Below are positions 1-64,000 of a stretch of DNA of 64,000 nt, in pieces. Position 1 is the first letter of the stretch. Every line of letters starts with the position of its first letter. Origin of the DNA: Xanthomarina arctica (lineage in GTDB: Bacteria; Bacteroidota; Bacteroidia; Flavobacteriales; Flavobacteriaceae); contig NZ_BMFQ01000001.1 of assembly GCF_014638915.1 (NCBI RefSeq), forward strand, positions 744,001-808,000, written 5' to 3'. Made by a program: the position numbers and the translations under genes. The notes beneath the pieces were generated by a model that was not told where the DNA came from, did no database searches, and saw nothing but the letters and a program-made list of their open reading frames with translations.

Positions 1-504
1 TTCAGAAATAGCATAAGCTAACATCTTACTGTTTTTTGAGAAATACAAACCACCTAACGAAGTGGTTCCATCTTTACTAAAGGTATTTGGATCTAGAAAA
101 ACCTCTTCTTCCGTAGCATCTTTTTTCTTTCTATAAACAACCGATTGGTTTTGAAGTCCATTGTTTTTAAAATAGTAGTTATAATCTCCTTCGGTTGAAG
201 GTGCTCCAATTTTTTCGAAATTCCAGATAGTTTCTAAACGGTTTTTTAAGCTGTCTCTATAAGGAATGGTTTCCAAATAACTTTGGGTTAATTCGTTTTC
301 AGCTGTTACCCAAGCAGCAGTTTCAGGACTTCTATCGTCTTCCAACCATCTGTAAGGATCTTTAACTTCTGTTCCAAAATAGGTGGTTACGGTATCTACG
401 GTTTTGGTTTTAGGATAGCTCAATTGTGTTTCTGGGTTTTTAGTATTTGTGTCGCAACTTAAAATAACGGTGGCGCATAAACAGGATATAATAATTTTTT
501 TCAT
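1..504 (-). CDS. prolyl oligopeptidase family (S9A) lipoprotein, partial
   Basis: The 168 N-terminal codons of a serine peptidase that cleaves after proline in short peptides; the rest runs off the left window edge. The start ATG (502-504) opens a lipoprotein signal, MKKIIISCLCATVILSC, with the lipidated cysteine at residue 17, so the enzyme should sit in the periplasm on a membrane. Soon after comes the stretch YFGTEVKDPYRWLED, the signature of the N-terminal region of prolyl oligopeptidases, followed by propeller-type sequence. The Ser-Asp-His catalytic residues are in the missing C-terminal domain, so activity cannot be judged. Family call is firm; exact specificity is not. Confidence 0.9.
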   Translation of the reverse strand, partial: MKKIIISCLCATVILSCDTNTKNPETQLSYPKTKTVDTVTTYFGTEVKDPYRWLEDDRSPETAAWVTAENELTQSYLETIPYRDSLKNRLETIWNFEKIGAPSTEGDYNYYFKNNGLQNQSVVYRKKKDATEEEVFLDPNTFSKDGTTSLGGLYFSKNSKMLAYAISE

Positions 505-544
505 TAGGATTCTAGATAGATGGCTTTGATAAAAGTATAAGCTT

Positions 545-552
545 CAAAAATA
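545..552 (-). promoter_or_regulatory. candidate -7 promoter element of the S9 peptidase gene
   Basis: Read on the minus strand this is TATTTTTG, matching the Bacteroidota -7 consensus TAnnTTTG. It lies about 40 bases before the ATG at 504, a plausible leader length. No convincing -33 TTG was seen. Confidence 0.4.
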
Positions 553-603
553 AACAAAAGCCTTTACTCTAATTGCTAAGGCTTTGTTAATTAATAAAAT
601 GCA

Positions 604-637
604 AAAAGACCGTTTTCGAAAGGGAAAACGGTCTTTT
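604..637 (-). terminator. Rho-independent terminator after the aldehyde dehydrogenase gene
   Basis: A perfect 14-base-pair stem (arms 604-617 and 624-637, AAAAGACCGTTTTC and its complement) with a 6-base loop and U-rich flanks, about 20 bases after the minus-strand stop codon. Because the arms end in A and T runs it could work in both directions. Confidence 0.85.
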
Positions 638-658
638 AAAATTAACACTAATATTGTT

Positions 659-2212
659 TTATAAATCGAATTTAATCCCTTGTGCTAAAGGTAATTCGTC
701 TGAATAATTTACTGTATTTGTTTGTCTTCTCATGTATACTTTCCAAGCATCAGATCCAGACTCACGTCCACCACCTGTTTCTTTTTCACCACCAAAAGCA
801 CCACCAATTTCAGCACCAGAAGTACCAATATTTACGTTGGCAATTCCACAATCAGAACCAGAAAAAGACAGGAACTTTTCAGCTTCTTTCATTTCATTAG
901 TCATAATTGCTGAAGATAATCCTTGAGCAACGCCATTTTGTACGGCTATAGCATTTTCAACTTCTCCTGAATATTTCATTAAATATAAAATAGGAGCAAA
1001 AGTTTCGTGTTGTACAATTTTGTAATGGTTTTCAGCTTCAATAATTGCTGGTTTTACGTAGCAACCGCTTTCAAAACCTTCACCTTCTAAAACGCCACCT
1101 TCTACTAATACGTTTCCACCTTCAGCTTTTGCTTTTTCAATAGCCGCTAAATACGTGTTTACAGAATCTTTGTCAATAAGTGGCCCAACATGTTTTGTTT
1201 CATCTAAAGGGTTTCCTATTTTTATTTGACCATAAGCGCCAACAATGGCATCTCTTACTTTATCGTAAACAGATTCATGAATAATCAATCTTCTAGTTGA
1301 AGTACATCTTTGTCCACAAGTACCAACAGCACCAAATACAGCTCCAGGAACTACTACTTTTAAGTCGGCAGTTGGTGTAATAATAATAGCATTGTTACCA
1401 CCTAACTCTAATAAAGATTTTCCAAAACGTTCAGCAACTGTAACTCCTACTATTCTTCCCATACGAGTAGAACCTGTAGCAGATACTAAAGGTATTCTAG
1501 TGTCTTTAGTCATCATTTCACCTACTTTGTAATCTCCATTAATGATACAAGAAATCCCTTCTGGTAAGTTGTTTTCTTTTAAAATTCCAGCAATAATATT
1601 TTGACAGGCTATAGAGCATAATGGTGCTTTTTCTGAAGCTTTCCACACGCAAACATCACCACAAATCCATGCTAAAGCTGTATTCCATGCCCAAACAGCC
1701 ACTGGAAAGTTAAATGCTGAAATAATACCGACTACACCAATAGAGTGCCATTGCTCACGCATTACGTGACTTGGACGTTCAGATGGTATTGTTTGTCCGT
1801 TTAATTGTCTAGATAATCCAACAGCAAAATCACAGATATCAATCATTTCTTGAACTTCTCCGTAACCTTCTTGTAAAGATTTCCCCATTTCATAAGAAAC
1901 TAATTTTCCTAATGGTTCTTTTAATTCTCTTAATTTGTTTCCAAACTGACGAACAATTTCACCACGTTGAGGTGCTGGCATCGTTCTCCAAGATAAGAAA
2001 GCTGCTGTTGCAGCAGTCATTACCTTTTCATAATCTTCCTTGGTAGTTGATTTAACTTTACCAATTAATTTCCCGTCAACTGGCGAATAACTTTCTATAA
2101 TGTCTCCATTAGAGAAGTTGTTCGAACCTGTCGAAGTTCCTTCATTTATATCTTTAACTCCTAATTGCTTTAGGGCTGTTTCAATTCCGAAATCGGTAGC
2201 TATGGCTTCCAT
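659..2212 (-). CDS. aldehyde dehydrogenase, ALDH7 (antiquitin-like) subfamily
   Basis: NAD(P)-dependent oxidation of an aldehyde to a carboxylate. The 517-residue length and the N- and C-terminal sequences fit the ALDH7/antiquitin branch, whose usual substrate is alpha-aminoadipic semialdehyde (piperideine-6-carboxylate) in lysine breakdown. Visible motifs: SAFNFP with the oxyanion Asn at 168, the general-base Glu269 in LELGGNN, and the catalytic Cys303 in GQRCTSTRR. No signal peptide, so cytosolic. It stands alone, divergent from the asparaginase gene, and is followed by a strong terminator. No other lysine-degradation gene is next to it, so the substrate is inferred from family only. Confidence 0.93.
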   Translation of the reverse strand: MEAIATDFGIETALKQLGVKDINEGTSTGSNNFSNGDIIESYSPVDGKLIGKVKSTTKEDYEKVMTAATAAFLSWRTMPAPQRGEIVRQFGNKLRELKEPLGKLVSYEMGKSLQEGYGEVQEMIDICDFAVGLSRQLNGQTIPSERPSHVMREQWHSIGVVGIISAFNFPVAVWAWNTALAWICGDVCVWKASEKAPLCSIACQNIIAGILKENNLPEGISCIINGDYKVGEMMTKDTRIPLVSATGSTRMGRIVGVTVAERFGKSLLELGGNNAIIITPTADLKVVVPGAVFGAVGTCGQRCTSTRRLIIHESVYDKVRDAIVGAYGQIKIGNPLDETKHVGPLIDKDSVNTYLAAIEKAKAEGGNVLVEGGVLEGEGFESGCYVKPAIIEAENHYKIVQHETFAPILYLMKYSGEVENAIAVQNGVAQGLSSAIMTNEMKEAEKFLSFSGSDCGIANVNIGTSGAEIGGAFGGEKETGGGRESGSDAWKVYMRRQTNTVNYSDELPLAQGIKFDL

Positions 2213-2335
2213 ATTTACTTGTTTTTTACTGATTATTAAATTTAGTTGTAAAGATATGAATAAAAAGTTGTTTTAGCCTGAGATGGCTTTTTTAAAACAT
2301 GTAACTTTAAGCCACTATTTTAAATATATTTTATA

Positions 2336-3460
2336 ATGAAAAAAGGATTATATTTTTTGTGTTTATGCTTAGTTGTTTTTGGATGTAAAAACGAAGAAGA
2401 ACTTAAAGCTTTATCGAATAGCAGGCTTGCTACTAATGATACGTTGGTTGATGTACAAGATATTAAAATCAATCAATTTTCTATAGTTATTCATGGAGGC
2501 GCAGGTAATATTTTAAGAGAAAACATGTCTGCCGAAGATGAAACAGCTTATAAATTAAAACTTGAAGAAGCCATTCGGGTTGGTTATAACATTTTAAAAA
2601 ATGGTGGAACCAGTTTAGATGCTGTAGAACAAACCATAAATGTTATGGAGGATTCCCCACTCTTTAATGCTGGAAAAGGAGCCGTTTTTACCAATGCAGG
2701 AACTAATGAATTGGATGCCTCAATAATGGATGGTAAAACCCTAAATGCAGGAGCTTCGGCTGGAACAAGAACAGTAAAAAATCCGATTAGTTTGGCTAGA
2801 GCTGTCATGGAAAACTCACCTCACGTTATGTTGGCTGGAAACGGAGCAGATGTATTTGCCAAAGAGCAAGGCTTAGAAATAGTTGACACGACTTATTTTT
2901 ATACAGAAAAAGGATTGAAATCTTTAAAACGTGTTAAAGAGTACGAAAAAAAGTCATCTTCTGCTAAAGCTACAGATGAGAGTAAAGAAGCAGACAATAA
3001 AACAGCTTTTTATGATGCAACCATAAAAAATTCCAAATTTGGAACAGTAGGTTGCGTAGCATTAGATAAATATGGAAATCTGGCCGCCGGAACTTCCACA
3101 GGCGGCATGACAAATAAACGTTGGGGACGTGTGGGAGATGTCCCAATAATTGGAGCTGGAACTTATGCTAACAATAATACATGCGCAGTTTCGAGTACGG
3201 GTTGGGGAGAATTTTTTATTCGTGCCATGGTTGCACACGATATTTCAGCACTTATGGATTATAAAGGCCTGAGTTTAGAAGAGGCTGCAAAAGAAGTTAT
3301 CCAGAAAAAAGTACCAGAACTTGGTGGAGATGGCGGGATTATTGCAGTGGATAAAAACGGTAATATGGTCATGGAATTTAATACGACTGGTATGTTTCGA
3401 GCTACCATGAATGATAAAGGCGAACTATATATTGGTATTTTTAATGATCAAGAAAATTAA
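2336..3460 (+). CDS. isoaspartyl peptidase / L-asparaginase (Ntn hydrolase) lipoprotein
   Basis: A threonine-dependent N-terminal nucleophile hydrolase that removes isoaspartyl residues from peptides and often hydrolyses asparagine. The protein is made as one chain and should cut itself before Thr237 in the sequence KFGTVGCVALD; the second GG-rich motif AAGTSTGGMTNK follows. The start opens a lipoprotein signal ending in FGC (Cys17), so it is predicted periplasmic, unlike the cytosolic E. coli IaaA. The linker just before the cleavage site (residues 205-222) is rich in Lys, Ser, Ala and Glu, as expected for an exposed loop. 374 residues, usual for the family plus signal peptide. Confidence 0.93.
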   Translation: MKKGLYFLCLCLVVFGCKNEEELKALSNSRLATNDTLVDVQDIKINQFSIVIHGGAGNILRENMSAEDETAYKLKLEEAIRVGYNILKNGGTSLDAVEQTINVMEDSPLFNAGKGAVFTNAGTNELDASIMDGKTLNAGASAGTRTVKNPISLARAVMENSPHVMLAGNGADVFAKEQGLEIVDTTYFYTEKGLKSLKRVKEYEKKSSSAKATDESKEADNKTAFYDATIKNSKFGTVGCVALDKYGNLAAGTSTGGMTNKRWGRVGDVPIIGAGTYANNNTCAVSSTGWGEFFIRAMVAHDISALMDYKGLSLEEAAKEVIQKKVPELGGDGGIIAVDKNGNMVMEFNTTGMFRATMNDKGELYIGIFNDQEN

Positions 3461-3575
3461 TCGAACAACTTATCCTAAAGAATATTGTAACCAAAACCGA
3501 CTTATTAATTCTAAGTATTTTATAACCGAATAGCGCTTAAAACTCTTTTTTTATTCATTGAAAAATCACCTATAC

Positions 3576-6500
3576 ATGTCTTTTAAAAAAATCATAACCC
3601 TACTTGTCATCTTAACTGTTAGCTTTTCGTGTAAAAAGAAAGAAACAGAATCGGACAATATTTTTAAATTTCGAGAATATATTAGCTATACAACTTCTGG
3701 TTTGAATTCTGTAGCAGATCCTATTCAAATTAATTTAGCAAAAGATGTTGAAACTTGGGAAATGGGTCAGGAATTAACGGACGATATCGTTTCAATCTCA
3801 CCACATGTTTCAGGAAAACTAGTTGTAGTTAATAAACACACCTTACTTTTTACACCAGATGAACCTCTTGATGCCTCTATGGAATATACGGTAACGGTCA
3901 AGCTGGATAAAATTTACAAAGACATTCCTAGTGGTTTTGAAAACTATACGTTTCAATTTAAAACCATAACACCTAATTTTACGATTTCTACCAATTCCTT
4001 ACAATCCTATAGTAAAGAATGGCAATATGTTGAAGCTGTTTTGCGCACCTCAGATGTTATTTCGTTAAGCCAAGCCAAGCAGTTGGTGGAAGCTTCACAA
4101 AATAAAAAACAACTAAATATTGTTTTTAATGAGTACAATGAAAAAGCGAAAGTTTTCGAATTTAAAATAGACAGCATTCATCGTGAAATTGAAGATTCTG
4201 CAATTCTTGTAAAATGGCAAGGCAAAGCGATAAATGCCGATAATAAAGGTGAAAATAAACTGACCATTCCAGGTATCAATAATTTCACTATTACAAAAGT
4301 AGAAGTGATTCAGATGCCAGAACAATATGTATCAATTAATTTTTCAGACCCCTTAAAGAAACAACAAAACTTTGATGGCTTAGTAACCATTGAGAATGGT
4401 AAAAGCACCAAGTTTATTGTTAATGGAAATATTTTAAAAGTCTATCCAGAAAGTAAATTAGTTGGAGATATTCAATTGGATGTTTTTCAAGGGATTTCGA
4501 ATACAGATGGGTTTAAATTAAAAAAACCATTTTCAGAAAAAATAACCTTCGAAAACTTGAAACCACAAGTACGTTTAATTAATAATGGAACCATTCTTCC
4601 AAATTCTAAAGAACTCAAATTTAATTTTGAAGCCGTTAATTTAAAAGCGGTCGATGTACGTATTATTAAAATTTACGAAGATAATATCATTCAATTTTTA
4701 CAAGAAAACAATTTAAATAGCGATAATCAATATGCCGTAAGACAAGTTGGGCGTCGAATAGCAAAGCAAACCATTCAATTGCAAACTGAAGCAGAAAACA
4801 CAGGTAAATGGCGAGCCTATAGTATTGATCTTTCAAAATTCTTTCAGGCAGATGCAGGTGCTATTTATCGTGTAGAATTGAGTTTTAATAAAGACTATTC
4901 TTTGTATGATTGTACTGCAAACTCAAGCGTTTCAAGTAGTGAAGATGAATATGAGGATTACTATTATGAAGAAGAATATTATGGTAGAGGCAATTCTGAA
5001 GATTCTTACTCTGAAGACGACGATTTAAGGGAAGAAGCCTATTGGGATAATTTAACTTATAGCTACAAAGATTACCCTTATAATTGGAGAGAACGTGAAA
5101 ACCCTTGTCATGTAGCTTATTATAACGAAGATAGAATCACCTCTCAAAATTTATTGACCTCAAATTTAGGTGTCATTGCCAAACGTGGGGAGAATAATTC
5201 CTATTATTTTGCAGTTACAAATATTCTAGATACCAATCCTGAAGCAAATGCTTCGGTGACATTATATAATTTTCAGCAACAAGAAATCTCGACTCTTTTC
5301 ACAGATTCTGAAGGTCTAATCACGATTGATAGCGACCAACATGCCGCTTTTGCTATTGTTAGAAAAGGTAGTAATACAACGTATGTTAAGTTGAATGATG
5401 GTAATTCCTTATCCTTAAGTAAGTTCGATGTTTCTGGAAAAAAACTTCAACGCGGTCTTAAAGGTTATTTATATGGAGAACGTGGTGTTTGGCGTCCTGG
5501 AGACACATTATTCTTAACATTTATGCTGAATGATAAAGCTAACGAACTCCCAAAAGACCATCCTGTAAAATTAGAAATTACAGATCCTAATGGGAAACTA
5601 ACCTATAAAAATATTACAACAGATCAACTTAATAATTTCTACAAATTCATTGTACCAACAAATAGCGAAGATAAAACAGGTAATTATAGTGCAAAAGTAT
5701 CGGTTGGTGGTGCTACGTTTCATAAAAACTTAAAAATTGAAACTATAAAACCGAACCGATTAAAAATTAAAGTTGATTTTGACTCTGACATCCTAAGCGA
5801 TAACGAACCTTTAGAAGGAACTTTGGATGTAAAATGGCTTCATGGCGCACCAGGGAAAAATTTAAAAGCGGAAATTAAAGCAAAAATAAGTAGCTCAAAT
5901 ACGGGATTTAAAAACTATAAAAATTATGTGTTTTCAGACCCTACTCGCGAGTTTAATACCGAAGAAATAACTGTTTTTGAAGGTTCTGTTAACTCCGAAG
6001 GAATAGGGACTATTAATGACAAATTGGAAATTGGTAAAAATGCCCCAGGAATGTTAAATGTCCAGTTTTTAGTTCGTGCTTTTGAAAATGGCGGCGACTT
6101 TTCCATGGATGCTTTTACTAAACCATATGCGCCTTACCAATCGTTTGTTGGTTTGCGTGCACCAGAAGGAAATGCTTATGGCTCCTTTTTTACAGATGAA
6201 AATCAAACCTTCGATGTGGTTGTGGTCGATAAAGATGGTAGCCCAATCCAGCGCAATAATCTGGAAGTGAAAATTTATAAAATTGAATGGCGTTGGTGGT
6301 GGAATTCTTCATATGATAATTTATCAAGTTATGTTTCTAGTAATTATCACAGACCCTACTTTGATACGAAAGTGAATACCAATGCACAAGGGAAAGGAAG
6401 TTTCAATTTAAAGATTCCAGACGATGAACGTGGGCGTTATTTAATTCGTGTGTTCGATCCAGAAAGTGGTCACGCCACAGGACAAACAGCTTATTTTTAT

Positions 6501-9149
6501 AAAAACTGGTGGGAAAAAGCGCCTTCAAGTGATAAGGAAGCGGCAAAAATGTTGGTTTTCTCTGCAGACAAAGAAACTTATAATGTAGGCGAAACAGCAA
6601 CAATTACCTTTAATTCAGGCAGTGAAGGACGCGCGTTGGTAAGTGTTGAAAATGGAACAGAAGTCTTAGAAACTAAATGGGTGAAAACCCAACAGGGCGA
6701 AACTCTTGTTAATATTCCAATAACGCCAGAAATGGCTCCAAATGTATTTATTAATATTTCACTTTTGCAACCTCATGCCATTACTGCAAACGATTTACCG
6801 ATTCGTCTTTTTGGAGTTATTCCCATTATGGTCGAAGATCCAAAGACCATCCTTGAGCCACAACTAAATATGCCTGATGTTTTGCGTCCAAAACAGGAAT
6901 TTCAGATTACGGTTTCAGAAAAAAATAAAAAAGCGATGACGTATACCATTGCTATGGTGGAAGAAGGGTTGCTAGATTTAACCCGTTTTAAAACGCCAAA
7001 TGCTTGGGATGAATTCTATGCACGTGAAGCTTTAGGTGTAAAAACTTGGGATGTTTTTGATGATGTTATTGGGGCTTATTCAGGTAGCATCGATCAAGTT
7101 TTTGCCATTGGGGGTGATGGTAGTGCTGAGGCTGGAAAAAATAAAAAAGCCAACCGCTTTAAACCTGTTGTTACTTATTTAGGCCCTTTCGAAATGAAAG
7201 CTGGCGAAACCCAAACACATACCTTAAAATTACCAAATTATATTGGTGCTGTTCGTACCATGGTGGTTGCTGGAAATGCCAAAAATGAAGCTTATGGCAG
7301 TGTCGATAAATCGGTTGAGGTAAAACAACCTTTAATGGTTTTAGCATCACTTCCACGAAAATTAAGTCCAGGTGAAAAAGTAACCTTACCAGTAACTGTT
7401 TTTGCTATGGAAGACAAAGTGAAAAATGTTGAAATCAGTTTAAAATTAAGTAACGGAATTTCAGTAGTTGGAGAGAAAACAAAAACCTTAAGTTTTCCGA
7501 AGCCAGACGAAAAAATGAGTTATTTTGAACTGGATGTTAGTCAAGCAAAAGGTTTTAATACCATTGAAGTAATTGCCAGTGGAAATGGTGAAAAATCGAC
7601 TTATAAAGTGGAGATTGATGTGGTGAATCCTAATCCGATTTCATCAAAATCAATGGATAAAACGGTTGAATCAAATGGGCAACAAGCTCTCGCTTTTTCA
7701 ACCTTTGGAGAAGTAGGAACAAATTCGGCAACTGTGGAATTTTCAACCTTACCTCCAATGGATTTTACACGTCGTTTGCAATTCTTAATCCAATATCCTC
7801 ATGGCTGTTTGGAACAAACTACTTCTGGGGTGTTTCCTCAGTTATATTTAAATGATATTTTCGATTTAACCGTTGATAAAAAACAAGATATTCAAAAAAA
7901 TATTGAAAGTGGAATCAAACGTTTGGCTCAATTTCAAATGCCAAATGGAGGCATGAGCTATTGGATGGGTGAAAATTCGGCAAACGATTGGTCAACAAGT
8001 TACGCAGGACATTTTATGTTGGAAGCTGAAAAGAAAGGGTATGTATTACCTCTAACTTTTAAAAGTAATTGGTTAGCCTACCAAAAACAATCATCCCTTA
8101 ATTGGCGTCCAAGTTACCAAACGTATAATTCAGATTTAGCTCAGGCATATAGACTTTACACTTTGGCTTTGGCTGGAAGTCCTGATTTAGCGTCTATGAA
8201 CCGTTTGCGTGAATTCAGTGAGATTTCAAATGAAGCTAAATGGCGTTTGGCGGCAGCTTATGCTTTAGCTGGACAAAGTGAGGCTAGTGTGGCTATATCG
8301 AAAACGGCAGATATTAATTTCCAATCTCCAGAATATAACTATTATACTTATGGTTCTGTAGATAGAAATCGTGCCATGGCATTAGAAACAATGGTGCTTA
8401 CTAAAAATCCACAGCAACGCGAAGTGGCAGAATACCTGGCAAAAGACTTATCAAGTAATCGTTGGATGAGTACTCAAACTACGGCTTATTCATTATTAGC
8501 TATGGCAAAAATGGTGGAAGTTAATGGCGGAAAAGATTTAAATTTAGAATACACCATTAATGGGAAATCGGAAAGCATCAGTTCTAAAAAAGCCATTGCA
8601 CAACGAAATTTACCAATAAAAGAAGGGAGCAACCAACTAACCATTAATAATAAAAATGCAAATTTAGTTTATGTTCGAGTGCTTAATTCAGGAAAATTAC
8701 CAGTAGGGCAAGAACTCGTAGAACAACGTGGTTTAAGTGTTTCTGTGGTTTACAAAGATTTGAATGGCAACAATATTAGCATTACAAATTTGAAACAAGG
8801 GCAAGATTTTGTAGCAACTATAAGCGTTAGTAATCTTAAAAATGAAGCTATAAATGATGTGGCATTAACGCAGTTATTCCCTTCAGGTTGGGAGATTGTC
8901 AACACGCGTTTCACAGATTTTGGAGACATAACAACTAGTCAAACACGTTACACAGATATTCGCGATAATGAGGTAAATTACTATTTCGATTTACCTAAAA
9001 AAGGAACACAAGGAAGCAAAACATTTAATATCATGCTCAACGCATCCTTTTTAGGAACCTATTATTTGCCAGGCATTCAAGCAGAAGCCATGTATGATAA
9101 TGATTATCTAGTACGAAGTAAAGGGAAATGGATTACTATTGAGAAATAA
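3576..9149 (+). CDS. alpha-2-macroglobulin family lipoprotein with thioester (YfhM-like)
   Basis: A very large (1857-residue) periplasmic protease trap. The frame is open from a TTG at 3558, but the ATG at 3576 directly begins a lipoprotein signal (MSFKKIITLLVILTVSFSC, Cys19) and is chosen. The macroglobulin hallmark GCLEQ is intact at residues 1410-1414 (Cys1411, Gln1414), so it can form the thioester that covalently captures attacking proteases. MG and Ig-like domains precede it and a helical thioester domain follows. Residues about 450-505 form an odd acidic, tyrosine-rich stretch. In proteobacteria this protein pairs with PBP1C, whose gene lies 1.1 kb downstream here, separated by two unrelated genes. 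Confidence 0.93.
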   Translation: MSFKKIITLLVILTVSFSCKKKETESDNIFKFREYISYTTSGLNSVADPIQINLAKDVETWEMGQELTDDIVSISPHVSGKLVVVNKHTLLFTPDEPLDASMEYTVTVKLDKIYKDIPSGFENYTFQFKTITPNFTISTNSLQSYSKEWQYVEAVLRTSDVISLSQAKQLVEASQNKKQLNIVFNEYNEKAKVFEFKIDSIHREIEDSAILVKWQGKAINADNKGENKLTIPGINNFTITKVEVIQMPEQYVSINFSDPLKKQQNFDGLVTIENGKSTKFIVNGNILKVYPESKLVGDIQLDVFQGISNTDGFKLKKPFSEKITFENLKPQVRLINNGTILPNSKELKFNFEAVNLKAVDVRIIKIYEDNIIQFLQENNLNSDNQYAVRQVGRRIAKQTIQLQTEAENTGKWRAYSIDLSKFFQADAGAIYRVELSFNKDYSLYDCTANSSVSSSEDEYEDYYYEEEYYGRGNSEDSYSEDDDLREEAYWDNLTYSYKDYPYNWRERENPCHVAYYNEDRITSQNLLTSNLGVIAKRGENNSYYFAVTNILDTNPEANASVTLYNFQQQEISTLFTDSEGLITIDSDQHAAFAIVRKGSNTTYVKLNDGNSLSLSKFDVSGKKLQRGLKGYLYGERGVWRPGDTLFLTFMLNDKANELPKDHPVKLEITDPNGKLTYKNITTDQLNNFYKFIVPTNSEDKTGNYSAKVSVGGATFHKNLKIETIKPNRLKIKVDFDSDILSDNEPLEGTLDVKWLHGAPGKNLKAEIKAKISSSNTGFKNYKNYVFSDPTREFNTEEITVFEGSVNSEGIGTINDKLEIGKNAPGMLNVQFLVRAFENGGDFSMDAFTKPYAPYQSFVGLRAPEGNAYGSFFTDENQTFDVVVVDKDGSPIQRNNLEVKIYKIEWRWWWNSSYDNLSSYVSSNYHRPYFDTKVNTNAQGKGSFNLKIPDDERGRYLIRVFDPESGHATGQTAYFYKNWWEKAPSSDKEAAKMLVFSADKETYNVGETATITFNSGSEGRALVSVENGTEVLETKWVKTQQGETLVNIPITPEMAPNVFINISLLQPHAITANDLPIRLFGVIPIMVEDPKTILEPQLNMPDVLRPKQEFQITVSEKNKKAMTYTIAMVEEGLLDLTRFKTPNAWDEFYAREALGVKTWDVFDDVIGAYSGSIDQVFAIGGDGSAEAGKNKKANRFKPVVTYLGPFEMKAGETQTHTLKLPNYIGAVRTMVVAGNAKNEAYGSVDKSVEVKQPLMVLASLPRKLSPGEKVTLPVTVFAMEDKVKNVEISLKLSNGISVVGEKTKTLSFPKPDEKMSYFELDVSQAKGFNTIEVIASGNGEKSTYKVEIDVVNPNPISSKSMDKTVESNGQQALAFSTFGEVGTNSATVEFSTLPPMDFTRRLQFLIQYPHGCLEQTTSGVFPQLYLNDIFDLTVDKKQDIQKNIESGIKRLAQFQMPNGGMSYWMGENSANDWSTSYAGHFMLEAEKKGYVLPLTFKSNWLAYQKQSSLNWRPSYQTYNSDLAQAYRLYTLALAGSPDLASMNRLREFSEISNEAKWRLAAAYALAGQSEASVAISKTADINFQSPEYNYYTYGSVDRNRAMALETMVLTKNPQQREVAEYLAKDLSSNRWMSTQTTAYSLLAMAKMVEVNGGKDLNLEYTINGKSESISSKKAIAQRNLPIKEGSNQLTINNKNANLVYVRVLNSGKLPVGQELVEQRGLSVSVVYKDLNGNNISITNLKQGQDFVATISVSNLKNEAINDVALTQLFPSGWEIVNTRFTDFGDITTSQTRYTDIRDNEVNYYFDLPKKGTQGSKTFNIMLNASFLGTYYLPGIQAEAMYDNDYLVRSKGKWITIEK

Positions 9150-9153
9150 CCCA

Positions 9154-9173
9154 ATTCCTCCGAAGGCAGGAAA
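9154..9173. repeat. dispersed palindrome, copy a
   Basis: ATTCCTCCGAAGGCAGGAAA, one mismatch in the left arm relative to the window consensus ATTCCTGCGAAGGCAGGAAT. It fills the gap between the alpha-2-macroglobulin stop codon and the start of the DUF2071 gene. Confidence 0.7.
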
Positions 9174-9177
9174 TATT

Positions 9178-9900
9178 ATGAAAGCAAAAAGCATATTAAA
9201 TCAAACTAGACATAGAACTTTTGAAGTTCCTTCTCGTTCTTGGAAATTTTATCAAGAATGGAATGAAGCTATTTTTTTGCATTGGGAAGTTGAGGCGGAA
9301 GACATATGGCCTTTACTTCCAAATGGTATCCAATTAGATACTATCGATGGGAAAACTTGGATTAGTTTGGTGGCTTTTAATATGAATCATATTGGTATGA
9401 AAAGATTACCAAAACTACCGCACATTTCAGATTTTCATGAGATAAATATTAGGGTTTATACCATTTTTAATGAGAAACCAAGTGTTTACTTTTTAAGTAT
9501 GGAAGGCAGTAAACGTTCGTCATGCAAAGTGCTTAAAACCTTGTCAAAATTTCCATATCAATATTCTAAAATGAAACGAACAGAGTATAGTTATGAATCG
9601 AAAAGCAAAAGAAATTTGGATTCATTTTATATAGAATATAGAGTAGGAAATAAACCGGTTATTAAAGATGATACTGATATTTGGCTGACCGAACGTTACG
9701 CTGTTTCTCAAGACTATAAAGCAAACATCATAGAATACGATGTTCACCATGTAGAATGGCCAATGCAATCTATAACTCTTAAAAAACTGGAGTTGGATTA
9801 TCCTAAATTCAATCATTTAATAAACAATAAGCCTGATAAAATTCACTATTCTAAAGGGGTTCAAGTTTTAACTTGGGATAAAAAGAAGCATAAACAATGA
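9178..9900 (+). CDS. DUF2071 (YqjF-like) family protein
   Basis: A 240-residue protein of the DUF2071/COG3361 family, whose function is unknown. The frame extends back to 9139 inside the previous gene, but that extension would be encoded by the palindromic repeat, so ATG 9178 is preferred. Family traits seen: the early aromatic block around HWEVEAEDIWPLLPNG, then LVAFNM, and FLSMEGSKRS in the middle. No signal peptide or membrane segment. Its stop overlaps the start of the next gene by 4 bases (ATGA), so the two are translationally coupled. It separates a normally adjacent pair, alpha-2-macroglobulin and PBP1C. Confidence 0.8.
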   Translation: MKAKSILNQTRHRTFEVPSRSWKFYQEWNEAIFLHWEVEAEDIWPLLPNGIQLDTIDGKTWISLVAFNMNHIGMKRLPKLPHISDFHEINIRVYTIFNEKPSVYFLSMEGSKRSSCKVLKTLSKFPYQYSKMKRTEYSYESKSKRNLDSFYIEYRVGNKPVIKDDTDIWLTERYAVSQDYKANIIEYDVHHVEWPMQSITLKKLELDYPKFNHLINNKPDKIHYSKGVQVLTWDKKKHKQ

Positions 9901-10211
9901 ATAATATTTTCAAACCCTATTATGCTGTAATTTTTACTTCAACTCAAACTGAACATATTGAAGGTTATAGTGAAATGGCAATTAAAATGGAAGCATTGGC
10001 TAAACGGCAACCAGGATTTATTGGATTAGAATCTGCTCGAGAGAGTTTAGGAATAACCGTTAGTTATTGGGATAGTCTGGAAGTTATTAAAAATTGGAAA
10101 CAAGAAAGTGAGCATTTTTTTGCCCAACAAAAAGGTCGCGAGAATTGGTACAGTTGGTATCATGTTCGAATTTGTAAAGTGGAACGTGAATACCAATTCC
10201 TGCGAAAGTAG
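9897..10211 (+). CDS. antibiotic biosynthesis monooxygenase (ABM) fold protein
   Basis: 104 residues of the dimeric alpha-beta barrel superfamily that includes ABM monooxygenases and heme-degrading enzymes. Typical pieces are the N-terminal strand YYAVIFTS, the helix rich in Met/Glu, PGFIGLESARES, and SYWDSLEVIKNWKQ. Such small proteins act as cofactor-free oxygenases or simply bind ligands; the substrate cannot be told here. It overlaps the DUF2071 stop by 4 bases. Its last codons and stop lie within a copy of the dispersed palindrome, so the C-terminus (EYQFLRK) may have been shaped by that insertion. Confidence 0.82.
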   Translation: MNNIFKPYYAVIFTSTQTEHIEGYSEMAIKMEALAKRQPGFIGLESARESLGITVSYWDSLEVIKNWKQESEHFFAQQKGRENWYSWYHVRICKVEREYQFLRK

Positions 10212-10216
10212 CTAAT
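10196..10216. repeat. dispersed palindrome, copy b (degenerate)
   Basis: Left arm ATTCCTGCGAAAG matches the consensus, while the right arm has decayed to TAGCTAAT. It supplies the TAG stop codon of the ABM-fold gene. Confidence 0.5.
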
Positions 10217-10232
10217 CTTATTAAATAAAAAG

Positions 10233-10252
10233 ATTCCTGCCTACGAAGGAAT
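10233..10252. repeat. dispersed palindrome, copy c
   Basis: ATTCCTGCCTACGAAGGAAT: the outer arms ATTCCT and AGGAAT pair and the centre is rearranged. It ends 5 bases before the pbpC start codon, so it would fold in the pbpC leader and overlap the ribosome-binding region. Confidence 0.6.
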
Positions 10253-10257
10253 TTGAC

Positions 10258-12609
10258 ATGAAAAAAATCACGACCTACATAAAAAACCATAAAATCAAAT
10301 CGGCAATAGTGCTCCTTTTGCTTATTGTTTATTATTTCTGTTTACCAAAACAGCTATTTACGGATCCTACAGCAACAGTTATAACTAGTAAAAACAACCG
10401 ACTTTTAGGGGCACAGATAGCAACGGATGGCCAATGGCGATTTCCTCAAAATGATACCGTTCCCGAAAAATTTAAAACCTGCATCATTCAGTTTGAAGAT
10501 GCGTATTTTTATAAACATCCAGGGTTTAATCCAGTTTCTATTTTTAAAGCCTTTACCGAGAACTTAAAATCTGATGGAATTAAACGTGGTGGGAGCACAC
10601 TCACCCAACAAGTCATTCGTTTATCACGGAAAGGTCAAAATAGAACTTATTTTGAAAAAGTTATTGAAATTATTTTAGCCACACGTTTAGAGTTTCGGGA
10701 GAGTAAAGATCAAATTCTAGCTTATTACAGCAGTCATGCGCCTTTTGGTGGTAATGTTGTTGGGCTAGACGCCGCTTCTTGGCGGTATTTTAATCGAGAT
10801 GCAACCCAATTATCATGGGCAGAAAGTGCTACGTTAGCAGTACTGCCGAATGCTCCCAGCCTAATTTATCCTGGTAAAAATCAAGAGCAGTTGCTTAAAA
10901 AACGCAATCGCCTACTTCAAAAATTATTAGATAAGGAAATTATAGATTCGTTAACTTTTCAACTTTCTGTTGCTGAAAGTTTACCTCTAAAACCTTACGG
11001 TTTACCACAGGTAGCTCCACATTTACTACAAAAAGTCGCCCAGACGCATTTAGGAAAACGGGTTCTAACAACGGTCGATTATAATTTACAAGAACGTGCC
11101 AATCAAATTATAAAAACACATTATAACCAGTTAAAGCAAAACGATATTCATAATGCGGCAGTGTTAATTCTGGACGTAAATACACGTGAAGTTTTGGCTT
11201 ATATCGGTAATACACCAACCGATAAATTTCATCAAAAAGACGTCGATATTATTGATAAACCTAGAAGCACAGGAAGCATTTTAAAGCCGTTTTTGTATGC
11301 CGCAATGTTGGATGCAGGAGATATGCTACCCAATACGTTGGTAGCCGATGTTCCAACACAATTTGGAAGCTACAATCCTGAAAATTATAATAAAAGCTAT
11401 GATGGTGCAGTTCCTGCTAGTCAGGCTTTATCTCGATCCTTAAATGTTCCATCGGTTAGAATGCTTCAGGAGTTTGGTTTGGATAGGTTTTATCAGTATT
11501 TAAAAAAATTAAAACTAAAAGATATCTCACAAAATGCCAATTATTATGGCTTATCACTTATTTTGGGTGGTGCCGAAAGTAATTTATGGGATTTATGTAA
11601 AAGCTATGCATCGTTTTCTTCCACCTTAAATCATTTTTCTGAAACGTCTAGCGAATATTTCAGCAAAGAATATTGCGAACCTATTTTTATCAATTCGGAA
11701 TCTATCGACTTCGGAAAAAAAACACCTGGTAAAACATTATATGATGCCGCTTCCATATACTTAACCTACGAGAGTTTAAAGGAAGTCAACCGTCCAGAAG
11801 GTGATGAAAACTGGGAATTTTACGATGGTTCAAAACAAATAGCATGGAAAACAGGCACTAGTTTTGGGTTTCGTGATGCTTGGGCTATTGGAACCACCAA
11901 AGATTATGTAGTTGGGGTTTGGGTAGGAAATGCCGATGGGGAAGGTAGACCTGGATTGGTTGGCGTTCAAACAGCGGCTCCTATTTTATTTGATGTATTT
12001 GATTTGTTACCCAATAGCGATTGGTTTTCGAAACCCTTTGATGAAATGCAAGAAATAAGTATTTGCAAATTAAGTGGGCATCGAGCATCACCAAATTGCG
12101 ACGTGGTTGAGCAAAAATTTGTTCAGATCTCGGGATTAAAAACGAAACCTTGTCCGTATCATGTGTTGGTGCATTTGGATGCTACAGAACAATATCAGGT
12201 AAATTCTTCCTGTGAAACTATAGCTAATATATCGAATAAATCCTGGTTTGTATTACCTCCATTAATGGCTTTTTATTACAAAACCAAAAATCCGTTTTAT
12301 AAACCTTTACCTCCATTTAGAGCAGATTGTTTGAGCGATGAGCTTATTTCTATGCAATTTATTTATCCAAATGATAACAATACCGTTTTTTTACCTAAAG
12401 ATTTTGATGGTAAAACCAGTGAATTAATTCTAAAAATTGCCCATTCCAAACCAGATACAACTGTTTTTTGGTATTTAGATGACACTTTTTTAGGAAGTAC
12501 TAAAGACATTCATGAATTTGCCGTTTTACCCAAATATGGTAGCCACGTAATCACTGTTGTAGATACCTATGGGAATGAAGTAAAACGCCACATTGAAATT
12601 TCAAATTAA
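10258..12609 (+). CDS. pbpC: penicillin-binding protein 1C (bifunctional transglycosylase/transpeptidase)
   Basis: A 783-residue inner-membrane enzyme that polymerises and cross-links peptidoglycan. One N-terminal membrane helix (about residues 14-28) is followed by the GT51 domain with FEDAYFYKHPG and GGSTLTQQ (near residue 111), then the transpeptidase domain with the active-site SILK (Ser340, Lys343), SLN and KTGTS. The C-terminal about 90 residues (TVFWYLDDTFLGS to the end) match the extra domain typical of PBP1C. Genomic pairing with the alpha-2-macroglobulin gene supports the 1C assignment: the trap is thought to guard the cell wall when it is breached, with PBP1C repairing it. Confidence 0.95.
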   Translation: MKKITTYIKNHKIKSAIVLLLLIVYYFCLPKQLFTDPTATVITSKNNRLLGAQIATDGQWRFPQNDTVPEKFKTCIIQFEDAYFYKHPGFNPVSIFKAFTENLKSDGIKRGGSTLTQQVIRLSRKGQNRTYFEKVIEIILATRLEFRESKDQILAYYSSHAPFGGNVVGLDAASWRYFNRDATQLSWAESATLAVLPNAPSLIYPGKNQEQLLKKRNRLLQKLLDKEIIDSLTFQLSVAESLPLKPYGLPQVAPHLLQKVAQTHLGKRVLTTVDYNLQERANQIIKTHYNQLKQNDIHNAAVLILDVNTREVLAYIGNTPTDKFHQKDVDIIDKPRSTGSILKPFLYAAMLDAGDMLPNTLVADVPTQFGSYNPENYNKSYDGAVPASQALSRSLNVPSVRMLQEFGLDRFYQYLKKLKLKDISQNANYYGLSLILGGAESNLWDLCKSYASFSSTLNHFSETSSEYFSKEYCEPIFINSESIDFGKKTPGKTLYDAASIYLTYESLKEVNRPEGDENWEFYDGSKQIAWKTGTSFGFRDAWAIGTTKDYVVGVWVGNADGEGRPGLVGVQTAAPILFDVFDLLPNSDWFSKPFDEMQEISICKLSGHRASPNCDVVEQKFVQISGLKTKPCPYHVLVHLDATEQYQVNSSCETIANISNKSWFVLPPLMAFYYKTKNPFYKPLPPFRADCLSDELISMQFIYPNDNNTVFLPKDFDGKTSELILKIAHSKPDTTVFWYLDDTFLGSTKDIHEFAVLPKYGSHVITVVDTYGNEVKRHIEISN

Positions 12610-12625
12610 AATCTGTAACAAATTT

Positions 12626-12654
12626 TTGTCTTCTTAACCTAAAGATTATCTTTA
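12626..12654 (+). promoter_or_regulatory. candidate promoter of the AEC transporter gene
   Basis: TTG at 12626-12628, an 18-base spacer, then TATCTTTA at 12647-12654, one mismatch from the Bacteroidota -7 consensus TAnnTTTG. The ATG is 14 bases further on. Confidence 0.4.
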
Positions 12655-12667
12655 ACGTTATTATATT

Positions 12668-13579
12668 ATGGATAACATTCTCCTACTTTTTCTTTGTTTA
12701 ATTCTCGGGTTTCTTTTTAAAAAAAGCAAAACATTCCCAAAAGATACGGCGTTAGTTCTTAATAAATTTGTCATTTATATTTCCCTGCCGGCAATGGCAT
12801 TATATTATTTGCCAAAGGTCGAGCTTTCTGAAAAATTACTATTTCCTATCGGTGTGGCTTGGATTGGGTTTTTACTATCCTTTATTGTTTTTTCATCTTT
12901 AGGAAAATGGCTTGGTTGGTCTAAAAGTTTAATTGGTTGTACTATTTTAATGGGTGGCTTAGGAAACACATCCTTTGTTGGAATTCCTGTTATAGAAGCC
13001 TTATATGATAAGGAAGGTTTAGAAACCTTGGTTTTAGTAGATTTACCAGGTACTTTTATCGCGCTTTCAACTGTTGGGATTTTAGTGGCAGCAACTTATT
13101 CTAGAGGAGAAGCAAATTTTAATCAAATAGGAAAACGAATTCTTGGATTCCCTCCCTTTTTAGCCTTTTGTGTTGGTTTTATGTGCATCCTTTTTAAAAT
13201 TGAAATGCCTGAAACACTAGATGGTGTTTTTGAAAATTTAGCAGCTACAGTTACACCGCTAGCCCTTGTTTCGGTTGGCTTTCAATTAAGTATTGAAAAA
13301 AGAAGTAAACATTGGGGCTTTGTGGTTCTTGTTTTAACCCAACAACTTATTATTTGGCCCTTAGTAATCTTACTATTTTATAAAACAGTTTTAGGACAAT
13401 CTGGTACAGCCATTGATGTCTGTGTGATGGAGGCTGGTATGGCACCTATGATTACAGCAGCTATAGTTTGTAATGCTTACGGGCTAAAACCTAAATTAAG
13501 CAATATGATAGTAAGTATTGGAATACCACTTTCGTTTGTTACTCTGGCGTTTTGGTATTGGATTTTAACCTTGGTTTAA
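12668..13579 (+). CDS. AEC (auxin efflux carrier) family transporter
   Basis: A 303-residue inner-membrane carrier with about ten hydrophobic segments across its length. The family moves small organic anions or related metabolites; the substrate is unknown here. The N-terminal half carries the family-typical pattern MGGLGNTSFVGIPVIEALY, and the C-terminal repeat EAGMAPMITAAIVCNAYGL is equally characteristic. It has its own candidate promoter and abuts the convergent YciI-like gene with no gap between the stop codons. Confidence 0.88.
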   Translation: MDNILLLFLCLILGFLFKKSKTFPKDTALVLNKFVIYISLPAMALYYLPKVELSEKLLFPIGVAWIGFLLSFIVFSSLGKWLGWSKSLIGCTILMGGLGNTSFVGIPVIEALYDKEGLETLVLVDLPGTFIALSTVGILVAATYSRGEANFNQIGKRILGFPPFLAFCVGFMCILFKIEMPETLDGVFENLAATVTPLALVSVGFQLSIEKRSKHWGFVVLVLTQQLIIWPLVILLFYKTVLGQSGTAIDVCVMEAGMAPMITAAIVCNAYGLKPKLSNMIVSIGIPLSFVTLAFWYWILTLV

Positions 13580-14128
13580 TTACCTTAAAGAACCACCTTT
13601 TTTAGTCCACCACGGGTGTATTTCTATAACCAGTCTACCAGCTTGAACCATAGGGTCTAAATTAGCTAAACTATCTGCCATTTTAAGAGTCGGCACGGTA
13701 TAAACTGCAACCCCACGAATAGAACCATCGTCTCCAAAAGGCCCAATTAAATCGGCATAACCTTCTTCGTGCATCCGGCCCAAATGTGCTAAATGTGCTT
13801 CTTGAAGCAAAGCCGCTTCTTCTTCGTTTTGAGTACGAATAGGACCGCTTTTAAGAAATGCCATAAAATATTGTTGCATTAGTATGGTGTCCTGGGTTTT
13901 GGCATCTACATAATCGAAGGTTTGAAAACCTTTTGCTGTTAATTCTTCTTTTAGTTCCTTAATTGTTTTTTCTGAAGGTTCTATTTCAATTTGGACCTCT
14001 TCAATATTAAGTTCCTCAATGATGCTGTCTGTATCTTTTTCGAAACTTTCAGTTGGTGATTCCTTAATATCTTGTTTACAAGCTGTAAAGGCCATGAAAC
14101 AAAAAAGAATGCCTATAAAATTTTTCAT
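13580..14128 (-). CDS. YciI-like domain lipoprotein
   Basis: 182 residues. A lipoprotein signal (MKNFIGILFCFMAFTAC, Cys17) leads into an acidic linker (residues about 20-65), then a YCII-related domain: QYFMAFLKSGP, EAHLAHLGRMHEEGYADLIGPF, GVAVYTV and a final EIHPWW. YCII domains are small cytosolic ferredoxin-like folds, some with enzyme activity; an exported, lipid-anchored version with an acidic spacer is unusual. It lies one base downstream of the CYTH gene on the same strand, so the two are probably co-transcribed. No function is assigned. Confidence 0.8.
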   Translation of the reverse strand: MKNFIGILFCFMAFTACKQDIKESPTESFEKDTDSIIEELNIEEVQIEIEPSEKTIKELKEELTAKGFQTFDYVDAKTQDTILMQQYFMAFLKSGPIRTQNEEEAALLQEAHLAHLGRMHEEGYADLIGPFGDDGSIRGVAVYTVPTLKMADSLANLDPMVQAGRLVIEIHPWWTKKGGSLR

Positions 14129-14129
14129 G

Positions 14130-14597
14130 TTACCAAGTTTTATATGGATGATTGCTTAATTGCGAGTTGTAATATTTAATATTTCCTGTCACTTCCTCAC
14201 CCAACCAAGTAGGTTTAGAAAATAGTTCTGTTGGATGGTTTAATTCAATTTCGGCAACAACTAAACCTTCATTATCACCATAAAATTCGTCAACTTCAAA
14301 GGTGTGATTTCCAGATTTGATTAAATATCTTGTTTTTTCAATCATGCCCTTTTCACATAATTTCAAAAGTGCTTCAGTATCTGTTTTGCTAATTTCTTTT
14401 TCCCATTCAAATCTGGATAAACCTGCATCATCCGACAATCCTTTTACAGTTAAAAAGCCAAGACTATCAGTTAATCTAATACGAACGGTTCTCTCTTTAT
14501 TCGAATTTAAAAAGCCTTGAATTATTTTTATTTGCTTAAATGCTTCATCCTTAAAAGCATGACTTTTGACTAAAAACTTACGTTCTATTTCAATCAT
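14130..14597 (-). CDS. CYTH domain protein (triphosphate tunnel metalloenzyme)
   Basis: 155 residues with the N-terminal signature EIERKFLVK (ExExK, residues 3-7) that starts the CYTH fold. Members bind triphosphate groups in a beta tunnel using Mg or Mn ions and act as inorganic triphosphatase, thiamine triphosphatase or class IV adenylate cyclase. Other matching features are VRIRL, the LTVKG strand, FEWEKEI, TRYLI, FEVDEFYGDNEGLVVAEIEL. This short single-domain form with no C-terminal CHAD domain is most likely a small triphosphatase. Product specificity is inferred. Confidence 0.88.
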   Translation of the reverse strand: MIEIERKFLVKSHAFKDEAFKQIKIIQGFLNSNKERTVRIRLTDSLGFLTVKGLSDDAGLSRFEWEKEISKTDTEALLKLCEKGMIEKTRYLIKSGNHTFEVDEFYGDNEGLVVAEIELNHPTELFSKPTWLGEEVTGNIKYYNSQLSNHPYKTW

Positions 14598-14601
14598 AAT
14601 T

Positions 14602-14621
14602 ATTTCCCACGAAAGTGGATG
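14602..14621. repeat. dispersed palindrome, copy d (divergent)
   Basis: ATTTCCCACGAAAGTGGATG: a small stem CCCAC/GTGG around GAAA, with the same layout as the family but changed arm bases. It sits between the CYTH start and the upstream oxidoreductase stop codon. Confidence 0.4.
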
Positions 14622-14626
14622 TCAAT

Positions 14627-15289
14627 TTATTTATTAGTTGCTAATATTTTAATTTCATCTGAAAGAATTCTTCCAGAAGGATGAAAACTATTAGCTAAAA
14701 TAACCATGCACTTTGCAATGGTAATAGGATGAATAGATTTATACTTTGACAGTGAACCAATCATAAGTGGATTAATAAGTTTCATAAACACGTTTGCAAC
14801 AGATTCACCAAGCCTTTTTTCATTTCTGTCTCCACTAATTAATGAGGGTTGCAACAAATAGGTATTTGGAATTTTTTCCAATAATACAGCCTCTTCCATT
14901 CTGCCTTTGGTACGGTTGTAAAATACCTTACTTTGTTTGTCTGCGCCTAAGGCAGAAATAACCACCAACGTATTTATGTTGTTTTGCCTACATAGTTGGG
15001 CTGCCGCAACAGGAATTCCATAATCTATTTGTAGGTATTTTTCTTCGTCAGGTGTTTTAGCCTTTGTGGTTCCAATACAGCAGAAAACCTCATCTCCAAT
15101 AAATAGATTTTTATATGAAGATAAATCCATTAAATCAACTAGGTGTTCCTCAATTTTATCATGTTTTATGTTGCATGACGACCTTGAAAATAGAATTATT
15201 TTGCTATACCTAGTATCTAAAACTAGTTGTTCTAACACTAAACCCCCAGTTAAACCTGTTGCTCCTAAAATGATTGCTGTTTTCCCCAT
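14627..15289 (-). CDS. NAD(P)-binding Rossmann oxidoreductase (atypical SDR, NAD(P)H-binding type)
   Basis: 220 residues starting with the dinucleotide-binding motif GATGLTGG (residues 9-16). The mid-region CCIGTTKAKTPDE and the later VVISALGAD followed by YNRTKGRMEEA resemble the NAD(P)H-binding, HTATIP2/YwnB-like atypical SDR group, which lacks the classical YxxxK layout. Often seen in bacteria as a single soluble domain of unknown substrate. It is the first gene of a minus-strand run with the CYTH and YciI genes and diverges from dinB, with only 38 bases between the two start codons. Confidence 0.8.
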   Translation of the reverse strand: MGKTAIILGATGLTGGLVLEQLVLDTRYSKIILFSRSSCNIKHDKIEEHLVDLMDLSSYKNLFIGDEVFCCIGTTKAKTPDEEKYLQIDYGIPVAAAQLCRQNNINTLVVISALGADKQSKVFYNRTKGRMEEAVLLEKIPNTYLLQPSLISGDRNEKRLGESVANVFMKLINPLMIGSLSKYKSIHPITIAKCMVILANSFHPSGRILSDEIKILATNK

Positions 15290-15327
15290 TTCGACCTATA
15301 ATTTTGATAAAGATATTATAAATTTAC

Positions 15328-16440
15328 ATGATGCTAGACAATTTACCAATTCGAAAAATTATTCATGTAGATATGGACGCTTTTTACGCGTCTGTTGAAC
15401 AAATGGATAATCCAGAACTAATAGGTAAACCCATTGCAGTTGGAGGGGAAGGAGCGCGTGGAGTGGTTGCGGCTGCTAGTTATGAAGCTAGAAAATTTGG
15501 TGTTAGAAGTGCTATTAGTGGCGCGCAAGCCAGACGAAATTGTCCAGAACTTATTTTTGTAAAACCTCGGTTTGATAGATATCAGGAGATTTCAAAACAA
15601 GTAAAAAAGATATTTTACGACTATACAGATTTAGTAGAACCATTGTCTCTTGATGAAGCGTATTTGGATGTTACCGAAAATAAAAAAGGAAATCCAAGTG
15701 CGAGTTTGTTGGCCAAAGAAATTAGAGAACGTATTTTTAAGGAAGTTGGGTTGACAGCTTCTGCGGGAATTTCTATTAATAAGTTTGTGGCTAAAGTAGC
15801 TAGTGATTACAACAAACCTAATGGACAAAAAACAGTTAATCCTGAGGAAGTTGTTGGATTTTTAGAAGCTTTGGATATTAGAAAATTTTATGGCGTTGGA
15901 AAAGTAACTGCTGATAAAATGTACCAATTAGGTATTTTTACTGGAAAAGATTTAAAATCTAAAACCTTAGAATATTTAGATTCTAATTTTGGAAAGTCTG
16001 GGCGTTTCTATTATTACATTGTTAGAGGCATTCATAATTCAGAAGTGAAACCACACAGAACTAGAAAATCTTTAGCTGCCGAACGAACTTTTCATGAAAA
16101 TTTATCGAGTGAAATATTTATGCTTGAAAAATTAGATCATATTGCTCAAGAAGTTGAAAAACGTTTAGCTAAAAGTAAGGTTTCAGGTAAAACAGTGACC
16201 TTAAAAATTAAGTATAGTGATTTTAGCTTACAAACTAGAAGTAAAACTTTACCTTATTATATAGGTGATAAAGATCTGATTTTGGAAGTCGCTAAAGATT
16301 TGTTATATCAGGAGAAATTGAGTAATTCCGTGAGATTGCTTGGTATTTCGATGTCTAATTTAAATAATGAATCTAAAATCAAAAAACCAAGCAAACCCGA
16401 AACTAAAACGGTTACTGTACAGTTGCAGTTTGAGTTTTAA
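15328..16440 (+). CDS. dinB: DNA polymerase IV (Y-family translesion polymerase)
   Basis: A 370-residue lesion-bypass polymerase. Catalytic residues are visible: Asp15 in HVDMDAFYASVE and Asp109-Glu110 in LSLDEAYLD. The helix-hairpin-helix region and little-finger domain follow (RKSLAAERTF starts the latter). The protein ends in QLQFEF, which resembles the QLxLF clamp-binding peptide through which Pol IV docks on the sliding clamp. Two ATGs in a row (15328 and 15331) leave the start uncertain by one residue. Its stop codon overlaps the convergent pyk stop. No LexA-like box was recognised upstream. Confidence 0.95.
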   Translation: MMLDNLPIRKIIHVDMDAFYASVEQMDNPELIGKPIAVGGEGARGVVAAASYEARKFGVRSAISGAQARRNCPELIFVKPRFDRYQEISKQVKKIFYDYTDLVEPLSLDEAYLDVTENKKGNPSASLLAKEIRERIFKEVGLTASAGISINKFVAKVASDYNKPNGQKTVNPEEVVGFLEALDIRKFYGVGKVTADKMYQLGIFTGKDLKSKTLEYLDSNFGKSGRFYYYIVRGIHNSEVKPHRTRKSLAAERTFHENLSSEIFMLEKLDHIAQEVEKRLAKSKVSGKTVTLKIKYSDFSLQTRSKTLPYYIGDKDLILEVAKDLLYQEKLSNSVRLLGISMSNLNNESKIKKPSKPETKTVTVQLQFEF

Positions 16441-17879
16441 AAATTACAACTTGAAATTTCCGTTACTCTCAAAGTGTTTACCATCCCTTTTGCCTGTATT
16501 GGCATAGCAGCCAAACTAATTAACATGTCTCCGGTTTCTAGATAACCTTTCTGACAAGCTATTTTATTTACATCTTCAATGGTTTCGTCTGTACTAACAA
16601 ACTTATCGTAAAAGAATGCTTTAACTCCCCAAAGTAAATTAAGCTGTGTTAAAATACGTTTGTTTGAAGTAAACACTAAAATGTGAGCACTTGGTCTCCA
16701 CGCAGAAATTTGAAAAGCCGTATAACCACTATTTGTTAAAGTAGAAATAGCTTTTGCATCAATTTCGTTTGCCATATTAGCGGCGTGATAACAAATAGAT
16801 TTTGTAATGTATCTTTTAGTACGAATATGTGGTGGTATTTGTGGTACCTTAATTAATGACGAATCTTCAACACTTTTAATAATATTCGACATTTGTCTTA
16901 TAACTTGTACAGGATAACTACCAACTGAGGTTTCACCAGAAAGCATCACGGCATCTGCGCCATCCATAACGGAGTTGGCAACATCATTAACTTCTGCTCG
17001 AGTTGGGGTTAAGCTGGAAATCATGGTTTCCATCATTTGAGTGGCTATAATTACTGGAATTCTAGCTTGTTTGGCTCTTAAAACAAGTTTCTTTTGAATT
17101 AAAGGAACTTCTTCGGCTGGAATTTCAACACCTAAATCACCACGAGCTACCATTAAACCATCGCAATGAGCTACAATGGAATCTATATTTTCAACAGCTT
17201 CTGGTTTTTCAATTTTAGCTATAATTGGAATTTTATGATCGCTATGTTTACTTATTAAATCGGACAAAAGCATTAAATCTTCAGCATGTCTAACAAAAGA
17301 AAGCGCAAACCAATCTACCTTTTGTTCTATTGCAAAAATGGCATCTTCTATATCTTTTTCTGTAAGTGCAGGTTGTGAAATATTCGTATTTGGTAAATTG
17401 ACTCCTTTTTTAGAGCGCAAAGGACCACCTTGAATGACACGAGCTACAACTTCACTTTTTTTATCTGAAGACACAACTTCAAAGATTAATTTCCCATCAT
17501 CCAATAGAATTCTTTCACCTGGCTTTGCATCTTGTGGGAATCTGTCGTAAGTCATGTAAACACGTTCTTTTGTGCCTTCAAAACGTTCTCCAGTTGCAAA
17601 AACAATTTCATCTCCTTCATTGACAAAAACTTCGCCTTTCATGGTCCCAACACGTAATTTTGGGCCTTGTAAATCGGCAAGAATCGCTGCATTGTATTCA
17701 AATTCTTCGTTTAATTCACGTATCATTATGATACGTTCTTTTACGTCGTCATAATTAGCATGAGAAAAGTTTATTCTAAACACGTCAACACCTTCATCTA
17801 ACATGCCTTTTAAAACTTCTTTAGTGCTAGTTGCTGGGCCTAAAGTGGCTACAATTTTGGTTTTTTTTCTTTTTAACAT
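16437..17879 (-). CDS. pyk: pyruvate kinase
   Basis: 480 residues; converts phosphoenolpyruvate and ADP to pyruvate and ATP in the last step of glycolysis. The start TKIVATLGPATS, the active-site MVARGDLGVEIPAEEVP, and the ATQMMETMISS motif are all present, as is the C-terminal allosteric-type domain. It overlaps the stop codon of the upstream IPExxxVDY-type gene by one base, an arrangement recurring in Flavobacteriia, so the two are one transcription unit. The longest frame and the family start coincide. Confidence 0.97.
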   Translation of the reverse strand: MLKRKKTKIVATLGPATSTKEVLKGMLDEGVDVFRINFSHANYDDVKERIIMIRELNEEFEYNAAILADLQGPKLRVGTMKGEVFVNEGDEIVFATGERFEGTKERVYMTYDRFPQDAKPGERILLDDGKLIFEVVSSDKKSEVVARVIQGGPLRSKKGVNLPNTNISQPALTEKDIEDAIFAIEQKVDWFALSFVRHAEDLMLLSDLISKHSDHKIPIIAKIEKPEAVENIDSIVAHCDGLMVARGDLGVEIPAEEVPLIQKKLVLRAKQARIPVIIATQMMETMISSLTPTRAEVNDVANSVMDGADAVMLSGETSVGSYPVQVIRQMSNIIKSVEDSSLIKVPQIPPHIRTKRYITKSICYHAANMANEIDAKAISTLTNSGYTAFQISAWRPSAHILVFTSNKRILTQLNLLWGVKAFFYDKFVSTDETIEDVNKIACQKGYLETGDMLISLAAMPIQAKGMVNTLRVTEISSCNF

Positions 17880-18364
17880 TAATTGAATATTAGATTATTT
17901 TTTGATTTAAGTTGCTCGACTTCAATTTGATAAGCCGTAATTACAGAAGCAATTTGTTGAATCTTGTTTATTATATTTTGAGTTTCACTTGTGCTAAAAT
18001 CTTCGTCGTTAATTTTTAACAGAAAATTTATTTTTTTTAGTTCTGGAAGTAAATAATAGGTTTCTATTATTTTACCAGTGTTTGAAAACAAGCTATTATC
18101 AAGTGTGGTATTTGTAGTTTCAACCTTACATGTGTTAGATGTCAAATTCCAAGTAATAAGTTGTTTGCTGTCTTCCCATTCGTAAATGGAATAGTTAGCA
18201 TTGTTGCTAAAATCTAAATCTGGTGTTTTTCGTTTTAGATTGATATTTAATTTCGAATTCAATAAATAAGCAAGTCTATAATCTTCTATAGATGTATGAA
18301 TTCCAATGAGAGTAAAATCTGCATCATCAAAAAAATCTTCTAAGCTAAGTTTTTTTATTGCCAT
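17879..18364 (-). CDS. IPExxxVDY family protein (function unknown)
   Basis: A 161-residue protein found in Bacteroidota, typically just upstream of pyk, as here. The family is named for an N-terminal motif; here the matching segment reads GIHTSIEDYRLAYLLNSKL (residues 21-39), keeping the DYRLAY core. The rest is strand-rich with a C-terminal helix ending in LKSKNNLIFN. There is no signal peptide or membrane segment. The constant linkage to pyruvate kinase suggests a role linked to glycolytic flux or PK itself, but no activity is known. Confidence 0.8.
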   Translation of the reverse strand: MAIKKLSLEDFFDDADFTLIGIHTSIEDYRLAYLLNSKLNINLKRKTPDLDFSNNANYSIYEWEDSKQLITWNLTSNTCKVETTNTTLDNSLFSNTGKIIETYYLLPELKKINFLLKINDEDFSTSETQNIINKIQQIASVITAYQIEVEQLKSKNNLIFN

Positions 18365-18380
18365 AAAATCTATTGATATG

Positions 18381-18388
18381 TAAAGATA
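18381..18388 (-). promoter_or_regulatory. candidate -7 element for the IPExxxVDY-pyk unit
   Basis: On the minus strand TATCTTTA, one mismatch from TAnnTTTG, 17 bases before the ATG at 18364. Confidence 0.3.
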
Positions 18389-18459
18389 AGATTTATCCCA
18401 AACAATAAAGTGACGTTTTGTTTAAACTTAACATTAAAAAAATATTAATATAAACGAAA

Positions 18460-19200
18460 TTAAGAGACTTTTGATATTTGTTTTTGGAACACAAAATAAG
18501 CACGTTTAGAAGCTTTTTCTTCTGCTTTCTTTTTGGAAGTAGCTCTAGCTTTAGAAACGACTTTGCTGTCTATAGAAAGTTTAACCGAAAAATGCCTTAC
18601 ATCGTCGTTACCAGTGTCTTCATAAACATTGTAATCGAATGTTTTCTTTTCTTTTTGACACCATTCAATAAGTAGACTTTTATAGCTTATAACTTTTCCT
18701 TCAAGAGTTTCAATATCTACATAAGGTATAATAACTGTCTTGTAGATAAATTTTTCGCAATACTTATAACTTCTGTCAAGAAATATAGCTCCTACTAAGG
18801 CTTCAAACAAATTTCCGTGAATATTATCTCCAAATTGTCCTTTTGGAATTTTGCTTTCAACGAGGCTTATTAAATTTAATTCTTTTCCAAGTTCATTTAA
18901 ATGCTCACGACTTACAATTTTGGAACGCATTTTTGTTAAATAGCCTTCATCACCACTTGGAACTTCCAGATATAAATGAGATGCAATAACAGCTCCCAAC
19001 ATAGCATCTCCTAAAAACTCTAAACGTTCATAGTTGATGGTATGACCTTCATTATCTTTAATATTCATAGAACGATGTGTAAATGCCGTTTTATAAATTT
19101 TTAAAGATTTAGGTTTGAAACCAAGAATTTTGTGAATAAACACAAAAAAATTCCCGTCATTTTTAGAACGGGAATTTAATATGTTTCGAATGTTTTTCAT
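18460..19200 (-). CDS. rnc: ribonuclease III
   Basis: 246 residues; cleaves double-stranded RNA in rRNA maturation and mRNA control. The nuclease domain shows the signature ERLEFLGDA (residues 58-66), and a C-terminal dsRNA-binding domain ends in KKAEEKASKRAYFVF. At the second metal site the usual Asp of the ADTVEAL-type motif is replaced: the segment reads GNLFEALVGA, with Asn130 three residues before the conserved Glu133. A terminator-like hairpin lies inside codons 8-18. It follows fabF by 8 bases, giving the order acpP-fabF-rnc, a common bacterial grouping. Confidence 0.95.
   Translation of the reverse strand: MKNIRNILNSRSKNDGNFFVFIHKILGFKPKSLKIYKTAFTHRSMNIKDNEGHTINYERLEFLGDAMLGAVIASHLYLEVPSGDEGYLTKMRSKIVSREHLNELGKELNLISLVESKIPKGQFGDNIHGNLFEALVGAIFLDRSYKYCEKFIYKTVIIPYVDIETLEGKVISYKSLLIEWCQKEKKTFDYNVYEDTGNDDVRHFSVKLSIDSKVVSKARATSKKKAEEKASKRAYFVFQKQISKVS
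19148..19177 (-). promoter_or_regulatory. terminator-like hairpin inside the 5' end of rnc
   Basis: A perfect 10-base-pair stem (arms 19148-19157 and 19168-19177; AAATTCCCGT and its complement) with a 10-base loop, followed in the minus-strand transcript by a run of seven T residues. It looks like a factor-independent terminator or a processing site, and it lies entirely within codons 8-18 of rnc, 23 bases after the start codon. Confidence 0.5.
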
Positions 19201-19208
19201 TCGTTAAT

Positions 19209-20459
19209 TTAATCTATTTTTTTGAATAATACACAAGCATTGTGTCCTCCAAAACCAAAGGTATTACTCATAGCTACTTTAACGTCGCGTTTTTGTGCTT
19301 TGTTTAAAGTTAAATTTAGTTCAGGATCAATATTCTCGTCAACAAATTCGTGATTTATTGTTGGAGGAACAATACCATGTTCCATAGCTAAAATGGCAGC
19401 AATTGATTCAATAGCTCCAGCAGCTCCTAACAAATGTCCAGTCATGGATTTTGTTGAGTTGATATTAATATTTTTTGCGTGGGTACCAAATACTTCCGAT
19501 ATGGCTTTTAACTCTGCAACATCTCCTAGAGGTGTTGAAGTACCATGCGTATTGATATGATCAACCTCTTCAGGTTTTACACCAGCATTTTCTAAACAAT
19601 TTCTCATTACAGCAATAACACCTATTCCTTCTGGATGCGGCGCTGTCATATGATAAGCATCAGATGACATACCTCCTCCAAGGACTTCGGCATAAATTTT
19701 TGCTCCTCTTGCTTTAGCATACTCATATTCTTCAAGAATAATGGCTCCAGCACCTTCGCCTAAGACAAAACCATCTCTGGTTGCGTCAAAAGGTCTTGAG
19801 GCTGTTTTAGGGCTTTCATTTCTTGTTGATAAAGCATGCATGGCATTAAATCCACCCATTCCGGCAATAGTCACAGCTGCTTCACTTCCACCAGTTACAA
19901 TCACGTCACAATACCCTAAACGTATATAGTTTAGAGCATCGATCATGGCATTTGCTGATGAAGCACACGCAGATACAGTTGTATAGTTAGGTCCCATAAA
20001 TCCATGTTTAATGGAAATGTTTCCTGGCGCTATATCTGCAATCATTTTAGGGATAAAGAATGGATTAAATCTTGGTGTTCCGTCTCCAGCGGCAAAGTTT
20101 AAAACTTCATCCTGAAACGTTTCCAATCCACCAATTCCTGCACCCCAAATAACACCGACTCTTAATTTATTGATAGTATCTAAATCTAATTTAGAGTCTG
20201 CAATGGCTTCATCTGAAGCCACCATAGCATACTGCGTAAATCGATCCATTTTACGTGCTTCCTTTCTATCAAGATAATCGGTTGCATTAAAGTTTTTTAA
20301 TTCACAAGCGAATTTGGTCTTGAACTTTTCAGTATCAAAATAAGTAATAGGTGCGGCACCACTTTTGCCACTTATTAGCGCTTCCCAGAATTCATCTTTG
20401 GTATTGCCAATAGGCGTAAGTGCTCCTAAACCAGTAACTACAACTCGCTTTAATTCCAT
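19209..20459 (-). CDS. fabF: beta-ketoacyl-ACP synthase II
   Basis: 416 residues; condenses malonyl-ACP with acyl-ACP to lengthen fatty acids. The catalytic triad is intact: Cys165 in VSACASSAN, His305 in NTHGTSTPLGD and His342 in GHLLGAAGAIES. Length and the FGFGGHNA C-terminus are standard for FabF. It lies 13 bases after acpP, its acyl-carrier substrate, and 8 bases before rnc, all on the minus strand and probably one operon. Confidence 0.97.
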   Translation of the reverse strand: MELKRVVVTGLGALTPIGNTKDEFWEALISGKSGAAPITYFDTEKFKTKFACELKNFNATDYLDRKEARKMDRFTQYAMVASDEAIADSKLDLDTINKLRVGVIWGAGIGGLETFQDEVLNFAAGDGTPRFNPFFIPKMIADIAPGNISIKHGFMGPNYTTVSACASSANAMIDALNYIRLGYCDVIVTGGSEAAVTIAGMGGFNAMHALSTRNESPKTASRPFDATRDGFVLGEGAGAIILEEYEYAKARGAKIYAEVLGGGMSSDAYHMTAPHPEGIGVIAVMRNCLENAGVKPEEVDHINTHGTSTPLGDVAELKAISEVFGTHAKNININSTKSMTGHLLGAAGAIESIAAILAMEHGIVPPTINHEFVDENIDPELNLTLNKAQKRDVKVAMSNTFGFGGHNACVLFKKID

Positions 20460-20472
20460 AAGTTTTTGTGAA

Positions 20473-20706
20473 TTATTTTGCTGCTTCTATATAAGAGATA
20501 GCTTGACCAACTGTTGCGATATTTTCAGCTTGATCGTCTGGAATTTGGATATCAAATTCTTTTTCGAATTCCATGATTAATTCTACAGTGTCTAATGAAT
20601 CTGCTCCTAAATCGTTTGTGAAGCTAGCTTCAGTTACAACTTCGTTTTCATCAACACCTAATTTGTCTACGATAATCGCTTTTACTCTTGATGCAATGTC
20701 TGACAT
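20473..20706 (-). CDS. acpP: acyl carrier protein
   Basis: 77 residues, acidic, with the phosphopantetheine attachment serine at position 37 in the motif GADSLDTVE. It carries growing acyl chains for fatty-acid and lipid A synthesis in the cytosol. First gene of the acpP-fabF-rnc run; a minus-strand -7 element lies about 30 bases upstream. Confidence 0.98.
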
Positions 20707-20737
20707 AATCTTTTAATTTTAAGTTTTAATTAGTTGG

Positions 20738-20745
20738 CAAAAATA
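20738..20745 (-). promoter_or_regulatory. candidate -7 element of the acpP-fabF-rnc operon
   Basis: Minus-strand TATTTTTG, a full match to TAnnTTTG, 31 bases before the acpP start codon. Confidence 0.45.
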
Positions 20746-20926
20746 AAAAACTTTATTTTTAAAACACACCTTTACTTTAAAAATGTGTGTGTAATTTAGT
20801 AAATAAGCTTGAAGTATTTTAATTTTACCTGCTAATTGTTAATATTTAATCTTTTTTTATTAAAATAACCGAGCTATATAATTTGTAAATAAAACAAGTA
20901 TCGTAAATATTTAGCAAACATTCCCT

Positions 20927-20934
20927 TAAATTTG
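20927..20934 (+). promoter_or_regulatory. candidate -7 element of purN
   Basis: TAAATTTG, a full match to TAnnTTTG, 57 bases before the purN ATG at 20992. The long AT-rich gap 20707-20991 between the divergent acpP and purN genes holds nothing else recognisable. Confidence 0.45.
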
Positions 20935-20991
20935 TACTCTATTTTTCACCGATCTACAAGATAACCATTGTAGATTAATTAATGCAACAAG

Positions 20992-21564
20992 ATGAAACGT
21001 ATTGTAATTTTTGCTTCTGGAAGTGGATCGAATGCTGAAAACCTAATCTCTTATTTTAAAGACAGCCAAATAGCGACTGTTATTCAGGTGTTAACCAACA
21101 ATCCCCATGCCAAAGTATTAGATAGAGCAAAAAAGCTAGAAGTGAGCGCTTTGTCTTTTAATAGAATCGCATTCTCTAAGTCGAATGATGTGTTACACAT
21201 TTTAAAAGCTTCCAATCCAGATTTAATTGTATTAGCTGGATTTTTATGGAAGTTTCCTGATTTTATTTTAAACGAATTTCCAAATAAGGTTATAAATATC
21301 CATCCAGCCTTATTACCCAAATATGGAGGTAAAGGAATGTATGGGCAATTTGTTCATGAGGCTATAGTGGCTAATAAAGAAGTAGAAACTGGTATAACCA
21401 TTCATTCTGTGAATGAACATTATGATGAAGGTGCTATTATTTTTCAGGCTACATGTGAAGTTTTGCCAACTGACTCAGTAGAAGATGTTGCTTCAAAAAT
21501 CCATGAATTAGAAATGAAACATTTTCCAGAAGTGGTGGAAGGCTTATTAAATTCCAAGAACTAA
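20992..21564 (+). CDS. purN: phosphoribosylglycinamide formyltransferase (GAR transformylase)
   Basis: 190 residues; transfers a formyl group from 10-formyl-tetrahydrofolate to GAR, the third step of purine synthesis. The folate/GAR transformylase motifs are present: FASGSGSNAENL near the N-terminus, the catalytic Asn102 and His104 in NIHPALLPKYGG, and Asp145 in HYDEGAIIF. Divergent from acpP, a typical flavobacterial arrangement. The RNase H gene follows after 40 bases and may be co-transcribed. Confidence 0.96.
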   Translation: MKRIVIFASGSGSNAENLISYFKDSQIATVIQVLTNNPHAKVLDRAKKLEVSALSFNRIAFSKSNDVLHILKASNPDLIVLAGFLWKFPDFILNEFPNKVINIHPALLPKYGGKGMYGQFVHEAIVANKEVETGITIHSVNEHYDEGAIIFQATCEVLPTDSVEDVASKIHELEMKHFPEVVEGLLNSKN

Positions 21565-21604
21565 ATTCCAATTTCCAGAAAAATCATCTTAAACCCGTTA
21601 AGCA

Positions 21605-22246
21605 GTGTCTAAAAAGAAAAAGAAATATTATACAGTTTGGAAAGGAAAACGCACTGGGATTTTTGAAACTTGGAACGATTGTAAAGCGCAAATTAAAGAT
21701 TATGAAGGTGCTCAATACAAGTCTTTTGAAACTTTTGATGCCGCAAAGAAAGCACTTAATGGAAGCTACTTTGATTTTATTGGTAAAAACAATAAATTTT
21801 CTTCTAGTCTTTCTTCTGATCAATTAAAAAAAATAGGTCAACCAAATTACCATTCTATCTCTGTTGACGCAGCTTCTTCTGGAAATCCAGGAATCATGGA
21901 ATATAGAGGTGTTGATACGAAATCGAAAAAGCAACTCTTTATACAAGGGCCATTTGAACAAGGCACAAATAATATAGGAGAGTTCTTAGCACTTGTTCAT
22001 GGCTTAGCATTTTTAAAACAAAATAATAGCGATCGTCTTCTTTATACAGATTCAAGAACCGCGATGAGTTGGATTAAAAAGAAGACCTGCAATACCAAAT
22101 TGAAGCGAAACGATAAAAATAAAGCATTATTTGAATTAGTTGAAAGAGCTGTAAACTGGCTTAAAACCAATACTTATAGTACAATTATTGTGAAATGGGA
22201 AACCAAAGCTTGGGGAGAAATTCCTGCGGATTTTGGCAGAAAATAA
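21605..22246 (+). CDS. viroplasmin-domain ribonuclease H
   Basis: 213 residues; degrades RNA in RNA-DNA hybrids. The start is GTG at 21605; no in-frame ATG fits. The N-terminal 45 residues (KKKYYTVWKGKRTGIF, then SFETFDAAKKAL) are the viroplasmin/RNase H hybrid-binding domain. The catalytic acidic residues of the RNase H fold appear in SVDAASSGNPG, NNIGEFLAL, YTDSRTAM and near the end in PADFGRK. The last 17 or so codons are repeated, in decayed form, on the far side of the neighbouring toxin-antitoxin module. Confidence 0.9.
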   Translation: MSKKKKKYYTVWKGKRTGIFETWNDCKAQIKDYEGAQYKSFETFDAAKKALNGSYFDFIGKNNKFSSSLSSDQLKKIGQPNYHSISVDAASSGNPGIMEYRGVDTKSKKQLFIQGPFEQGTNNIGEFLALVHGLAFLKQNNSDRLLYTDSRTAMSWIKKKTCNTKLKRNDKNKALFELVERAVNWLKTNTYSTIIVKWETKAWGEIPADFGRK

Positions 22247-22249
22247 TTT
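22199..22249. repeat. 3' end of the RNase H gene, intact copy of a direct repeat
   Basis: Includes the final codons and stop of the RNase H gene. It ends in TGGCAGAAAATAATTT (22234-22249), which recurs at 22963-22978 with one mismatch. The first 25 bases match 18 of 25 positions in the second copy. Confidence 0.55.
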
Positions 22250-22556
22250 AATTGTTTTTAACAGAGCTTTTTAAGTTTTTAGGATTTCTATAGTTATTCC
22301 AAAAATATTCAATCTCGATAGTATTGTTATTTAGTAATCTGTAAAACATACTCGTGTGTTTTGTAATAATAGCTTCACGACTTTCTTTGTCGAAAATCGA
22401 AACTTTAAAAAGTTTTGGATTGACTTCAATTTTAAGAATGATATTCTCTACCAATTCAATAAAATTTTCAGCTTCTTTTACTGTCCAAACTTTTAAAAGA
22501 TAATCAATGGTAGTATTAAAGGAATCTTCAGCTTGCTTTGTCCACACTGTTTGCAT
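22248..22556 (-). CDS. RelE/ParE-family toxin
   Basis: 102 residues, the usual size for this fold. It starts VWTKQAEDSFNTTIDYLL, typical of ParE/RelE, with a central VNPKLFKVS and the basic, aromatic end FYRLLNNNTIEIEYFWNNYRNP. Family members either cleave mRNA on the ribosome or poison DNA gyrase; ParE-like features (long N-terminal helical pair, no obvious RelE catalytic set) are slightly favoured, but this is not certain. Its start overlaps the end of the antitoxin gene by 29 bases, so the toxin is translated after its partner. It is convergent with the RNase H gene, one base away. Confidence 0.85.
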   Translation of the reverse strand: MQTVWTKQAEDSFNTTIDYLLKVWTVKEAENFIELVENIILKIEVNPKLFKVSIFDKESREAIITKHTSMFYRLLNNNTIEIEYFWNNYRNPKNLKSSVKNN

Positions 22557-22812
22557 TCATCCTTTTTTTAGTTGCGTTAATAACATCTTTACTTGACTTA
22601 ACCAATCCGTCCTCACTTTGAATACGGCTTAAAAGCAATGCTTTACGGACATTTAAAGCTTTTGGTTCTTCTAATATGTTATTTGCTTCTTCACGCAACA
22701 CAAACTCCATATAATTTTTTAGATTTCTGCCTTGATTTTTTGCTTTTTCTTCAAGTATGGCAAGCGTTTCTTCATCTAAAGAAACTTCCTTTCTTTTTTT
22801 TTTCGATTTCAT
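22528..22812 (-). CDS. antitoxin partner of the RelE/ParE toxin
   Basis: 94 residues. A basic N-terminus (MKSKKKRKEVSLDEETLAIL) and a following helix (EEKAKNQGRNLKNYMEFVL) suggest a ribbon-helix-helix-like DNA-binding part. The C-terminal half is charged and would wrap the toxin. It precedes the toxin and overlaps it, the standard order. A 10-base palindrome 22 bases upstream is a candidate site for self-repression. Confidence 0.82.
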   Translation of the reverse strand: MKSKKKRKEVSLDEETLAILEEKAKNQGRNLKNYMEFVLREEANNILEEPKALNVRKALLLSRIQSEDGLVKSSKDVINATKKRMNANSVDKAS

Positions 22813-22833
22813 ATTTGTAAGATTTATGATAAA

Positions 22834-22843
22834 TATACGTATA
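22834..22843. promoter_or_regulatory. candidate operator of the toxin-antitoxin pair
   Basis: TATACGTATA, a perfect 10-base palindrome upstream of the antitoxin start. A similar perfect palindrome, ATACGCGTAT, lies at 22995-23004 just before the PfkB-kinase promoter. Small palindromes like these are the usual targets of ribbon-helix-helix antitoxins. Confidence 0.35.
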
Positions 22844-22928
22844 ATTTACGGAGTTACGATTCAGAGCCTTCAAAATTGATTTTTTATCGTGATAATTCAG
22901 CAATTACAACCATTTTAACTAGAAGAAC

Positions 22929-22978
22929 GAAATCAAAGTATGACTAAAAATTCTAGATAGTCTGGCAGAAAATGATTT
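22929..22978 (+). pseudogene. decayed duplicate of the RNase H gene 3' end
   Basis: Aligns with 22199-22249: 18 of the first 25 bases agree, then a poorly matching 9-10 base stretch with a one-base shift, then 15 of 16 agree (TGGCAGAAAATGATTT). In the original frame the Trp codon TGG has become TGA and the one-base loss breaks the frame, so it cannot be expressed. The toxin-antitoxin pair lies between the two copies. Confidence 0.5.
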
Positions 22979-23020
22979 TTTATTTCAAAAAAACATACGC
23001 GTATTAGTAGCTAAATACCT

Positions 23021-23028
23021 TATATTTG
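23021..23028 (+). promoter_or_regulatory. candidate -7 element of the PfkB-kinase gene
   Basis: TATATTTG, a full match to TAnnTTTG, 22 bases before the ATG at 23051. Confidence 0.5.
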
Positions 23029-23050
23029 CATCAAATTTTCAAACCTCATT

Positions 23051-23977
23051 ATGAGCAAATTAGTAATAGTTGGAACTGTAGCTTTCGATGCTATAGAAAC
23101 CCCTTTTGGTAAAACAGATAAAATTCTTGGTGGAGCAGCAACCTATATTGGCTTGGCAGCATCTCAATTTAACATAGATTCAGCAGTTGTTTCTATTGTT
23201 GGAGGCGATTTTCCTCAAAAATATTTAGACCTGTTAGCAGATAGAAACATAGATATTTCTGGTGTAGAAATTGTAAAAGAAGGAAAAACGTTTTTTTGGA
23301 GCGGAAAATATCATAACGATATGAATTCTCGTGACACTTTAGCTACAGAACTTAATGTACTTGCAGATTTTAATCCTGTAGTACCAGCAACATATAGAGA
23401 TTCTGAAATTGTAATGTTAGGAAATTTACATCCTATCGTCCAATTAAGTGTTTTAGAACAAATGGAGAGTAAACCAAAATTAGTTATTTTGGATACCATG
23501 AATTTCTGGATGGATTGTGCTTTACCCGAATTGTTGAACGTTATCAAGAAAGTAGATGTAATTACTATCAATGACGAAGAAGCTAGACAATTAACTGGTG
23601 AGTATTCCTTAGTAGTTGCTGCTCGCAAAATTCATGAAATGGGACCTAAATATGTCGTAATTAAAAAAGGAGAACATGGTGCCTTATTGTTTCATAAAGA
23701 CAATGTGTTTTATGCACCCGCTTTACCCCTTGAAGAGGTTTTTGATCCAACAGGTGCTGGAGATACCTTTGCAGGAGGATTTGCAGGATATTTAGCACAA
23801 ACTAAAGATATCTCTTTTGAGAATATGAAGAATGCAGTTATTTATGGATCCACGTTAGCATCGTTTTGTGTAGAGAAATTTGGTACGGAACGCATGACAG
23901 ATTTGAAAAATAAAGAAGTGCATCATCGCTTACAAGAATTTAAAAGCTTAACCCAATTCGATATTGAATTAACATAA
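23051..23977 (+). CDS. PfkB family sugar/nucleoside kinase
   Basis: 308 residues of the ribokinase superfamily, which phosphorylates sugars or nucleosides with ATP. The C-terminal signature DPTGAGDTFAGGF (residues 232-244) contains the anion hole GAGD with catalytic Asp238. The N-terminal glycine pair in KILGGAATYIG binds substrate. Which substrate is not visible, though its constant place just before purF in flavobacteria suggests a link to nucleotide supply. A strong terminator separates it from purF. Confidence 0.9.
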   Translation: MSKLVIVGTVAFDAIETPFGKTDKILGGAATYIGLAASQFNIDSAVVSIVGGDFPQKYLDLLADRNIDISGVEIVKEGKTFFWSGKYHNDMNSRDTLATELNVLADFNPVVPATYRDSEIVMLGNLHPIVQLSVLEQMESKPKLVILDTMNFWMDCALPELLNVIKKVDVITINDEEARQLTGEYSLVVAARKIHEMGPKYVVIKKGEHGALLFHKDNVFYAPALPLEEVFDPTGAGDTFAGGFAGYLAQTKDISFENMKNAVIYGSTLASFCVEKFGTERMTDLKNKEVHHRLQEFKSLTQFDIELT

Positions 23978-23980
23978 AAA

Positions 23981-24009
23981 AAACGCGCTCGTAATTGAGC
24001 GCGTTTTTT
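23981..24009 (+). terminator. Rho-independent terminator after the PfkB kinase gene
   Basis: Stem AAACGCGCTC (23981-23990) pairing with GAGCGCGTTT (23997-24006), 6-base loop, then T-rich sequence, four bases after the stop codon. Confidence 0.9.
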
Positions 24010-24038
24010 AATTATAAACACTTACAACACAACTAACA

Positions 24039-25937
24039 ATGAGTGACGCCTTAAAACACGAATGTGGTATTGCACACATTAGGCTCTTAAAACCTTTAGA
24101 ATATTACCATAAAAAATACGGAACTGCTTTTTATGGTGTAAATAAAATGTATCTCATGATGGAGAAACAGCACAATCGTGGTCAAGATGGTGCAGGGTTT
24201 GCAAGCATTAAGTTAGATACCAAGCCTGGAGAACGATATATAAGTCGTGTTCGTTCTATAGCACAACAGCCTATACAAGATATTTTTGCTCAAATTAACG
24301 ACAGAATCAATAAGGAGATGTCAGATCATCCTGAATATAAGGATGATGTTGCGATGCAAAAAAAGGAGTTACCTTATATAGGCGAAGTACTTCTTGGGCA
24401 TGTGAGATACGGGACTTTTGGAAAAAATAGTGTTGAAAATGTACATCCGTTTTTAAGACAGAATAATTGGATGCACAGAAACCTAATTGTTGCTGGTAAT
24501 TTCAATATGACTAACGTGAATGAATTATTTGACGGTTTAGTTAGAATTGGTCAGCATCCTAAAGAAATGGCAGATACTGTTACCATCATGGAAAAGATTG
24601 GTCACTTTTTAGATGATGCGGTTGCCAAAAAATACAAACAATTAAAAAAGGAAGGTTATAGTAAAAACGAATGCAGTCCTTTAATTGCCGAACGACTTAA
24701 TGTTGCTAAAATATTAAGAAAAGCAGCTAAAAATTGGGATGGTGGTTATGCTATGGCGGGACTTTTAGGACATGGAGATTCTTTTGTATTAAGAGATCCA
24801 GCAGGAATAAGACCTACCTATTATTATCAAGATGACGAAGTTGTTGTTGTAGCCTCTGAGCGCCCAGTAATACAAACGGTGTTCAACGTAGCTTTCGAAG
24901 ATGTTAAAGAATTAGAACCTGGACACGCTATTATTACTAAAAAATCTGGCGAAGTTTCAATTACCAAAATTCTAGAACCTTTAGAAAGAAAAGCATGTTC
25001 TTTTGAACGTATTTACTTTTCTAGAGGAAGTGACGCTGAAATTTATCAAGAGCGTAAAACATTAGGAAAACTTTTAATGCCTAAAGTTTTGGAAGCAATC
25101 GATAATGATACCAAAAACACCGTGTTTTCTTTTATTCCAAATACAGCAGAAACATCCTTCTTTGGGATGATTGAATCGGTTGAAGATCATCTTAACAAGA
25201 AAAAAACTCAAGCCATTTTAAATGGTAATGGAAAACTTTCAGCAGAAAGAGTTACTGAAATTTTATCTGAACGCCCTAGAATTGAGAAAATAGCTATTAA
25301 AGATGTTAAATTAAGAACCTTTATTACGGAAGATAGTAGTCGTGACGATTTAGTAGCTCACGTTTATGATGTTACTTATGGCGTAATCAAGCCAACAGAT
25401 AATTTGGTAATTATAGATGATAGTATTGTAAGAGGAACAACTCTCAAGAAAAGTATTATTAAAATGATGGATCGTTTGAATCCTAAAAAGATTGTAGTTG
25501 TTTCCTCTGCGCCACAAATACGTTATCCAGATTGTTATGGGATTGATATGGCTAGATTAGAAGACTTAATTGCTTTTAGAGCGATGTTAGAGTTGTTACA
25601 GGAAAATAACAAATACCATTTAATAAAAGAAGTTTACGAAAAATGTATCGCTCAAGTAGAATTGGAAGATAAAGATATTAGAAATTTTGTAAAAGAGCTC
25701 TATTCTCAATTTTCTGCTGAAGCCATCTCTAATAAAATTGCCGAATTAATTTGTGAAGACACAGTAAAATCTGAGGTTGTAGCTATTTTCCAACCAGTAG
25801 AGAATTTGCATAAAGCGTGTCCTAAAAATTTAGGTGACTGGTATTTTACTGGAAATTATCCAACTCCAGGGGGAAATCGCGTAGTAAACAGAGCATTTAT
25901 TAATTTTTATGAGGGTAATAAAGAACGAGCATATTAA
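24039..25937 (+). CDS. purF: amidophosphoribosyltransferase, long form
   Basis: 632 residues; commits PRPP and glutamine to purine synthesis. The glutaminase cysteine is Cys9 in HECGIAHIR, so the first eight residues would be removed to expose it. QHNRGQDGAGF follows, and the PRPP-binding loop is LVIIDDSIVRGTT. It is longer than the roughly 500-residue E. coli enzyme, with extra sequence in the glutaminase half (the segment around residues 85-110 and 190-230) and a C-terminal extension, as in other Bacteroidota. The transcript is presumably separate from the kinase gene upstream because of the terminator. Confidence 0.95.
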   Translation: MSDALKHECGIAHIRLLKPLEYYHKKYGTAFYGVNKMYLMMEKQHNRGQDGAGFASIKLDTKPGERYISRVRSIAQQPIQDIFAQINDRINKEMSDHPEYKDDVAMQKKELPYIGEVLLGHVRYGTFGKNSVENVHPFLRQNNWMHRNLIVAGNFNMTNVNELFDGLVRIGQHPKEMADTVTIMEKIGHFLDDAVAKKYKQLKKEGYSKNECSPLIAERLNVAKILRKAAKNWDGGYAMAGLLGHGDSFVLRDPAGIRPTYYYQDDEVVVVASERPVIQTVFNVAFEDVKELEPGHAIITKKSGEVSITKILEPLERKACSFERIYFSRGSDAEIYQERKTLGKLLMPKVLEAIDNDTKNTVFSFIPNTAETSFFGMIESVEDHLNKKKTQAILNGNGKLSAERVTEILSERPRIEKIAIKDVKLRTFITEDSSRDDLVAHVYDVTYGVIKPTDNLVIIDDSIVRGTTLKKSIIKMMDRLNPKKIVVVSSAPQIRYPDCYGIDMARLEDLIAFRAMLELLQENNKYHLIKEVYEKCIAQVELEDKDIRNFVKELYSQFSAEAISNKIAELICEDTVKSEVVAIFQPVENLHKACPKNLGDWYFTGNYPTPGGNRVVNRAFINFYEGNKERAY

Positions 25938-26049
25938 TTTTTTAGATCTTAAAACATTAATTTTAAGTGGTTTGTAAGCTAAAAAGCGACTTTTATCTGA
26001 AATACATGCATTTCATCTAAAATATTAAAACCATTAAATAAAATAAAAC

Positions 26050-26057
26050 TACATTAG
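26050..26057 (+). promoter_or_regulatory. candidate -7 element of small-RNA unit 1
   Basis: TACATTAG, one mismatch from TAnnTTTG, ending 4 bases before the conserved RNA block begins at 26062. Confidence 0.4.
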
Positions 26058-26061
26058 ACGT

Positions 26062-26134
26062 ACCATAACATAAGTAGGTTAAGTTCATGGTAGATTTGGG
26101 GCAAAAAAAGGTGAACTAACGTTCGCCTTTTTTT
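26062..26134 (+). ncRNA. candidate small RNA, unit 1 of 2
   Basis: A roughly 70-base block nearly identical to 26293-26363. It begins ACCATAACATAAGTAGG, and the bases CCATAA...ATGG can form a first hairpin. It then has the single-stranded-looking core TAGATTTGGGGC with an A-run. It ends in a terminator hairpin, GGTGAAC (26110-26116), loop TAAC, GTTCGCC (26121-26127), and seven T residues. A -7 promoter element is placed so that transcription should start at its first base. No protein is encoded: the only short frame is broken by an indel between the two copies. I do not recognise the RNA family. Confidence 0.65.
26110..26134 (+). terminator. terminator of small-RNA unit 1
   Basis: Seven-base-pair stem GGTGAAC/GTTCGCC (one G-U pair), four-base loop TAAC, then TTTTTTT. 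Confidence 0.75.
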
Positions 26135-26279
26135 ATTTTTACTCTTTTATAATTCTCTCAAATTCAGTATTAAAAAACATTTAAAACATGATATAATAGC
26201 TTAAAAGATGAATTAATCATCGTTTACCTAATTTATATGTAGTTTATCTATTTATTTTTTTTTAGAGTACTAACCATTA

Positions 26280-26287
26280 TATATTTG
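26280..26287 (+). promoter_or_regulatory. candidate -7 element of small-RNA unit 2
   Basis: TATATTTG, a full match to TAnnTTTG, ending 5 bases before the conserved RNA block at 26293. Confidence 0.5.
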
Positions 26288-26292
26288 ACCTT

Positions 26293-26363
26293 ACCATAAC
26301 ATAAGTAGGTTAAGTTTATGGTAGATTTGGGGCAAAAAAGGTGAACTCTCGTTCGCCTTTTTT
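26293..26363 (+). ncRNA. candidate small RNA, unit 2 of 2
   Basis: Second copy of the block at 26062. Differences are few: a T for C in the right arm of the first hairpin (restoring the pairing CCATAA/TTATGG), one A fewer in the A-run, and loop TCTC for TAAC in the terminator while both stem arms are unchanged. Changes fall in loops or preserve pairing, which suggests selection on RNA structure. It has its own full-match -7 element. The rest of the gene-free stretch 25938-26493 shows no coding signal. Confidence 0.68.
26340..26363 (+). terminator. terminator of small-RNA unit 2
   Basis: Stem GGTGAAC (26340-26346) and GTTCGCC (26351-26357), loop TCTC, then TTTTTT. Confidence 0.75.
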
Positions 26364-26435
26364 CATTTTTAATCCCCAAAGAAGTTTCAATCTGTTCTAA
26401 AGATTACAATAATTTCTTAACTCCAATTTCACAAC

Positions 26436-26468
26436 ATAAAAAAAAGCAAACCAATTAAGATTTGCTTT
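26436..26468 (-). terminator. terminator after the superoxide dismutase gene
   Basis: Minus-strand hairpin with arms AAAGCAAA (26443-26450 on the plus strand) and TTTGCTTT (26461-26468), followed in the transcript by a run of T residues; 25 bases after the stop codon. Confidence 0.65.
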
Positions 26469-26493
26469 CATATAAATATAAAGAAGTTAAAAA

Positions 26494-27102
26494 CTATTTA
26501 GCTTCAGCATAACGTCTTTCAACTTCATTCCAGTTAATCACATTAAAAAATGCATTAATGTAATCTGGTCTTCTATTTTGATAGTTTAAATAGTAAGCAT
26601 GTTCCCAAACATCTAATCCTAAAATTGGAGTTCCACCACATGTCGTTTCCGGCATTAATGGATTATCTTGATTTGGTGTAGAACAAACTTCAACTTTTCC
26701 ACCTTTATGAACACATAACCAAGCCCAACCTGAACCAAATTGTGTTGCAGCAGCTTTGCTAAATGCATCTTTAAAAGCATCTACAGTTCCATAAGCTTCA
26801 AGTATAGCGTCTTTTAAATCTCCAGACAAATAACCTTTTCCTTCAGGATTCATAATCTCCCAGAATAATGAGTGGTTGTAAAATCCACCTCCATTATTTC
26901 TAACAGCCTTATTGTCCATATCTAAATTTATAAGGATATTTTCAATATTTTTTCCTTCTAAATCCGTGCCTTCAATGGTGTTATTTAAGTTATTTGTATA
27001 GCCTTGATGGTGTTTTGTATAATGAATCTCCATTGTTCTTGCGTCTATATGAGGCTCTAAAGCATCATAAGCATATTTTAATTTCGGTAATTCGAAAGCC
27101 AT
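26494..27102 (-). CDS. superoxide dismutase, Fe/Mn family
   Basis: 202 residues from the ATG at 27102; converts superoxide to peroxide and oxygen. The frame opens further back at 27141, but that position falls inside the -7 promoter box, so the inner start, which gives the family N-terminus MAFELPKL, is correct. Metal ligands are His27, His77, Asp164 and His168 (DVWEHAYY). The segment [11 protein letters not shown] is closer to Mn-type enzymes than to the Fe-type AAQxxNHxFYW, but metal choice cannot be settled by eye. No signal peptide, so cytosolic. Confidence 0.95.
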
Positions 27103-27138
27103 AATATTATGTTTTAATGTGTTAATAATTAATTCTAT

Positions 27139-27146
27139 CAAATTTA
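27139..27146 (-). promoter_or_regulatory. -7 element of the superoxide dismutase gene
   Basis: Minus-strand TAAATTTG, a full match to TAnnTTTG, giving a leader of about 30 bases before ATG 27102. It rules out the longer open frame that would start at 27141. Confidence 0.55.
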
Positions 27147-27227
27147 CGGATAAATAGCATGAATTAAAAATAATATATATCTATCATCTCATCGATAGTT
27201 TTTATCTTGTGTAAAAATTTGCGGTTT

Positions 27228-30200
27228 ATGGATAAACAGAGTCCTTTTTTGGTTTACAATGCTTCTGCAGGAAGTGGAAAAACGTTTACGCTTGTAAAAG
27301 AGTACTTAAAAATTATTTTAAAATCTCCTTTTAACGATACGTTTAAAAATATTCTTGCCATTACGTTTACCAATAAAGCGGCAAGCGAAATGAAAGAGCG
27401 CATTATAGAAACCTTAACTGCTTTTTCTTCGGAAGATATCTTGGAGCATCCAAACGATATGTTTCAAATGATATGCAAGGAACTGCAAAAAGACTCTGAA
27501 ACGATTCATAACAAATCAAAACAACTTTTAAAGACCATTATTTATAATTATGCGGCTTTTGATATTTCAACCATAGATGGATTTACGCATCGAATTATTA
27601 GGACTTTTGCTTACGATTTAAAATTGCCTCTAAACTTTGAAGTAGAATTAGACCAAGAAGCCCTATTAAATGAAGCTGTAGATAGGTTAATTGCTAAAGC
27701 CGGAACCGAAAAAGAATTAACAAAAGTATTGGTGGATTTTGCTATTGAAAAAGCCGACGATGATAAAAGCTGGGACGTGTCTTTCGATTTTAATAAAATA
27801 TCGAAACTATTAGTTAGTGAAGACGATAGACCTTTTATTAACAGCTTAAAAGATAAAACTCTTGACGATTTTAAAGTGCTTAAAAAGCAATTAAGAAATG
27901 ACGTAAAAAACACTGTAGAATTGATTGTAACCCAAGCGCAAGGAATCTTAACTCTTATTGAAGAAAGTAGCTTGCAGTTCGATGATTTCTCGGGTAGTTA
28001 TTTACCAAAACATTTTCAAAAATTAGCGGATAAAAATTTTACCGTTGCTTTTGAGGCCAAATGGCAAGACGATTTGGAAAGTAAAACGTTATATCCTAAA
28101 CGTGTTTCGGCAGATGTTGCTTCAACCATAGAAGCCATACAGCCTCAAATAGCTTCAGCTTTTAACGAGACGAAAAAAGCATTTTTTCATTATAAGTTTT
28201 TAAAGGCTTTTTATAAAAACATCACGCCATTATCTGTTTTAAATGTTATAAACAAAGAATTAATTAGGTTAAAAGAAGAGCAAAACAAAGTGCTTATTTC
28301 AGAATTTAATTCCTTAATAAGTAATGAGATAAAAAACCAACCAACACCTTTTATTTATGAGCGTTTGGGTGAAAAATTCAAACATTATTTTATAGACGAG
28401 TTTCAAGATACCTCTGTTTTGCAATGGGGAAATTTGAAACCTTTAATGGATAATAGCCTGTCTCAAGAAATTCCAAATAGCGAAATAGGTTCTGTCATGC
28501 TGGTTGGAGATGCCAAACAGGCTATTTATAGATGGCGAGGAGGAAAAGCAGAACAGTTTATAGACTTGTTTAATGCCTCTGAAAATCCATTTCAAATACC
28601 TCAGGAAGTAGTTAATTTGCCACAAAACTTTAGGAGTTTTCAAGAAATCTTAAAGTTTAACAATGGCTTTTTTGAGTATTTATCCAACACCATGTTTGTA
28701 AATGATGATTACAAACAACTGTACCAGAATTCAAAACAAGAAATAACAAAAAAACAGGAAGGGTATGTTAGTTTGGAGTTTTTGGACATTAGCAAAGAAG
28801 ATGACAGCTATCAATTATACACTGAAAAAACGCTTGAACACATTCAAAATTCTATAGAAAACGGATTTACTTATAGCGATATCTGTATTCTTGTAAGAAA
28901 GAAAAAAGAAGGTGTAGCCATTGCCGATTTTTTGAACGAAAATCACATCCCTCTTATTTCGTCGGAAACCTTGTTATTGAAAAACTCCCCGGAAGTCGCT
29001 TTTGCGGTTAATTTTTTAAAAATATTACAACAGCCTAAAAACAACGAAATTAAAATTCAGGTTTTAAATTACTTAGCTACTGTCTTTAATATTGAAGAAA
29101 AGCATACCTTTTTTGAGAAATTGATACACCTGGATTTACCAGATTTATTAAAAGAATTAGGGGTTTATAATATTGAATTAAATCACAATTATTTATTGCA
29201 GTTGTCCTTGTTTGAATTAGCTGAAACTGTAGTGAGATCTTTTAGTTTGGTAAAAAAATCGAATGCTTATGTGCAATATTTCTTAGATTTTGTATTCGAA
29301 TATTCCCAGAAAAAACTCTCAGATTTATCAGGTTTTATTGAGTATTTCGAGAAGAAGGAAGATAATTTAAGTATTGTATCTCCTTCTGGACAAGAAGCAG
29401 TTCAAATAATGACTATTCATAAATCCAAAGGTCTTGAATTTCCAGTGGTAATTTTTCCATTTGCAGATTTGGATATTTATAAAGAAATAGAAGCTAAAGA
29501 ATGGTTTCCTATAGATAAAGATACTTTTAATGGTTTCTCGTATACTTTATTGAATTTTAATAAGGACTTCGAGAATTATGGAGACATCGGTAATCAGATT
29601 TATAACAACCATCGTTCAGAATTAGAATTGGATAATATCAATTTAATATATGTCGCATTAACCCGAGCAGTGGAGCAACTTCATATTATTTCAAAAAAGG
29701 ATATCAATGCTAAAGGAGGCGTAAAAGAGTCAACATATTCAGGATTTTTAATAAACTATTTAAGTCATTTAAAACTTTGGAACGACAATCAGTTGATTTA
29801 TACTTTTGGGAATCCTAATAAAACTTCAGAAAAAAAGAAAATTTCTAAGGATACGATAGCGCAAACGGAATTTATTTCAACACCAAAATACGAGCATAAT
29901 ATTAAAATTGTTACCAATTCTGGTTATTTATGGGATACGTTTCGGGAGGAAGCTATAGAAAAGGGGAATTTGATTCATAACATTATGTCTAAAATTAAAA
30001 CTTTAGAAGATATTGATATGGTCATGGACGATTTTATAAATACCAACACCATAACGGTAGATCAGGCAAAAGTTTTAAAAACAGTGGTTTTAAATATTGT
30101 GTCTCATAAAAATTTAAAATCCTATTATAATACCAAAGAGCTTATTTTAAATGAACGTGATATTCTGTCAAAATCAGGTGTCATGTGTCGACCAGACAGA

Positions 30201-30377
30201 TTGGTGTTTAATAATAAAAATGAAGTGACTCTTATAGATTATAAGACAGGAGTAGAAGACAAGAAACATTTATTACAACTTCTAGAATACGAAAACATAC
30301 TATTGGAGATGGATTTAACAGTCTCAAAAAAAATAGTTGTTTATATTAATGACGGGATAGAAGTAAAAGAATTTTAA
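27228..30377 (+). CDS. AddA/RecB-like UvrD helicase with C-terminal PD-(D/E)XK nuclease
   Basis: A 1049-residue double-strand-break processing enzyme. ATG 27228 is used rather than the TTG at 27207, because the Walker A loop follows at once ([10 protein letters not shown], residues 11-20). Helicase motifs continue with [40 protein letters not shown] and YVALTRA. The end holds a RecB-type nuclease core: CRPDRL then LIDYKTG. Its likely partner is the AddB-like protein encoded at 33145, with kbl and an OmpA gene in between. Together they should unwind and trim DNA ends for RecA loading. Confidence 0.88.
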
Positions 30378-30399
30378 ATTTGCAAAAAACAACTTAGAC

Positions 30400-31593
30400 A
30401 TGTACGGAAAAATTAAAGAGCATTTAGAAGCTGAAATTCAAGACATCAAAGACAACGGTTTATATAAAACCGAAAGGATAATAACGTCGGCACAAGGAGC
30501 TGAAATAACATTAGATACTGGAGAAAAAGTTTTAAACTTTTGTGCCAACAATTATTTGGGGTTATCCTCTCATCCAGATGTCATTCAGGCCGCTAAAGAT
30601 ACTATGGATACGCATGGTTTTGGTATGTCGTCTGTTCGTTTTATTTGTGGAACTCAGGATATTCATAAAGAATTAGAGAAAAAAATAGCATCATTTTATA
30701 ATACAGAAGATACCATCTTATATGCGGCAGCTTTTGATGCGAATGGTGGTGTTTTCGAACCTTTATTAGGTGCCGAAGATGCTATTATCTCAGATTCATT
30801 GAACCATGCTTCAATAATAGATGGTGTTAGATTGTGTAAAGCAGCAAGATATCGTTATAAAAATAGTGATATGGCAGATCTAGAAGCCCAATTAATTGAC
30901 GCCAATAAAAATGGTGCTAGATTTAAAATTATAGTTACAGATGGTGTTTTTTCCATGGATGGTTTGGTTGCACCCCTAGACAAAATATGTGATCTAGCAG
31001 ATAAATATGATGCTATGGTTATGATTGATGAATGTCATGCCACTGGATTTATTGGAAAAACTGGAATAGGAACCCTGGAAGAGAAAAATGTTTTAGGAAG
31101 AATAGATATTATTACAGGAACGCTTGGTAAAGCTATGGGTGGAGCCATGGGCGGGTATACAACAGGTAAAAAAGAAATTATTGAATTGTTACGCCAACGC
31201 TCAAGACCATACTTGTTCTCCAATTCTTTAGCACCAGCTATTGTAGGGGCTTCAATAAAGGTATTTGATATGTTGAAAAACGATACCTCCTTAAGAGATA
31301 AATTAGAATGGAACACAAATTACTTTAAAAAAGGAATGAAAGAAGCTGGCTTGGATATCATCGATGGAGATTCGGCTATTGTTCCAGTTATGCTATACGA
31401 TGCGAAATTGGCGCAAACCATGGCAAATTTACTACTAAAGGAAGGTATTTATGTTATAGGATTCTTTTTTCCAGTAGTACCTAAAGAAAAAGCTAGAATT
31501 AGGGTTCAGTTATCGGCAGCTCATGAAAAAGAACACCTTGATAAAGCTATCATTGCCTTTAAAAAAGTTGGTAAACTTTTAGAAATAATTTAA
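30400..31593 (+). CDS. kbl: glycine C-acetyltransferase (2-amino-3-ketobutyrate CoA ligase)
   Basis: 397 residues, a PLP enzyme that splits 2-amino-3-ketobutyrate with CoA into glycine and acetyl-CoA, the second step of threonine breakdown. The PLP lysine is Lys244 in [12 protein letters not shown], the same number as in E. coli Kbl; NDSLNHAS-type and DECHATGF motifs are present ([17 protein letters not shown]). Threonine dehydrogenase (tdh), the usual partner, is not in the window. It sits between the AddA- and AddB-like genes. Confidence 0.93.
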
Positions 31594-31642
31594 ATAATTT
31601 ATACAAACCCGCAAATTTTAGGTAAAATATTCAATATTTTTC

Positions 31643-31650
31643 TATATTTG
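31643..31650 (+). promoter_or_regulatory. candidate -7 element of the OmpA/TSP3 gene
   Basis: TATATTTG, a full match to TAnnTTTG, 68 bases before the ATG at 31719; the leader would be about 60 bases. Confidence 0.5.
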
Positions 31651-31718
31651 TCTTTGTTAATAATATTTAACAACTTACTTTTGCTTACAATTAACACTTA
31701 AAAATTAAACTTTTGAAT

Positions 31719-33077
31719 ATGAAAAATCTTAGCAGATTATTGTTCGCAATGTTGCTTATGTTAAGTTTTAGCAACATTAATGCACAAGATGAAAACAATC
31801 CGTGGGCTATTAGTCTAGGAGTAAACGCAGTTGATTTCTACCCAACAGGAGAACCTGCTCCACTTGGAGAATTCTTTGATGAGTATTTTAATGCTCGTGA
31901 TCACTGGAACATTTTGCCTTCTTTATCTAGTGTATCCGCTTCAAGGTATTTTAGTAATGGTTTCTCATTTGGAGTAACTGGATCTATCAACAAAATTTCA
32001 CAATTCGGTGACGAAGAAGTGAATGACTTATCTTATTATGGATTAGATGGTACTGTAAAATACAGTTTCCAAGAATTAATCAACTCTAAAGTAATTGAGC
32101 CTTACCTAGGAGTAGGTGGTGGTTACACTTGGGTAGATAAAATAGGAGCTGGTACTTTAAACGGTGCTTTAGGTTTCAATTTTTGGATGAGTGAAAACAT
32201 TGCAATTACAATCCAAAGTACTTACAAACATTCGTTTGAAGATTACTTATCATCACACTTCCAACATTTTGCTGGTTTAACATTTAAATTTGGTGGAAAA
32301 GATACAGATGGTGATGGAATATACGATGCAAATGATGCATGTCCAGAAGTTCCTGGTTTAGCTGAATTTAACGGTTGTCCTGACACTGATGGAGATGGTA
32401 TCGAAGATAGTTTAGATGCTTGTCCTCTTGAAGCTGGTCCAGCTGAGTTTGATGGCTGTCCTGATACTGACGGAGATGGTATTCCTGATAATTTAGATGC
32501 TTGTCCTACTGTTGCTGGTTTACCTCAATTTGATGGTTGTCCTGATACTGATGGTGATGGAATTCCTAATCCAGACGATAAATGTCCTGATGTAGCTGGT
32601 CCAGTTGCAAACGGTGGATGTCCTTGGCCAGATAAAGATGGCGATGGTGTTCCAGACAAAGATGATTTATGTCCTGATGTTTACGGAACTGTTGCAAACC
32701 AAGGTTGTCCTGAATTAACTGAAGAAGTTAAGAAAGCATTAAATGCTTACGCTAAAACTATCTTATTTGATACAGGTAAAGCTTCTATCAAATCTGAATC
32801 TGCTGAGGTGTTACAAAACATCATTGGAATCGTAAATGAATATCCAAATGCTAAATTCAACATACAAGGTTATACTGATAGTGTTGGTAGCGATGCTTTA
32901 AACTTGAAATTATCTAAAGAAAGAGCTAGTTCAGTTATGAATTACTTAATCACTAACGGAGTTGCATCTAGCAGACTTAAATCTGAAGGTTTTGGAGAAG
33001 CTAACCCAATAGATACTAACAAAACTAGAGCTGGTAGAGCTAACAATAGAAGAGTTGAAATTAACTTACAAAAATAA
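31719..33077 (+). CDS. OmpA-family outer-membrane protein with TSP3 repeats
   Basis: 452 residues. ATG 31719 begins a signal peptide ([17 protein letters not shown]) cut near NAQ; the upstream TTG at 31713 is not needed. Residues about 20-190 are an eight-strand-type outer-membrane barrel ([12 protein letters not shown], ending [10 protein letters not shown]). Residues about 190-325 hold five calcium-binding TSP3 repeats of the form [15 protein letters not shown]. The last 120 residues are an OmpA domain that grips peptidoglycan ([19 protein letters not shown]). Own promoter and strong terminator; probably an abundant envelope protein that ties outer membrane to cell wall. Confidence 0.94.
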
Positions 33078-33104
33078 GTTAACTAAATCTTAAAATATTT
33101 TTTA

Positions 33105-33133
33105 AAAACGCTCCGAAATTCGGAGCGTTTTTT
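33105..33133 (+). terminator. terminator after the OmpA/TSP3 gene
   Basis: Stem AAAACGCTCCG (33105-33115) pairing with CGGAGCGTTTT (33121-33131), loop AAATT, then T residues, ending 12 bases before the next start codon. Confidence 0.9.
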
Positions 33134-33144
33134 ATTTTTATAGG

Positions 33145-35904
33145 ATGAGAACATTTATCCATGAAGTATTAAATTCCTTACATTCGAAAAACGAAAATAT
33201 TTCGAAGCTTACCTTTGTTCTTCCTAGTAAAAGAGCCGGTGTTTTTCTAAAGAATGAAATCCCAAATGTTATTAAGGAAACCATCTTTTCTCCCGAAATA
33301 ATAAGTATTGAAGAATTTACAAGCGATCTTTCCCAATTAAAACCAATCTCCAATACCGAATTACTTTTTGAGTTTTACTCAGTTTATATAAAATTAACTC
33401 CAGTAGCTGATCAAGATAATTTTGAATCATTTTCAAAATGGGCACAACTTATTGTTCAGGATTTTAATGAAATTGATCGTTATCTTATTCCCCAAAAAGA
33501 GATTTTCAATTATTTGAGTGCCATTCAAGATATAAATCACTGGTCTCTTCAAAAAGAGAAAACCGAATTTGTAAAAAAATATTTAGCTTTTTGGAATAAA
33601 CTTCTTGAGTATTATACTCATTTCACAGATCGTCTAATAGAAAACAATATAGGATACCAAGGTTTAATTTATAGAGAAGCTGTAAATAATGTTGAAACCT
33701 ATATCCAATCTAATCCGGATAAAAAACTAATCTTTTTAGGCTTCAATGCGCTAAATACTGCCGAAGAAACAATTATTCAAGAATTACTTCAAAAGGGTCT
33801 TGCCCAAATATATTGGGATATTGAAAAAACCTTTTTCGAAAATACTATACATGATGCTGGCTTATTCACTAGAAACTATAAAGAGAATTGGACCTATTTT
33901 AAAAAAAATTCTTTCAATTGGATTTCTAATAACTATCCAGAAGAAAAGAATATTTCGGTTTATGGTGTGCCAAAAAATATAGGGCAAGCAAAGCATATAG
34001 GTTCTATTTTAAATACTATAACAAGCACGAGCAATAATTTAAGTAAAACAGCCATCGTTCTAGGCGACGAAAATTTATTACTACCAATACTCAATTCATT
34101 ACCTCCAGCAATCGATGCCCTAAATATAACCATGGGATTACCACTTAATTCGGTTCCAATGGCATCCTTATTCGAAAAATTATTTTATTTACATAAGGAC
34201 GGCAATAAAACATATTATTACAAGGATGTGATAGGAATACTTACACATCAAAATATTAGTCCATTATTTGAGATTAATAATAGATCGCAAATAACAGAGA
34301 TTGTTGAAACCATTCAGAAAAACAATTTGGTTTATTTAACTCTCGACCAATTAAAAGAGCTTTCTAAGCCTTTTGGAAATATTATAGATATTCTATTTCG
34401 TAGTTGGGAGAACAGCGCAGAAACGGCATTAAAACAGGTGCAAGTTTTAATTCTTAAAATAAAGGATTATTTAGACATCGAGAAAACGCAACATTTATTA
34501 AGTTTAGAATACTTGTATAAATTTAATGAACTTTTTAATGAGCTAACCAGGTTACATTCCAAATACCCATATTTGAAAAGCACGAATACCTTATTTGAAG
34601 TTTATAAAAACTTATTAAGTACAGAAACTTTAGATTTTAAAGGGGAACCTTTAAAAGGTTTACAGGTTATGGGAATGCTTGAGTCTCGTGTGTTAGATTT
34701 TGATACGGTTATTATCTCTTCTGTTAATGAAGGCATATTGCCTTCAGGAAAAAGTAATAATTCTTTTATTCCTTTTGATGTGAAGTTGCAATACCATTTG
34801 CCAACTTATAAAGAAAAGGATGCTGTATATTCTTATCATTTTTACAGGTTAATACAACGCGCTAAAAATATTCACATACTCTACAATACAGAGGCAGATA
34901 TCTTAAATGGTGGCGAGAAAAGTAGATTTATTACGCAATTGGAACTGGAAGGAATTCATAAGATTTCACATAAAATGGTTTTACCAAACATCAGTTTGTC
35001 AAATACTGAATTGAATCAGATAAAGAAAAATGATAAGATCTTAAATCGTATTAAAGAAATTGCAGATAAAGGATTTTCACCTTCATCTTTGATAAATTAT
35101 ATAAGAAATCCTATAGATTTTTACAATCAGAAAATATTGAAAATTGGGGAATTTGATGAGGTTGAGGAAACTGTAGCGGCTAATACCTTAGGAAATGTTA
35201 TTCATAATACTTTAGACGATTTATATACGCCATATATAGGTGAGTTTATTACATCTGAAATTGTTAGTGACATGAAAACCTTAATTGATTCTCGTGTTAG
35301 CCATCATTTTAAAGAGTTTTTCAAAGAGGGCGATATAACCAAAGGTAAAAACCTGATTGTTTTTGAAATAGCGAAACGGTATTTAAATAATTTCCTAGAG
35401 ATGGAAATTGCAGATTTAAAACAGGGTAATGAGATAAAAATTTTGGGAATTGAAAGTGAAAATAGAGTGTCTATAAAAGTTGAAGGATTGGATTTCCCCA
35501 TATATCTTACAGGTAAAGTAGATCGTGTGGACCAATATAATGGCCTTACCCGCATTATAGATTATAAAACAGGTAAAGTTGAACAAAATCAAGTGGAAGT
35601 CATCGATTGGGAAGACTTGACAACCGACTACAAGAAATACGGTAAATCCTTTCAGGTATTATGTTATGCCTATACTATGTTTCAGGATGAAAAAGTGAGT
35701 TTACCTTTGGAAGCAGGTGTTATTTCATTTAAAAATTTGAGTTCAGGGTTTTTAAAATTTGCTAAAAAAGAAAGTGCTTACGATAGAAATAAAATCACCT
35801 TAATTTCTGAAGATATCTTAGAGTCTTTCGAAATAGAACTAAAAAAACTCATTGTTGAAATCTGTAATCCCAATGTGAATTTTATTGAAAAAGAAATAGA
35901 ATGA
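33145..35904 (+). CDS. AddB-like PD-(D/E)XK nuclease
   Basis: A 919-residue protein resembling AddB/RexB: a degenerate helicase body beginning FVLPSKRAGVFLKNE, then SSVNEGILPSGKSN, and a C-terminal nuclease core GKVDRVDQYNGLTRIIDYKTGK spread over residues about 790-812 (Asp in VDR, DYKTG). The four cysteines that hold the iron-sulfur cluster of Bacillus AddB are not apparent. It probably works with the AddA-like enzyme at 27228 in end resection. Its stop overlaps the next start by 4 bases. Confidence 0.82.
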   Translation: MRTFIHEVLNSLHSKNENISKLTFVLPSKRAGVFLKNEIPNVIKETIFSPEIISIEEFTSDLSQLKPISNTELLFEFYSVYIKLTPVADQDNFESFSKWAQLIVQDFNEIDRYLIPQKEIFNYLSAIQDINHWSLQKEKTEFVKKYLAFWNKLLEYYTHFTDRLIENNIGYQGLIYREAVNNVETYIQSNPDKKLIFLGFNALNTAEETIIQELLQKGLAQIYWDIEKTFFENTIHDAGLFTRNYKENWTYFKKNSFNWISNNYPEEKNISVYGVPKNIGQAKHIGSILNTITSTSNNLSKTAIVLGDENLLLPILNSLPPAIDALNITMGLPLNSVPMASLFEKLFYLHKDGNKTYYYKDVIGILTHQNISPLFEINNRSQITEIVETIQKNNLVYLTLDQLKELSKPFGNIIDILFRSWENSAETALKQVQVLILKIKDYLDIEKTQHLLSLEYLYKFNELFNELTRLHSKYPYLKSTNTLFEVYKNLLSTETLDFKGEPLKGLQVMGMLESRVLDFDTVIISSVNEGILPSGKSNNSFIPFDVKLQYHLPTYKEKDAVYSYHFYRLIQRAKNIHILYNTEADILNGGEKSRFITQLELEGIHKISHKMVLPNISLSNTELNQIKKNDKILNRIKEIADKGFSPSSLINYIRNPIDFYNQKILKIGEFDEVEETVAANTLGNVIHNTLDDLYTPYIGEFITSEIVSDMKTLIDSRVSHHFKEFFKEGDITKGKNLIVFEIAKRYLNNFLEMEIADLKQGNEIKILGIESENRVSIKVEGLDFPIYLTGKVDRVDQYNGLTRIIDYKTGKVEQNQVEVIDWEDLTTDYKKYGKSFQVLCYAYTMFQDEKVSLPLEAGVISFKNLSSGFLKFAKKESAYDRNKITLISEDILESFEIELKKLIVEICNPNVNFIEKEIE

Positions 35905-36755
35905 TAACTAAAAACCTTGTTTTATATAGAAACAACCAGAAACCAATAGTGTGGGATGCTTTTTTTAATCCTACAAAAAATCCAAAACCTTTGGTTGTTT
36001 TTTGTCATGGTTATAAAGGGTTTAAAGATTGGGGAAGTTGGAATTTAGTAGCTGAAGCTTTTAAATCTGAAGATTTATTTTTTGTAAAATTCAACTTTTC
36101 ACATAACGGAGGAACGGTTAAAAACCCAATTGATTTTCCAGATTTAAATGCTTTTTCTGAAAACAATTACAGTAAAGAACTACAAGATTTGAACGATATT
36201 TTGGATTACTTACTGTCTAAAGATAATCCTAATGCTAGCGAGATTGACAAAAATAATATCACCTTAATCGGTCATTCGCGAGGCGGAGGTATAGTTACCA
36301 TTTTTGCTTCAGAAGATTCAAGGATTACTAAGTTAATAACTTGGGCCGGCGTTTGCGATTTTAGCGAAAGAACTGCTACAATAGGCGATTTAGAACAATG
36401 GAAAGAAGATGGTGTAAAATATGTTTTAAACGGAAGGACCAAACAAAAAATGCCTCATAAATACCAGTTTTATGAAGATTTCAAAAACAATGAAACCCGT
36501 TTAAATATTGAACTAGCAACAAAAGGACTAAAAATTCCCCATATCATTATTCATGGAGACTTAGACCCTTCAGTTTCCTTTGAAGAAGCCAAAGCATTAC
36601 ATAATTGGAACCCAAATAGTAAGTTGATTACCATTGAAAATACCAATCATGTTTTTGGGTCTAAGCATCCTTGGGAAGAAGAAGAACTTCCAAATAAATT
36701 AAAAGAAGTGGTGGATAAAAGTCTGATGTATATAAAAAGAAAAGAGTCTCTATAA
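35901..36755 (+). CDS. alpha/beta hydrolase (dienelactone-hydrolase-like)
   Basis: 284 residues, soluble. The nucleophile elbow is GHSRGGG with Ser126; FCHGYKGFKDWG forms the oxyanion region; the acid and base are probably in HGDLDPSVS and NTNHVFG near the end. The fold covers esterases, peptidases and other hydrolases, so the substrate is open. Coupled to the AddB-like gene by a 4-base ATGA overlap. Its stop codon lies inside the terminator stem. Confidence 0.85.
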   Translation: MITKNLVLYRNNQKPIVWDAFFNPTKNPKPLVVFCHGYKGFKDWGSWNLVAEAFKSEDLFFVKFNFSHNGGTVKNPIDFPDLNAFSENNYSKELQDLNDILDYLLSKDNPNASEIDKNNITLIGHSRGGGIVTIFASEDSRITKLITWAGVCDFSERTATIGDLEQWKEDGVKYVLNGRTKQKMPHKYQFYEDFKNNETRLNIELATKGLKIPHIIIHGDLDPSVSFEEAKALHNWNPNSKLITIENTNHVFGSKHPWEEEELPNKLKEVVDKSLMYIKRKESL

Positions 36756-36774
36756 GGTATAGAAACTCTTTTTT
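36741..36774 (+). terminator. terminator that contains the hydrolase stop codon
   Basis: Arms AAAGAGTCTCTATA (36741-36754) and TATAGAAACTCTTT (36758-36771), one mismatch, 3-base loop, then T residues. The TAA stop (36753-36755) is at the tip of the hairpin. The 3' side ends 7 bases before the convergent tRNA gene. Confidence 0.7.
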
Positions 36775-36780
36775 AATTTG

Positions 36781-36854
36781 TGGAGAATATCGGATTCGAA
36801 CCGATGACCTCTACGCTGCCAGCGTAGCGCTCTAGCCAACTGAGCTAATCCCCC
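36781..36854 (-). tRNA. tRNA-Ala (anticodon GGC)
   Basis: Read on the minus strand it starts GGGGGATTAGCTCAG and ends GGTTCGAATCC plus acceptor strand ATTCTCC and discriminator A. The anticodon stem CTACG/CGTAG encloses the loop CTGGCAG, anticodon GGC, reading GCC and GCU. The acceptor stem contains the G3-U70 wobble pair, the alanine identity mark. CCA is not encoded. The following gap up to 36985 has only small AT-rich hairpins. Confidence 0.97.
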
Positions 36855-36985
36855 AAATTATTTTTTCGCCAGATCCTTCCAGCGGAAGTTTTTAAATATA
36901 CTTCTCTTTTTCTAGCTAATATGCTTCAACCTCTACTTCCATTTGGAAGCTTCAAAGATAATTTTTTTTAACTAATTAAGTTACT

Positions 36986-37783
36986 TTATTTCAATCCACT
37001 TAATACTAATACCGGTAAAGTGGTGCTTTGAAAATCTTTCTTCAAAATCGTATTTTTTTCCCACAGTTTGTTGAAAAAACCACGTTTACGTCTAACAACA
37101 CATAATAAATCTGGATTGATGTCTTTATAATGTTCTAAAACTGCTTGAAATGTAGTCGCATTTTCAGAAAAAGTTGTGTTGGTAATTATAGCAGACAGTT
37201 GGTCGTCAATCTCAAAATCGCCTTCATTATGATATGGTGTTTTTACCAATAATAAATTCACAACAGATTTAAAATGGGTTTTAATATCCAATAACGGATC
37301 TAAACTATTTCCTTTTTTTATAATAGCAGATTTTATAGCCAATAAAATATTACTCATAGGCTTGTATTTAAATCCTTCTGGTACAATTAAAGCAGGAATA
37401 TTGGTTTGCTTAATAATTTTTCCAGAGGTTTTACCTAAATACACCTCTTCTCTAATAGAATTAGTTCGAGGCTCTATCATAATTAAATCGATGTCTAGAG
37501 ATTTGCATACCAATTCTATAGTATCGATTAATTTTCCTTTAAAAGTTTTAATTCGAACATCAACCCCTTTAGTATCTATTTTGGCAACGTGAGATTTTAA
37601 AAACTCTAAACTTTCTCGTTCCAAAATATGATCTATTTTAATCATGGTACCAGCTTTGGTGTACACATTATAAATCTGTACAACATATATTTTTGCACCA
37701 AAAGACTTGGCGAAATCTACAGCATACTGTAAATGACTTACCGCATTTTTAGATGAACCAACAGGAACTAATATATTTTTCAT
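36986..37783 (-). CDS. universal stress protein (tandem UspA-like domains)
   Basis: 265 residues from ATG 37783, which gives the family start MKNILVPVGSSKNAVSHL; the longer frame to 37819 would begin inside the promoter box. Two Usp halves: residues 1-140 are well kept (ILVPVG, DLIMIEPR, GKTSGKIIKQTNIPALIVPEG), the second half is more diverged but ends with the typical STTLPVLVLSG. The ATP-binding Gly pattern of the first half is only partly present. Cytosolic, role in stress survival inferred from family. Confidence 0.85.
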   Translation of the reverse strand: MKNILVPVGSSKNAVSHLQYAVDFAKSFGAKIYVVQIYNVYTKAGTMIKIDHILERESLEFLKSHVAKIDTKGVDVRIKTFKGKLIDTIELVCKSLDIDLIMIEPRTNSIREEVYLGKTSGKIIKQTNIPALIVPEGFKYKPMSNILLAIKSAIIKKGNSLDPLLDIKTHFKSVVNLLLVKTPYHNEGDFEIDDQLSAIITNTTFSENATTFQAVLEHYKDINPDLLCVVRRKRGFFNKLWEKNTILKKDFQSTTLPVLVLSGLK

Positions 37784-37816
37784 AATTAAAAAACTAAATT
37801 TACAAGATATTTGATG

Positions 37817-37824
37817 CAAAAGTA
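37817..37824 (-). promoter_or_regulatory. candidate -7 element of the universal stress protein gene
   Basis: Minus-strand TACTTTTG, a full match to TAnnTTTG, 33 bases before ATG 37783. Confidence 0.45.
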
Positions 37825-37834
37825 AACATTAAAA

Positions 37835-38335
37835 ATGATTCGGAAAGCTACTAATAAAGATATTGATACCATTTTAGAAATTACCCAGGCGTGTGGGTTA
37901 TTTTTGACGGATATGGGTGTTTTTCAATGGAATGAGTCCTACCCTAATAAAAATATATTTGAAAAGGATGTGCTTAGAAATGAATTGTATGTCTTGGAGT
38001 ATCAGTCAAACATTATAGGTTGTATGGTGCTTTCAACTTTAATGGATGAAGAATATCTACCTGTTAAATGGTTAACTAAAAATAAGAACAACCTGTATAT
38101 TCACAGATTGGCTATCCATCCAAATCAACAACGCAAAGGTTTTGCTAAAAAGCTCATGGATTTTGCCGAAGCTTTTGCAATGAAAAACAGCTTTAAATCT
38201 GTCCGGTTGGATACGTTTTCTGAAAATATAAATAACCAAAAATTTTACGAACTTCGCCGTTATAAACGCTTAGGTGAAATTTATTTCCCAAACCAAAGTA
38301 AATCTTCTTTTTACTGTTATGAACTAGTCTTGTGA
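37835..38335 (+). CDS. GNAT family N-acetyltransferase
   Basis: 166 residues with the acetyl-CoA-binding segment RLAIHPNQQRKGFAKKLMDFA (motif A, residues 90-110) and a closing VRLDTFSENINNQKFYELRRYK. Transfers an acetyl group to an unknown amine. It starts about 50 bases from the divergent stress-protein gene and its stop overlaps the GTG start of the MATE gene by 4 bases, so the two are coupled. The pairing hints at a drug or metabolite modified and exported, but that is inference. Confidence 0.87.
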   Translation: MIRKATNKDIDTILEITQACGLFLTDMGVFQWNESYPNKNIFEKDVLRNELYVLEYQSNIIGCMVLSTLMDEEYLPVKWLTKNKNNLYIHRLAIHPNQQRKGFAKKLMDFAEAFAMKNSFKSVRLDTFSENINNQKFYELRRYKRLGEIYFPNQSKSSFYCYELVL

Positions 38336-39666
38336 GTACAAACATTAGCTTTAAACATATTAATAAATTGGCAATTCCAGCTTTAATTGCTGGAGTGTCT
38401 GAGCCTATTTTATCATTAACCGACACGGCCATTGTTGGAAATATAGATATAAATGCAACAGAGTCTTTAGCGGCTGTTGGTATTGTAGGAGCTTTTATTT
38501 CCATGTTAATTTGGGTTTTAGGACAAACAAGAAGTGCTATTTCTTCTATAGTTTCACAATATGTTGGAGCTAATAATTTGGATAAAGTAAAAAACCTACC
38601 AGCTCAAGCTATTTTTATAATTACGTCTTTAAGCGTTTTAATTATTCTAGTAACTTATCCTTTTGCTGAACAGATTTTTAAACTTTATAATGCCTCAAAT
38701 CTTATATTAGATTATAGTGTTTCCTATTATGAAATTAGAGTGTTTGGTTTTCCCTTCACCTTATTTACCATAGCTGTATTTGGTGCCTTTAGAGGTTTGC
38801 AAAACACCTACTATCCAATGATTATTGCTATAATTGGAGCCACTTCAAACATTGTTCTCGATATTATTTTGGTTTATGGAATTCAGGGACATATTCCTGC
38901 ATTACATATTCAGGGAGCTGCTTATGCGAGTGTGATTGCACAATTTATTATGGCAATTTTATCCGCCTATTTTTTAATTAAAAAGACACCCATTTCTTTG
39001 AAATTACAACTTCCTTTTAATAAAGAAATGAAACGATTTGTATACATGATTCTTAACTTATTTGTTAGAACATTAGCTTTAAATGTCACGCTTTATTTTG
39101 CTAGTGCCTTTTCAACCAGTTATGGAAAACAGTACATTGCGGCTTATACCATAGCCATTAATTTGTGGTTTCTTGGTGCTTTTATAATTGATGGATATGC
39201 TAGTGCTGGAAATATTTTATCTGGAAAGCTCTTAGGAGGAAAAGAATACCATAAGCTCATTAAGTTAAGTAACAAGCTTATTAGATATGGTATTTCTTTA
39301 GGATTGATTATGGCCATAATTGGTAGTATGTTTTATTATTCCTTGGGAACTCTTTTCACTAAAGAACCGGAGGTTTTAGAAGCGTTTTATAACATATTTT
39401 GGATGGTTTTAGCCATGCAACCTTTATGTGCCATTGCTTTTATTTTTGATGGTATGTTTAAAGGCCTTGGCAAAATGAAGGATTTAAGAAATCTCTTATT
39501 GCTTTCAACATTTTTGGTTTTTGTTCCAGTATTGTTTTGGTTAGATTCTTTAGACTTAAAACTCTATGCCATTTTTATTGCATTTACTTGCTGGATTATA
39601 GCCAGAGGTTTCCCTTTAATCATAATATTTAGGAAAGAATTTTTACCACTTTCGAAAAAGAATTAA
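38332..39666 (+). CDS. MATE family efflux transporter
   Basis: 444 residues, about twelve membrane segments, sodium- or proton-driven export of organic cations or other small molecules. Begins with GTG at 38332, overlapping the acetyltransferase TGA. Typical MATE pieces: IPALIAGVSEPILSLTDTAIVG in helix 1, GAFRGLQNTYYPM, and the second-half PLCAIAFIFDGMFKGLGKM. It resembles the DinF-like branch. Two very small membrane-peptide genes follow on the same strand. Confidence 0.92.
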   Translation: MSTNISFKHINKLAIPALIAGVSEPILSLTDTAIVGNIDINATESLAAVGIVGAFISMLIWVLGQTRSAISSIVSQYVGANNLDKVKNLPAQAIFIITSLSVLIILVTYPFAEQIFKLYNASNLILDYSVSYYEIRVFGFPFTLFTIAVFGAFRGLQNTYYPMIIAIIGATSNIVLDIILVYGIQGHIPALHIQGAAYASVIAQFIMAILSAYFLIKKTPISLKLQLPFNKEMKRFVYMILNLFVRTLALNVTLYFASAFSTSYGKQYIAAYTIAINLWFLGAFIIDGYASAGNILSGKLLGGKEYHKLIKLSNKLIRYGISLGLIMAIIGSMFYYSLGTLFTKEPEVLEAFYNIFWMVLAMQPLCAIAFIFDGMFKGLGKMKDLRNLLLLSTFLVFVPVLFWLDSLDLKLYAIFIAFTCWIIARGFPLIIIFRKEFLPLSKKN

Positions 39667-39682
39667 CTTTGAAAAAAAATAA

Positions 39683-39862
39683 ATGATGTTTTCAATAATT
39701 AGCTTATTTCAAGAGGTCGATATAAACGAAAAAATTAAGAGTGCTCCAGACGATTCGTATGAAATTGGCGTGTTTATTGGAAGTTTATTGCCTTTCGTTA
39801 CCCTTGTAATTATTGCGTATGCCATTTATAGATATAATAAGAACAAATCAAATAACGAATAA
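39683..39862 (+). CDS. small single-pass membrane protein, 59 residues
   Basis: Not recognised as a named family. It begins MMFSIISLFQEVD; an acidic stretch (KSAPDDSYEIG) is followed by one membrane helix (residues about 28-49, FIGSLLPFVTLVIIAYAIYR) and a short basic/Asn tail. It starts 17 bases after the MATE stop and ends one base before the next tiny gene (TAATATG), which suggests translational coupling. The Met-Met start leaves a one-residue uncertainty. Confidence 0.6.
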   Translation: MMFSIISLFQEVDINEKIKSAPDDSYEIGVFIGSLLPFVTLVIIAYAIYRYNKNKSNNE

Positions 39863-39863
39863 T

Positions 39864-39962
39864 ATGGATTTTTTAAATTTTTTAGGAGGTAATGGATTAT
39901 TTCTAGTGCTAGCCGTAGTTTTAGTCATTATTTACGTGTATAACCGTAGAAAAAATAGATAG
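39864..39962 (+). CDS. very small membrane peptide, 32 residues
   Basis: MDFLNFLGGNGLF, then one hydrophobic helix (LVLAVVLVIIYVY) and the basic end NRRKNR. The pattern (short N-out, helix, positive C-terminus) fits an inner-membrane peptide. It starts two bases after the previous stop and ends one base before the convergent oxygenase stop, exactly filling the space, which argues it is a real gene. Confidence 0.5.
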   Translation: MDFLNFLGGNGLFLVLAVVLVIIYVYNRRKNR

Positions 39963-39963
39963 A

Positions 39964-40605
39964 TTATCGCGTTTTTAACCAACCTGTAATACTCAATCTT
40001 TCTGTGTTTACAGGTTTTACTTCATGTTCTAAGACTTGGCTCTCAAAAATAACAACACGTCCAGGAAACGGATAAATTACTTTTTCTGTTTCTTGGCCAT
40101 TTTCATCTAAGTACAAAACCAATTCGCCACCATTTTCAGGCAACCAGCCATCTTCATTTAAATAACAAACAAAAGATAATTTTCGTCTGTCATCATTTTG
40201 AAACGTATCCAAGTGCCTTTTATAAAAAGTGTCTGTAGGATATAAAGCATAATGGAATTCTTTATGTAAAATACCCAAGAAGCAGGTTTTATTTAAATAA
40301 TTGACCAAACTATTTATTTTATTGAAGAACAACATTTCTGCCTCATTGGCTTTTAGTTCATCGATCCATAAAATAACATCGCCTCGAATGGATTTAATAA
40401 TAGTTTCGTTAACACGATTACCAATTGCGGCTTTTTTAAATCTGTCTTCTTCGTGCTTATTAATTAAGGATTGTCTTAGTTCTAAAACGTCATCGGCAGT
40501 AAAAAAATCTTCAACAATACAATATTGCTTTGCTAAAATGTCTTCAATGATACGCTCATATTGAGGATTTTCTACAAAAGGGATTTCTTCAAAAAGTAAG
40601 TTCAT
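39964..40605 (-). CDS. 2-oxoglutarate/Fe(II)-dependent oxygenase (prolyl 4-hydroxylase-like)
   Basis: 213 residues. The metal triad is His131 and Asp133 in KRHLDTF and His194 in LEHEVKPV; Arg203 (TERLSITGW) would bind 2-oxoglutarate. YLNEDGWLPENGGELVLYL is typical of the prolyl-hydroxylase-like class of these enzymes. The substrate, a protein proline or a small molecule, is unknown. Cytosolic, monocistronic, divergent from queD. Confidence 0.87.
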   Translation of the reverse strand: MNLLFEEIPFVENPQYERIIEDILAKQYCIVEDFFTADDVLELRQSLINKHEEDRFKKAAIGNRVNETIIKSIRGDVILWIDELKANEAEMLFFNKINSLVNYLNKTCFLGILHKEFHYALYPTDTFYKRHLDTFQNDDRRKLSFVCYLNEDGWLPENGGELVLYLDENGQETEKVIYPFPGRVVIFESQVLEHEVKPVNTERLSITGWLKTR

Positions 40606-40694
40606 TGGTTACAAGAAAACAGGTATATAAACAAAAATTATTGCCAATTATTGGCCAAATGTAGTCTAAATTCATATTCCTTTTACAAAACGAT

Positions 40695-40702
40695 TATCTT
40701 TG
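40695..40702 (+). promoter_or_regulatory. candidate -7 element of queD
   Basis: TATCTTTG, a full match to TAnnTTTG, 20 bases before ATG 40723. It lies inside the longer open frame, so that extension is not translated. Confidence 0.5.
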
Positions 40703-40722
40703 CACTCATAATAAAGTTTACA

Positions 40723-41172
40723 ATGAGTAAAATTAGAATAACAAAGTTATTTTCTTTCGAAACAGGTCACGCACTTTATGGCTATGATGGGAAGTGTAAA
40801 AATGTTCATGGACATAGTTATAAACTATCTGTTACAGTAATAGGAACTCCCATTTCGGACACGGATAACGTGAAATTTGGAATGGTTATAGATTTTGGAG
40901 ATCTTAAGAAAATAGTTAAAAACGAAATTGTTGATGTTTTTGATCATGCAACCGTTTTTAATAAAAACACGCCACATGTCGAATTGGCTAAAGAGCTTTC
41001 AGATAGAGGCCATAGCGTACTTTTGGTAGATTACCAACCTACCAGTGAAATGATGGTAATTGATTTTGCAGATAAAATTAAAAAATATTTACCAAGTCAT
41101 ATTTCTTTGTTTTCATTAAAACTTCAAGAAACAGATTCTAGTTTTGCCGAATGGTATGCCTCTGATAATTAG
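40723..41172 (+). CDS. queD: 6-carboxytetrahydropterin synthase (PTPS/QueD)
   Basis: 149 residues from ATG 40723; an open frame reaching back to 40651 is discounted because the promoter lies in it. Converts dihydroneopterin triphosphate to 6-carboxytetrahydropterin on the way to queuosine. Zinc ligands His16, His29 and His31 and the catalytic Cys25 are all seen in GHALYG and GKCKNVHGHSY. The acidic end LQETDSSFAEWY matches the family. lpxH follows 82 bases later. Confidence 0.93.
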   Translation: MSKIRITKLFSFETGHALYGYDGKCKNVHGHSYKLSVTVIGTPISDTDNVKFGMVIDFGDLKKIVKNEIVDVFDHATVFNKNTPHVELAKELSDRGHSVLLVDYQPTSEMMVIDFADKIKKYLPSHISLFSLKLQETDSSFAEWYASDN

Positions 41173-41254
41173 TTTACAATCTCGGTTTTTGGTTTAAAAA
41201 CCTAAACTATCACAATAAGATTCCACCTTCATAGGAATTAATTATATTTACTTC

Positions 41255-42007
41255 ATGAATATTCCCAAAGGAAAAAAAATTTATTTTGCTTCAGATAATC
41301 ATCTAGGAGCACCAACGCCAGAAGAATCTCGGCCTCGTGAAAAGAAATTTGTAGCTTGGTTAGATGAAGTCAAGCAAGATGCTGCCGTTATTTTTTTAAT
41401 GGGAGATTTATTCGATTTTTGGTTTGAATATAAAACCGTAGTACCTAAAGGGTTTACTAGAACCCTTGGAAAGCTTGCAGAAATCAGCGATTCTGGAATT
41501 CCTATTTACTATTTTGTTGGAAATCATGATCTTTGGATGAATGGTTATTTTGAAGAAGAATTAAATATTCCTGTATATCATGAGCCCCAAGAATTCACCT
41601 TTAATAATCAAACTTTTTTAATAGGTCATGGAGATGGTTTAGGACCTGGCGACATGGGTTACAAGCGCATGAAAAAAGTATTTACTAATCCGTTTAGTAA
41701 ATGGCTTTTCCGTTGGTTGCATCCAGATTTAGGAGTGAAATTGGCGCAATATCTTTCTGTAAAAAATAAATTGATTTCAGGAGACGATGATGCTAAGTTT
41801 TTAGGAGAAGAAAATGAATGGCTTGTACAATATTGTAAGAGAAAACAGGAAGAAAAACATAGAGATTATTATGTGTTTGGACATAGACATCTACCATTAA
41901 CTATTGACATTAGTGAGAAGTCAAAATACATCAATCTAGGCGATTGGATTGGTTATTATACCTATGGCGTTTTTGATGGGGAATCCATGGAGTTGAAAGA
42001 GTATTAA
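41255..42007 (+). CDS. lpxH: UDP-2,3-diacylglucosamine diphosphatase (LpxH-type)
   Basis: 250 residues, a calcineurin-like metallophosphatase that makes lipid X in lipid A synthesis at the inner membrane. All metal-binding motifs are visible: ASDNHLG, GDLFDFWFE, GNHDLWM, GHGDGLGPGD and FGHRHLP. The stop overlaps the convergent MFS gene stop by 4 bases. Confidence 0.9.
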   Translation: MNIPKGKKIYFASDNHLGAPTPEESRPREKKFVAWLDEVKQDAAVIFLMGDLFDFWFEYKTVVPKGFTRTLGKLAEISDSGIPIYYFVGNHDLWMNGYFEEELNIPVYHEPQEFTFNNQTFLIGHGDGLGPGDMGYKRMKKVFTNPFSKWLFRWLHPDLGVKLAQYLSVKNKLISGDDDAKFLGEENEWLVQYCKRKQEEKHRDYYVFGHRHLPLTIDISEKSKYINLGDWIGYYTYGVFDGESMELKEY

Positions 42008-43269
42008 TCCTTCTCATGTTCTTCAATATCTTTTCTCAAGTCTAACTTTCTAAACGAAGGAGATACAATCCCTGTAGTTAAAACCGTAATTAATGTCATT
42101 GTTCCTCCAAAAACCACTGCAGTTACAGTTCCAAAAAGCTTAGCAGTAACACCACTTTCAAAGGCGCCAAGCTCGTTAGAAGACCCAACAAACATAGAGT
42201 TTACTGAAGATACGCGCCCTCGCATATGATCTGGTGTTTTTATCTGTAAAATGGTTTGTCTAATAACCATGGACACACCGTCTGTAACACCGCTAAAGAA
42301 AAGTGCCACTACCGAAATCCAGAATATAGACGACAGACCAAAGACAATAATACTGACTCCAAATCCAAAAATAGCCACTAGTAATTTCATTCCGGCATTT
42401 TTACTAATAGGAAGGTAAGCGGTTGCCAACATGGTTAAAAATGCTCCTACAGCAGGAGCGGCACGCAACACACCAAAACCTTCACTACCTACTTTTAAAA
42501 TATCTTGGGCAAATATGGGAAGTAAAGCAACAGCACCTCCAAAAAGTACCGCTACCATATCTAAAGTTAAGGCTCCTAAAACGGCTTTGGTTTTAAAAAC
42601 AAATTGGAGGCCTTCTTTTAAACTCTGCATCACAGGTTCTCCAATTTTAGGATTCAAAATAGGTTTCTTTTTTATTCTAAATAAAACGATAAACGAAAAC
42701 ATTACCAAGCCAAACACAAAGCATAAAGACCAATGAACTCCAATAGCACTAATTAAAAAACCAGCAGTTGCAGGTCCCAAAACAGACGCCATTTGCCAAG
42801 TGGAACTACTCCAAGTAGCCGCATTTGGATAAATTTTCTTTGGAACAATTAATGCGATTAAAGAGAAAATGGTTGGTCCGAAAAAGGAGCGTATAAAACC
42901 CCCAAAAAACACCAAAGCATAAATGCAATATAGAATCGTATTTGTTGACCAATCTGCAACAATTCTGGGCCATGTTAATAGGAAAAGCCCTAAACTTATA
43001 AGTGAGAAAAAGGCAATACATTTAGCTAGTAAATTTCTTTTTTCATTTTGATCCACAATGTGTCCTGCAAACAAGGCCATGGACAGAGCTGGAATAATTT
43101 CCATTAGGCCTATAATACCCAAAGATAAAGGATCTTTGGTAATACTATATACTTGCCATTCTATAATAATAAATTGCATAGACCAACCAAAAACCAAAGC
43201 AAAGCGTAATAGGAGAAATATATTAAATTCTTTTATCCGCAAAGCGGCGTAAGGATCTTTTTTTGCCAT
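42004..43269 (-). CDS. MFS transporter (EntS-like exporter group)
   Basis: 421 residues with about twelve membrane helices. The sequence resembles the MFS_3/EntS group of exporters (early FNIFLLLRFALVFGWSMQF, PAVGAFLTML and the signature-like GMKLLVAIFGFG). Such proteins export siderophores or macrolides; the substrate is unknown and no siderophore genes are nearby. A copy of the dispersed palindrome lies just upstream of its start codon. Confidence 0.86.
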   Translation of the reverse strand: MAKKDPYAALRIKEFNIFLLLRFALVFGWSMQFIIIEWQVYSITKDPLSLGIIGLMEIIPALSMALFAGHIVDQNEKRNLLAKCIAFFSLISLGLFLLTWPRIVADWSTNTILYCIYALVFFGGFIRSFFGPTIFSLIALIVPKKIYPNAATWSSSTWQMASVLGPATAGFLISAIGVHWSLCFVFGLVMFSFIVLFRIKKKPILNPKIGEPVMQSLKEGLQFVFKTKAVLGALTLDMVAVLFGGAVALLPIFAQDILKVGSEGFGVLRAAPAVGAFLTMLATAYLPISKNAGMKLLVAIFGFGVSIIVFGLSSIFWISVVALFFSGVTDGVSMVIRQTILQIKTPDHMRGRVSSVNSMFVGSSNELGAFESGVTAKLFGTVTAVVFGGTMTLITVLTTGIVSPSFRKLDLRKDIEEHEKD

Positions 43270-43274
43270 ATGAT

Positions 43275-43294
43275 CTTCCTGTGAAAGTAGGAAC
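43275..43294. repeat. dispersed palindrome, copy e
   Basis: CTTCCTGTGAAAGTAGGAAC, arms TTCCT/AGGAA intact, centre GTGAAAGT. It starts 6 bases upstream of the MFS start codon and would be in its leader. Confidence 0.5.
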
Positions 43295-43309
43295 CTTTTA
43301 ATTATTTAA

Positions 43310-43342
43310 AGTCCTAAAAGGTTACAAAAACCTGAAAGGACT
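43310..43342 (-). terminator. candidate terminator of the second OmpA gene
   Basis: Interrupted stem AGTCCT ... AGGACT (43310-43315 with 43337-43342) with an inner AAGGT/ACCT pairing, 45 bases after the minus-strand stop; the transcript continues AT-rich but lacks a clean T-run. Confidence 0.4.
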
Positions 43343-43386
43343 ATTTTAGAATCTTTTACAAATGTAAAATAACCTGATGCATATTT

Positions 43387-44484
43387 TTAATTTTTCACGA
43401 GTTTAAACTCAACTCTTCTATTTAAAGCACGACCTTCATCTGTATTATTGGATGACATTGGAAACCTATCACCAAAACCTTGAGCAATAATTCTAGTGGG
43501 ATTTAAACCTTTTGAAATTAAGTATAAGGCAACATTTTTGGCTCGAAGAAGAGATAATTCCTCATTTCTTTTTTCACTTCCAACGTGATCGGTATGACCA
43601 TAAATTTCAATGGACAAGGTTTTATGTTTTTCTAAATAATTATATAATTGATCGAGTTCTTTAATAGAGGCATCTAATAAATTTGATTTATTGAAATCGA
43701 ATTGCACATTTTGAAGCGTGTAAACCGTATTTTCTTCTAGAACCTGATAATTTTCTATATTATTAATTGAAATCTCCTTTGTTTTTCCAACTTCAAAAGG
43801 AATGACACTTATGTCGTCCAAGTAATAATAAGATGCATCTGGATGTTTAGATTCTTGAATTTTAATGGTTGCCAATTTTTTGTTCGGATCAAAATTTCCA
43901 ATAATAAAAAATTGCTCAAATCCTTTAGATACAAAGTCGAAAGTTACTAGTTCCCATTGTTCTTTTTCGGTGTAAAACTGAAGGCTGTATATTATGGTGA
44001 AATGGCTTTTTTCAATGTTATTTAGAATGGAGTTTACATTAATTACTTTATCTGATGAAGATTTTAAAGGCTTATTTAAAAATAGTACACCAAGATCTTT
44101 AATAGCATGGCTAGAATTTGCTGCTAGATTGATATAAAACGATAAAGTGTATTTTTCTCCTTTTGTCAAAACGTTTAAAAATTCTCCTTGGATGTATTCT
44201 CGATAATCTTCGGGAGCCATCACATACATTCCGGCATAAGCCTTCCCTGTTTTAGGATTTTGATTTCCAAAGAAATTTGTAAAACCGATAGCTTTACTAC
44301 AAGAATTAAAATAATCTGTAGACCCTAAATTAGGTATGGACCATTGTGATACGTTTTTATTGAAATTACCAAGGTGTTCTGGGCAGTATTTAAATTCTTC
44401 AAAACTTGGATTAAGAACAAGGTTTTGAGCCTGACAAAACAGAACAAGAACATTGAAAAATAAAATGTAAATTGTTTTTACCAT
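43387..44484 (-). CDS. OmpA-family protein with N-terminal galactose-binding-like domain
   Basis: 365 residues. A signal peptide (MVKTIYILFFNVLVLFCQAQ) precedes an N-terminal domain starting NLVLNPSFEEFKYCPEHLG, the type of jelly-roll domain seen in flavobacterial OmpA-like proteins, through about residue 240. The C-terminal 115 residues are an OmpA domain (IEIYGHTDHVGS, ALNRRVEFKLV) that binds peptidoglycan. No barrel is visible, so it is probably periplasmic or attached to the outer membrane by other means. No lipobox. Confidence 0.85.
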   Translation of the reverse strand: MVKTIYILFFNVLVLFCQAQNLVLNPSFEEFKYCPEHLGNFNKNVSQWSIPNLGSTDYFNSCSKAIGFTNFFGNQNPKTGKAYAGMYVMAPEDYREYIQGEFLNVLTKGEKYTLSFYINLAANSSHAIKDLGVLFLNKPLKSSSDKVINVNSILNNIEKSHFTIIYSLQFYTEKEQWELVTFDFVSKGFEQFFIIGNFDPNKKLATIKIQESKHPDASYYYLDDISVIPFEVGKTKEISINNIENYQVLEENTVYTLQNVQFDFNKSNLLDASIKELDQLYNYLEKHKTLSIEIYGHTDHVGSEKRNEELSLLRAKNVALYLISKGLNPTRIIAQGFGDRFPMSSNNTDEGRALNRRVEFKLVKN

Positions 44485-44504
44485 GTCTTAAAATGCTAAA
44501 AATA

Positions 44505-46196
44505 TTATTCCCTAAGATCTCTCAATTTCAATTGTAGCGAGGTATTGCCTTGCCAATGATTTTCGTCTATAGTATAAACGGCTTTAAATAATTGGTTGTC
44601 CTTAATTAAATGAAGCTTGTCTCCTAAGTTAAAACCAATGCACACTAATTTGTCACTTCCTGGTTGTTTTACTGTAATGCGCAAATGCTTATCCTCTTCC
44701 CCAACACATTTTCCGTAACCTGTATCCTTAAGGTCTTCAGACATAAAAACAGGAGTCATATTTCCTGGTCCGTAAGGTGCAAATTGACACAATATGCGCC
44801 ATAATTTGCCATCTATTTGGGCTAGATTAATATTGAAGTCTATTTTAATTTCTGGAACGAGTAAATTTTTATCAATGGTTCGAGAGACTTCATCTTCAAA
44901 AGCTTGTTTAAAGGCTTCGTAGTTTTCTACTTTTAAAGTAAGGCCGGCGGCGTATTTATGACCTCCAAATTGTTCGATATGTTCAGCACAAGCTTCCAAT
45001 GCATTATAGACATCAAATCCGGAAACCGAACGTGCCGAAGCTGCGAGACTATCGCCACTTTTTGTAAACACTAAAGTTGGTCTGTAATAGGTTTCTATAA
45101 GTCGTGAAGCCACAATTCCAATAACGCCTTTATGCCAAGTTTCATGATATACAACCGTTGTAAAACCCTCTTGTTCGTTGTTGTTTTCTATTTGTAAAAG
45201 AGCTTCTTCCGTAATGCGTTTATCTGCTTCTCTTCGGTCTGTATTAAAAGCTTCAATTTCTTCAGCATAAGTTTCTGCTAAATTATAATCGGTTTCACTT
45301 AGTAAAGTCACAGCATAATTACCATGTTTCATGCGTCCTGCAGCATTGATTCTAGGAGCTACAATAAAAACAACATCTGTAATGGTTAAAATATCTTTTT
45401 TAACTTGATTGATTATGGCTTTAATTCCAGGGCGTGGATTGGTATTTATTACTTGCAATCCCAAATAAGCTAAGACTCTATTTTCGCCAACAATTGGAAC
45501 AATATCAGCGCCAATGGCGGTGGCCACCAAATCTAAATAGTCGGTTAATTCTTCAACCGATTTACCTTCTTTTGAAGCCAATGCCTGAATAAGTTTAAAG
45601 CCAACACCACAACCACAAAGTTCTTTAAACGGGTAATTACAATCGTCTCGTTTTGGGTCTAAAACAGCAACTGCATTTGGAAGGTCTTTTCCAGGTCTGT
45701 GGTGATCGCAGATGATGAAATCGAGGCCTTTTTCTTTAGCATAAGCAACCTTGTCAATGGCTTTAACGCCACAATCTAAAGCGATAATTAAGGAGAAATC
45801 GTTATCGTGTGCGAAGTCGATACCTTTTATTGAGACACCATAACCTTCGTCGTATCTATCAGGAATATAGGTAGCAACTTGATCTGTTCTTGTTTTTAAA
45901 TAGGTTGACATTAATGCGACTGAAGATGTGCCATCTACATCATAATCTCCAAAAACTAGAATATTTTCATTATTAGCCAAAGCAAGTTCAATGCGTGCAA
46001 CAGCTCGATCCATATCTTTCATTAAAAACGGATCGTGTAAATGTTCTAGACTAGGTCTAAAAAATGTTTTTGCATCTTCATACGTTTCGATACCACGTTG
46101 CAACAACAACGTAGCCACGACCTCATCTATTTGAAGAGACTTTTGTAAGAAAGCCAATTTACTAGCCTCAGGTTTTGGTTTTAGAGTCCAACGCAT
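44505..46196 (-). CDS. recJ: single-stranded-DNA exonuclease RecJ
   Basis: 563 residues; 5'-3' exonuclease acting in mismatch repair and RecF-type recombination. The DHH family motifs are intact: FGDYDVDGTSS, ALDCGVKAID, CDHHRPG, DPKRDDCNYPF and the second-domain GGHKYAAGL. The C-terminal OB-like domain ends LQLKLRDLRE. It is monocistronic, with the repeat cluster at 46200-46290 just upstream of its start. Confidence 0.95.
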   Translation of the reverse strand: MRWTLKPKPEASKLAFLQKSLQIDEVVATLLLQRGIETYEDAKTFFRPSLEHLHDPFLMKDMDRAVARIELALANNENILVFGDYDVDGTSSVALMSTYLKTRTDQVATYIPDRYDEGYGVSIKGIDFAHDNDFSLIIALDCGVKAIDKVAYAKEKGLDFIICDHHRPGKDLPNAVAVLDPKRDDCNYPFKELCGCGVGFKLIQALASKEGKSVEELTDYLDLVATAIGADIVPIVGENRVLAYLGLQVINTNPRPGIKAIINQVKKDILTITDVVFIVAPRINAAGRMKHGNYAVTLLSETDYNLAETYAEEIEAFNTDRREADKRITEEALLQIENNNEQEGFTTVVYHETWHKGVIGIVASRLIETYYRPTLVFTKSGDSLAASARSVSGFDVYNALEACAEHIEQFGGHKYAAGLTLKVENYEAFKQAFEDEVSRTIDKNLLVPEIKIDFNINLAQIDGKLWRILCQFAPYGPGNMTPVFMSEDLKDTGYGKCVGEEDKHLRITVKQPGSDKLVCIGFNLGDKLHLIKDNQLFKAVYTIDENHWQGNTSLQLKLRDLRE

Positions 46197-46200
46197 TTTG

Positions 46201-46295
46201 AAAGTTATAAGTTTTAAGTGCCTAAAACACCTAAAGTTGTTAAAAATGAACTCTAAGTACTTATAACTTTAGAGTACTTTAGGCACTTTAAGTTT
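46201..46295. repeat. AAGTGCCTAAA-type inverted repeat cluster, left of osmC
   Basis: The left arm has AAAGTTATAAG and AAGTGCCTAAA; the right arm contains their complements (CTTATAACTTT and TTTAGGCACTT) in changed order, so the strand can fold on itself in more than one way. It fills the gap between recJ and osmC. Confidence 0.5.
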
Positions 46296-46717
46296 TATTT
46301 ATTATGATAATGAATCGAGGTCTTTACGGTTGCAAACTTGCGAAACATTTCCATGACTCCACAATATTTATCAACGGATAAATCGACTGCTTTTTTAATT
46401 TTATTTTCGTCTAAATGGTCGCCATAAAAATGATATTCTACTGAAACTGTATGGTAATATTTTGGATGCTCTTCAGTTAATTCGCCAAATGTATCCATTC
46501 TAAAATCGGAGATATTCACTTTCATTTTATCTAAAACAGAAACGACATCCAAACCTGAGCAACCAGCAAGTGCTGAAAGCATCATGGCTTTCGGACTTAA
46601 GCCAGAACTATGTCCGCCATTTTCTGGACTTGTGTCCATTAAAACCGTTTTTCCGTTTGGATTATCCGATTCAAATTGCATGTTACCTTTCCAGTGAGTT
46701 GTTACTTTATTTGTCAT
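46295..46717 (-). CDS. OsmC family peroxiredoxin-like protein
   Basis: 140 residues. The two redox cysteines of the family are present, Cys53 in ALAGCSGLDVV and Cys119 in VDKYCGVMEMF, so it should reduce organic hydroperoxides. It is the short YhfA-like form, not the Ohr form. Flanked on both sides by related inverted repeats; its own promoter may lie in the right-hand cluster. Confidence 0.9.
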   Translation of the reverse strand: MTNKVTTHWKGNMQFESDNPNGKTVLMDTSPENGGHSSGLSPKAMMLSALAGCSGLDVVSVLDKMKVNISDFRMDTFGELTEEHPKYYHTVSVEYHFYGDHLDENKIKKAVDLSVDKYCGVMEMFRKFATVKTSIHYHNK

Positions 46718-46721
46718 TTTT

Positions 46722-46835
46722 AAAAGTTTTAAGTTAAAAGTACTTGAAGTGCACTAAAGTTAAGATTTATGAAGTTGTTATTATGAGAAAATAAAATTCA
46801 CTTCAAGTATTTTAGGCACTTAGAACTTTAGGCAT
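46722..46835. repeat. AAGTGCCTAAA-type inverted repeat cluster, right of osmC
   Basis: Contains a perfect 11-base inverted repeat, TACTTGAAGTG (46741-46751) and CACTTCAAGTA (46799-46809), plus TTTAGGCACTTAGAAC, the same motif as left of osmC. Low-complexity T/A-rich spacer. Confidence 0.5.
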
Positions 46836-46870
46836 TATATTTAATCAAAAATACCAATAAAATTTAGACT

Positions 46871-47461
46871 ATGCCATTAGTAACACCATTATCAGCAGAA
46901 CACGATTTAGAAACTAGAGAATTAGCAGAATTCTTTAATGAAACGCTTGGGTTTTGCCCAAATTCGGTATTAACCATGCAACGCAGGCCAGCCATTTCTA
47001 AAGCTTTTATTAATTTAAATAAGGCTGTTATGGCAAATGAGGGTCGAGTGACTTCCGCTTTAAAACGAATGATTGCTTGGGTTTCAAGTAATGCAACAGG
47101 TTGTAGGTATTGCCAAGCACATGCCATTCGGGCCGCAGAACGTTATGGCGCAGAACAAGAACAACTAGATAATATTTGGGAATATAGAACGCATCCTGCT
47201 TTTAATGACGCTGAACGTGCGGCTTTAGACTTTAGCTTGGCGGCAAGTCAAGTGCCTAATGCGGTTGATGAAACAATAAAATCACGTCTTTACGAACATT
47301 GGAATGAAGGTGAAATTGTAGAGATGCTTGGAGTTATTTCACTTTTTGGATATTTGAATAGATGGAATGATTCTATGGGAACTTCTATTGAAGAAGGCGC
47401 TGTAGAAAGTGGTAATCAATATTTAGGTAAGAACGGATGGGAGAAAGGGAAGCATCTTTAA
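46871..47461 (+). CDS. AhpD/carboxymuconolactone-decarboxylase family peroxidase-like protein
   Basis: 196 residues. The AhpD-type redox motif is Cys78-x-x-Cys81 with His84 in TGCRYCQAH, the active centre of alkylhydroperoxidase-like proteins in this family. It is helix-rich (AERAALDFSLAAS, IVEMLGVISLFGYLNRW), as expected. Divergent from osmC, another peroxide enzyme, with the repeat cluster between. A physiological link between the two is inference. Confidence 0.88.
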   Translation: MPLVTPLSAEHDLETRELAEFFNETLGFCPNSVLTMQRRPAISKAFINLNKAVMANEGRVTSALKRMIAWVSSNATGCRYCQAHAIRAAERYGAEQEQLDNIWEYRTHPAFNDAERAALDFSLAASQVPNAVDETIKSRLYEHWNEGEIVEMLGVISLFGYLNRWNDSMGTSIEEGAVESGNQYLGKNGWEKGKHL

Positions 47462-47480
47462 TTCCTGCGGAGGCAGGAAT
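47461..47480. repeat. dispersed palindrome, copy f (perfect arms)
   Basis: ATTCCTGCGGAGGCAGGAAT: the arms pair perfectly. It begins on the last base of the TAA stop codon of the AhpD-like gene. Confidence 0.75.
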
Positions 47481-47520
47481 CTCTATTATTAGAACGCTTC
47501 ATTTTTTGATACATTAGATT

Positions 47521-47551
47521 AAAACCTGCTCAAAAATTGAGTGGTTTTTTT
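47521..47551 (+). terminator. terminator after the AhpD-like gene
   Basis: AAAACC ... GGTTTT outer stem with inner CTCAA/TTGAG, then a run of T residues at 47545-47551; 60 bases after the stop. Confidence 0.65.
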
Positions 47552-47678
47552 CTGTCCTATTTTAAAACCATCCTAGTATTTAGATTTGTTATCATAATAT
47601 AAAAAAGTAAAGGTGAAATTTCATGTCTTAACAAATTTCTTTAAGACAATTTATCTTGGCTTTTAAATATTGGAAAGA

Positions 47679-47897
47679 ATGGAGACTTATTTAATAATTG
47701 GAGCAGTATCAAGTTTTATCATTGGAATTTGTCAAGTGTTAAAGTTAGGATTGTTAATTAGATTACGGCAACATAAAAAACTTCATCCTGAAGCTACTAT
47801 AAAAGAAATTGAAAGTTTTGAAAAAAATACTAAATCAATTAATTATTTTTTGATTGGCAAAATAAATAATTCTGAAAAAAGTTCAGAATTGCAATGA
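47679..47897 (+). CDS. small membrane protein, 72 residues, function unknown
   Basis: Not recognised. Begins METYLIIGAVSSFIIGICQ with one membrane helix up to about residue 27 (the frame opens at a TTG nine bases earlier, but ATG 47679 is better). The rest is polar and basic (RLRQHKKLHPEATIKEIESFEKN), with a second short hydrophobic patch INYFLIGKIN. Abuts the convergent rsmI gene with no gap. Base composition is not different from neighbours. Confidence 0.55.
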   Translation: METYLIIGAVSSFIIGICQVLKLGLLIRLRQHKKLHPEATIKEIESFEKNTKSINYFLIGKINNSEKSSELQ

Positions 47898-48581
47898 TTA
47901 TTTACCCTTTAAGGGCTTCCCTCCAACCACAATCACAATTTCCCCTTTTGGAGGTTTGTTCGTATAATGTTCAAGAACCTCTTTGGCAGATCCTCTAATG
48001 GTTTCTTCGTAGAGTTTAGTAAGTTCACGGGATACGGAAATTGGTCGGTCTTTACCAAAATATTCACAAAAATGTGTAAGTGTTTTAATGAGTTTATGTG
48101 GGCTTTCGTAAAAAATAATAGTTCTAGTTTCCTCAGCTAAAAGTAACAATCTAGTTTGTCGTCCTTTTTTAACCGGCAAAAAGCCTTCGAAAACAAATTT
48201 GTCGTTAGGCAATCCGCTATTTACCAGAGCTGGAACAAAAGCTGTCGCTCCTGGTAGGCAATCTACTTCAATGTTATTTTCAACACATGCACGAGCAAGT
48301 AAAAACCCTGGATCTGAAATAGCTGGGGTTCCTGCATCACTTATTAAAGCTATTGTAACGCCACTTTTTATTTTGTTTATTAAACCTTCAACCGTTTTAT
48401 GCTCGTTATGCATATGATGAGATTGTGAAGGTGTAGAAACCTCAAAATGTTTTAATAATTTACCTGAAGTTCGGGTGTCTTCAGCTAAAATTAAATCGAC
48501 TTCTTTTAAAACCTCAACAGCTCTAAAAGTCATGTCCTTTAAATTACCAATAGGAGTAGGTACAATATAGAGTTTACTCAT
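47898..48581 (-). CDS. rsmI: 16S rRNA 2'-O-ribose C1402 methyltransferase
   Basis: 227 residues; methylates the ribose of C1402 at the decoding centre using S-adenosylmethionine. The tetrapyrrole-methylase fold is clear: LYIVPTPIGNLKDMT at the start, ALISDAGTPAISDPG, CLPGATAFVPALVNSGLP, and FYESPHKL. Starts one base inside the preceding unknown gene (overlap at 48581), so the two share a transcript. Confidence 0.95.
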   Translation of the reverse strand: MSKLYIVPTPIGNLKDMTFRAVEVLKEVDLILAEDTRTSGKLLKHFEVSTPSQSHHMHNEHKTVEGLINKIKSGVTIALISDAGTPAISDPGFLLARACVENNIEVDCLPGATAFVPALVNSGLPNDKFVFEGFLPVKKGRQTRLLLLAEETRTIIFYESPHKLIKTLTHFCEYFGKDRPISVSRELTKLYEETIRGSAKEVLEHYTNKPPKGEIVIVVGGKPLKGK

Positions 48582-49321
48582 TAATTAAATTTACTTTCAA
48601 TAATTTCCATGAATCGGGTTTCGTATACTTCTTTTTCTTTCCAGTTTTTGTAATCTGGTTTGACAACATTTTGGATAAGATTTTCAGCTTCTGCAAAAGA
48701 ACTAGATGTGTTTATTTGAGAAATAACTCTATCATAATCTGAGACTTCCCCATTAAACAGGTGTTTAATAAAAGCCAGTTTGTCGTTTAAATCAATATTT
48801 AAACCTCTACTTTTTAGTTTATCGTTTAAAGATTTTTTAACATCATCTTTAACCTTAGTTTTATCCACTGGGTCAAATTCTGGCATGTTATTAAATCCAG
48901 CCGTTATTTCTTCAAAATCGTTTTTATGATGTTTTATTTTTGGAAAGGCTTTTTCAAAAAGAGCATCCATTTGTTGCGCTTCTTCAGGCATTTGTGCCAC
49001 CATATCTTTTATTTTTTCAATTGCAGGCTCCATAATATCATCCTGGTCTCTATCGTCTAAGTTTACATAGGTTCTGTCTTCAAATTCTATGTTATCGCTT
49101 ACTTTGTTGTTAAATGCTACATCTAGCATTCCAAAGAAAGAGGAATCGCTACCAATAGTTGGTAGATCGTTATTGAAATTCTCTTTAGCGAATTTTAAAA
49201 CGGTCAATTTTTCATAAAGCGCAGCCACTTCTTTGTGCATTTTGTCTATATTATCCTGACCTTTTAACTTCAAAATTCTATGGGCAATGCTCATTAATTC
49301 GGCTTCAAGTTTCTTCTTCAT
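48581..49321 (-). CDS. conserved hypothetical protein beside rsmI
   Basis: 246 residues with no recognised domain, signal or membrane helix. It is charged and helix-rich: an N-terminal coiled-coil-like part (EAELMSIAHRILKLKGQ), an acidic middle (NIEFEDRTYVNLDDRDQDDI) and a C-terminal helical end. Such proteins occur in flavobacteria next to rsmI and opposite tdk. I read it as a conserved lineage protein and give it no function. It overlaps rsmI by one base. Confidence 0.6.
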   Translation of the reverse strand: MKKKLEAELMSIAHRILKLKGQDNIDKMHKEVAALYEKLTVLKFAKENFNNDLPTIGSDSSFFGMLDVAFNNKVSDNIEFEDRTYVNLDDRDQDDIMEPAIEKIKDMVAQMPEEAQQMDALFEKAFPKIKHHKNDFEEITAGFNNMPEFDPVDKTKVKDDVKKSLNDKLKSRGLNIDLNDKLAFIKHLFNGEVSDYDRVISQINTSSSFAEAENLIQNVVKPDYKNWKEKEVYETRFMEIIESKFN

Positions 49322-49424
49322 AACTTTTAAGATTTAATCTATTTTATGCGTTTGATTTTTAATAAATTTACGCCACCTTTATACAAAACGAAATAAGACT
49401 TTGTTTTAGTGTTAAAATTACAAA

Positions 49425-50063
49425 ATGTTTCTCGAAAATACAGTAAATCATAAAGAACAATTTGGTTGGATTGAAGTAATCTGTGGTTCCATGTTCTCAG
49501 GAAAGACGGAAGAATTGATTCGTAGACTAAAGCGTGCGCAATTTGCAAAGCAAAAAGTGGAAATTTTTAAACCTACTATAGACGTGCGTTACGCCGAAAA
49601 TATGGTGGTGTCTCATGATGCAAACGAAATTAGATCAACTCCTGTTCCTGCGGCTGCCAATATACCAATTCTAGCCGATGGTTGCGACGTGGTTGGAATT
49701 GATGAAGCCCAGTTTTTCGATGACGAGATTGTTCGTGTTTGCAACGATTTAGCTAATAAAGGCGTTCGTGTTATTGTTGCTGGATTGGATATGGATTTTA
49801 AAGGAAATCCATTTGGACCTATGCCAAACCTTATGGCAACTGCAGAATATGTTACCAAAGTTCATGCTATTTGTACTAGAACAGGAAATTTAGCGCAATA
49901 TAGTTATAGGTTATCTAAAAATGACAATCTGGTTTTATTAGGGGAAGTAGATGAATACGAACCTTTAAGTCGTGGGGCTTATTATAAAGCCATGACAAGA
50001 GATAAAGTTAGAAGTATGAAGGTGAATGATGCCGAAGAAATCTCTACAAAATCTAATAAATAG
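49425..50063 (+). CDS. tdk: thymidine kinase, TK1-like type
   Basis: 212 residues; phosphorylates thymidine for salvage. P-loop GSMFSGKT is at residues 21-28, with GIDEAQFF and the thymidine-binding region [14 protein letters not shown]. In the lasso domain the zinc-binding cysteines of typical TK1 are mostly absent: the CxxC position reads CTRTG and the second pair reads SRGAYY. Other Bacteroidota enzymes share this. alr follows with one base between stop and start. Confidence 0.93.
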
Positions 50064-50064
50064 T

Positions 50065-51171
50065 ATGCCTAAAACGCAAGAAACCGTTCTTGAGGTAGAT
50101 TTAAATGCGTTACAGCATAATTATGATTATCTCAAATCTAGAATTACAAAGGGTGCCAAATTATTAGTGGTTGTAAAAGCCTATGCTTATGGGAGTGATG
50201 CTCAGGAAATTGCTGGATATTTGCAAAACCTGGACGTAGCATACTTTGCTGTTGCTTACACAAATGAAGGTGTGGCGTTAAGAGATGCTGGAATTACCAA
50301 ACCTATTTTGGTTTTGCATCCGCAACCTTTTAATTACAAAACAATAATGGCCCGTTGTCTAGAGCCTAGTTTATACAATTTTAATAGTTTCAATCAGTTT
50401 ATTGAAGCGGCTGCCCTAGAAAATCAACAAGATTATCCCATTCATATAAAATTTAATACAGGCTTAAATAGATTGGGTTTTAATGAAGATGATATTAAGG
50501 CTGTGGTCGATAAATTAAAAGCGACTTCCTCTGTAAAGGTGAAATCGATATTTTCCCATTTAGCAGCCAGTGAAGATTTAAATGAAAAGGATTTCACATT
50601 AGATCAAATACATTTGTTTCAATCCATTTCGGAGTCCTTCATAAAAATTATTGGATACAAACCCATGTTGCATTTATGCAATACGTCTGGGATTTTGAAT
50701 TATCCAGAAGCACATTTGGACATGGTAAGAAGTGGGATTGGAATTTATGGCTTTGGAAATTCAGAATTAGAAAACAAACATTTTACACCTATTGCCACAT
50801 TAAAGTCTGTTATTTCGCAAATTCATAGCATAGAAAAAGGCGAAACGGTTGGCTATAATAGAGCTTATAAAAGTGATTCGTTTATAAAAACAGCAACCAT
50901 TCCTATTGGTCATGCAGATGGTATAGGTAGACAGTATGGTAATGGAAAAGGCTATGTAACCATTCATGGAAAACCAGCTTATATTGTTGGAAATGTCTGT
51001 ATGGATATGATTATGGTGAATGTTACAGATATAGATTGTAAAGAAGGCGATACCGTTATTATTTTTGGGCAACATCCTAATGCCACGCAGTTTGCTGAAA
51101 GAGTAAATTCTATTTCTTATGAAATAATTACAGCCATTTCACAGCGTGTTAAACGATTGATTATTAAATAA
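50065..51171 (+). CDS. alr: alanine racemase
   Basis: 368 residues from ATG 50065, one base after the tdk stop; the frame continues back to 50026 inside tdk but gives no family match. Makes D-alanine for peptidoglycan. PLP is bound by Lys38 (VVKAYAYG), the other catalytic base is Tyr264 (VGYNRAY), and HADGIGRQYGNG is close to the usual HADG-region motif. Cytosolic. Confidence 0.95.
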   Translation: MPKTQETVLEVDLNALQHNYDYLKSRITKGAKLLVVVKAYAYGSDAQEIAGYLQNLDVAYFAVAYTNEGVALRDAGITKPILVLHPQPFNYKTIMARCLEPSLYNFNSFNQFIEAAALENQQDYPIHIKFNTGLNRLGFNEDDIKAVVDKLKATSSVKVKSIFSHLAASEDLNEKDFTLDQIHLFQSISESFIKIIGYKPMLHLCNTSGILNYPEAHLDMVRSGIGIYGFGNSELENKHFTPIATLKSVISQIHSIEKGETVGYNRAYKSDSFIKTATIPIGHADGIGRQYGNGKGYVTIHGKPAYIVGNVCMDMIMVNVTDIDCKEGDTVIIFGQHPNATQFAERVNSISYEIITAISQRVKRLIIK

Positions 51172-51231
51172 TTTCCATTTCAGTTTTTTTTATTTAAATT
51201 CGTAGTTACTAACTATTTAAAAACACTTATT

Positions 51232-51636
51232 ATGTTAAAAGAATTCAAGGAATTTGCCATGAAGGGCAATCTGGTTGATATTGCTGTTGCCTTTGTAATG
51301 GGTGCCGCTTTCAATAAAGTAGTAGCTTCCTTTACAGGAGGGATTGTTTCTCCATTGATAGGGTTAATATTCAATGCAGATTTTAAAGATTTAAAATATG
51401 TTATTACTGAAGGCGTTGTAAATGATGCTGGCGAAGTGGCTGGCGAAGTGGCCATTTTATATGGTGATTTCTTAACCAATGTAATCGATTTTGTAATCGT
51501 TGCTTTTGTAATGTTTATGGTTATAAAAGGGATTACTAGAATGAAGAAAAAAGAAGAACCAGCTCCTACTCCAGCTGCTGGACCAACGGATAACGATTTG
51601 TTATTGCAAATTAGAGATTTATTAAAAAAACAATAA
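51232..51636 (+). CDS. mscL: large-conductance mechanosensitive channel
   Basis: 134 residues, two membrane helices. The N-terminal FKEFAMKGNLVDIAVAFVMGAAF and the loop/second helix around VIDFVIVAFVMFMVIKGI match MscL closely, and the C-terminal helix ends DLLLQIRDLLKK. Forms a pentameric pore that releases solutes during osmotic downshock. Followed by a clear terminator. Confidence 0.96.
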   Translation: MLKEFKEFAMKGNLVDIAVAFVMGAAFNKVVASFTGGIVSPLIGLIFNADFKDLKYVITEGVVNDAGEVAGEVAILYGDFLTNVIDFVIVAFVMFMVIKGITRMKKKEEPAPTPAAGPTDNDLLLQIRDLLKKQ

Positions 51637-51660
51637 ATACTGTTCTTTATAGATTTTACA

Positions 51661-51690
51661 AAAACAGCTTCAAAGTGAAGCTGTTTTTTT
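51661..51690 (+). terminator. terminator after mscL
   Basis: Stem AAAACAGCTTC (51661-51671) pairing with GAAGCTGTTTT (51677-51687), loop AAAGT, followed by T residues; 24 bases after the stop codon. Confidence 0.88.
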
Positions 51691-51727
51691 TTATGCTTTT
51701 TTTTAAACGTCAACATGAATTAATGTA

Positions 51728-51735
51728 TAAATTTG
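51728..51735 (+). promoter_or_regulatory. candidate -7 element of asd
   Basis: TAAATTTG, a full match to TAnnTTTG, 20 bases before the asd start at 51756. Confidence 0.45.
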
Positions 51736-51755
51736 TAATATAAATTTACAATTTT

Positions 51756-52745
51756 ATGAAAGTAGCAGTAGTAGGAGTAACGGGAATGGTTGGAGAAGTT
51801 ATGTTAGAAGTTTTGAAGGAAAGACGATTTCCTATAACTGAATTAATTCCAGTGGCTTCTGAAAAATCTGTTGGAAAAATAATTTCATTTAAAAATAAAG
51901 ATTTCCAAGTAGTCTCATTGGATACAGCTATTTCAATGAAACCAGATATCGCCTTATTTTCAGCAGGAGGAGAAACTTCTTTAGAATGGGCTCCAAAATT
52001 TGCTGCAATAGGTACCACTGTAATAGATAACTCTTCGGCATGGAGAATGGATTTAAACACGAAGTTGGTTGTTCCAGAAATTAATGCGAATACCTTAACA
52101 AAATCAGATAAAATTATTGCCAATCCAAACTGCTCTACCATTCAAATGGTAATGGCATTGGCTCCTTTGCATAAAAAATATAAAATTAAACGCATTGTAG
52201 TTTCTACCTATCAATCCATTTCTGGCACAGGTGTAAAGGCTATCAAACAATTAGAAAACGAGCTAGCTGGAGTTAAAGGTGAAATGGCTTACCCTTATCC
52301 AATTCACAAAAACGCCTTACCACATTGCGATGTTTTTGAGGAGAATGGTTATACAAAGGAAGAGATGAAATTGGTGAGAGAAACCCAAAAAATTCTGGAC
52401 GATAAAACCATTTCTGTTACAGCTACTGCTGTGCGTATTCCTACGTCTGGTGGACATAGTGAAGCTGTAAATGTGGAGTTTGAAAACGATTTTGTTGTCA
52501 CTGAAGTTCGTCAATTATTAAGTAATACGGAAGGCATTGTAGTGCAAGATAATACAGATGTAAACTTGTATCCAATGCCTATTTATGCACAGGGAAAAGA
52601 CGATGTCTTTGTTGGAAGAATAAGAAGGGATGAATCACAACCCAACACTTTAAATTTATGGATTGTAAGTGATAATTTAAGAAAAGGTGCCGCTACAAAT
52701 ACCGTTCAGATAGCCGAATACTTAGTGAAAAACAAGCTGGTTTAA
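51756..52745 (+). CDS. asd: aspartate-semialdehyde dehydrogenase
   Basis: 329 residues; reduces aspartyl phosphate to the semialdehyde, feeding lysine, threonine, methionine and diaminopimelate synthesis. NADP-binding GVTGMVG (residues 7-13), catalytic Cys126 in NPNCSTIQ, and the histidine region RIPTSGGHSEAV are visible. Separate transcript: terminator upstream and own promoter. Confidence 0.96.
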   Translation: MKVAVVGVTGMVGEVMLEVLKERRFPITELIPVASEKSVGKIISFKNKDFQVVSLDTAISMKPDIALFSAGGETSLEWAPKFAAIGTTVIDNSSAWRMDLNTKLVVPEINANTLTKSDKIIANPNCSTIQMVMALAPLHKKYKIKRIVVSTYQSISGTGVKAIKQLENELAGVKGEMAYPYPIHKNALPHCDVFEENGYTKEEMKLVRETQKILDDKTISVTATAVRIPTSGGHSEAVNVEFENDFVVTEVRQLLSNTEGIVVQDNTDVNLYPMPIYAQGKDDVFVGRIRRDESQPNTLNLWIVSDNLRKGAATNTVQIAEYLVKNKLV

Positions 52746-52865
52746 ATTCGTTGTGCCTCTATATTTTTTAATTTTTTTCAGTTTTTTCACAGTTTTTGTA
52801 CACTTATAGTATATTTATTGCTAAATAGTTGTAATTAGTGTAAATTGCATACTATTTTGTTATGA

Positions 52866-53975
52866 ATGGATAAAAATTACATTACCCTATTTACTATTTT
52901 AATAATTTGCCTTGGATTTTTTTCTTGCGCATCAGACGATGACTATGTGCCAAATCCAATAGCCACTCCTGAGTCTGGACAAACGTCTCCTGTTCATTTT
53001 AACATAGACGAAGTGCCTTATCAAACACTTTCCGAATACAATTTTTTTGATGGGGAACTTAAAAACTTAGAACCTGTTTATGGGGTATTACCTTTTGAGC
53101 TTTCTTCGCCACTTTTTTCCGATTACGCGCTCAAAAAACGATTTATCTGGATGCCAAATAATGTGAGTGCAAATTATATTACCGAGGGTTCTATTCTAGA
53201 ATTTCCGATAGGCACCATTCTTATTAAGAATTTTTATTACGAAAATGTAATACCAGATTATAGCTCTAAAATAATTGAAACCCGTTTAATGATTAAAAAA
53301 TCTGAAGGCTGGGTTTTTGCTGAATATGTTTGGAATGAAAACCAAAACGATGCGACATTCGATTTAAATGGAAGTGATGTTTTTGTGCAATGGAATGAAA
53401 ACAATCAAACCAAGAGCGTTAATTATAGAGTGCCATCTGGCCCCGAATGCCATACCTGCCACAAAACTGGTGATGTGTCTATTCCAATTGGGCCTAAACC
53501 TAGAAATTTAAATAAGCTTTTTAATTATGGAGATGAGACTAAAAATCAATTAGAAAAATGGGTTGAGATGGGATATTTAGAACCTTCTTATCCAGACAAT
53601 ATAACCGTCTTACCTAGTTGGGAAGATACGTCTCAATCTTTGGAATTAAGAGCTAGATCGTATTTAGACATTAATTGTGCCCATTGCCATTCGGAAGAGG
53701 CTCATTGCGCCTACAGACCAGTTAGATTTGATTTTGAATCTACTGGAATTCCTATCAATTTAGGAATTTGTGTCACACCCGATGAACAAATACCTGATTC
53801 AGGATTAACCCATATTGTTAATCCGGGTTCTTTTGATAGATCAGTTTTATATTATAGAATGAATTCGGTTATAGAATCTGAAAGAATGCCACTTATGGGT
53901 AGAACACTAAAACATGAAGAAGGTGTTCAATTAATAAAAGAATGGATCAATTCCCTAACAATACAATGCAATTAA
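52866..53975 (+). CDS. SO_2930/HNE_0200-type diheme cytochrome c lipoprotein
   Basis: 369 residues. Lipobox Cys21 (LGFFSCASDD) anchors it outside the inner membrane. Two heme c sites: CHTCH (Cys195, Cys198, His199) and CAHCH (Cys271, Cys274, His275). The block LPFELSSPLFSDYALKKRFIW is diagnostic of the SO_2930/HNE_0200 family (TIGR03806-type). The role is unknown, presumably electron transfer or a heme enzyme reaction on extracellular material. A T9SS-exported protein is encoded 11 bases downstream, so the pair is likely one operon. Confidence 0.85.
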   Translation: MDKNYITLFTILIICLGFFSCASDDDYVPNPIATPESGQTSPVHFNIDEVPYQTLSEYNFFDGELKNLEPVYGVLPFELSSPLFSDYALKKRFIWMPNNVSANYITEGSILEFPIGTILIKNFYYENVIPDYSSKIIETRLMIKKSEGWVFAEYVWNENQNDATFDLNGSDVFVQWNENNQTKSVNYRVPSGPECHTCHKTGDVSIPIGPKPRNLNKLFNYGDETKNQLEKWVEMGYLEPSYPDNITVLPSWEDTSQSLELRARSYLDINCAHCHSEEAHCAYRPVRFDFESTGIPINLGICVTPDEQIPDSGLTHIVNPGSFDRSVLYYRMNSVIESERMPLMGRTLKHEEGVQLIKEWINSLTIQCN

Positions 53976-53986
53976 ATATTAAAATC

Positions 53987-56422
53987 ATGAAAAAAACTAT
54001 CTTACTATTTACTTTATTGCTATGTGGCTTTAGCACCATAGCTCAAGTATTAAATCAAAATGCAAATTGGCCTAATTCTAATTGGTCCTTAGCAGGCACT
54101 TATGATACTGATCCGTTAATATTTACAGGAAACCCTACTACAAATTCATCGAATTTTTCGTTCGATGACGATCAAGGTGGTAGTGGATCCTTAAACAATG
54201 TTGCCGCACAATCTCCTATTGTAAACTTAACAAACGCGTATAATGCTGGCGAAACTGTATTAACAGTTAGCTCAAACTATGTTTTAAATGTGTATCAGAC
54301 TGAAACCATAACGGTGCAGTATTGGGATGCGGATTCAAGTACATGGACTAACTGGGGGACACCTTATGGAACTACAACGCCTAATGCTCCAAATGTTAAT
54401 TTTTGCTCCGGTACATTTGCAGTTTTTGAAAGTGTAGAATTAAATATCTCTAATTTTTCAAGTACCCAATTATCTGGTTTTAGATATAGAATTCATTATA
54501 GTGATAATGGGTCTTTTGGTTGGGGAATGTGTTTTGGATCGCCTAATATCTCCTCTTCAACACCGCCTGCCTGTATGGTTGTTACTAACTTAAGTGTTTC
54601 AGGTATTACGCACAATGCCGCAAATATAAGTTGGGAAGTAGGAAGTGATGAAACAGCTTGGGAAATAGGGGTGCAATTGGCCTCATCCGGAGCTCCAAAC
54701 TCTGGAACACCAACAAATTTAAATAATCCGTATCCAGTTTCAGGTTTGGCTGCTAACTCAGATTATAGAGCTTATGTAAGAGCAAATTGCTTAACAGATG
54801 GTTATAGCGAATGGGTATCAATAGATTTTACAACAAACGATTCACCACCAATGCCGGGAGATTTTGTTTTTATTAGAGATAATAGTATTTCCATGAGTGG
54901 GACTAGTTATGCCGTTGTTGATATGAATAATGATGGGATGGACGATTTAATTGCAGCAACCTCAGCAAGCATTAATATTAATCATCAAACATCAGGAGGT
55001 TTTGCTTTCACAAATTTTCCAGCTCCAGCTAATTATGGTCCAGGTTGGAGTATTGCAGCAGGAGATTTAGATGGAAATGGTTATAACGATTTATTATATG
55101 CTGCTGGAAATGGCGTTTCTTTTGTAACTGCTAATAGCGATGGAACGGCTTACTCACAATTTTTTAATACTACAGCCTATGTTTTCTCTCAGCGCTCAAA
55201 TTTTGTAGATATTAATAACGATGGGGATTTAGATGCCTTTGTTTGTCATGATGTGCAACCAAATGTTTATTTTATTAATAATGGAAGTGGTGGTTTAACG
55301 TATTACCAAGGACCTTCTACTCCAGTTCCTAATGGAATTGGAACACATCCAAACGGAGGGAATTATGGAACTGTTTGGGTTGATTATGATAATGATAGAG
55401 ATATAGATTTGTTTATTGCCAAATGTCGAGGTGGAAATGTTACACATAAAATTAATGAATTATGGAGAAACGATGGCAATGGGGTTTATGTGAATGTAGC
55501 GGAAAATGCTAATATGGCCGATCCTATTCAAACTTGGTCTTCGGCCTGGGCAGATTTTGATAATGATGGAGATATGGATGCTTATGTTGGAGCTAGTTCT
55601 TCGTCTGATGGATCTCATAAATATATGATTAATAATGGCGATGGTACTTTTACAGATGCTACAGCGGCGGCAAATATTTCTGGGGCACCTTTTGGTATAG
55701 AAAATGCACCTGGAGATTTTAATAACGATGGTTATGTCGATATTTTATCTAATGGAAGAATATTGCTTAACAATGGAGATAATTCATTTTCAATTATTTC
55801 AACAGATATGCCACCTAGTGGTGCCATTGGGGATGTTGATGGAGACGGGTTTTTAGATGTTTTTAGCGGTAGTCTTTATAAGAATAATGGCGGAAATGGT
55901 AATAATTATGTTATGATTCGCACACAAGGGGTTCAAAGTAACTATAATGGTATTGGAGCAAGAATAGAAATCCATACAGATTCTGGAACACAAATTAGAG
56001 ATGTAAGAAGTGGGGAAGGTTTTCAATATATGAGTTCTCTAAATGTTCATTTTGGACTTGGAACAGATACGGCTATTAACAACTTGGTTATTTATTGGCC
56101 TTCTGGAGTTGTAGATAATATTCAGAATCCAGACATAAACATCTTGCATACTATAGTTGAAGGGCAATCTTTAAGTGTGCAAGACGAAACACTTTCAGAC
56201 TTAGTGATGTATCCGAACCCAACCGAAAATGTGCTTAATTTTTCATCTTCAGCAGATATAGCTAATAAAGTTGCCACTGTTTTTGATGTGAATGGAAAGA
56301 AAATATTCAGTTCAAAATTAAGTAATAAGTCGTTAGATGTGTCTAAACTTCAAGCTGGTTTTTATATTATTAGATTGGAAGAAAAAGGAAAAATAATTAA
56401 TAGAAAATTCATTAAAAAATAA
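53987..56422 (+). CDS. T9SS-secreted FG-GAP/UnbV-type repeat protein
   Basis: 811 residues from ATG 53987, which opens the signal peptide MKKTILLFTLLLCGFSTIAQ; the frame open from 53942 overlaps the cytochrome gene. Order of parts: N-terminal jelly-roll-like region; fibronectin type III-like domain (about 195-285); FG-GAP/VCBS repeats with calcium-binding loops DMNNDGMDD, DLDGNGYNDL and DINNDGDLDAF (about 295-640); an ASPIC/UnbV domain (GIGARIEI, then LNVHFGLG) and a C-terminal T9SS sorting domain (MYPNPTENVLNF to FIKK). Exported across the outer membrane by T9SS and presumably surface-attached. Confidence 0.92.
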   Translation: MKKTILLFTLLLCGFSTIAQVLNQNANWPNSNWSLAGTYDTDPLIFTGNPTTNSSNFSFDDDQGGSGSLNNVAAQSPIVNLTNAYNAGETVLTVSSNYVLNVYQTETITVQYWDADSSTWTNWGTPYGTTTPNAPNVNFCSGTFAVFESVELNISNFSSTQLSGFRYRIHYSDNGSFGWGMCFGSPNISSSTPPACMVVTNLSVSGITHNAANISWEVGSDETAWEIGVQLASSGAPNSGTPTNLNNPYPVSGLAANSDYRAYVRANCLTDGYSEWVSIDFTTNDSPPMPGDFVFIRDNSISMSGTSYAVVDMNNDGMDDLIAATSASININHQTSGGFAFTNFPAPANYGPGWSIAAGDLDGNGYNDLLYAAGNGVSFVTANSDGTAYSQFFNTTAYVFSQRSNFVDINNDGDLDAFVCHDVQPNVYFINNGSGGLTYYQGPSTPVPNGIGTHPNGGNYGTVWVDYDNDRDIDLFIAKCRGGNVTHKINELWRNDGNGVYVNVAENANMADPIQTWSSAWADFDNDGDMDAYVGASSSSDGSHKYMINNGDGTFTDATAAANISGAPFGIENAPGDFNNDGYVDILSNGRILLNNGDNSFSIISTDMPPSGAIGDVDGDGFLDVFSGSLYKNNGGNGNNYVMIRTQGVQSNYNGIGARIEIHTDSGTQIRDVRSGEGFQYMSSLNVHFGLGTDTAINNLVIYWPSGVVDNIQNPDINILHTIVEGQSLSVQDETLSDLVMYPNPTENVLNFSSSADIANKVATVFDVNGKKIFSSKLSNKSLDVSKLQAGFYIIRLEEKGKIINRKFIKK

Positions 56423-56438
56423 GAGATTTTTACGAATC

Positions 56439-56470
56439 AAAAAGTCACTCCTTGGAGTGACTTTTTTTTT
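56439..56470 (+). terminator. terminator after the T9SS protein gene
   Basis: Stem AAAAGTCACTC pairing with GAGTGACTTTT, loop CTTG, followed by a long T-run; 17 bases after the stop. Confidence 0.9.
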
Positions 56471-56522
56471 GTTTATAAAATAATATTTAGGAGTATCATT
56501 AATTTAACCAGTTTGAATTGAA

Positions 56523-56570
56523 ATAAAAAACCTTGTCGAAAAACAGGTGAAACTGCTTAAAAACAAGGTT
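56523..56570 (-). terminator. candidate terminator of the AlbA_2 gene
   Basis: On the minus strand AACCTTGT pairs with ACAAGGTT (plus-strand arms 56529-56536 and 56563-56570), with a small inner ACAG/CTG pairing and a following T-run. It lies about 120 bases after the stop codon; the long inner loop lowers confidence. The rest of 56423-56688 shows nothing else. Confidence 0.4.
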
Positions 56571-56688
56571 GTAAAAATAATTGATTAATAGCTCTGTAAA
56601 GATAATACAAAAGCTAGTTTAAAAATGGATTATATTATGGTTGGTAAAAATTACTGTAGGGTTGGTAGAAATTTGGAGTAAATATGTA

Positions 56689-57822
56689 TTAACTATACTT
56701 CACTTTTCTTAAAATCCGAACAGCTTCTTTATAAAGTATATAGGCTTCTTTATTATGAATTTTTAAAAAAGGTTTGGCTTCATGCAACTTATCGATGGCT
56801 TCATGAAACAGATTTAAATAGCAAATAAGATAAGCTGCAGGAAGGTTTTTTAAATCGGTTTCTTCATTTTTATTTAAAGCGATCCCTTTTTTTAATTTTT
56901 CCAAAATAGCATTATTGGCATTGTAAATATGATGAAGTACTTTTTTATCGTATTGAGGTGCTTCAAAAATTAATGTAGTGTCAATATTGTAACTTGCGTT
57001 ATCAGAAAACTGAATAACCGTTTCTTCTAATGGATAATATTTATAGGAATTTTGAAGTCCTAAATTTACGTATTCAATAATTTTAAAGGAATCCTCATCA
57101 TAAGAAATGGATACCTCATCTAATGCTGAATAAAACAAGCGTACTTGCTCATTAATAAATTTTATATCCACACGAGAGTAAAATATCTCGTCTTTAATCT
57201 GTTTTTTTTGTCCAGCCCAGCACAATACAAAATATTCTTTAAACACTTTATATTGAGGATTGAAATCTTGGCGCGTTTTTAAAAAATCGAAAACACCATC
57301 TAACGTATGTTCAATGTTATTTTGGGAATTGTTTTCAATAGCAGTTACAATTTTAGAATTAACATCCTTTATTTCAACATCATATACTTTAGGCATGCTC
57401 ATGCTACCATCTCTAAAAAACATAGAGCCTCCATAATATTTCCAGATATTTTTACGAAGCGATGTAATTTTATCTATGGATCTAATGGTTACAAGTCCTA
57501 CAACTTTATCGTCTGGTAAATGTGGAAATGGAATGTTTTCGTACTGAACAATAGGCGGATTTGTGAGATAAGCATTGATGAGGTTTTGTATTTTACTATC
57601 GTCGAAAAAATCGACACCAATTATTTGGTTATCGGCATCTTCAACTCCAATCACGATGTAAGAGTTATTTTTTGGATTAGAGTTTGAAAGGGCACAAACA
57701 TGTTTTAAAAATTTTGCCTTTCCTTCCTTTTGACCAATATCAATCTGACGCTTTTTATCATAAAAGCTATTCTCATCATTATGAGCGAGTAGGTTTTTTA
57801 TAAGGAGGCGTTTATTAATCAT
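56689..57822 (-). CDS. AlbA_2 (Schlafen-type) domain protein
   Basis: 377 residues. The N-terminal 170 residues match the AlbA_2 domain: EGKAKFLKHVCALSNSN, YIVIGVEDADNQIIGVDFFDD, INAYLTNPP and VVGLVTIRS, as in bacterial Schlafen-like putative transcriptional regulators or nucleic-acid binders. The C-terminal half is charged and helical with no recognised domain. There is no ATPase part, despite the common label ATP-binding. Related proteins sit in some defence islands, but nothing defence-like adjoins here. The palindrome at 57827 lies directly upstream of its start. Confidence 0.75.
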   Translation of the reverse strand: MINKRLLIKNLLAHNDENSFYDKKRQIDIGQKEGKAKFLKHVCALSNSNPKNNSYIVIGVEDADNQIIGVDFFDDSKIQNLINAYLTNPPIVQYENIPFPHLPDDKVVGLVTIRSIDKITSLRKNIWKYYGGSMFFRDGSMSMPKVYDVEIKDVNSKIVTAIENNSQNNIEHTLDGVFDFLKTRQDFNPQYKVFKEYFVLCWAGQKKQIKDEIFYSRVDIKFINEQVRLFYSALDEVSISYDEDSFKIIEYVNLGLQNSYKYYPLEETVIQFSDNASYNIDTTLIFEAPQYDKKVLHHIYNANNAILEKLKKGIALNKNEETDLKNLPAAYLICYLNLFHEAIDKLHEAKPFLKIHNKEAYILYKEAVRILRKVKYS

Positions 57823-57826
57823 GGCT

Positions 57827-57847
57827 ATTTCCTGCGAAGGCAGGAAT
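57827..57847. repeat. dispersed palindrome, copy g
   Basis: The core TTTCCTGCGAAGGCAGGAA is the closest to consensus in the window. It starts 4 bases upstream of the AlbA_2 start codon and lies between it and the SDR stop. Confidence 0.75.
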
Positions 57848-57858
57848 GTTTTTTTTAA

Positions 57859-58611
57859 TTAAAAACTCTTTTTAACAATGGTTGAAGAAGCTTGGGCTGT
57901 TGGAAATACTAACAAATCGGCTATGTTTACATGTGGAGGTCTGGTAACAGCAAAATAAATAATTTCGGCAATATCCTCTGGTTGCAAAGCTTTGTATCCT
58001 TTATAAACGTTATCCGCAACAGCATCCCCTTTATAGCGTACTTGTGAAAATTCAGTCTCTACCAAACCAGGATTAATGGCGCCAACTTTTATTCCAAACT
58101 CGTTTAAGTCTATGCGCATGCCTTCGGTTATGGCAAGAACGGCATGTTTACTAGCACAATACACATTGCCTTTAGGGTAAACTTCTTTTCCAGCCGACGA
58201 GCCGATATTTATAATTTGCCCTGTTTTGCGTTCCGTCATTTGTGGAATAACAGCTTTACTTACATACAGTAAGCCTTTAACGTTTATATCTATCATGGCA
58301 TCCCAATCATCTATATTCCCAGTTTGAATAGGATCTAAACCATGTGCATTTCCTGCATTATTGATTAAAATATCGATGTTCTTAAATGCAGGAGGTAAAG
58401 ATGCAATCGCTTTCAGTGTCTCTTTTTTATCACTCACATCAAAATTTAAAATATGTACTTCTGTTTGTTCTTGTAATGCTTTTTGTATGATTTCTAATCG
58501 TTCTTGTCTTCGGCCACATAAAATTAAGTGAATACCGTGTTTGGCAAATTCTTGAGCAGTTGCTCTCCCAATACCACTTGTGGCACCTGTAATTAAAGCT
58601 ATTTTTTTCAT
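57859..58611 (-). CDS. SDR family NAD(P)-dependent oxidoreductase (YdfG-like)
   Basis: 250 residues of the classical short-chain dehydrogenase fold. Cofactor loop TGATSGIG (residues 8-15), NNAG (84-87), and the catalytic Tyr151/Lys155 in YCASK with Ser138/139 upstream. The sequence resembles the YdfG group, which oxidises L-allo-threonine, serine and 3-hydroxy acids. The AlbA_2 gene follows on the same strand after 36 bases. Substrate inferred. Confidence 0.9.
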   Translation of the reverse strand: MKKIALITGATSGIGRATAQEFAKHGIHLILCGRRQERLEIIQKALQEQTEVHILNFDVSDKKETLKAIASLPPAFKNIDILINNAGNAHGLDPIQTGNIDDWDAMIDINVKGLLYVSKAVIPQMTERKTGQIINIGSSAGKEVYPKGNVYCASKHAVLAITEGMRIDLNEFGIKVGAINPGLVETEFSQVRYKGDAVADNVYKGYKALQPEDIAEIIYFAVTRPPHVNIADLLVFPTAQASSTIVKKSF

Positions 58612-58845
58612 ATTAATAATTTACTATTTTGAGAATTTAATTGGTTGATATTCTTTATCGTAATTCCTCTATAAAAATACTTATTAGTAGATGAATATGA
58701 TATGCTTATGATTAAATATTTAAGTTAGATTGAATAATGACATTGTTTTTACATGTTAACTCCTAGAAAACAACTGAGTTTCAAATACCCCTACAAAAAG
58801 TTTTTGAAGTATATTTAGCAGCTGAAAAAGAACGGTTTTAAAATT

Positions 58846-59460
58846 ATGGACAATTTAGTTACTTATGCATTATCAGTATTTATGGGATTTTTTGCTATTA
58901 TGAACCCAATAGCAAATACCCCAATTTTCTTGGGCCTTGTTGAAGGCATGGGAAATGAACAAAAAAAACAGATTGCTAAAACTGCTACGCTTACAGCATT
59001 TGCAATAGTTGTGGTTTTTGTTATGGCTGGAAAATATATCTTTGAACTATTTGGAATTACCATTCCTGCATTTAAAATAACAGGAGGGATTTTAATTTTC
59101 TTTGTTGGATTTGAAATGCTAATGTCTAAGAAGTCTAAAATACAAAGTAATGATGATCCAGATGATAAAAGTAGTTTGGCAATTTCTCCTTTAGCCATCC
59201 CAATCCTTGCAGGACCAGGAACTATTGTAACTGCAATGAACTTTGTTACTCATGCCACCTACACTCATATTGGTATTGTTATCGCCATTTTTGGTTTTAT
59301 GATTTATCTAACCTATTTAGCTTTTTCTTTAAGTGATTTGATTGTAAAAAAATTAGGCGAGAATTTAATTTCTGTTATTGGAAAATTAATGGGATTAATT
59401 CTAGCTATCATTGGTACAGGAATGGTTACACAAGGAATTAAGTTAACATTCTTTTCGTAA
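58846..59460 (+). CDS. MarC family integral membrane protein
   Basis: 204 residues with about six membrane helices. MarC family signs: NPIANTPIFLGLVEG, FGITIPAFKITGGILIFFVGFEML, and LAIPILAGPGTIVTAM. Its transport activity is not established in general (the older link to drug resistance was not upheld). Monocistronic. Confidence 0.88.
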   Translation: MDNLVTYALSVFMGFFAIMNPIANTPIFLGLVEGMGNEQKKQIAKTATLTAFAIVVVFVMAGKYIFELFGITIPAFKITGGILIFFVGFEMLMSKKSKIQSNDDPDDKSSLAISPLAIPILAGPGTIVTAMNFVTHATYTHIGIVIAIFGFMIYLTYLAFSLSDLIVKKLGENLISVIGKLMGLILAIIGTGMVTQGIKLTFFS

Positions 59461-59911
59461 GTAAAGCAGGTTATTAGATCATTCCTATTAAAAGAATGGG
59501 TTAAGCTATTGGTTTAACATTACAAATGCGTCATAAGTTGAAGTGCGAACCTTCGCTATTAATCTTCACTTCCATTTAAAATAATGACAATCAATATCAA
59601 TTGTTTTAAGTTATTTTGTGGCTTTAAGAGATTATACCTTGTGACTAATTTTTATAAAAATCAGTTTATAAAAGATATTTAGCTTCGGCTTTGATTGATG
59701 TTAAAGCATATTTCGATTGTTCATATTTGGAATCATGTCTCAAAAACCTTCATTTAGTTGAAATTTATATTTAAATATTTGTTAAAGCGTAGCATAATTG
59801 GTGCTTCTCTTTTATTTTTAACCAATTATTAACAGCATTCAAGCAAAAATTTTAACAATTTGCACCCTCAAATAATGAAACCATATTTGAGCCTTTAAAA
59901 AAATAAATATA
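59461..59911. other. gene-free stretch between marC and moxR
   Basis: A 450-base AT-rich region. I find no credible coding frame, RNA or repeat. Two near matches to the -7 consensus (CATATTTG around 59728 and ACAATTTG around 59856) may drive moxR, but neither is convincing. A 7-codon frame just before moxR has no support. Confidence 0.5.
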
Positions 59912-60913
59912 ATGGAAGATACAGGTACAATAGATATTAAGTCAATTAATGAAAAGATAGAAAGAGAGAGTGCTTTTGTAGATTTACTTACTTTAGAAAT
60001 GAATAAAGTTATTGTAGGTCAAAAACACATGATTGAAAGATTGCTTATAGGTTTGCTTGGTCAAGGACATATTTTATTAGAAGGTGTTCCTGGTTTAGCA
60101 AAAACACTTGCTATTAATACACTTGCACAAGCTGTTGATGGAAGTTTTAGTAGAATTCAGTTTACTCCAGATTTATTGCCAGCTGATGTTGTTGGAACCT
60201 TAATCTACAACATGAAGCAAAATGATTTCACCATTAAAAAAGGACCGATTTTCGCGAATTTTGTTTTAGCGGATGAGATTAACAGAGCTCCAGCAAAAGT
60301 ACAGTCTGCTTTATTGGAAGCCATGCAAGAGAAACAAGTAACTATTGGAGACGAAACCTATATACTGGATAAACCATTTTTAGTAATGGCAACTATGAAT
60401 CCGGTTGAACAAGAAGGAACGTACCCGTTACCAGAAGCACAAGTGGATCGATTCATGTTGAAAACAGTTATCGATTACCCAAAAATGGAGGACGAACAAT
60501 TAATTGTTAGAGCCAATTTAAGAGGTTTTTTCGAAAAAGTAAATGCTGTTGTTTCCGTTCAACAAATATTAAGTGCTCAAAAAGCTGTTCGTGAAGTTTA
60601 CATGGACGAAAAAATTGAAAAATACATACTAGATATTGTGTTTGCTACACGTTATCCAGAAAGATATAAACTTGCCGATTTAAAACCATTAATTTCTTTT
60701 GGAGCCTCGCCTCGTGGAAGTATTAACCTTGCAACAGCTGCTAAATGTTATGCATTTATTAAACGTCGTGGGTATGTAATTCCTGAAGATGTAAGAGCCG
60801 TAGTTTACGATGTGTTACGTCATAGAATAGGTATCACTTATGAAGCTGAAGCAGAAAACATCACTTCAGTAGACATCATCAATAAAATTATTAATGAAAT
60901 TGAAGTACCATAG
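59912..60913 (+). CDS. MoxR family AAA+ ATPase
   Basis: 333 residues; a chaperone-like ATPase that acts with VWA-domain partners. Walker A GVPGLAKT (58-65), Walker B VLADEINRAPAKVQ (118-131) and the sensor-type MATMNPVEQEGTYPLPEAQ are all present. It heads the Bat operon; the DUF58, BatD-like and BatA genes follow. In Bacteroides the bat genes support survival under oxidative stress, but the exact function of MoxR is not established. Confidence 0.94.
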   Translation: MEDTGTIDIKSINEKIERESAFVDLLTLEMNKVIVGQKHMIERLLIGLLGQGHILLEGVPGLAKTLAINTLAQAVDGSFSRIQFTPDLLPADVVGTLIYNMKQNDFTIKKGPIFANFVLADEINRAPAKVQSALLEAMQEKQVTIGDETYILDKPFLVMATMNPVEQEGTYPLPEAQVDRFMLKTVIDYPKMEDEQLIVRANLRGFFEKVNAVVSVQQILSAQKAVREVYMDEKIEKYILDIVFATRYPERYKLADLKPLISFGASPRGSINLATAAKCYAFIKRRGYVIPEDVRAVVYDVLRHRIGITYEAEAENITSVDIINKIINEIEVP

Positions 60914-60987
60914 GATTTAAGATTTAAGAAATACGAATCGCGATTTCAGAAATCGTAAATCAAAAATCTACAATCGAAAATTCAAAG
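60914..60987 (+). repeat. short degenerate GATTT-type repeats between moxR and the DUF58 gene
   Basis: Reiterated motifs GATTTAAGATTTAAG, GCGATTTCAGAAATCG and AAATCTACAATCG; the inverted pair GATTTC/GAAATC makes a small hairpin around 60950. Similar motifs recur at 61857-61889. Confidence 0.45.
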
Positions 60988-61854
60988 ATGGATACTAAAG
61001 AATTACTAAAAAAAGTACGAAAAATTGAGATTAAGACACGTCGTTTGTCTGATCATATTTTTGGAGGTGAATATCATTCAACCTTCAAAGGTCGTGGTAT
61101 GACTTTTTCTGAAGTTCGCCAGTATCAATATGGAGACGATATTAGAAATATCGATTGGAATGTAACGGCACGATATAACGATCCACATATAAAAGTATTT
61201 GAAGAAGAACGCGAGCTAACCATGATGCTCATGGTAGATGTTTCTGGTTCAGAATTGTTTGGAACTGACGAGCAGTTTAAAAACGAAATTGTTATGGAAA
61301 TCGCGGCGACCTTAGCTTTTTCTGCAACCCAAAATAATGATAAGATTGGGTTGATTTTGTTTTCAGATGCTATCGAATTATATATTCCACCCAAAAAAGG
61401 TCGTTCGCATGTGTTGCGTATTATTCGTGAGTTGATAGAGTTTAAGCCAAAAAGTACACAAACAAATATTACAGAAGCTTTAAAATTTTTATCGAATGTG
61501 ATGAAGAAAAAAGCCATTGTATTTCTTTTAAGCGATTTTATTGCAGACGATTATAAGCAAACGCTAAAAATAACCTCTGGAAGACATGATCTTACAGGAA
61601 TAAGAGTCTATGATAAAAGCGAAGAATCCATCCCAAATTTAGGAATGGTTCAAATGCAAGATGCTGAATCTGGCGAATCTATGTTGGTCAATACGGCTTC
61701 AAAAACCGTAAGACAAGATTATAGTAATTTCTATAATGATAAAGTGGCATATTTTAAAGACAGTTTCGCGAAATCTGGAGCAGGGTCTTTAGATTGTCGT
61801 GTGGACGAAAGTTATGTTAAAAAATTATTAGGATATTTTAAAAGAAGAAGCTAA
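60988..61854 (+). CDS. DUF58 domain protein of the Bat operon
   Basis: 288 residues. The family signature EYHSTFKGRGMTFSEVRQYQYGDDIRNIDWNVTA spans residues 28-61, and the VWA-like metal site DVSGS is at 84-88. DUF58 proteins are regular MoxR partners; they bind divalent metal at the VWA site and may form complexes with the ATPase. Cytosolic. Confidence 0.92.
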   Translation: MDTKELLKKVRKIEIKTRRLSDHIFGGEYHSTFKGRGMTFSEVRQYQYGDDIRNIDWNVTARYNDPHIKVFEEERELTMMLMVDVSGSELFGTDEQFKNEIVMEIAATLAFSATQNNDKIGLILFSDAIELYIPPKKGRSHVLRIIRELIEFKPKSTQTNITEALKFLSNVMKKKAIVFLLSDFIADDYKQTLKITSGRHDLTGIRVYDKSEESIPNLGMVQMQDAESGESMLVNTASKTVRQDYSNFYNDKVAYFKDSFAKSGAGSLDCRVDESYVKKLLGYFKRRS

Positions 61855-61856
61855 AA

Positions 61857-61889
61857 GATTTACGATTTATGAATAACGATTTTAGATTT
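61857..61889 (+). repeat. GATTT-type repeats overlapping the start of the batD-like gene
   Basis: Contains GATTTACGATTTATG, AACGATTTTAGATTTATG; related to the repeats at 60914-60987. They would encode the first seven residues if the upper ATG (61869) were used. Confidence 0.45.
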
Positions 61890-63551
61890 ATGAAATGTAT
61901 CAATTCAAGCTTCAACACGAAAGCATTGAGTCTATTCTCTATTTTCTGTTTTCTGTTTTCTTCAGTTTCTTTTTCACAAGAATTGTCAACAACTATAGAT
62001 TCTACATCTATTAAAATTGGAGAGCAGATTACATATAAAATTCAAGTGGAGACAGATTCTACAGATTTAGTAGTTTTTCCAGAAGGTCAGACTTTTATGC
62101 CTCTTGAAATGATAGAATCTTATAAAGTAGATACTACTAAAAAAGATGCTAGATTTCTACTTGTAAAAAAATACGGGTTAACGCAATTCGATTCAGGGAA
62201 ATACACCATTCCAAGACAAAAAATCTTAATTGGCGATAAAACATTTTTTACAGATTCCTTAAAAGTACTTGTAAATACCATTCAAGTAGATTCAACAAAA
62301 CAGGGTTTATACGATATCAAACCTATTATTGAAGTTGAAAAAAGTATTAGTGATTGGTGGAAAACGCTACTTATTATCATTGCATTTATAGCACTAGTTG
62401 GAGGCCTACTATATTGGTTTTTATGGCGTAAAAAACCCTTAACAGAAGAGGAAGAAATTGCCTTGCTTCCACCTTACGAACGTGCCAAATTGGCTTTAAG
62501 AAAGCTAGATGAAAGTCATTATTTAGAGAATTCAGAAATCAAGGAATATTACTCTGAATTGACTTTAGCCATTAGAAGATATTTAGACGAAAAAGTTTAC
62601 GATCACGCATTAGAAAGCACCACAGACGAACTTATTACTAGGTTGAATTTGTTAAAAGAAGGCAATCAAATAGATTTAAGTAAAGAAACACTTAAAAATT
62701 TAGAAAGCATTTTTAAAAGAGCCGATTTAGTAAAATTCGCAAAATCTGCTCCGGATATTGAATTAGCTAAGTTTGATAGAAACACCATCGATTTAGAAAT
62801 AGATCATGTTAAGGAAGTGCTTCCAGAACCTACCGAAGAAGAAAAACTTCTAAATCAACAATATAAAGATGCGCAAGCACGTAAAAAGAAACGTAGAAAA
62901 ATAATACTTACAAGTGTCGCTGCGGTTTTAGTATTGATTGCTGTATTTATAGGTTTTGGTGTGAAGTATGGTTTTGGGTATGTAACAGATACCTTGCTTG
63001 GGGACGATAACAAGGAACTTCTGGAAGGCAATTGGGTAAGAAGTGAATATGGAGTGCCACCAATTGATATTTCTACACCTATGGTGTTAAAAAGAGACAA
63101 TCCGCCAGTTCCAGAAGATGTAAAAGCTAAAATTGAGAAATTAAGCTTTTTCTATGGAACAATTGAAGGAGACTTATATATAAACGTAAGTACCACCACC
63201 TTTGAAAATCAAGGTGAAGAAACTGAAAAGAAAGAAATTGATTTAGTCAAAGTAGCAGCAGAAAGTATATCCAACTTAGAGAAAAAAGGAGTTAAAGATA
63301 TTTTTGTGAAACAAGAAAAGTTTACAACACCTAATGGAGCCGAAGGTTTAAAAACATTTGGAACATTAAAGATTCCATTGATGAGTCCTGGAGATTATAA
63401 GGAAGATAATTATGCCTTATTTCAATTTGTTTCAGATAATAAAGAAGTATTACAACAAATTTTGCTGACTTGGCAATTGGATGATGTCTATGCAGACCAA
63501 ATATCCAACAGGGTTATTAACTCTATAGAACTTAAAAAAGCAGAGCAATAA
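61890..63551 (+). CDS. BatD-like (DUF4381-like) protein of the Bat operon
   Basis: 553 residues from ATG 61890, chosen because the seven codons above it (from 61869) come from the GATTT repeat and the signal peptide begins here (MKCINSSFNTKALSLFSIF, cut near FSQ). A periplasmic part follows, then a membrane helix (about residues 158-180, LLIIIAFIALVGGLLYWFLW), a cytosolic helical region, and a second helix (ILTSVAAVLVLIAVFIGFGV, about 342-361) with a C-terminal domain outside. Its stop overlaps the next start by one base (TAATG). Confidence 0.8.
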   Translation: MKCINSSFNTKALSLFSIFCFLFSSVSFSQELSTTIDSTSIKIGEQITYKIQVETDSTDLVVFPEGQTFMPLEMIESYKVDTTKKDARFLLVKKYGLTQFDSGKYTIPRQKILIGDKTFFTDSLKVLVNTIQVDSTKQGLYDIKPIIEVEKSISDWWKTLLIIIAFIALVGGLLYWFLWRKKPLTEEEEIALLPPYERAKLALRKLDESHYLENSEIKEYYSELTLAIRRYLDEKVYDHALESTTDELITRLNLLKEGNQIDLSKETLKNLESIFKRADLVKFAKSAPDIELAKFDRNTIDLEIDHVKEVLPEPTEEEKLLNQQYKDAQARKKKRRKIILTSVAAVLVLIAVFIGFGVKYGFGYVTDTLLGDDNKELLEGNWVRSEYGVPPIDISTPMVLKRDNPPVPEDVKAKIEKLSFFYGTIEGDLYINVSTTTFENQGEETEKKEIDLVKVAAESISNLEKKGVKDIFVKQEKFTTPNGAEGLKTFGTLKIPLMSPGDYKEDNYALFQFVSDNKEVLQQILLTWQLDDVYADQISNRVINSIELKKAEQ

Positions 63552-64000
63552 TGTTAGATGGCATTGAATTTTTAAATAAAGAATATTTCTGGTTGTTTCT
63601 GTTACTTCCAATAGCGTTGCTATGGTATGTTTTCAAGTTTAATAAACAAACCCCAGAACTTAAAATTTCCAGTTTACAGGGTTTTAAAACAAGTAATTCA
63701 TTATTGCCAAAATTTAAACACATCTTATTTGTTTTGCGTTTAATGGTATTAGGATTAATAATAACAGCCATGGCAAGACCAAGAACTGTAGATGTCTCAA
63801 CCAAAACAAAAACGACTAGAGGAATAGATATTGTTATGGCAATAGATGTTTCTGCAAGTATGTTGGCAAAAGATTTAAAACCTAACAGACTTGAAGCCTT
63901 AAAAGAAGTCGCGGCAGAGTTTATTAAAGAAAGACCAAACGATAGAATTGGCTTGGTAGAATATGCTGGTGAAAGCTATACGAAGACACCAATTACAAGC
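63551..64000 (+). CDS. batA: BatA-type VWA domain membrane protein, partial
   Basis: The first 150 codons of a membrane protein cut by the window end. Two hydrophobic segments (about 11-28 and 58-74) precede a VWA domain whose metal-ion site begins DVSAS (Asp99, Ser101, Ser103). Typical of BatA in the MoxR/Bat cluster. The start ATG overlaps the batD-like stop by one base. Confidence 0.88.
   Translation, partial: MLDGIEFLNKEYFWLFLLLPIALLWYVFKFNKQTPELKISSLQGFKTSNSLLPKFKHILFVLRLMVLGLIITAMARPRTVDVSTKTKTTRGIDIVMAIDVSASMLAKDLKPNRLEALKEVAAEFIKERPNDRIGLVEYAGESYTKTPITS

Follow-up and report, generated by a model that had tools for sequence, protein, structure and literature searches.

A small RNA family between purF and sod in Flavobacteriaceae and its predicted antisense partner RNAs

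To our knowledge, little is known about regulation by small RNAs (sRNAs) in Flavobacteriaceae. The family accounts for a major share of communities in soil and in marine and fresh waters (PMC9723704), and Bacteroides is reported to be without classical sRNA chaperones (PMC11697453). An sRNA that is widespread and comes with a fixed locus, a partner and a common promoter site would open a direct way to study RNA regulation in Bacteroidota. Here, we ask whether two near-identical blocks between purF and the superoxide dismutase gene (sod) of Xanthomarina arctica, located in a stretch of 64,000 nucleotides (hereafter the window), encode such RNAs and with which molecules these might pair. In our main reading, to which we assign a probability of about 0.6, the blocks are two paralogous trans-acting antisense sRNAs with a partner RNA, which would act through translation block and feed-forward control.

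The sRNA units, their promoters and their distribution

The features of the locus, in window coordinates, are as follows.
24039 to 25937, plus strand: purF, the upstream flank, on the same strand as the units; name recognised from the sequence and by the original prediction
25988 to 26024, plus strand: putative bipartite activator-like site of copy 1, half-sites CTTTTATCTGAAA and TGCATTTCATCTAAAA (positional conservation; position weight matrix)
26050 to 26057, plus strand: -7 promoter element TACATTAG of copy 1, at -12 to -5 relative to the first base of ACCAT
26062 to 26134, plus strand: sRNA unit copy 1, C-type, 73 nt (5' hairpin, linker, terminator)
26089 to 26102, plus strand: linker GGTAGATTTGGGGC of copy 1, a seed-like pairing region predicted to be single-stranded except at its ends
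26103 to 26134, plus strand: intrinsic terminator of copy 1 (inverted repeat; stem covaries across the family)
26219 to 26255, plus strand: putative bipartite activator-like site of copy 2, half-sites CGTTTACCTAATTT and TAGTTTATCTATTTA (positional conservation; position weight matrix)
26280 to 26287, plus strand: -7 promoter element TATATTTG of copy 2, one base further up than that of copy 1
26293 to 26363, plus strand: sRNA unit copy 2, T-type, 71 nt
26320 to 26333, plus strand: linker GGTAGATTTGGGGC of copy 2 (fold prediction; conservation)
26334 to 26363, plus strand: intrinsic terminator of copy 2 (fold prediction; stem covaries across the family)
26494 to 27102, minus strand: sod, the convergent flank; name recognised from the sequence and by the original prediction

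Between the stops of purF (25937) and sod (26494) there are 556 nt, and the longest open reading frame (ORF) listed inside it has 43 codons and lies on the minus strand. Both units are predicted to consist of a 5' hairpin (ACCAT...ATGGT), followed by the linker GATTTGGGGC and the terminator. Sequence differences between the copies comprise a single base of the hairpin (C/T), the loop of the terminator (TAAC/TCTC) and the lengths of the A-run and T-run. Their folding energies correspond to z-scores of -4.5 (copy 1) and -3.9 (copy 2), and both beat 200/200 dinucleotide shuffles; as the reverse strand also beats the shuffles (z -5.2 and -4.1), folding alone cannot set the strand, which was assigned from the promoter and the T-run of the terminator.

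Both copies were found in 8/8 genomes of the genus, and a covariance model (R1) was built on eight variants from the genus and used for the family search at an E-value of 0.01 or better. Copy 1 scores 104.1 bits (E 8.6e-20) and copy 2 98.7 bits (E 1.4e-18) against this model, which was built partly from these same copies. R1 matched 251/299 genomes of the window's family, taken to be Flavobacteriaceae from the named sod relatives, including 14 with weak best matches (E 1.8e-6 to 6.8e-3) that may be due to chance. An order-wide sample gave matches in 43/246 genomes, 32 from Flavobacteriaceae and 11 weak ones from outside (at most 38.2 bits), and a class-wide sample in 17/247 genomes, 5 from Flavobacteriaceae and 12 weak ones from outside (at most 38.5 bits). 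The sRNA family seems widespread in Flavobacteriaceae and absent from Rfam.

Among 80 named sod loci from many Bacteroidota, including metagenome-assembled genomes, 31 carried sRNA copies, with complete copies near sod scoring 45 to 102 bits against R1. These loci include representatives of Algibacter, Winogradskyella, Maribacter, Zobellia, Allomuricauda, Flagellimonas, Aquimarina, Mesonia and Flavobacterium. In stretches reaching at most 3 kb to either side of sod, no copies were seen in two Tenacibaculum loci, Nonlabens, Lutibacter, Winogradskyella costae, Flavobacterium succinicans, one of three Aquimarina and two Chryseobacterium loci. At all 97 loci with both flanks present, every copy lies in the purF-sod gap, in the orientation of purF and facing sod convergently; one to six copies per locus occur at 20, 39, 18, 12, 5 and 3 loci, respectively, although some genomes contribute several loci, so that locus counts are not independent. 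In these 97 loci the 240 intervals between units have a median length of 216.5 nt, with quartiles at 203 and 235 nt. One genome has an array of seven copies. Additional copies far from the best copy or on a different contig were found at G246:C7:20542, G013:C32:74982 and G254:C1:3657281. A paralogue set apart by GATTTGGGACGAAAAGGG and by a promoter resembling CAATACCAGTATTTTAG is the unit nearest to sod at five loci (L150, L157, L158, L163 and L165) and the last unit at L115, a recurrence that suggests specialised copies.

The best model-picked copies contain AGTAGG in 67/68, GATTTGGG in 67/68 and AGGTTAAG in 60/68 cases. Covariation was assessed on 239 unique copies chosen through core patterns, so that the conservation of the core among them is partly built in. 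In the terminator stem 89% of the alignment cells are paired, compared with 50-70% when the stem is slid, and there are 316 double-change cells versus 40-182. The 5' hairpin is paired in 95.2% of the cells (9-44% when slid) and is too constant for usable covariation, with 12 double-change cells versus 3-68 when slid; isolated compensated variants occur, such as ACTAT/ATAGT (L166) and GCCAT/ATGGC (L176). Position 25 of the sRNA is T in 51% of the copies and otherwise mostly C. The sRNA thus combines a core that hardly varies with a terminator stem that shows covariation.

Upstream of the units, the best-conserved columns are T-12, A-11, T-8, T-7 and G-5 (173 upstream regions, many from related genomes), and the boxes match in sequence and spacing the flavobacterial housekeeping promoter box TAnnTTTG at -12 to -5, as given in PMC9723704. 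Conserved less strongly than the box in the same 173 regions are two half-sites, at about -70 to -64 and -49 to -39, and this pair looks like a putative activator site. The half-sites are 21 nt apart, which is reminiscent of a LytTR-type regulator as a possible binder. In Maribacter-like arrays (L157, L158, L163 and L110), an inverted repeat of the type ATCGATGAAATGCA...TGCATTTCATCGAT precedes the outermost unit.

Taken against the original prediction, the two near-identical blocks at 26062-26134 and 26293-26363, the 556-base gene-free stretch, a -7 element for each unit (TA..TT.G columns conserved) and a terminator with its own T-run for each unit all hold, the last with a stem that covaries across the family. 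That these would be sRNAs rather than a peptide gene or a leader gains support from the putative promoters of their own, the covarying terminators, the purF-sod synteny and the family-wide conservation. Differences in loops, a hairpin base and the A-run were correctly described, but the idea that the C/T change restores pairing is unclear, as copy 2 (-22.2 kcal/mol) is not predicted to be more stable than copy 1 (-23.1 kcal/mol). Likewise, the units are twins in the window, yet two is a local number, with arrays of 1-7 elsewhere. Of the checks suggested at the time, the covariance search from genus variants recovered the 251/299 family genomes and only weak matches outside Flavobacteriaceae, the Rfam search including the Flavo-1 motif left the family unrecognised with nothing at threshold, and compensatory changes at purF and sod in other genera were present in the terminator stem but not usable in the overly conserved 5' hairpin.

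Candidate partner RNAs

When the genus was searched for the complement of the core, 8/8 genomes each showed two or three clustered exact matches, positioned ahead of and within a 42-codon ORF. In the window's genome this ORF (MNFASNLPEQPTNYESKLYSGLQNTKNFIKSLMYLTKKVFML) is located at G000:C1:551960-552085 on the minus strand, outside the window. Its length and C-terminus are conserved, and a profile of the ORF matched 53/149 Flavobacteriaceae genomes, from which 30 loci were taken, two of them coinciding with genus loci. A gene that we take from its sequence to be scoB-like lies upstream at 27/32 loci and one that we likewise take to be oppDF-like converges downstream at 31/32. Codons 13-42 are under coding constraint, with a synonymous share of 0.36 versus 0.18 expected for single random changes and 3395/2073/4983 changes by codon position. 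Codons 1-12, which overlap a pairing site in the genus, give no coding signal (0.23 vs 0.23), so that the conservation of the N-terminus may be partly RNA-driven. Two versions of the 42-residue protein matched no family in Pfam or NCBIfam.

Predicted pairing between the copy-2 core and the ORF leader amounts to -30.3 to -53.8 kcal/mol in 36/36 distinct loci, 28 of them obtained via the protein profile and 8 via the pairing site itself. Only 2/804 background ORF-start regions score as low, both being antisense of sRNA genes, and the next one reaches -28.9 kcal/mol. In the window's own genome the partner scores -40.3 kcal/mol, compared with -31.9 kcal/mol for the best non-self 60-nt tile of the 64-kb window. 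Shuffles for the pairing energies, here and for the noncoding partners described below, keep composition only. The T-type core is predicted to pair more strongly than the C-type core in 27/34 leaders, and the best leaders come close to CCCCAAATCTACCATAAACTTAACCTACTTATG, which is the sRNA core in reverse complement. Each of the 8/8 genus leaders holds three CCYCAAAT/CCCAAA sites, and a possible hairpin TAGATT(T)-CCCC-(A)AATCTA exposing the C-stretch appears in 14/32 leaders, all outside the genus (14/24). Judged by base complementarity, the sRNA core is antisense to the leader of the 42-codon ORF. The proposal that the core TAGATTTGGGGC is a target-pairing site is in this way supported by a complementary leader in 36/36 loci, and the predicted pairing region reaches past this core into the hairpin loop.

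The leader and the sRNA also appear to share promoter features. A weight matrix derived from 256 sRNA upstream regions (-74 to -37; related and unweighted) found a high-scoring site in 31/32 promoters of the 42-codon ORF, above the 99th percentile of 750 background upstream regions from which those with the sRNA motif or its complement had been taken out beforehand. The 32 promoters are those without four later-added loci.

In three genus genomes, CCCCAAATCTATCATAAATT occurs before a terminator-like hairpin, after a gene adjoining hisS (L066 at about 2000; L027 and L023 at about 1520, minus strand), where hisS and its neighbour are named by our recognition from sequence and presumed as such. 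The predicted energy for pairing of this site to the copy-2 core is -39 to -42 kcal/mol, which makes it a possible sponge in a probable 3' UTR.

For Flavobacterium, in which the sRNA is present, general rather than genus-directed searches found no partner. A different RNA was obtained in Maribacter-like genomes, defined by the sRNA variant GGTAAGATTTGGGG that is common to named Maribacter and Zobellia relatives. There, a pattern search found two copies of this RNA (L324, 1480-1990) adjoining a gene that we recognise from its sequence as presumably hflX-like. Used as a query, the L324 RNA matched 63/239 Flavobacteriaceae genomes at an E-value of 0.001 but only 21 at E <1e-8, the weaker remainder being mostly short and in many cases terminator-like. 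Both L324 copies were aligned with 9/11 loci (L331-L336 and L338-L340; L330 and L337 left out), and the aligned RNAs share TTCACAACA-type direct repeats upstream, TTTACATTGTAATTAAGTGATAGTGTTGACCCCAAATC and further segments, which are predicted to pair with the linker and loop of the sRNA. Their best energies are -29 to -40 kcal/mol, compared with about -18 to -21 kcal/mol for shuffles. With 2-4 sites, a few of which lie in the terminator, their count is barely over that of shuffles (1.5-2.3), so that strength alone stands out. No conserved ORF was seen in the aligned RNAs, and Rfam gave no match in any of the six loci searched. Single sites found with a 3-mismatch pattern in four Maribacter-like genomes (L325-L328) were set aside, as no common context was recognised.

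Possible mechanism and competing explanations

At the level of sequence, the comparisons establish an sRNA family with a conserved core, synteny and complementarity to partner RNAs, and from these we infer the regulatory direction, translation block or sponge. Each unit would be transcribed from its own housekeeping-type promoter, with the upstream pair of half-sites about 21 nt apart, and would end at its own terminator. The exposed GGGG of the linker would begin pairing at the CCCC stretch of the partner, and the duplex would then extend into the hairpin loop of the sRNA (AAGUAGGUUAAGU), covering the leader near the start codon, so that translation of the 42-residue protein would be blocked. 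Because a site of one type is present in the promoters of both sRNA and ORF, the two would together constitute an incoherent feed-forward loop, in which extra array copies would set the sRNA dose. A duplex at the start codon is most simply read as a translation block, and the strong complementarity of the sRNAs to the start of the mRNA for the 42-residue protein suggests a common RNA-RNA switch in Flavobacteriaceae. The ORF is unlikely to be the sole target, because the sRNA is far wider than the ORF (53/149 genomes).

Translation block and titration of the sRNA may both apply. The strongest competitor to the main reading is one in which the partner RNAs are sponges that titrate the sRNAs, the true targets being other mRNAs, and we regard it as possible but the less probable account. 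The Maribacter-like partners, multicopy RNAs that pair strongly with the sRNA and have no conserved ORF, favour a sponge. Titration of the sRNA is likewise suggested by partners holding several sites, such as the three per leader in the 8 genus genomes, and the sponge account gains further from the -39 to -42 kcal/mol site in a probable 3' UTR of three genus genomes and from the wider occurrence of the sRNA, whose share of matched genomes exceeds that of the 42-codon ORF. Against the sponge stands the other clade, with its site at the start codon of a conserved ORF whose codons 13-42 are constrained, as does the negative outcome of one test for a wider target class. This test concerned start-codon sites for the C-type core AATCTACCATGAAC with up to 2 mismatches, for which counts were close to those of the reversed-pattern control (e.g. 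17+18 versus 27+20 in the window's genome), leaving a start-codon target class unsupported. Two other leads were discarded: a candidate sponge of a genus genome (L065), at -22.7 kcal/mol, fell within background, and several of the other CCYCAAATCTA sites lie inside long ORFs. We rate at even odds a dedicated two-RNA circuit in Flavobacteriaceae, in which arrays of 1-7 modular sRNAs between purF and sod act against a partner with multiple antisense sites. In one clade this partner would also serve as mRNA for the 42-residue protein and be driven by the activator of the sRNAs; in the Maribacter-like clade it would have turned into a purely noncoding sponge, present in several copies and controlled by another regulator (TTCACAACA repeats). 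If it is true that a noncoding partner replaces a coding one between clades, the family would bear on how target mRNA and sponge interconvert.

The remaining explanations are far less probable. A type I toxin-antitoxin-like pair, with the 42-residue protein as membrane-active toxin and the sRNAs as antitoxin, would fit the small size and amphipathic, lysine-containing C-terminus of the protein as well as the long antisense complementarity across the leader and the multicopy antisense RNA, and yet the protein is only weakly hydrophobic (highest 18-residue mean 0.38), the fairly fixed scoB-like (27/32) and oppDF-like (31/32) synteny is unlike that of a mobile addiction module, and six sRNA-bearing genomes (G008, G018, G025, G033, G037 and G039) have no match to the ORF; we consider it improbable. 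Slightly less credible still is that the sRNAs are a flavobacterial branch of the Bacteroides FopS/GibS family. The common core UUCAUGGUA..AGAUUU beside the terminator and the multicopy habit point that way; against it stand a score of copy 1 of 21.6 bits with the FopS model RF04319 (gathering 56), the absence of Flavobacteriaceae, at least 7 of which were sampled, among the 8 genomes matched by RF04319, the occurrence of FopS copies on several contigs rather than in a single array, and the 5' end of FopS, single-stranded according to PMC11697453, in contrast to the conserved hairpin here. Practically no weight falls to a repeat element or terminator array without an RNA function of its own: the tandem near-identical units with terminators would suit it, while the promoter and half-sites conserved for each unit, a near-constant core next to a free terminator stem, the fixed locus and the conserved complementary partner do not.

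Comparison with known RNA families

At gathering score, Rfam gave only a tRNA in the window, with neither the Flavo-1 motif nor any other Rfam 15 family, and no match in 12 related or partner loci. With a relaxed E-value, the best sub-threshold score was 26.6 bits and the smallest E-value 0.0039 (MicX, 23.8 of 75 bits); the displayed sub-threshold alignments rest mainly on the terminator, the partial core of FopS excepted. Among the titles and abstract openings listed in literature searches, none reports this RNA.

CopA/CopT-type antisense pairs begin with loop contact. As in those pairs, the complementary segments here could come together at a loop, and the leader would be covered close to where a small ORF begins; the sRNAs of this study differ in being encoded in trans in chromosomal arrays, with the partner at a distant locus. 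LhrC-type sRNAs, found in another phylum and with other targets, have several similar genes per genome, as is the case here, and we know of no dedicated antisense partner RNA for them. Such multicopy sRNAs are also named in PMC11697453.

According to the same source, the paralogous FopS sRNAs and GibS of Bacteroides thetaiotaomicron pair near the start codon and block translation, the targets of FopS being susC mRNAs and FopS being bound by RbpB (PMC11697453). Like FopS, the present family is multicopy with a terminator and a model length of 71, although some arrays here are single-copy; it is also predicted to pair near a start codon and has part of the core, UUCAUGGUA..AGAUUU, in common, which may reflect shared origin or convergence. 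It differs in its predicted 5' hairpin, FopS being described there with a free single-stranded 5' end carrying the FopS element R1 and one terminator hairpin, and in its tandem array at one locus and its partner RNA with long complementarity. Rfp18 of Flavobacterium psychrophilum is, according to PMC9723704, a flavobacterial sRNA conserved beyond one species with predicted mRNA pairing, as here, and pairs through its third stem-loop; with two predicted stem-loops and no third, the present sRNAs are set apart by this description, and a homologue of them may be present among Rfp1-89 of F. psychrophilum. By the general features of trans-acting base-pairing sRNAs, the sequences point to a putative promoter and terminator of their own, a conserved core predicted to be unpaired and a conserved partner in trans at 36/36 loci.
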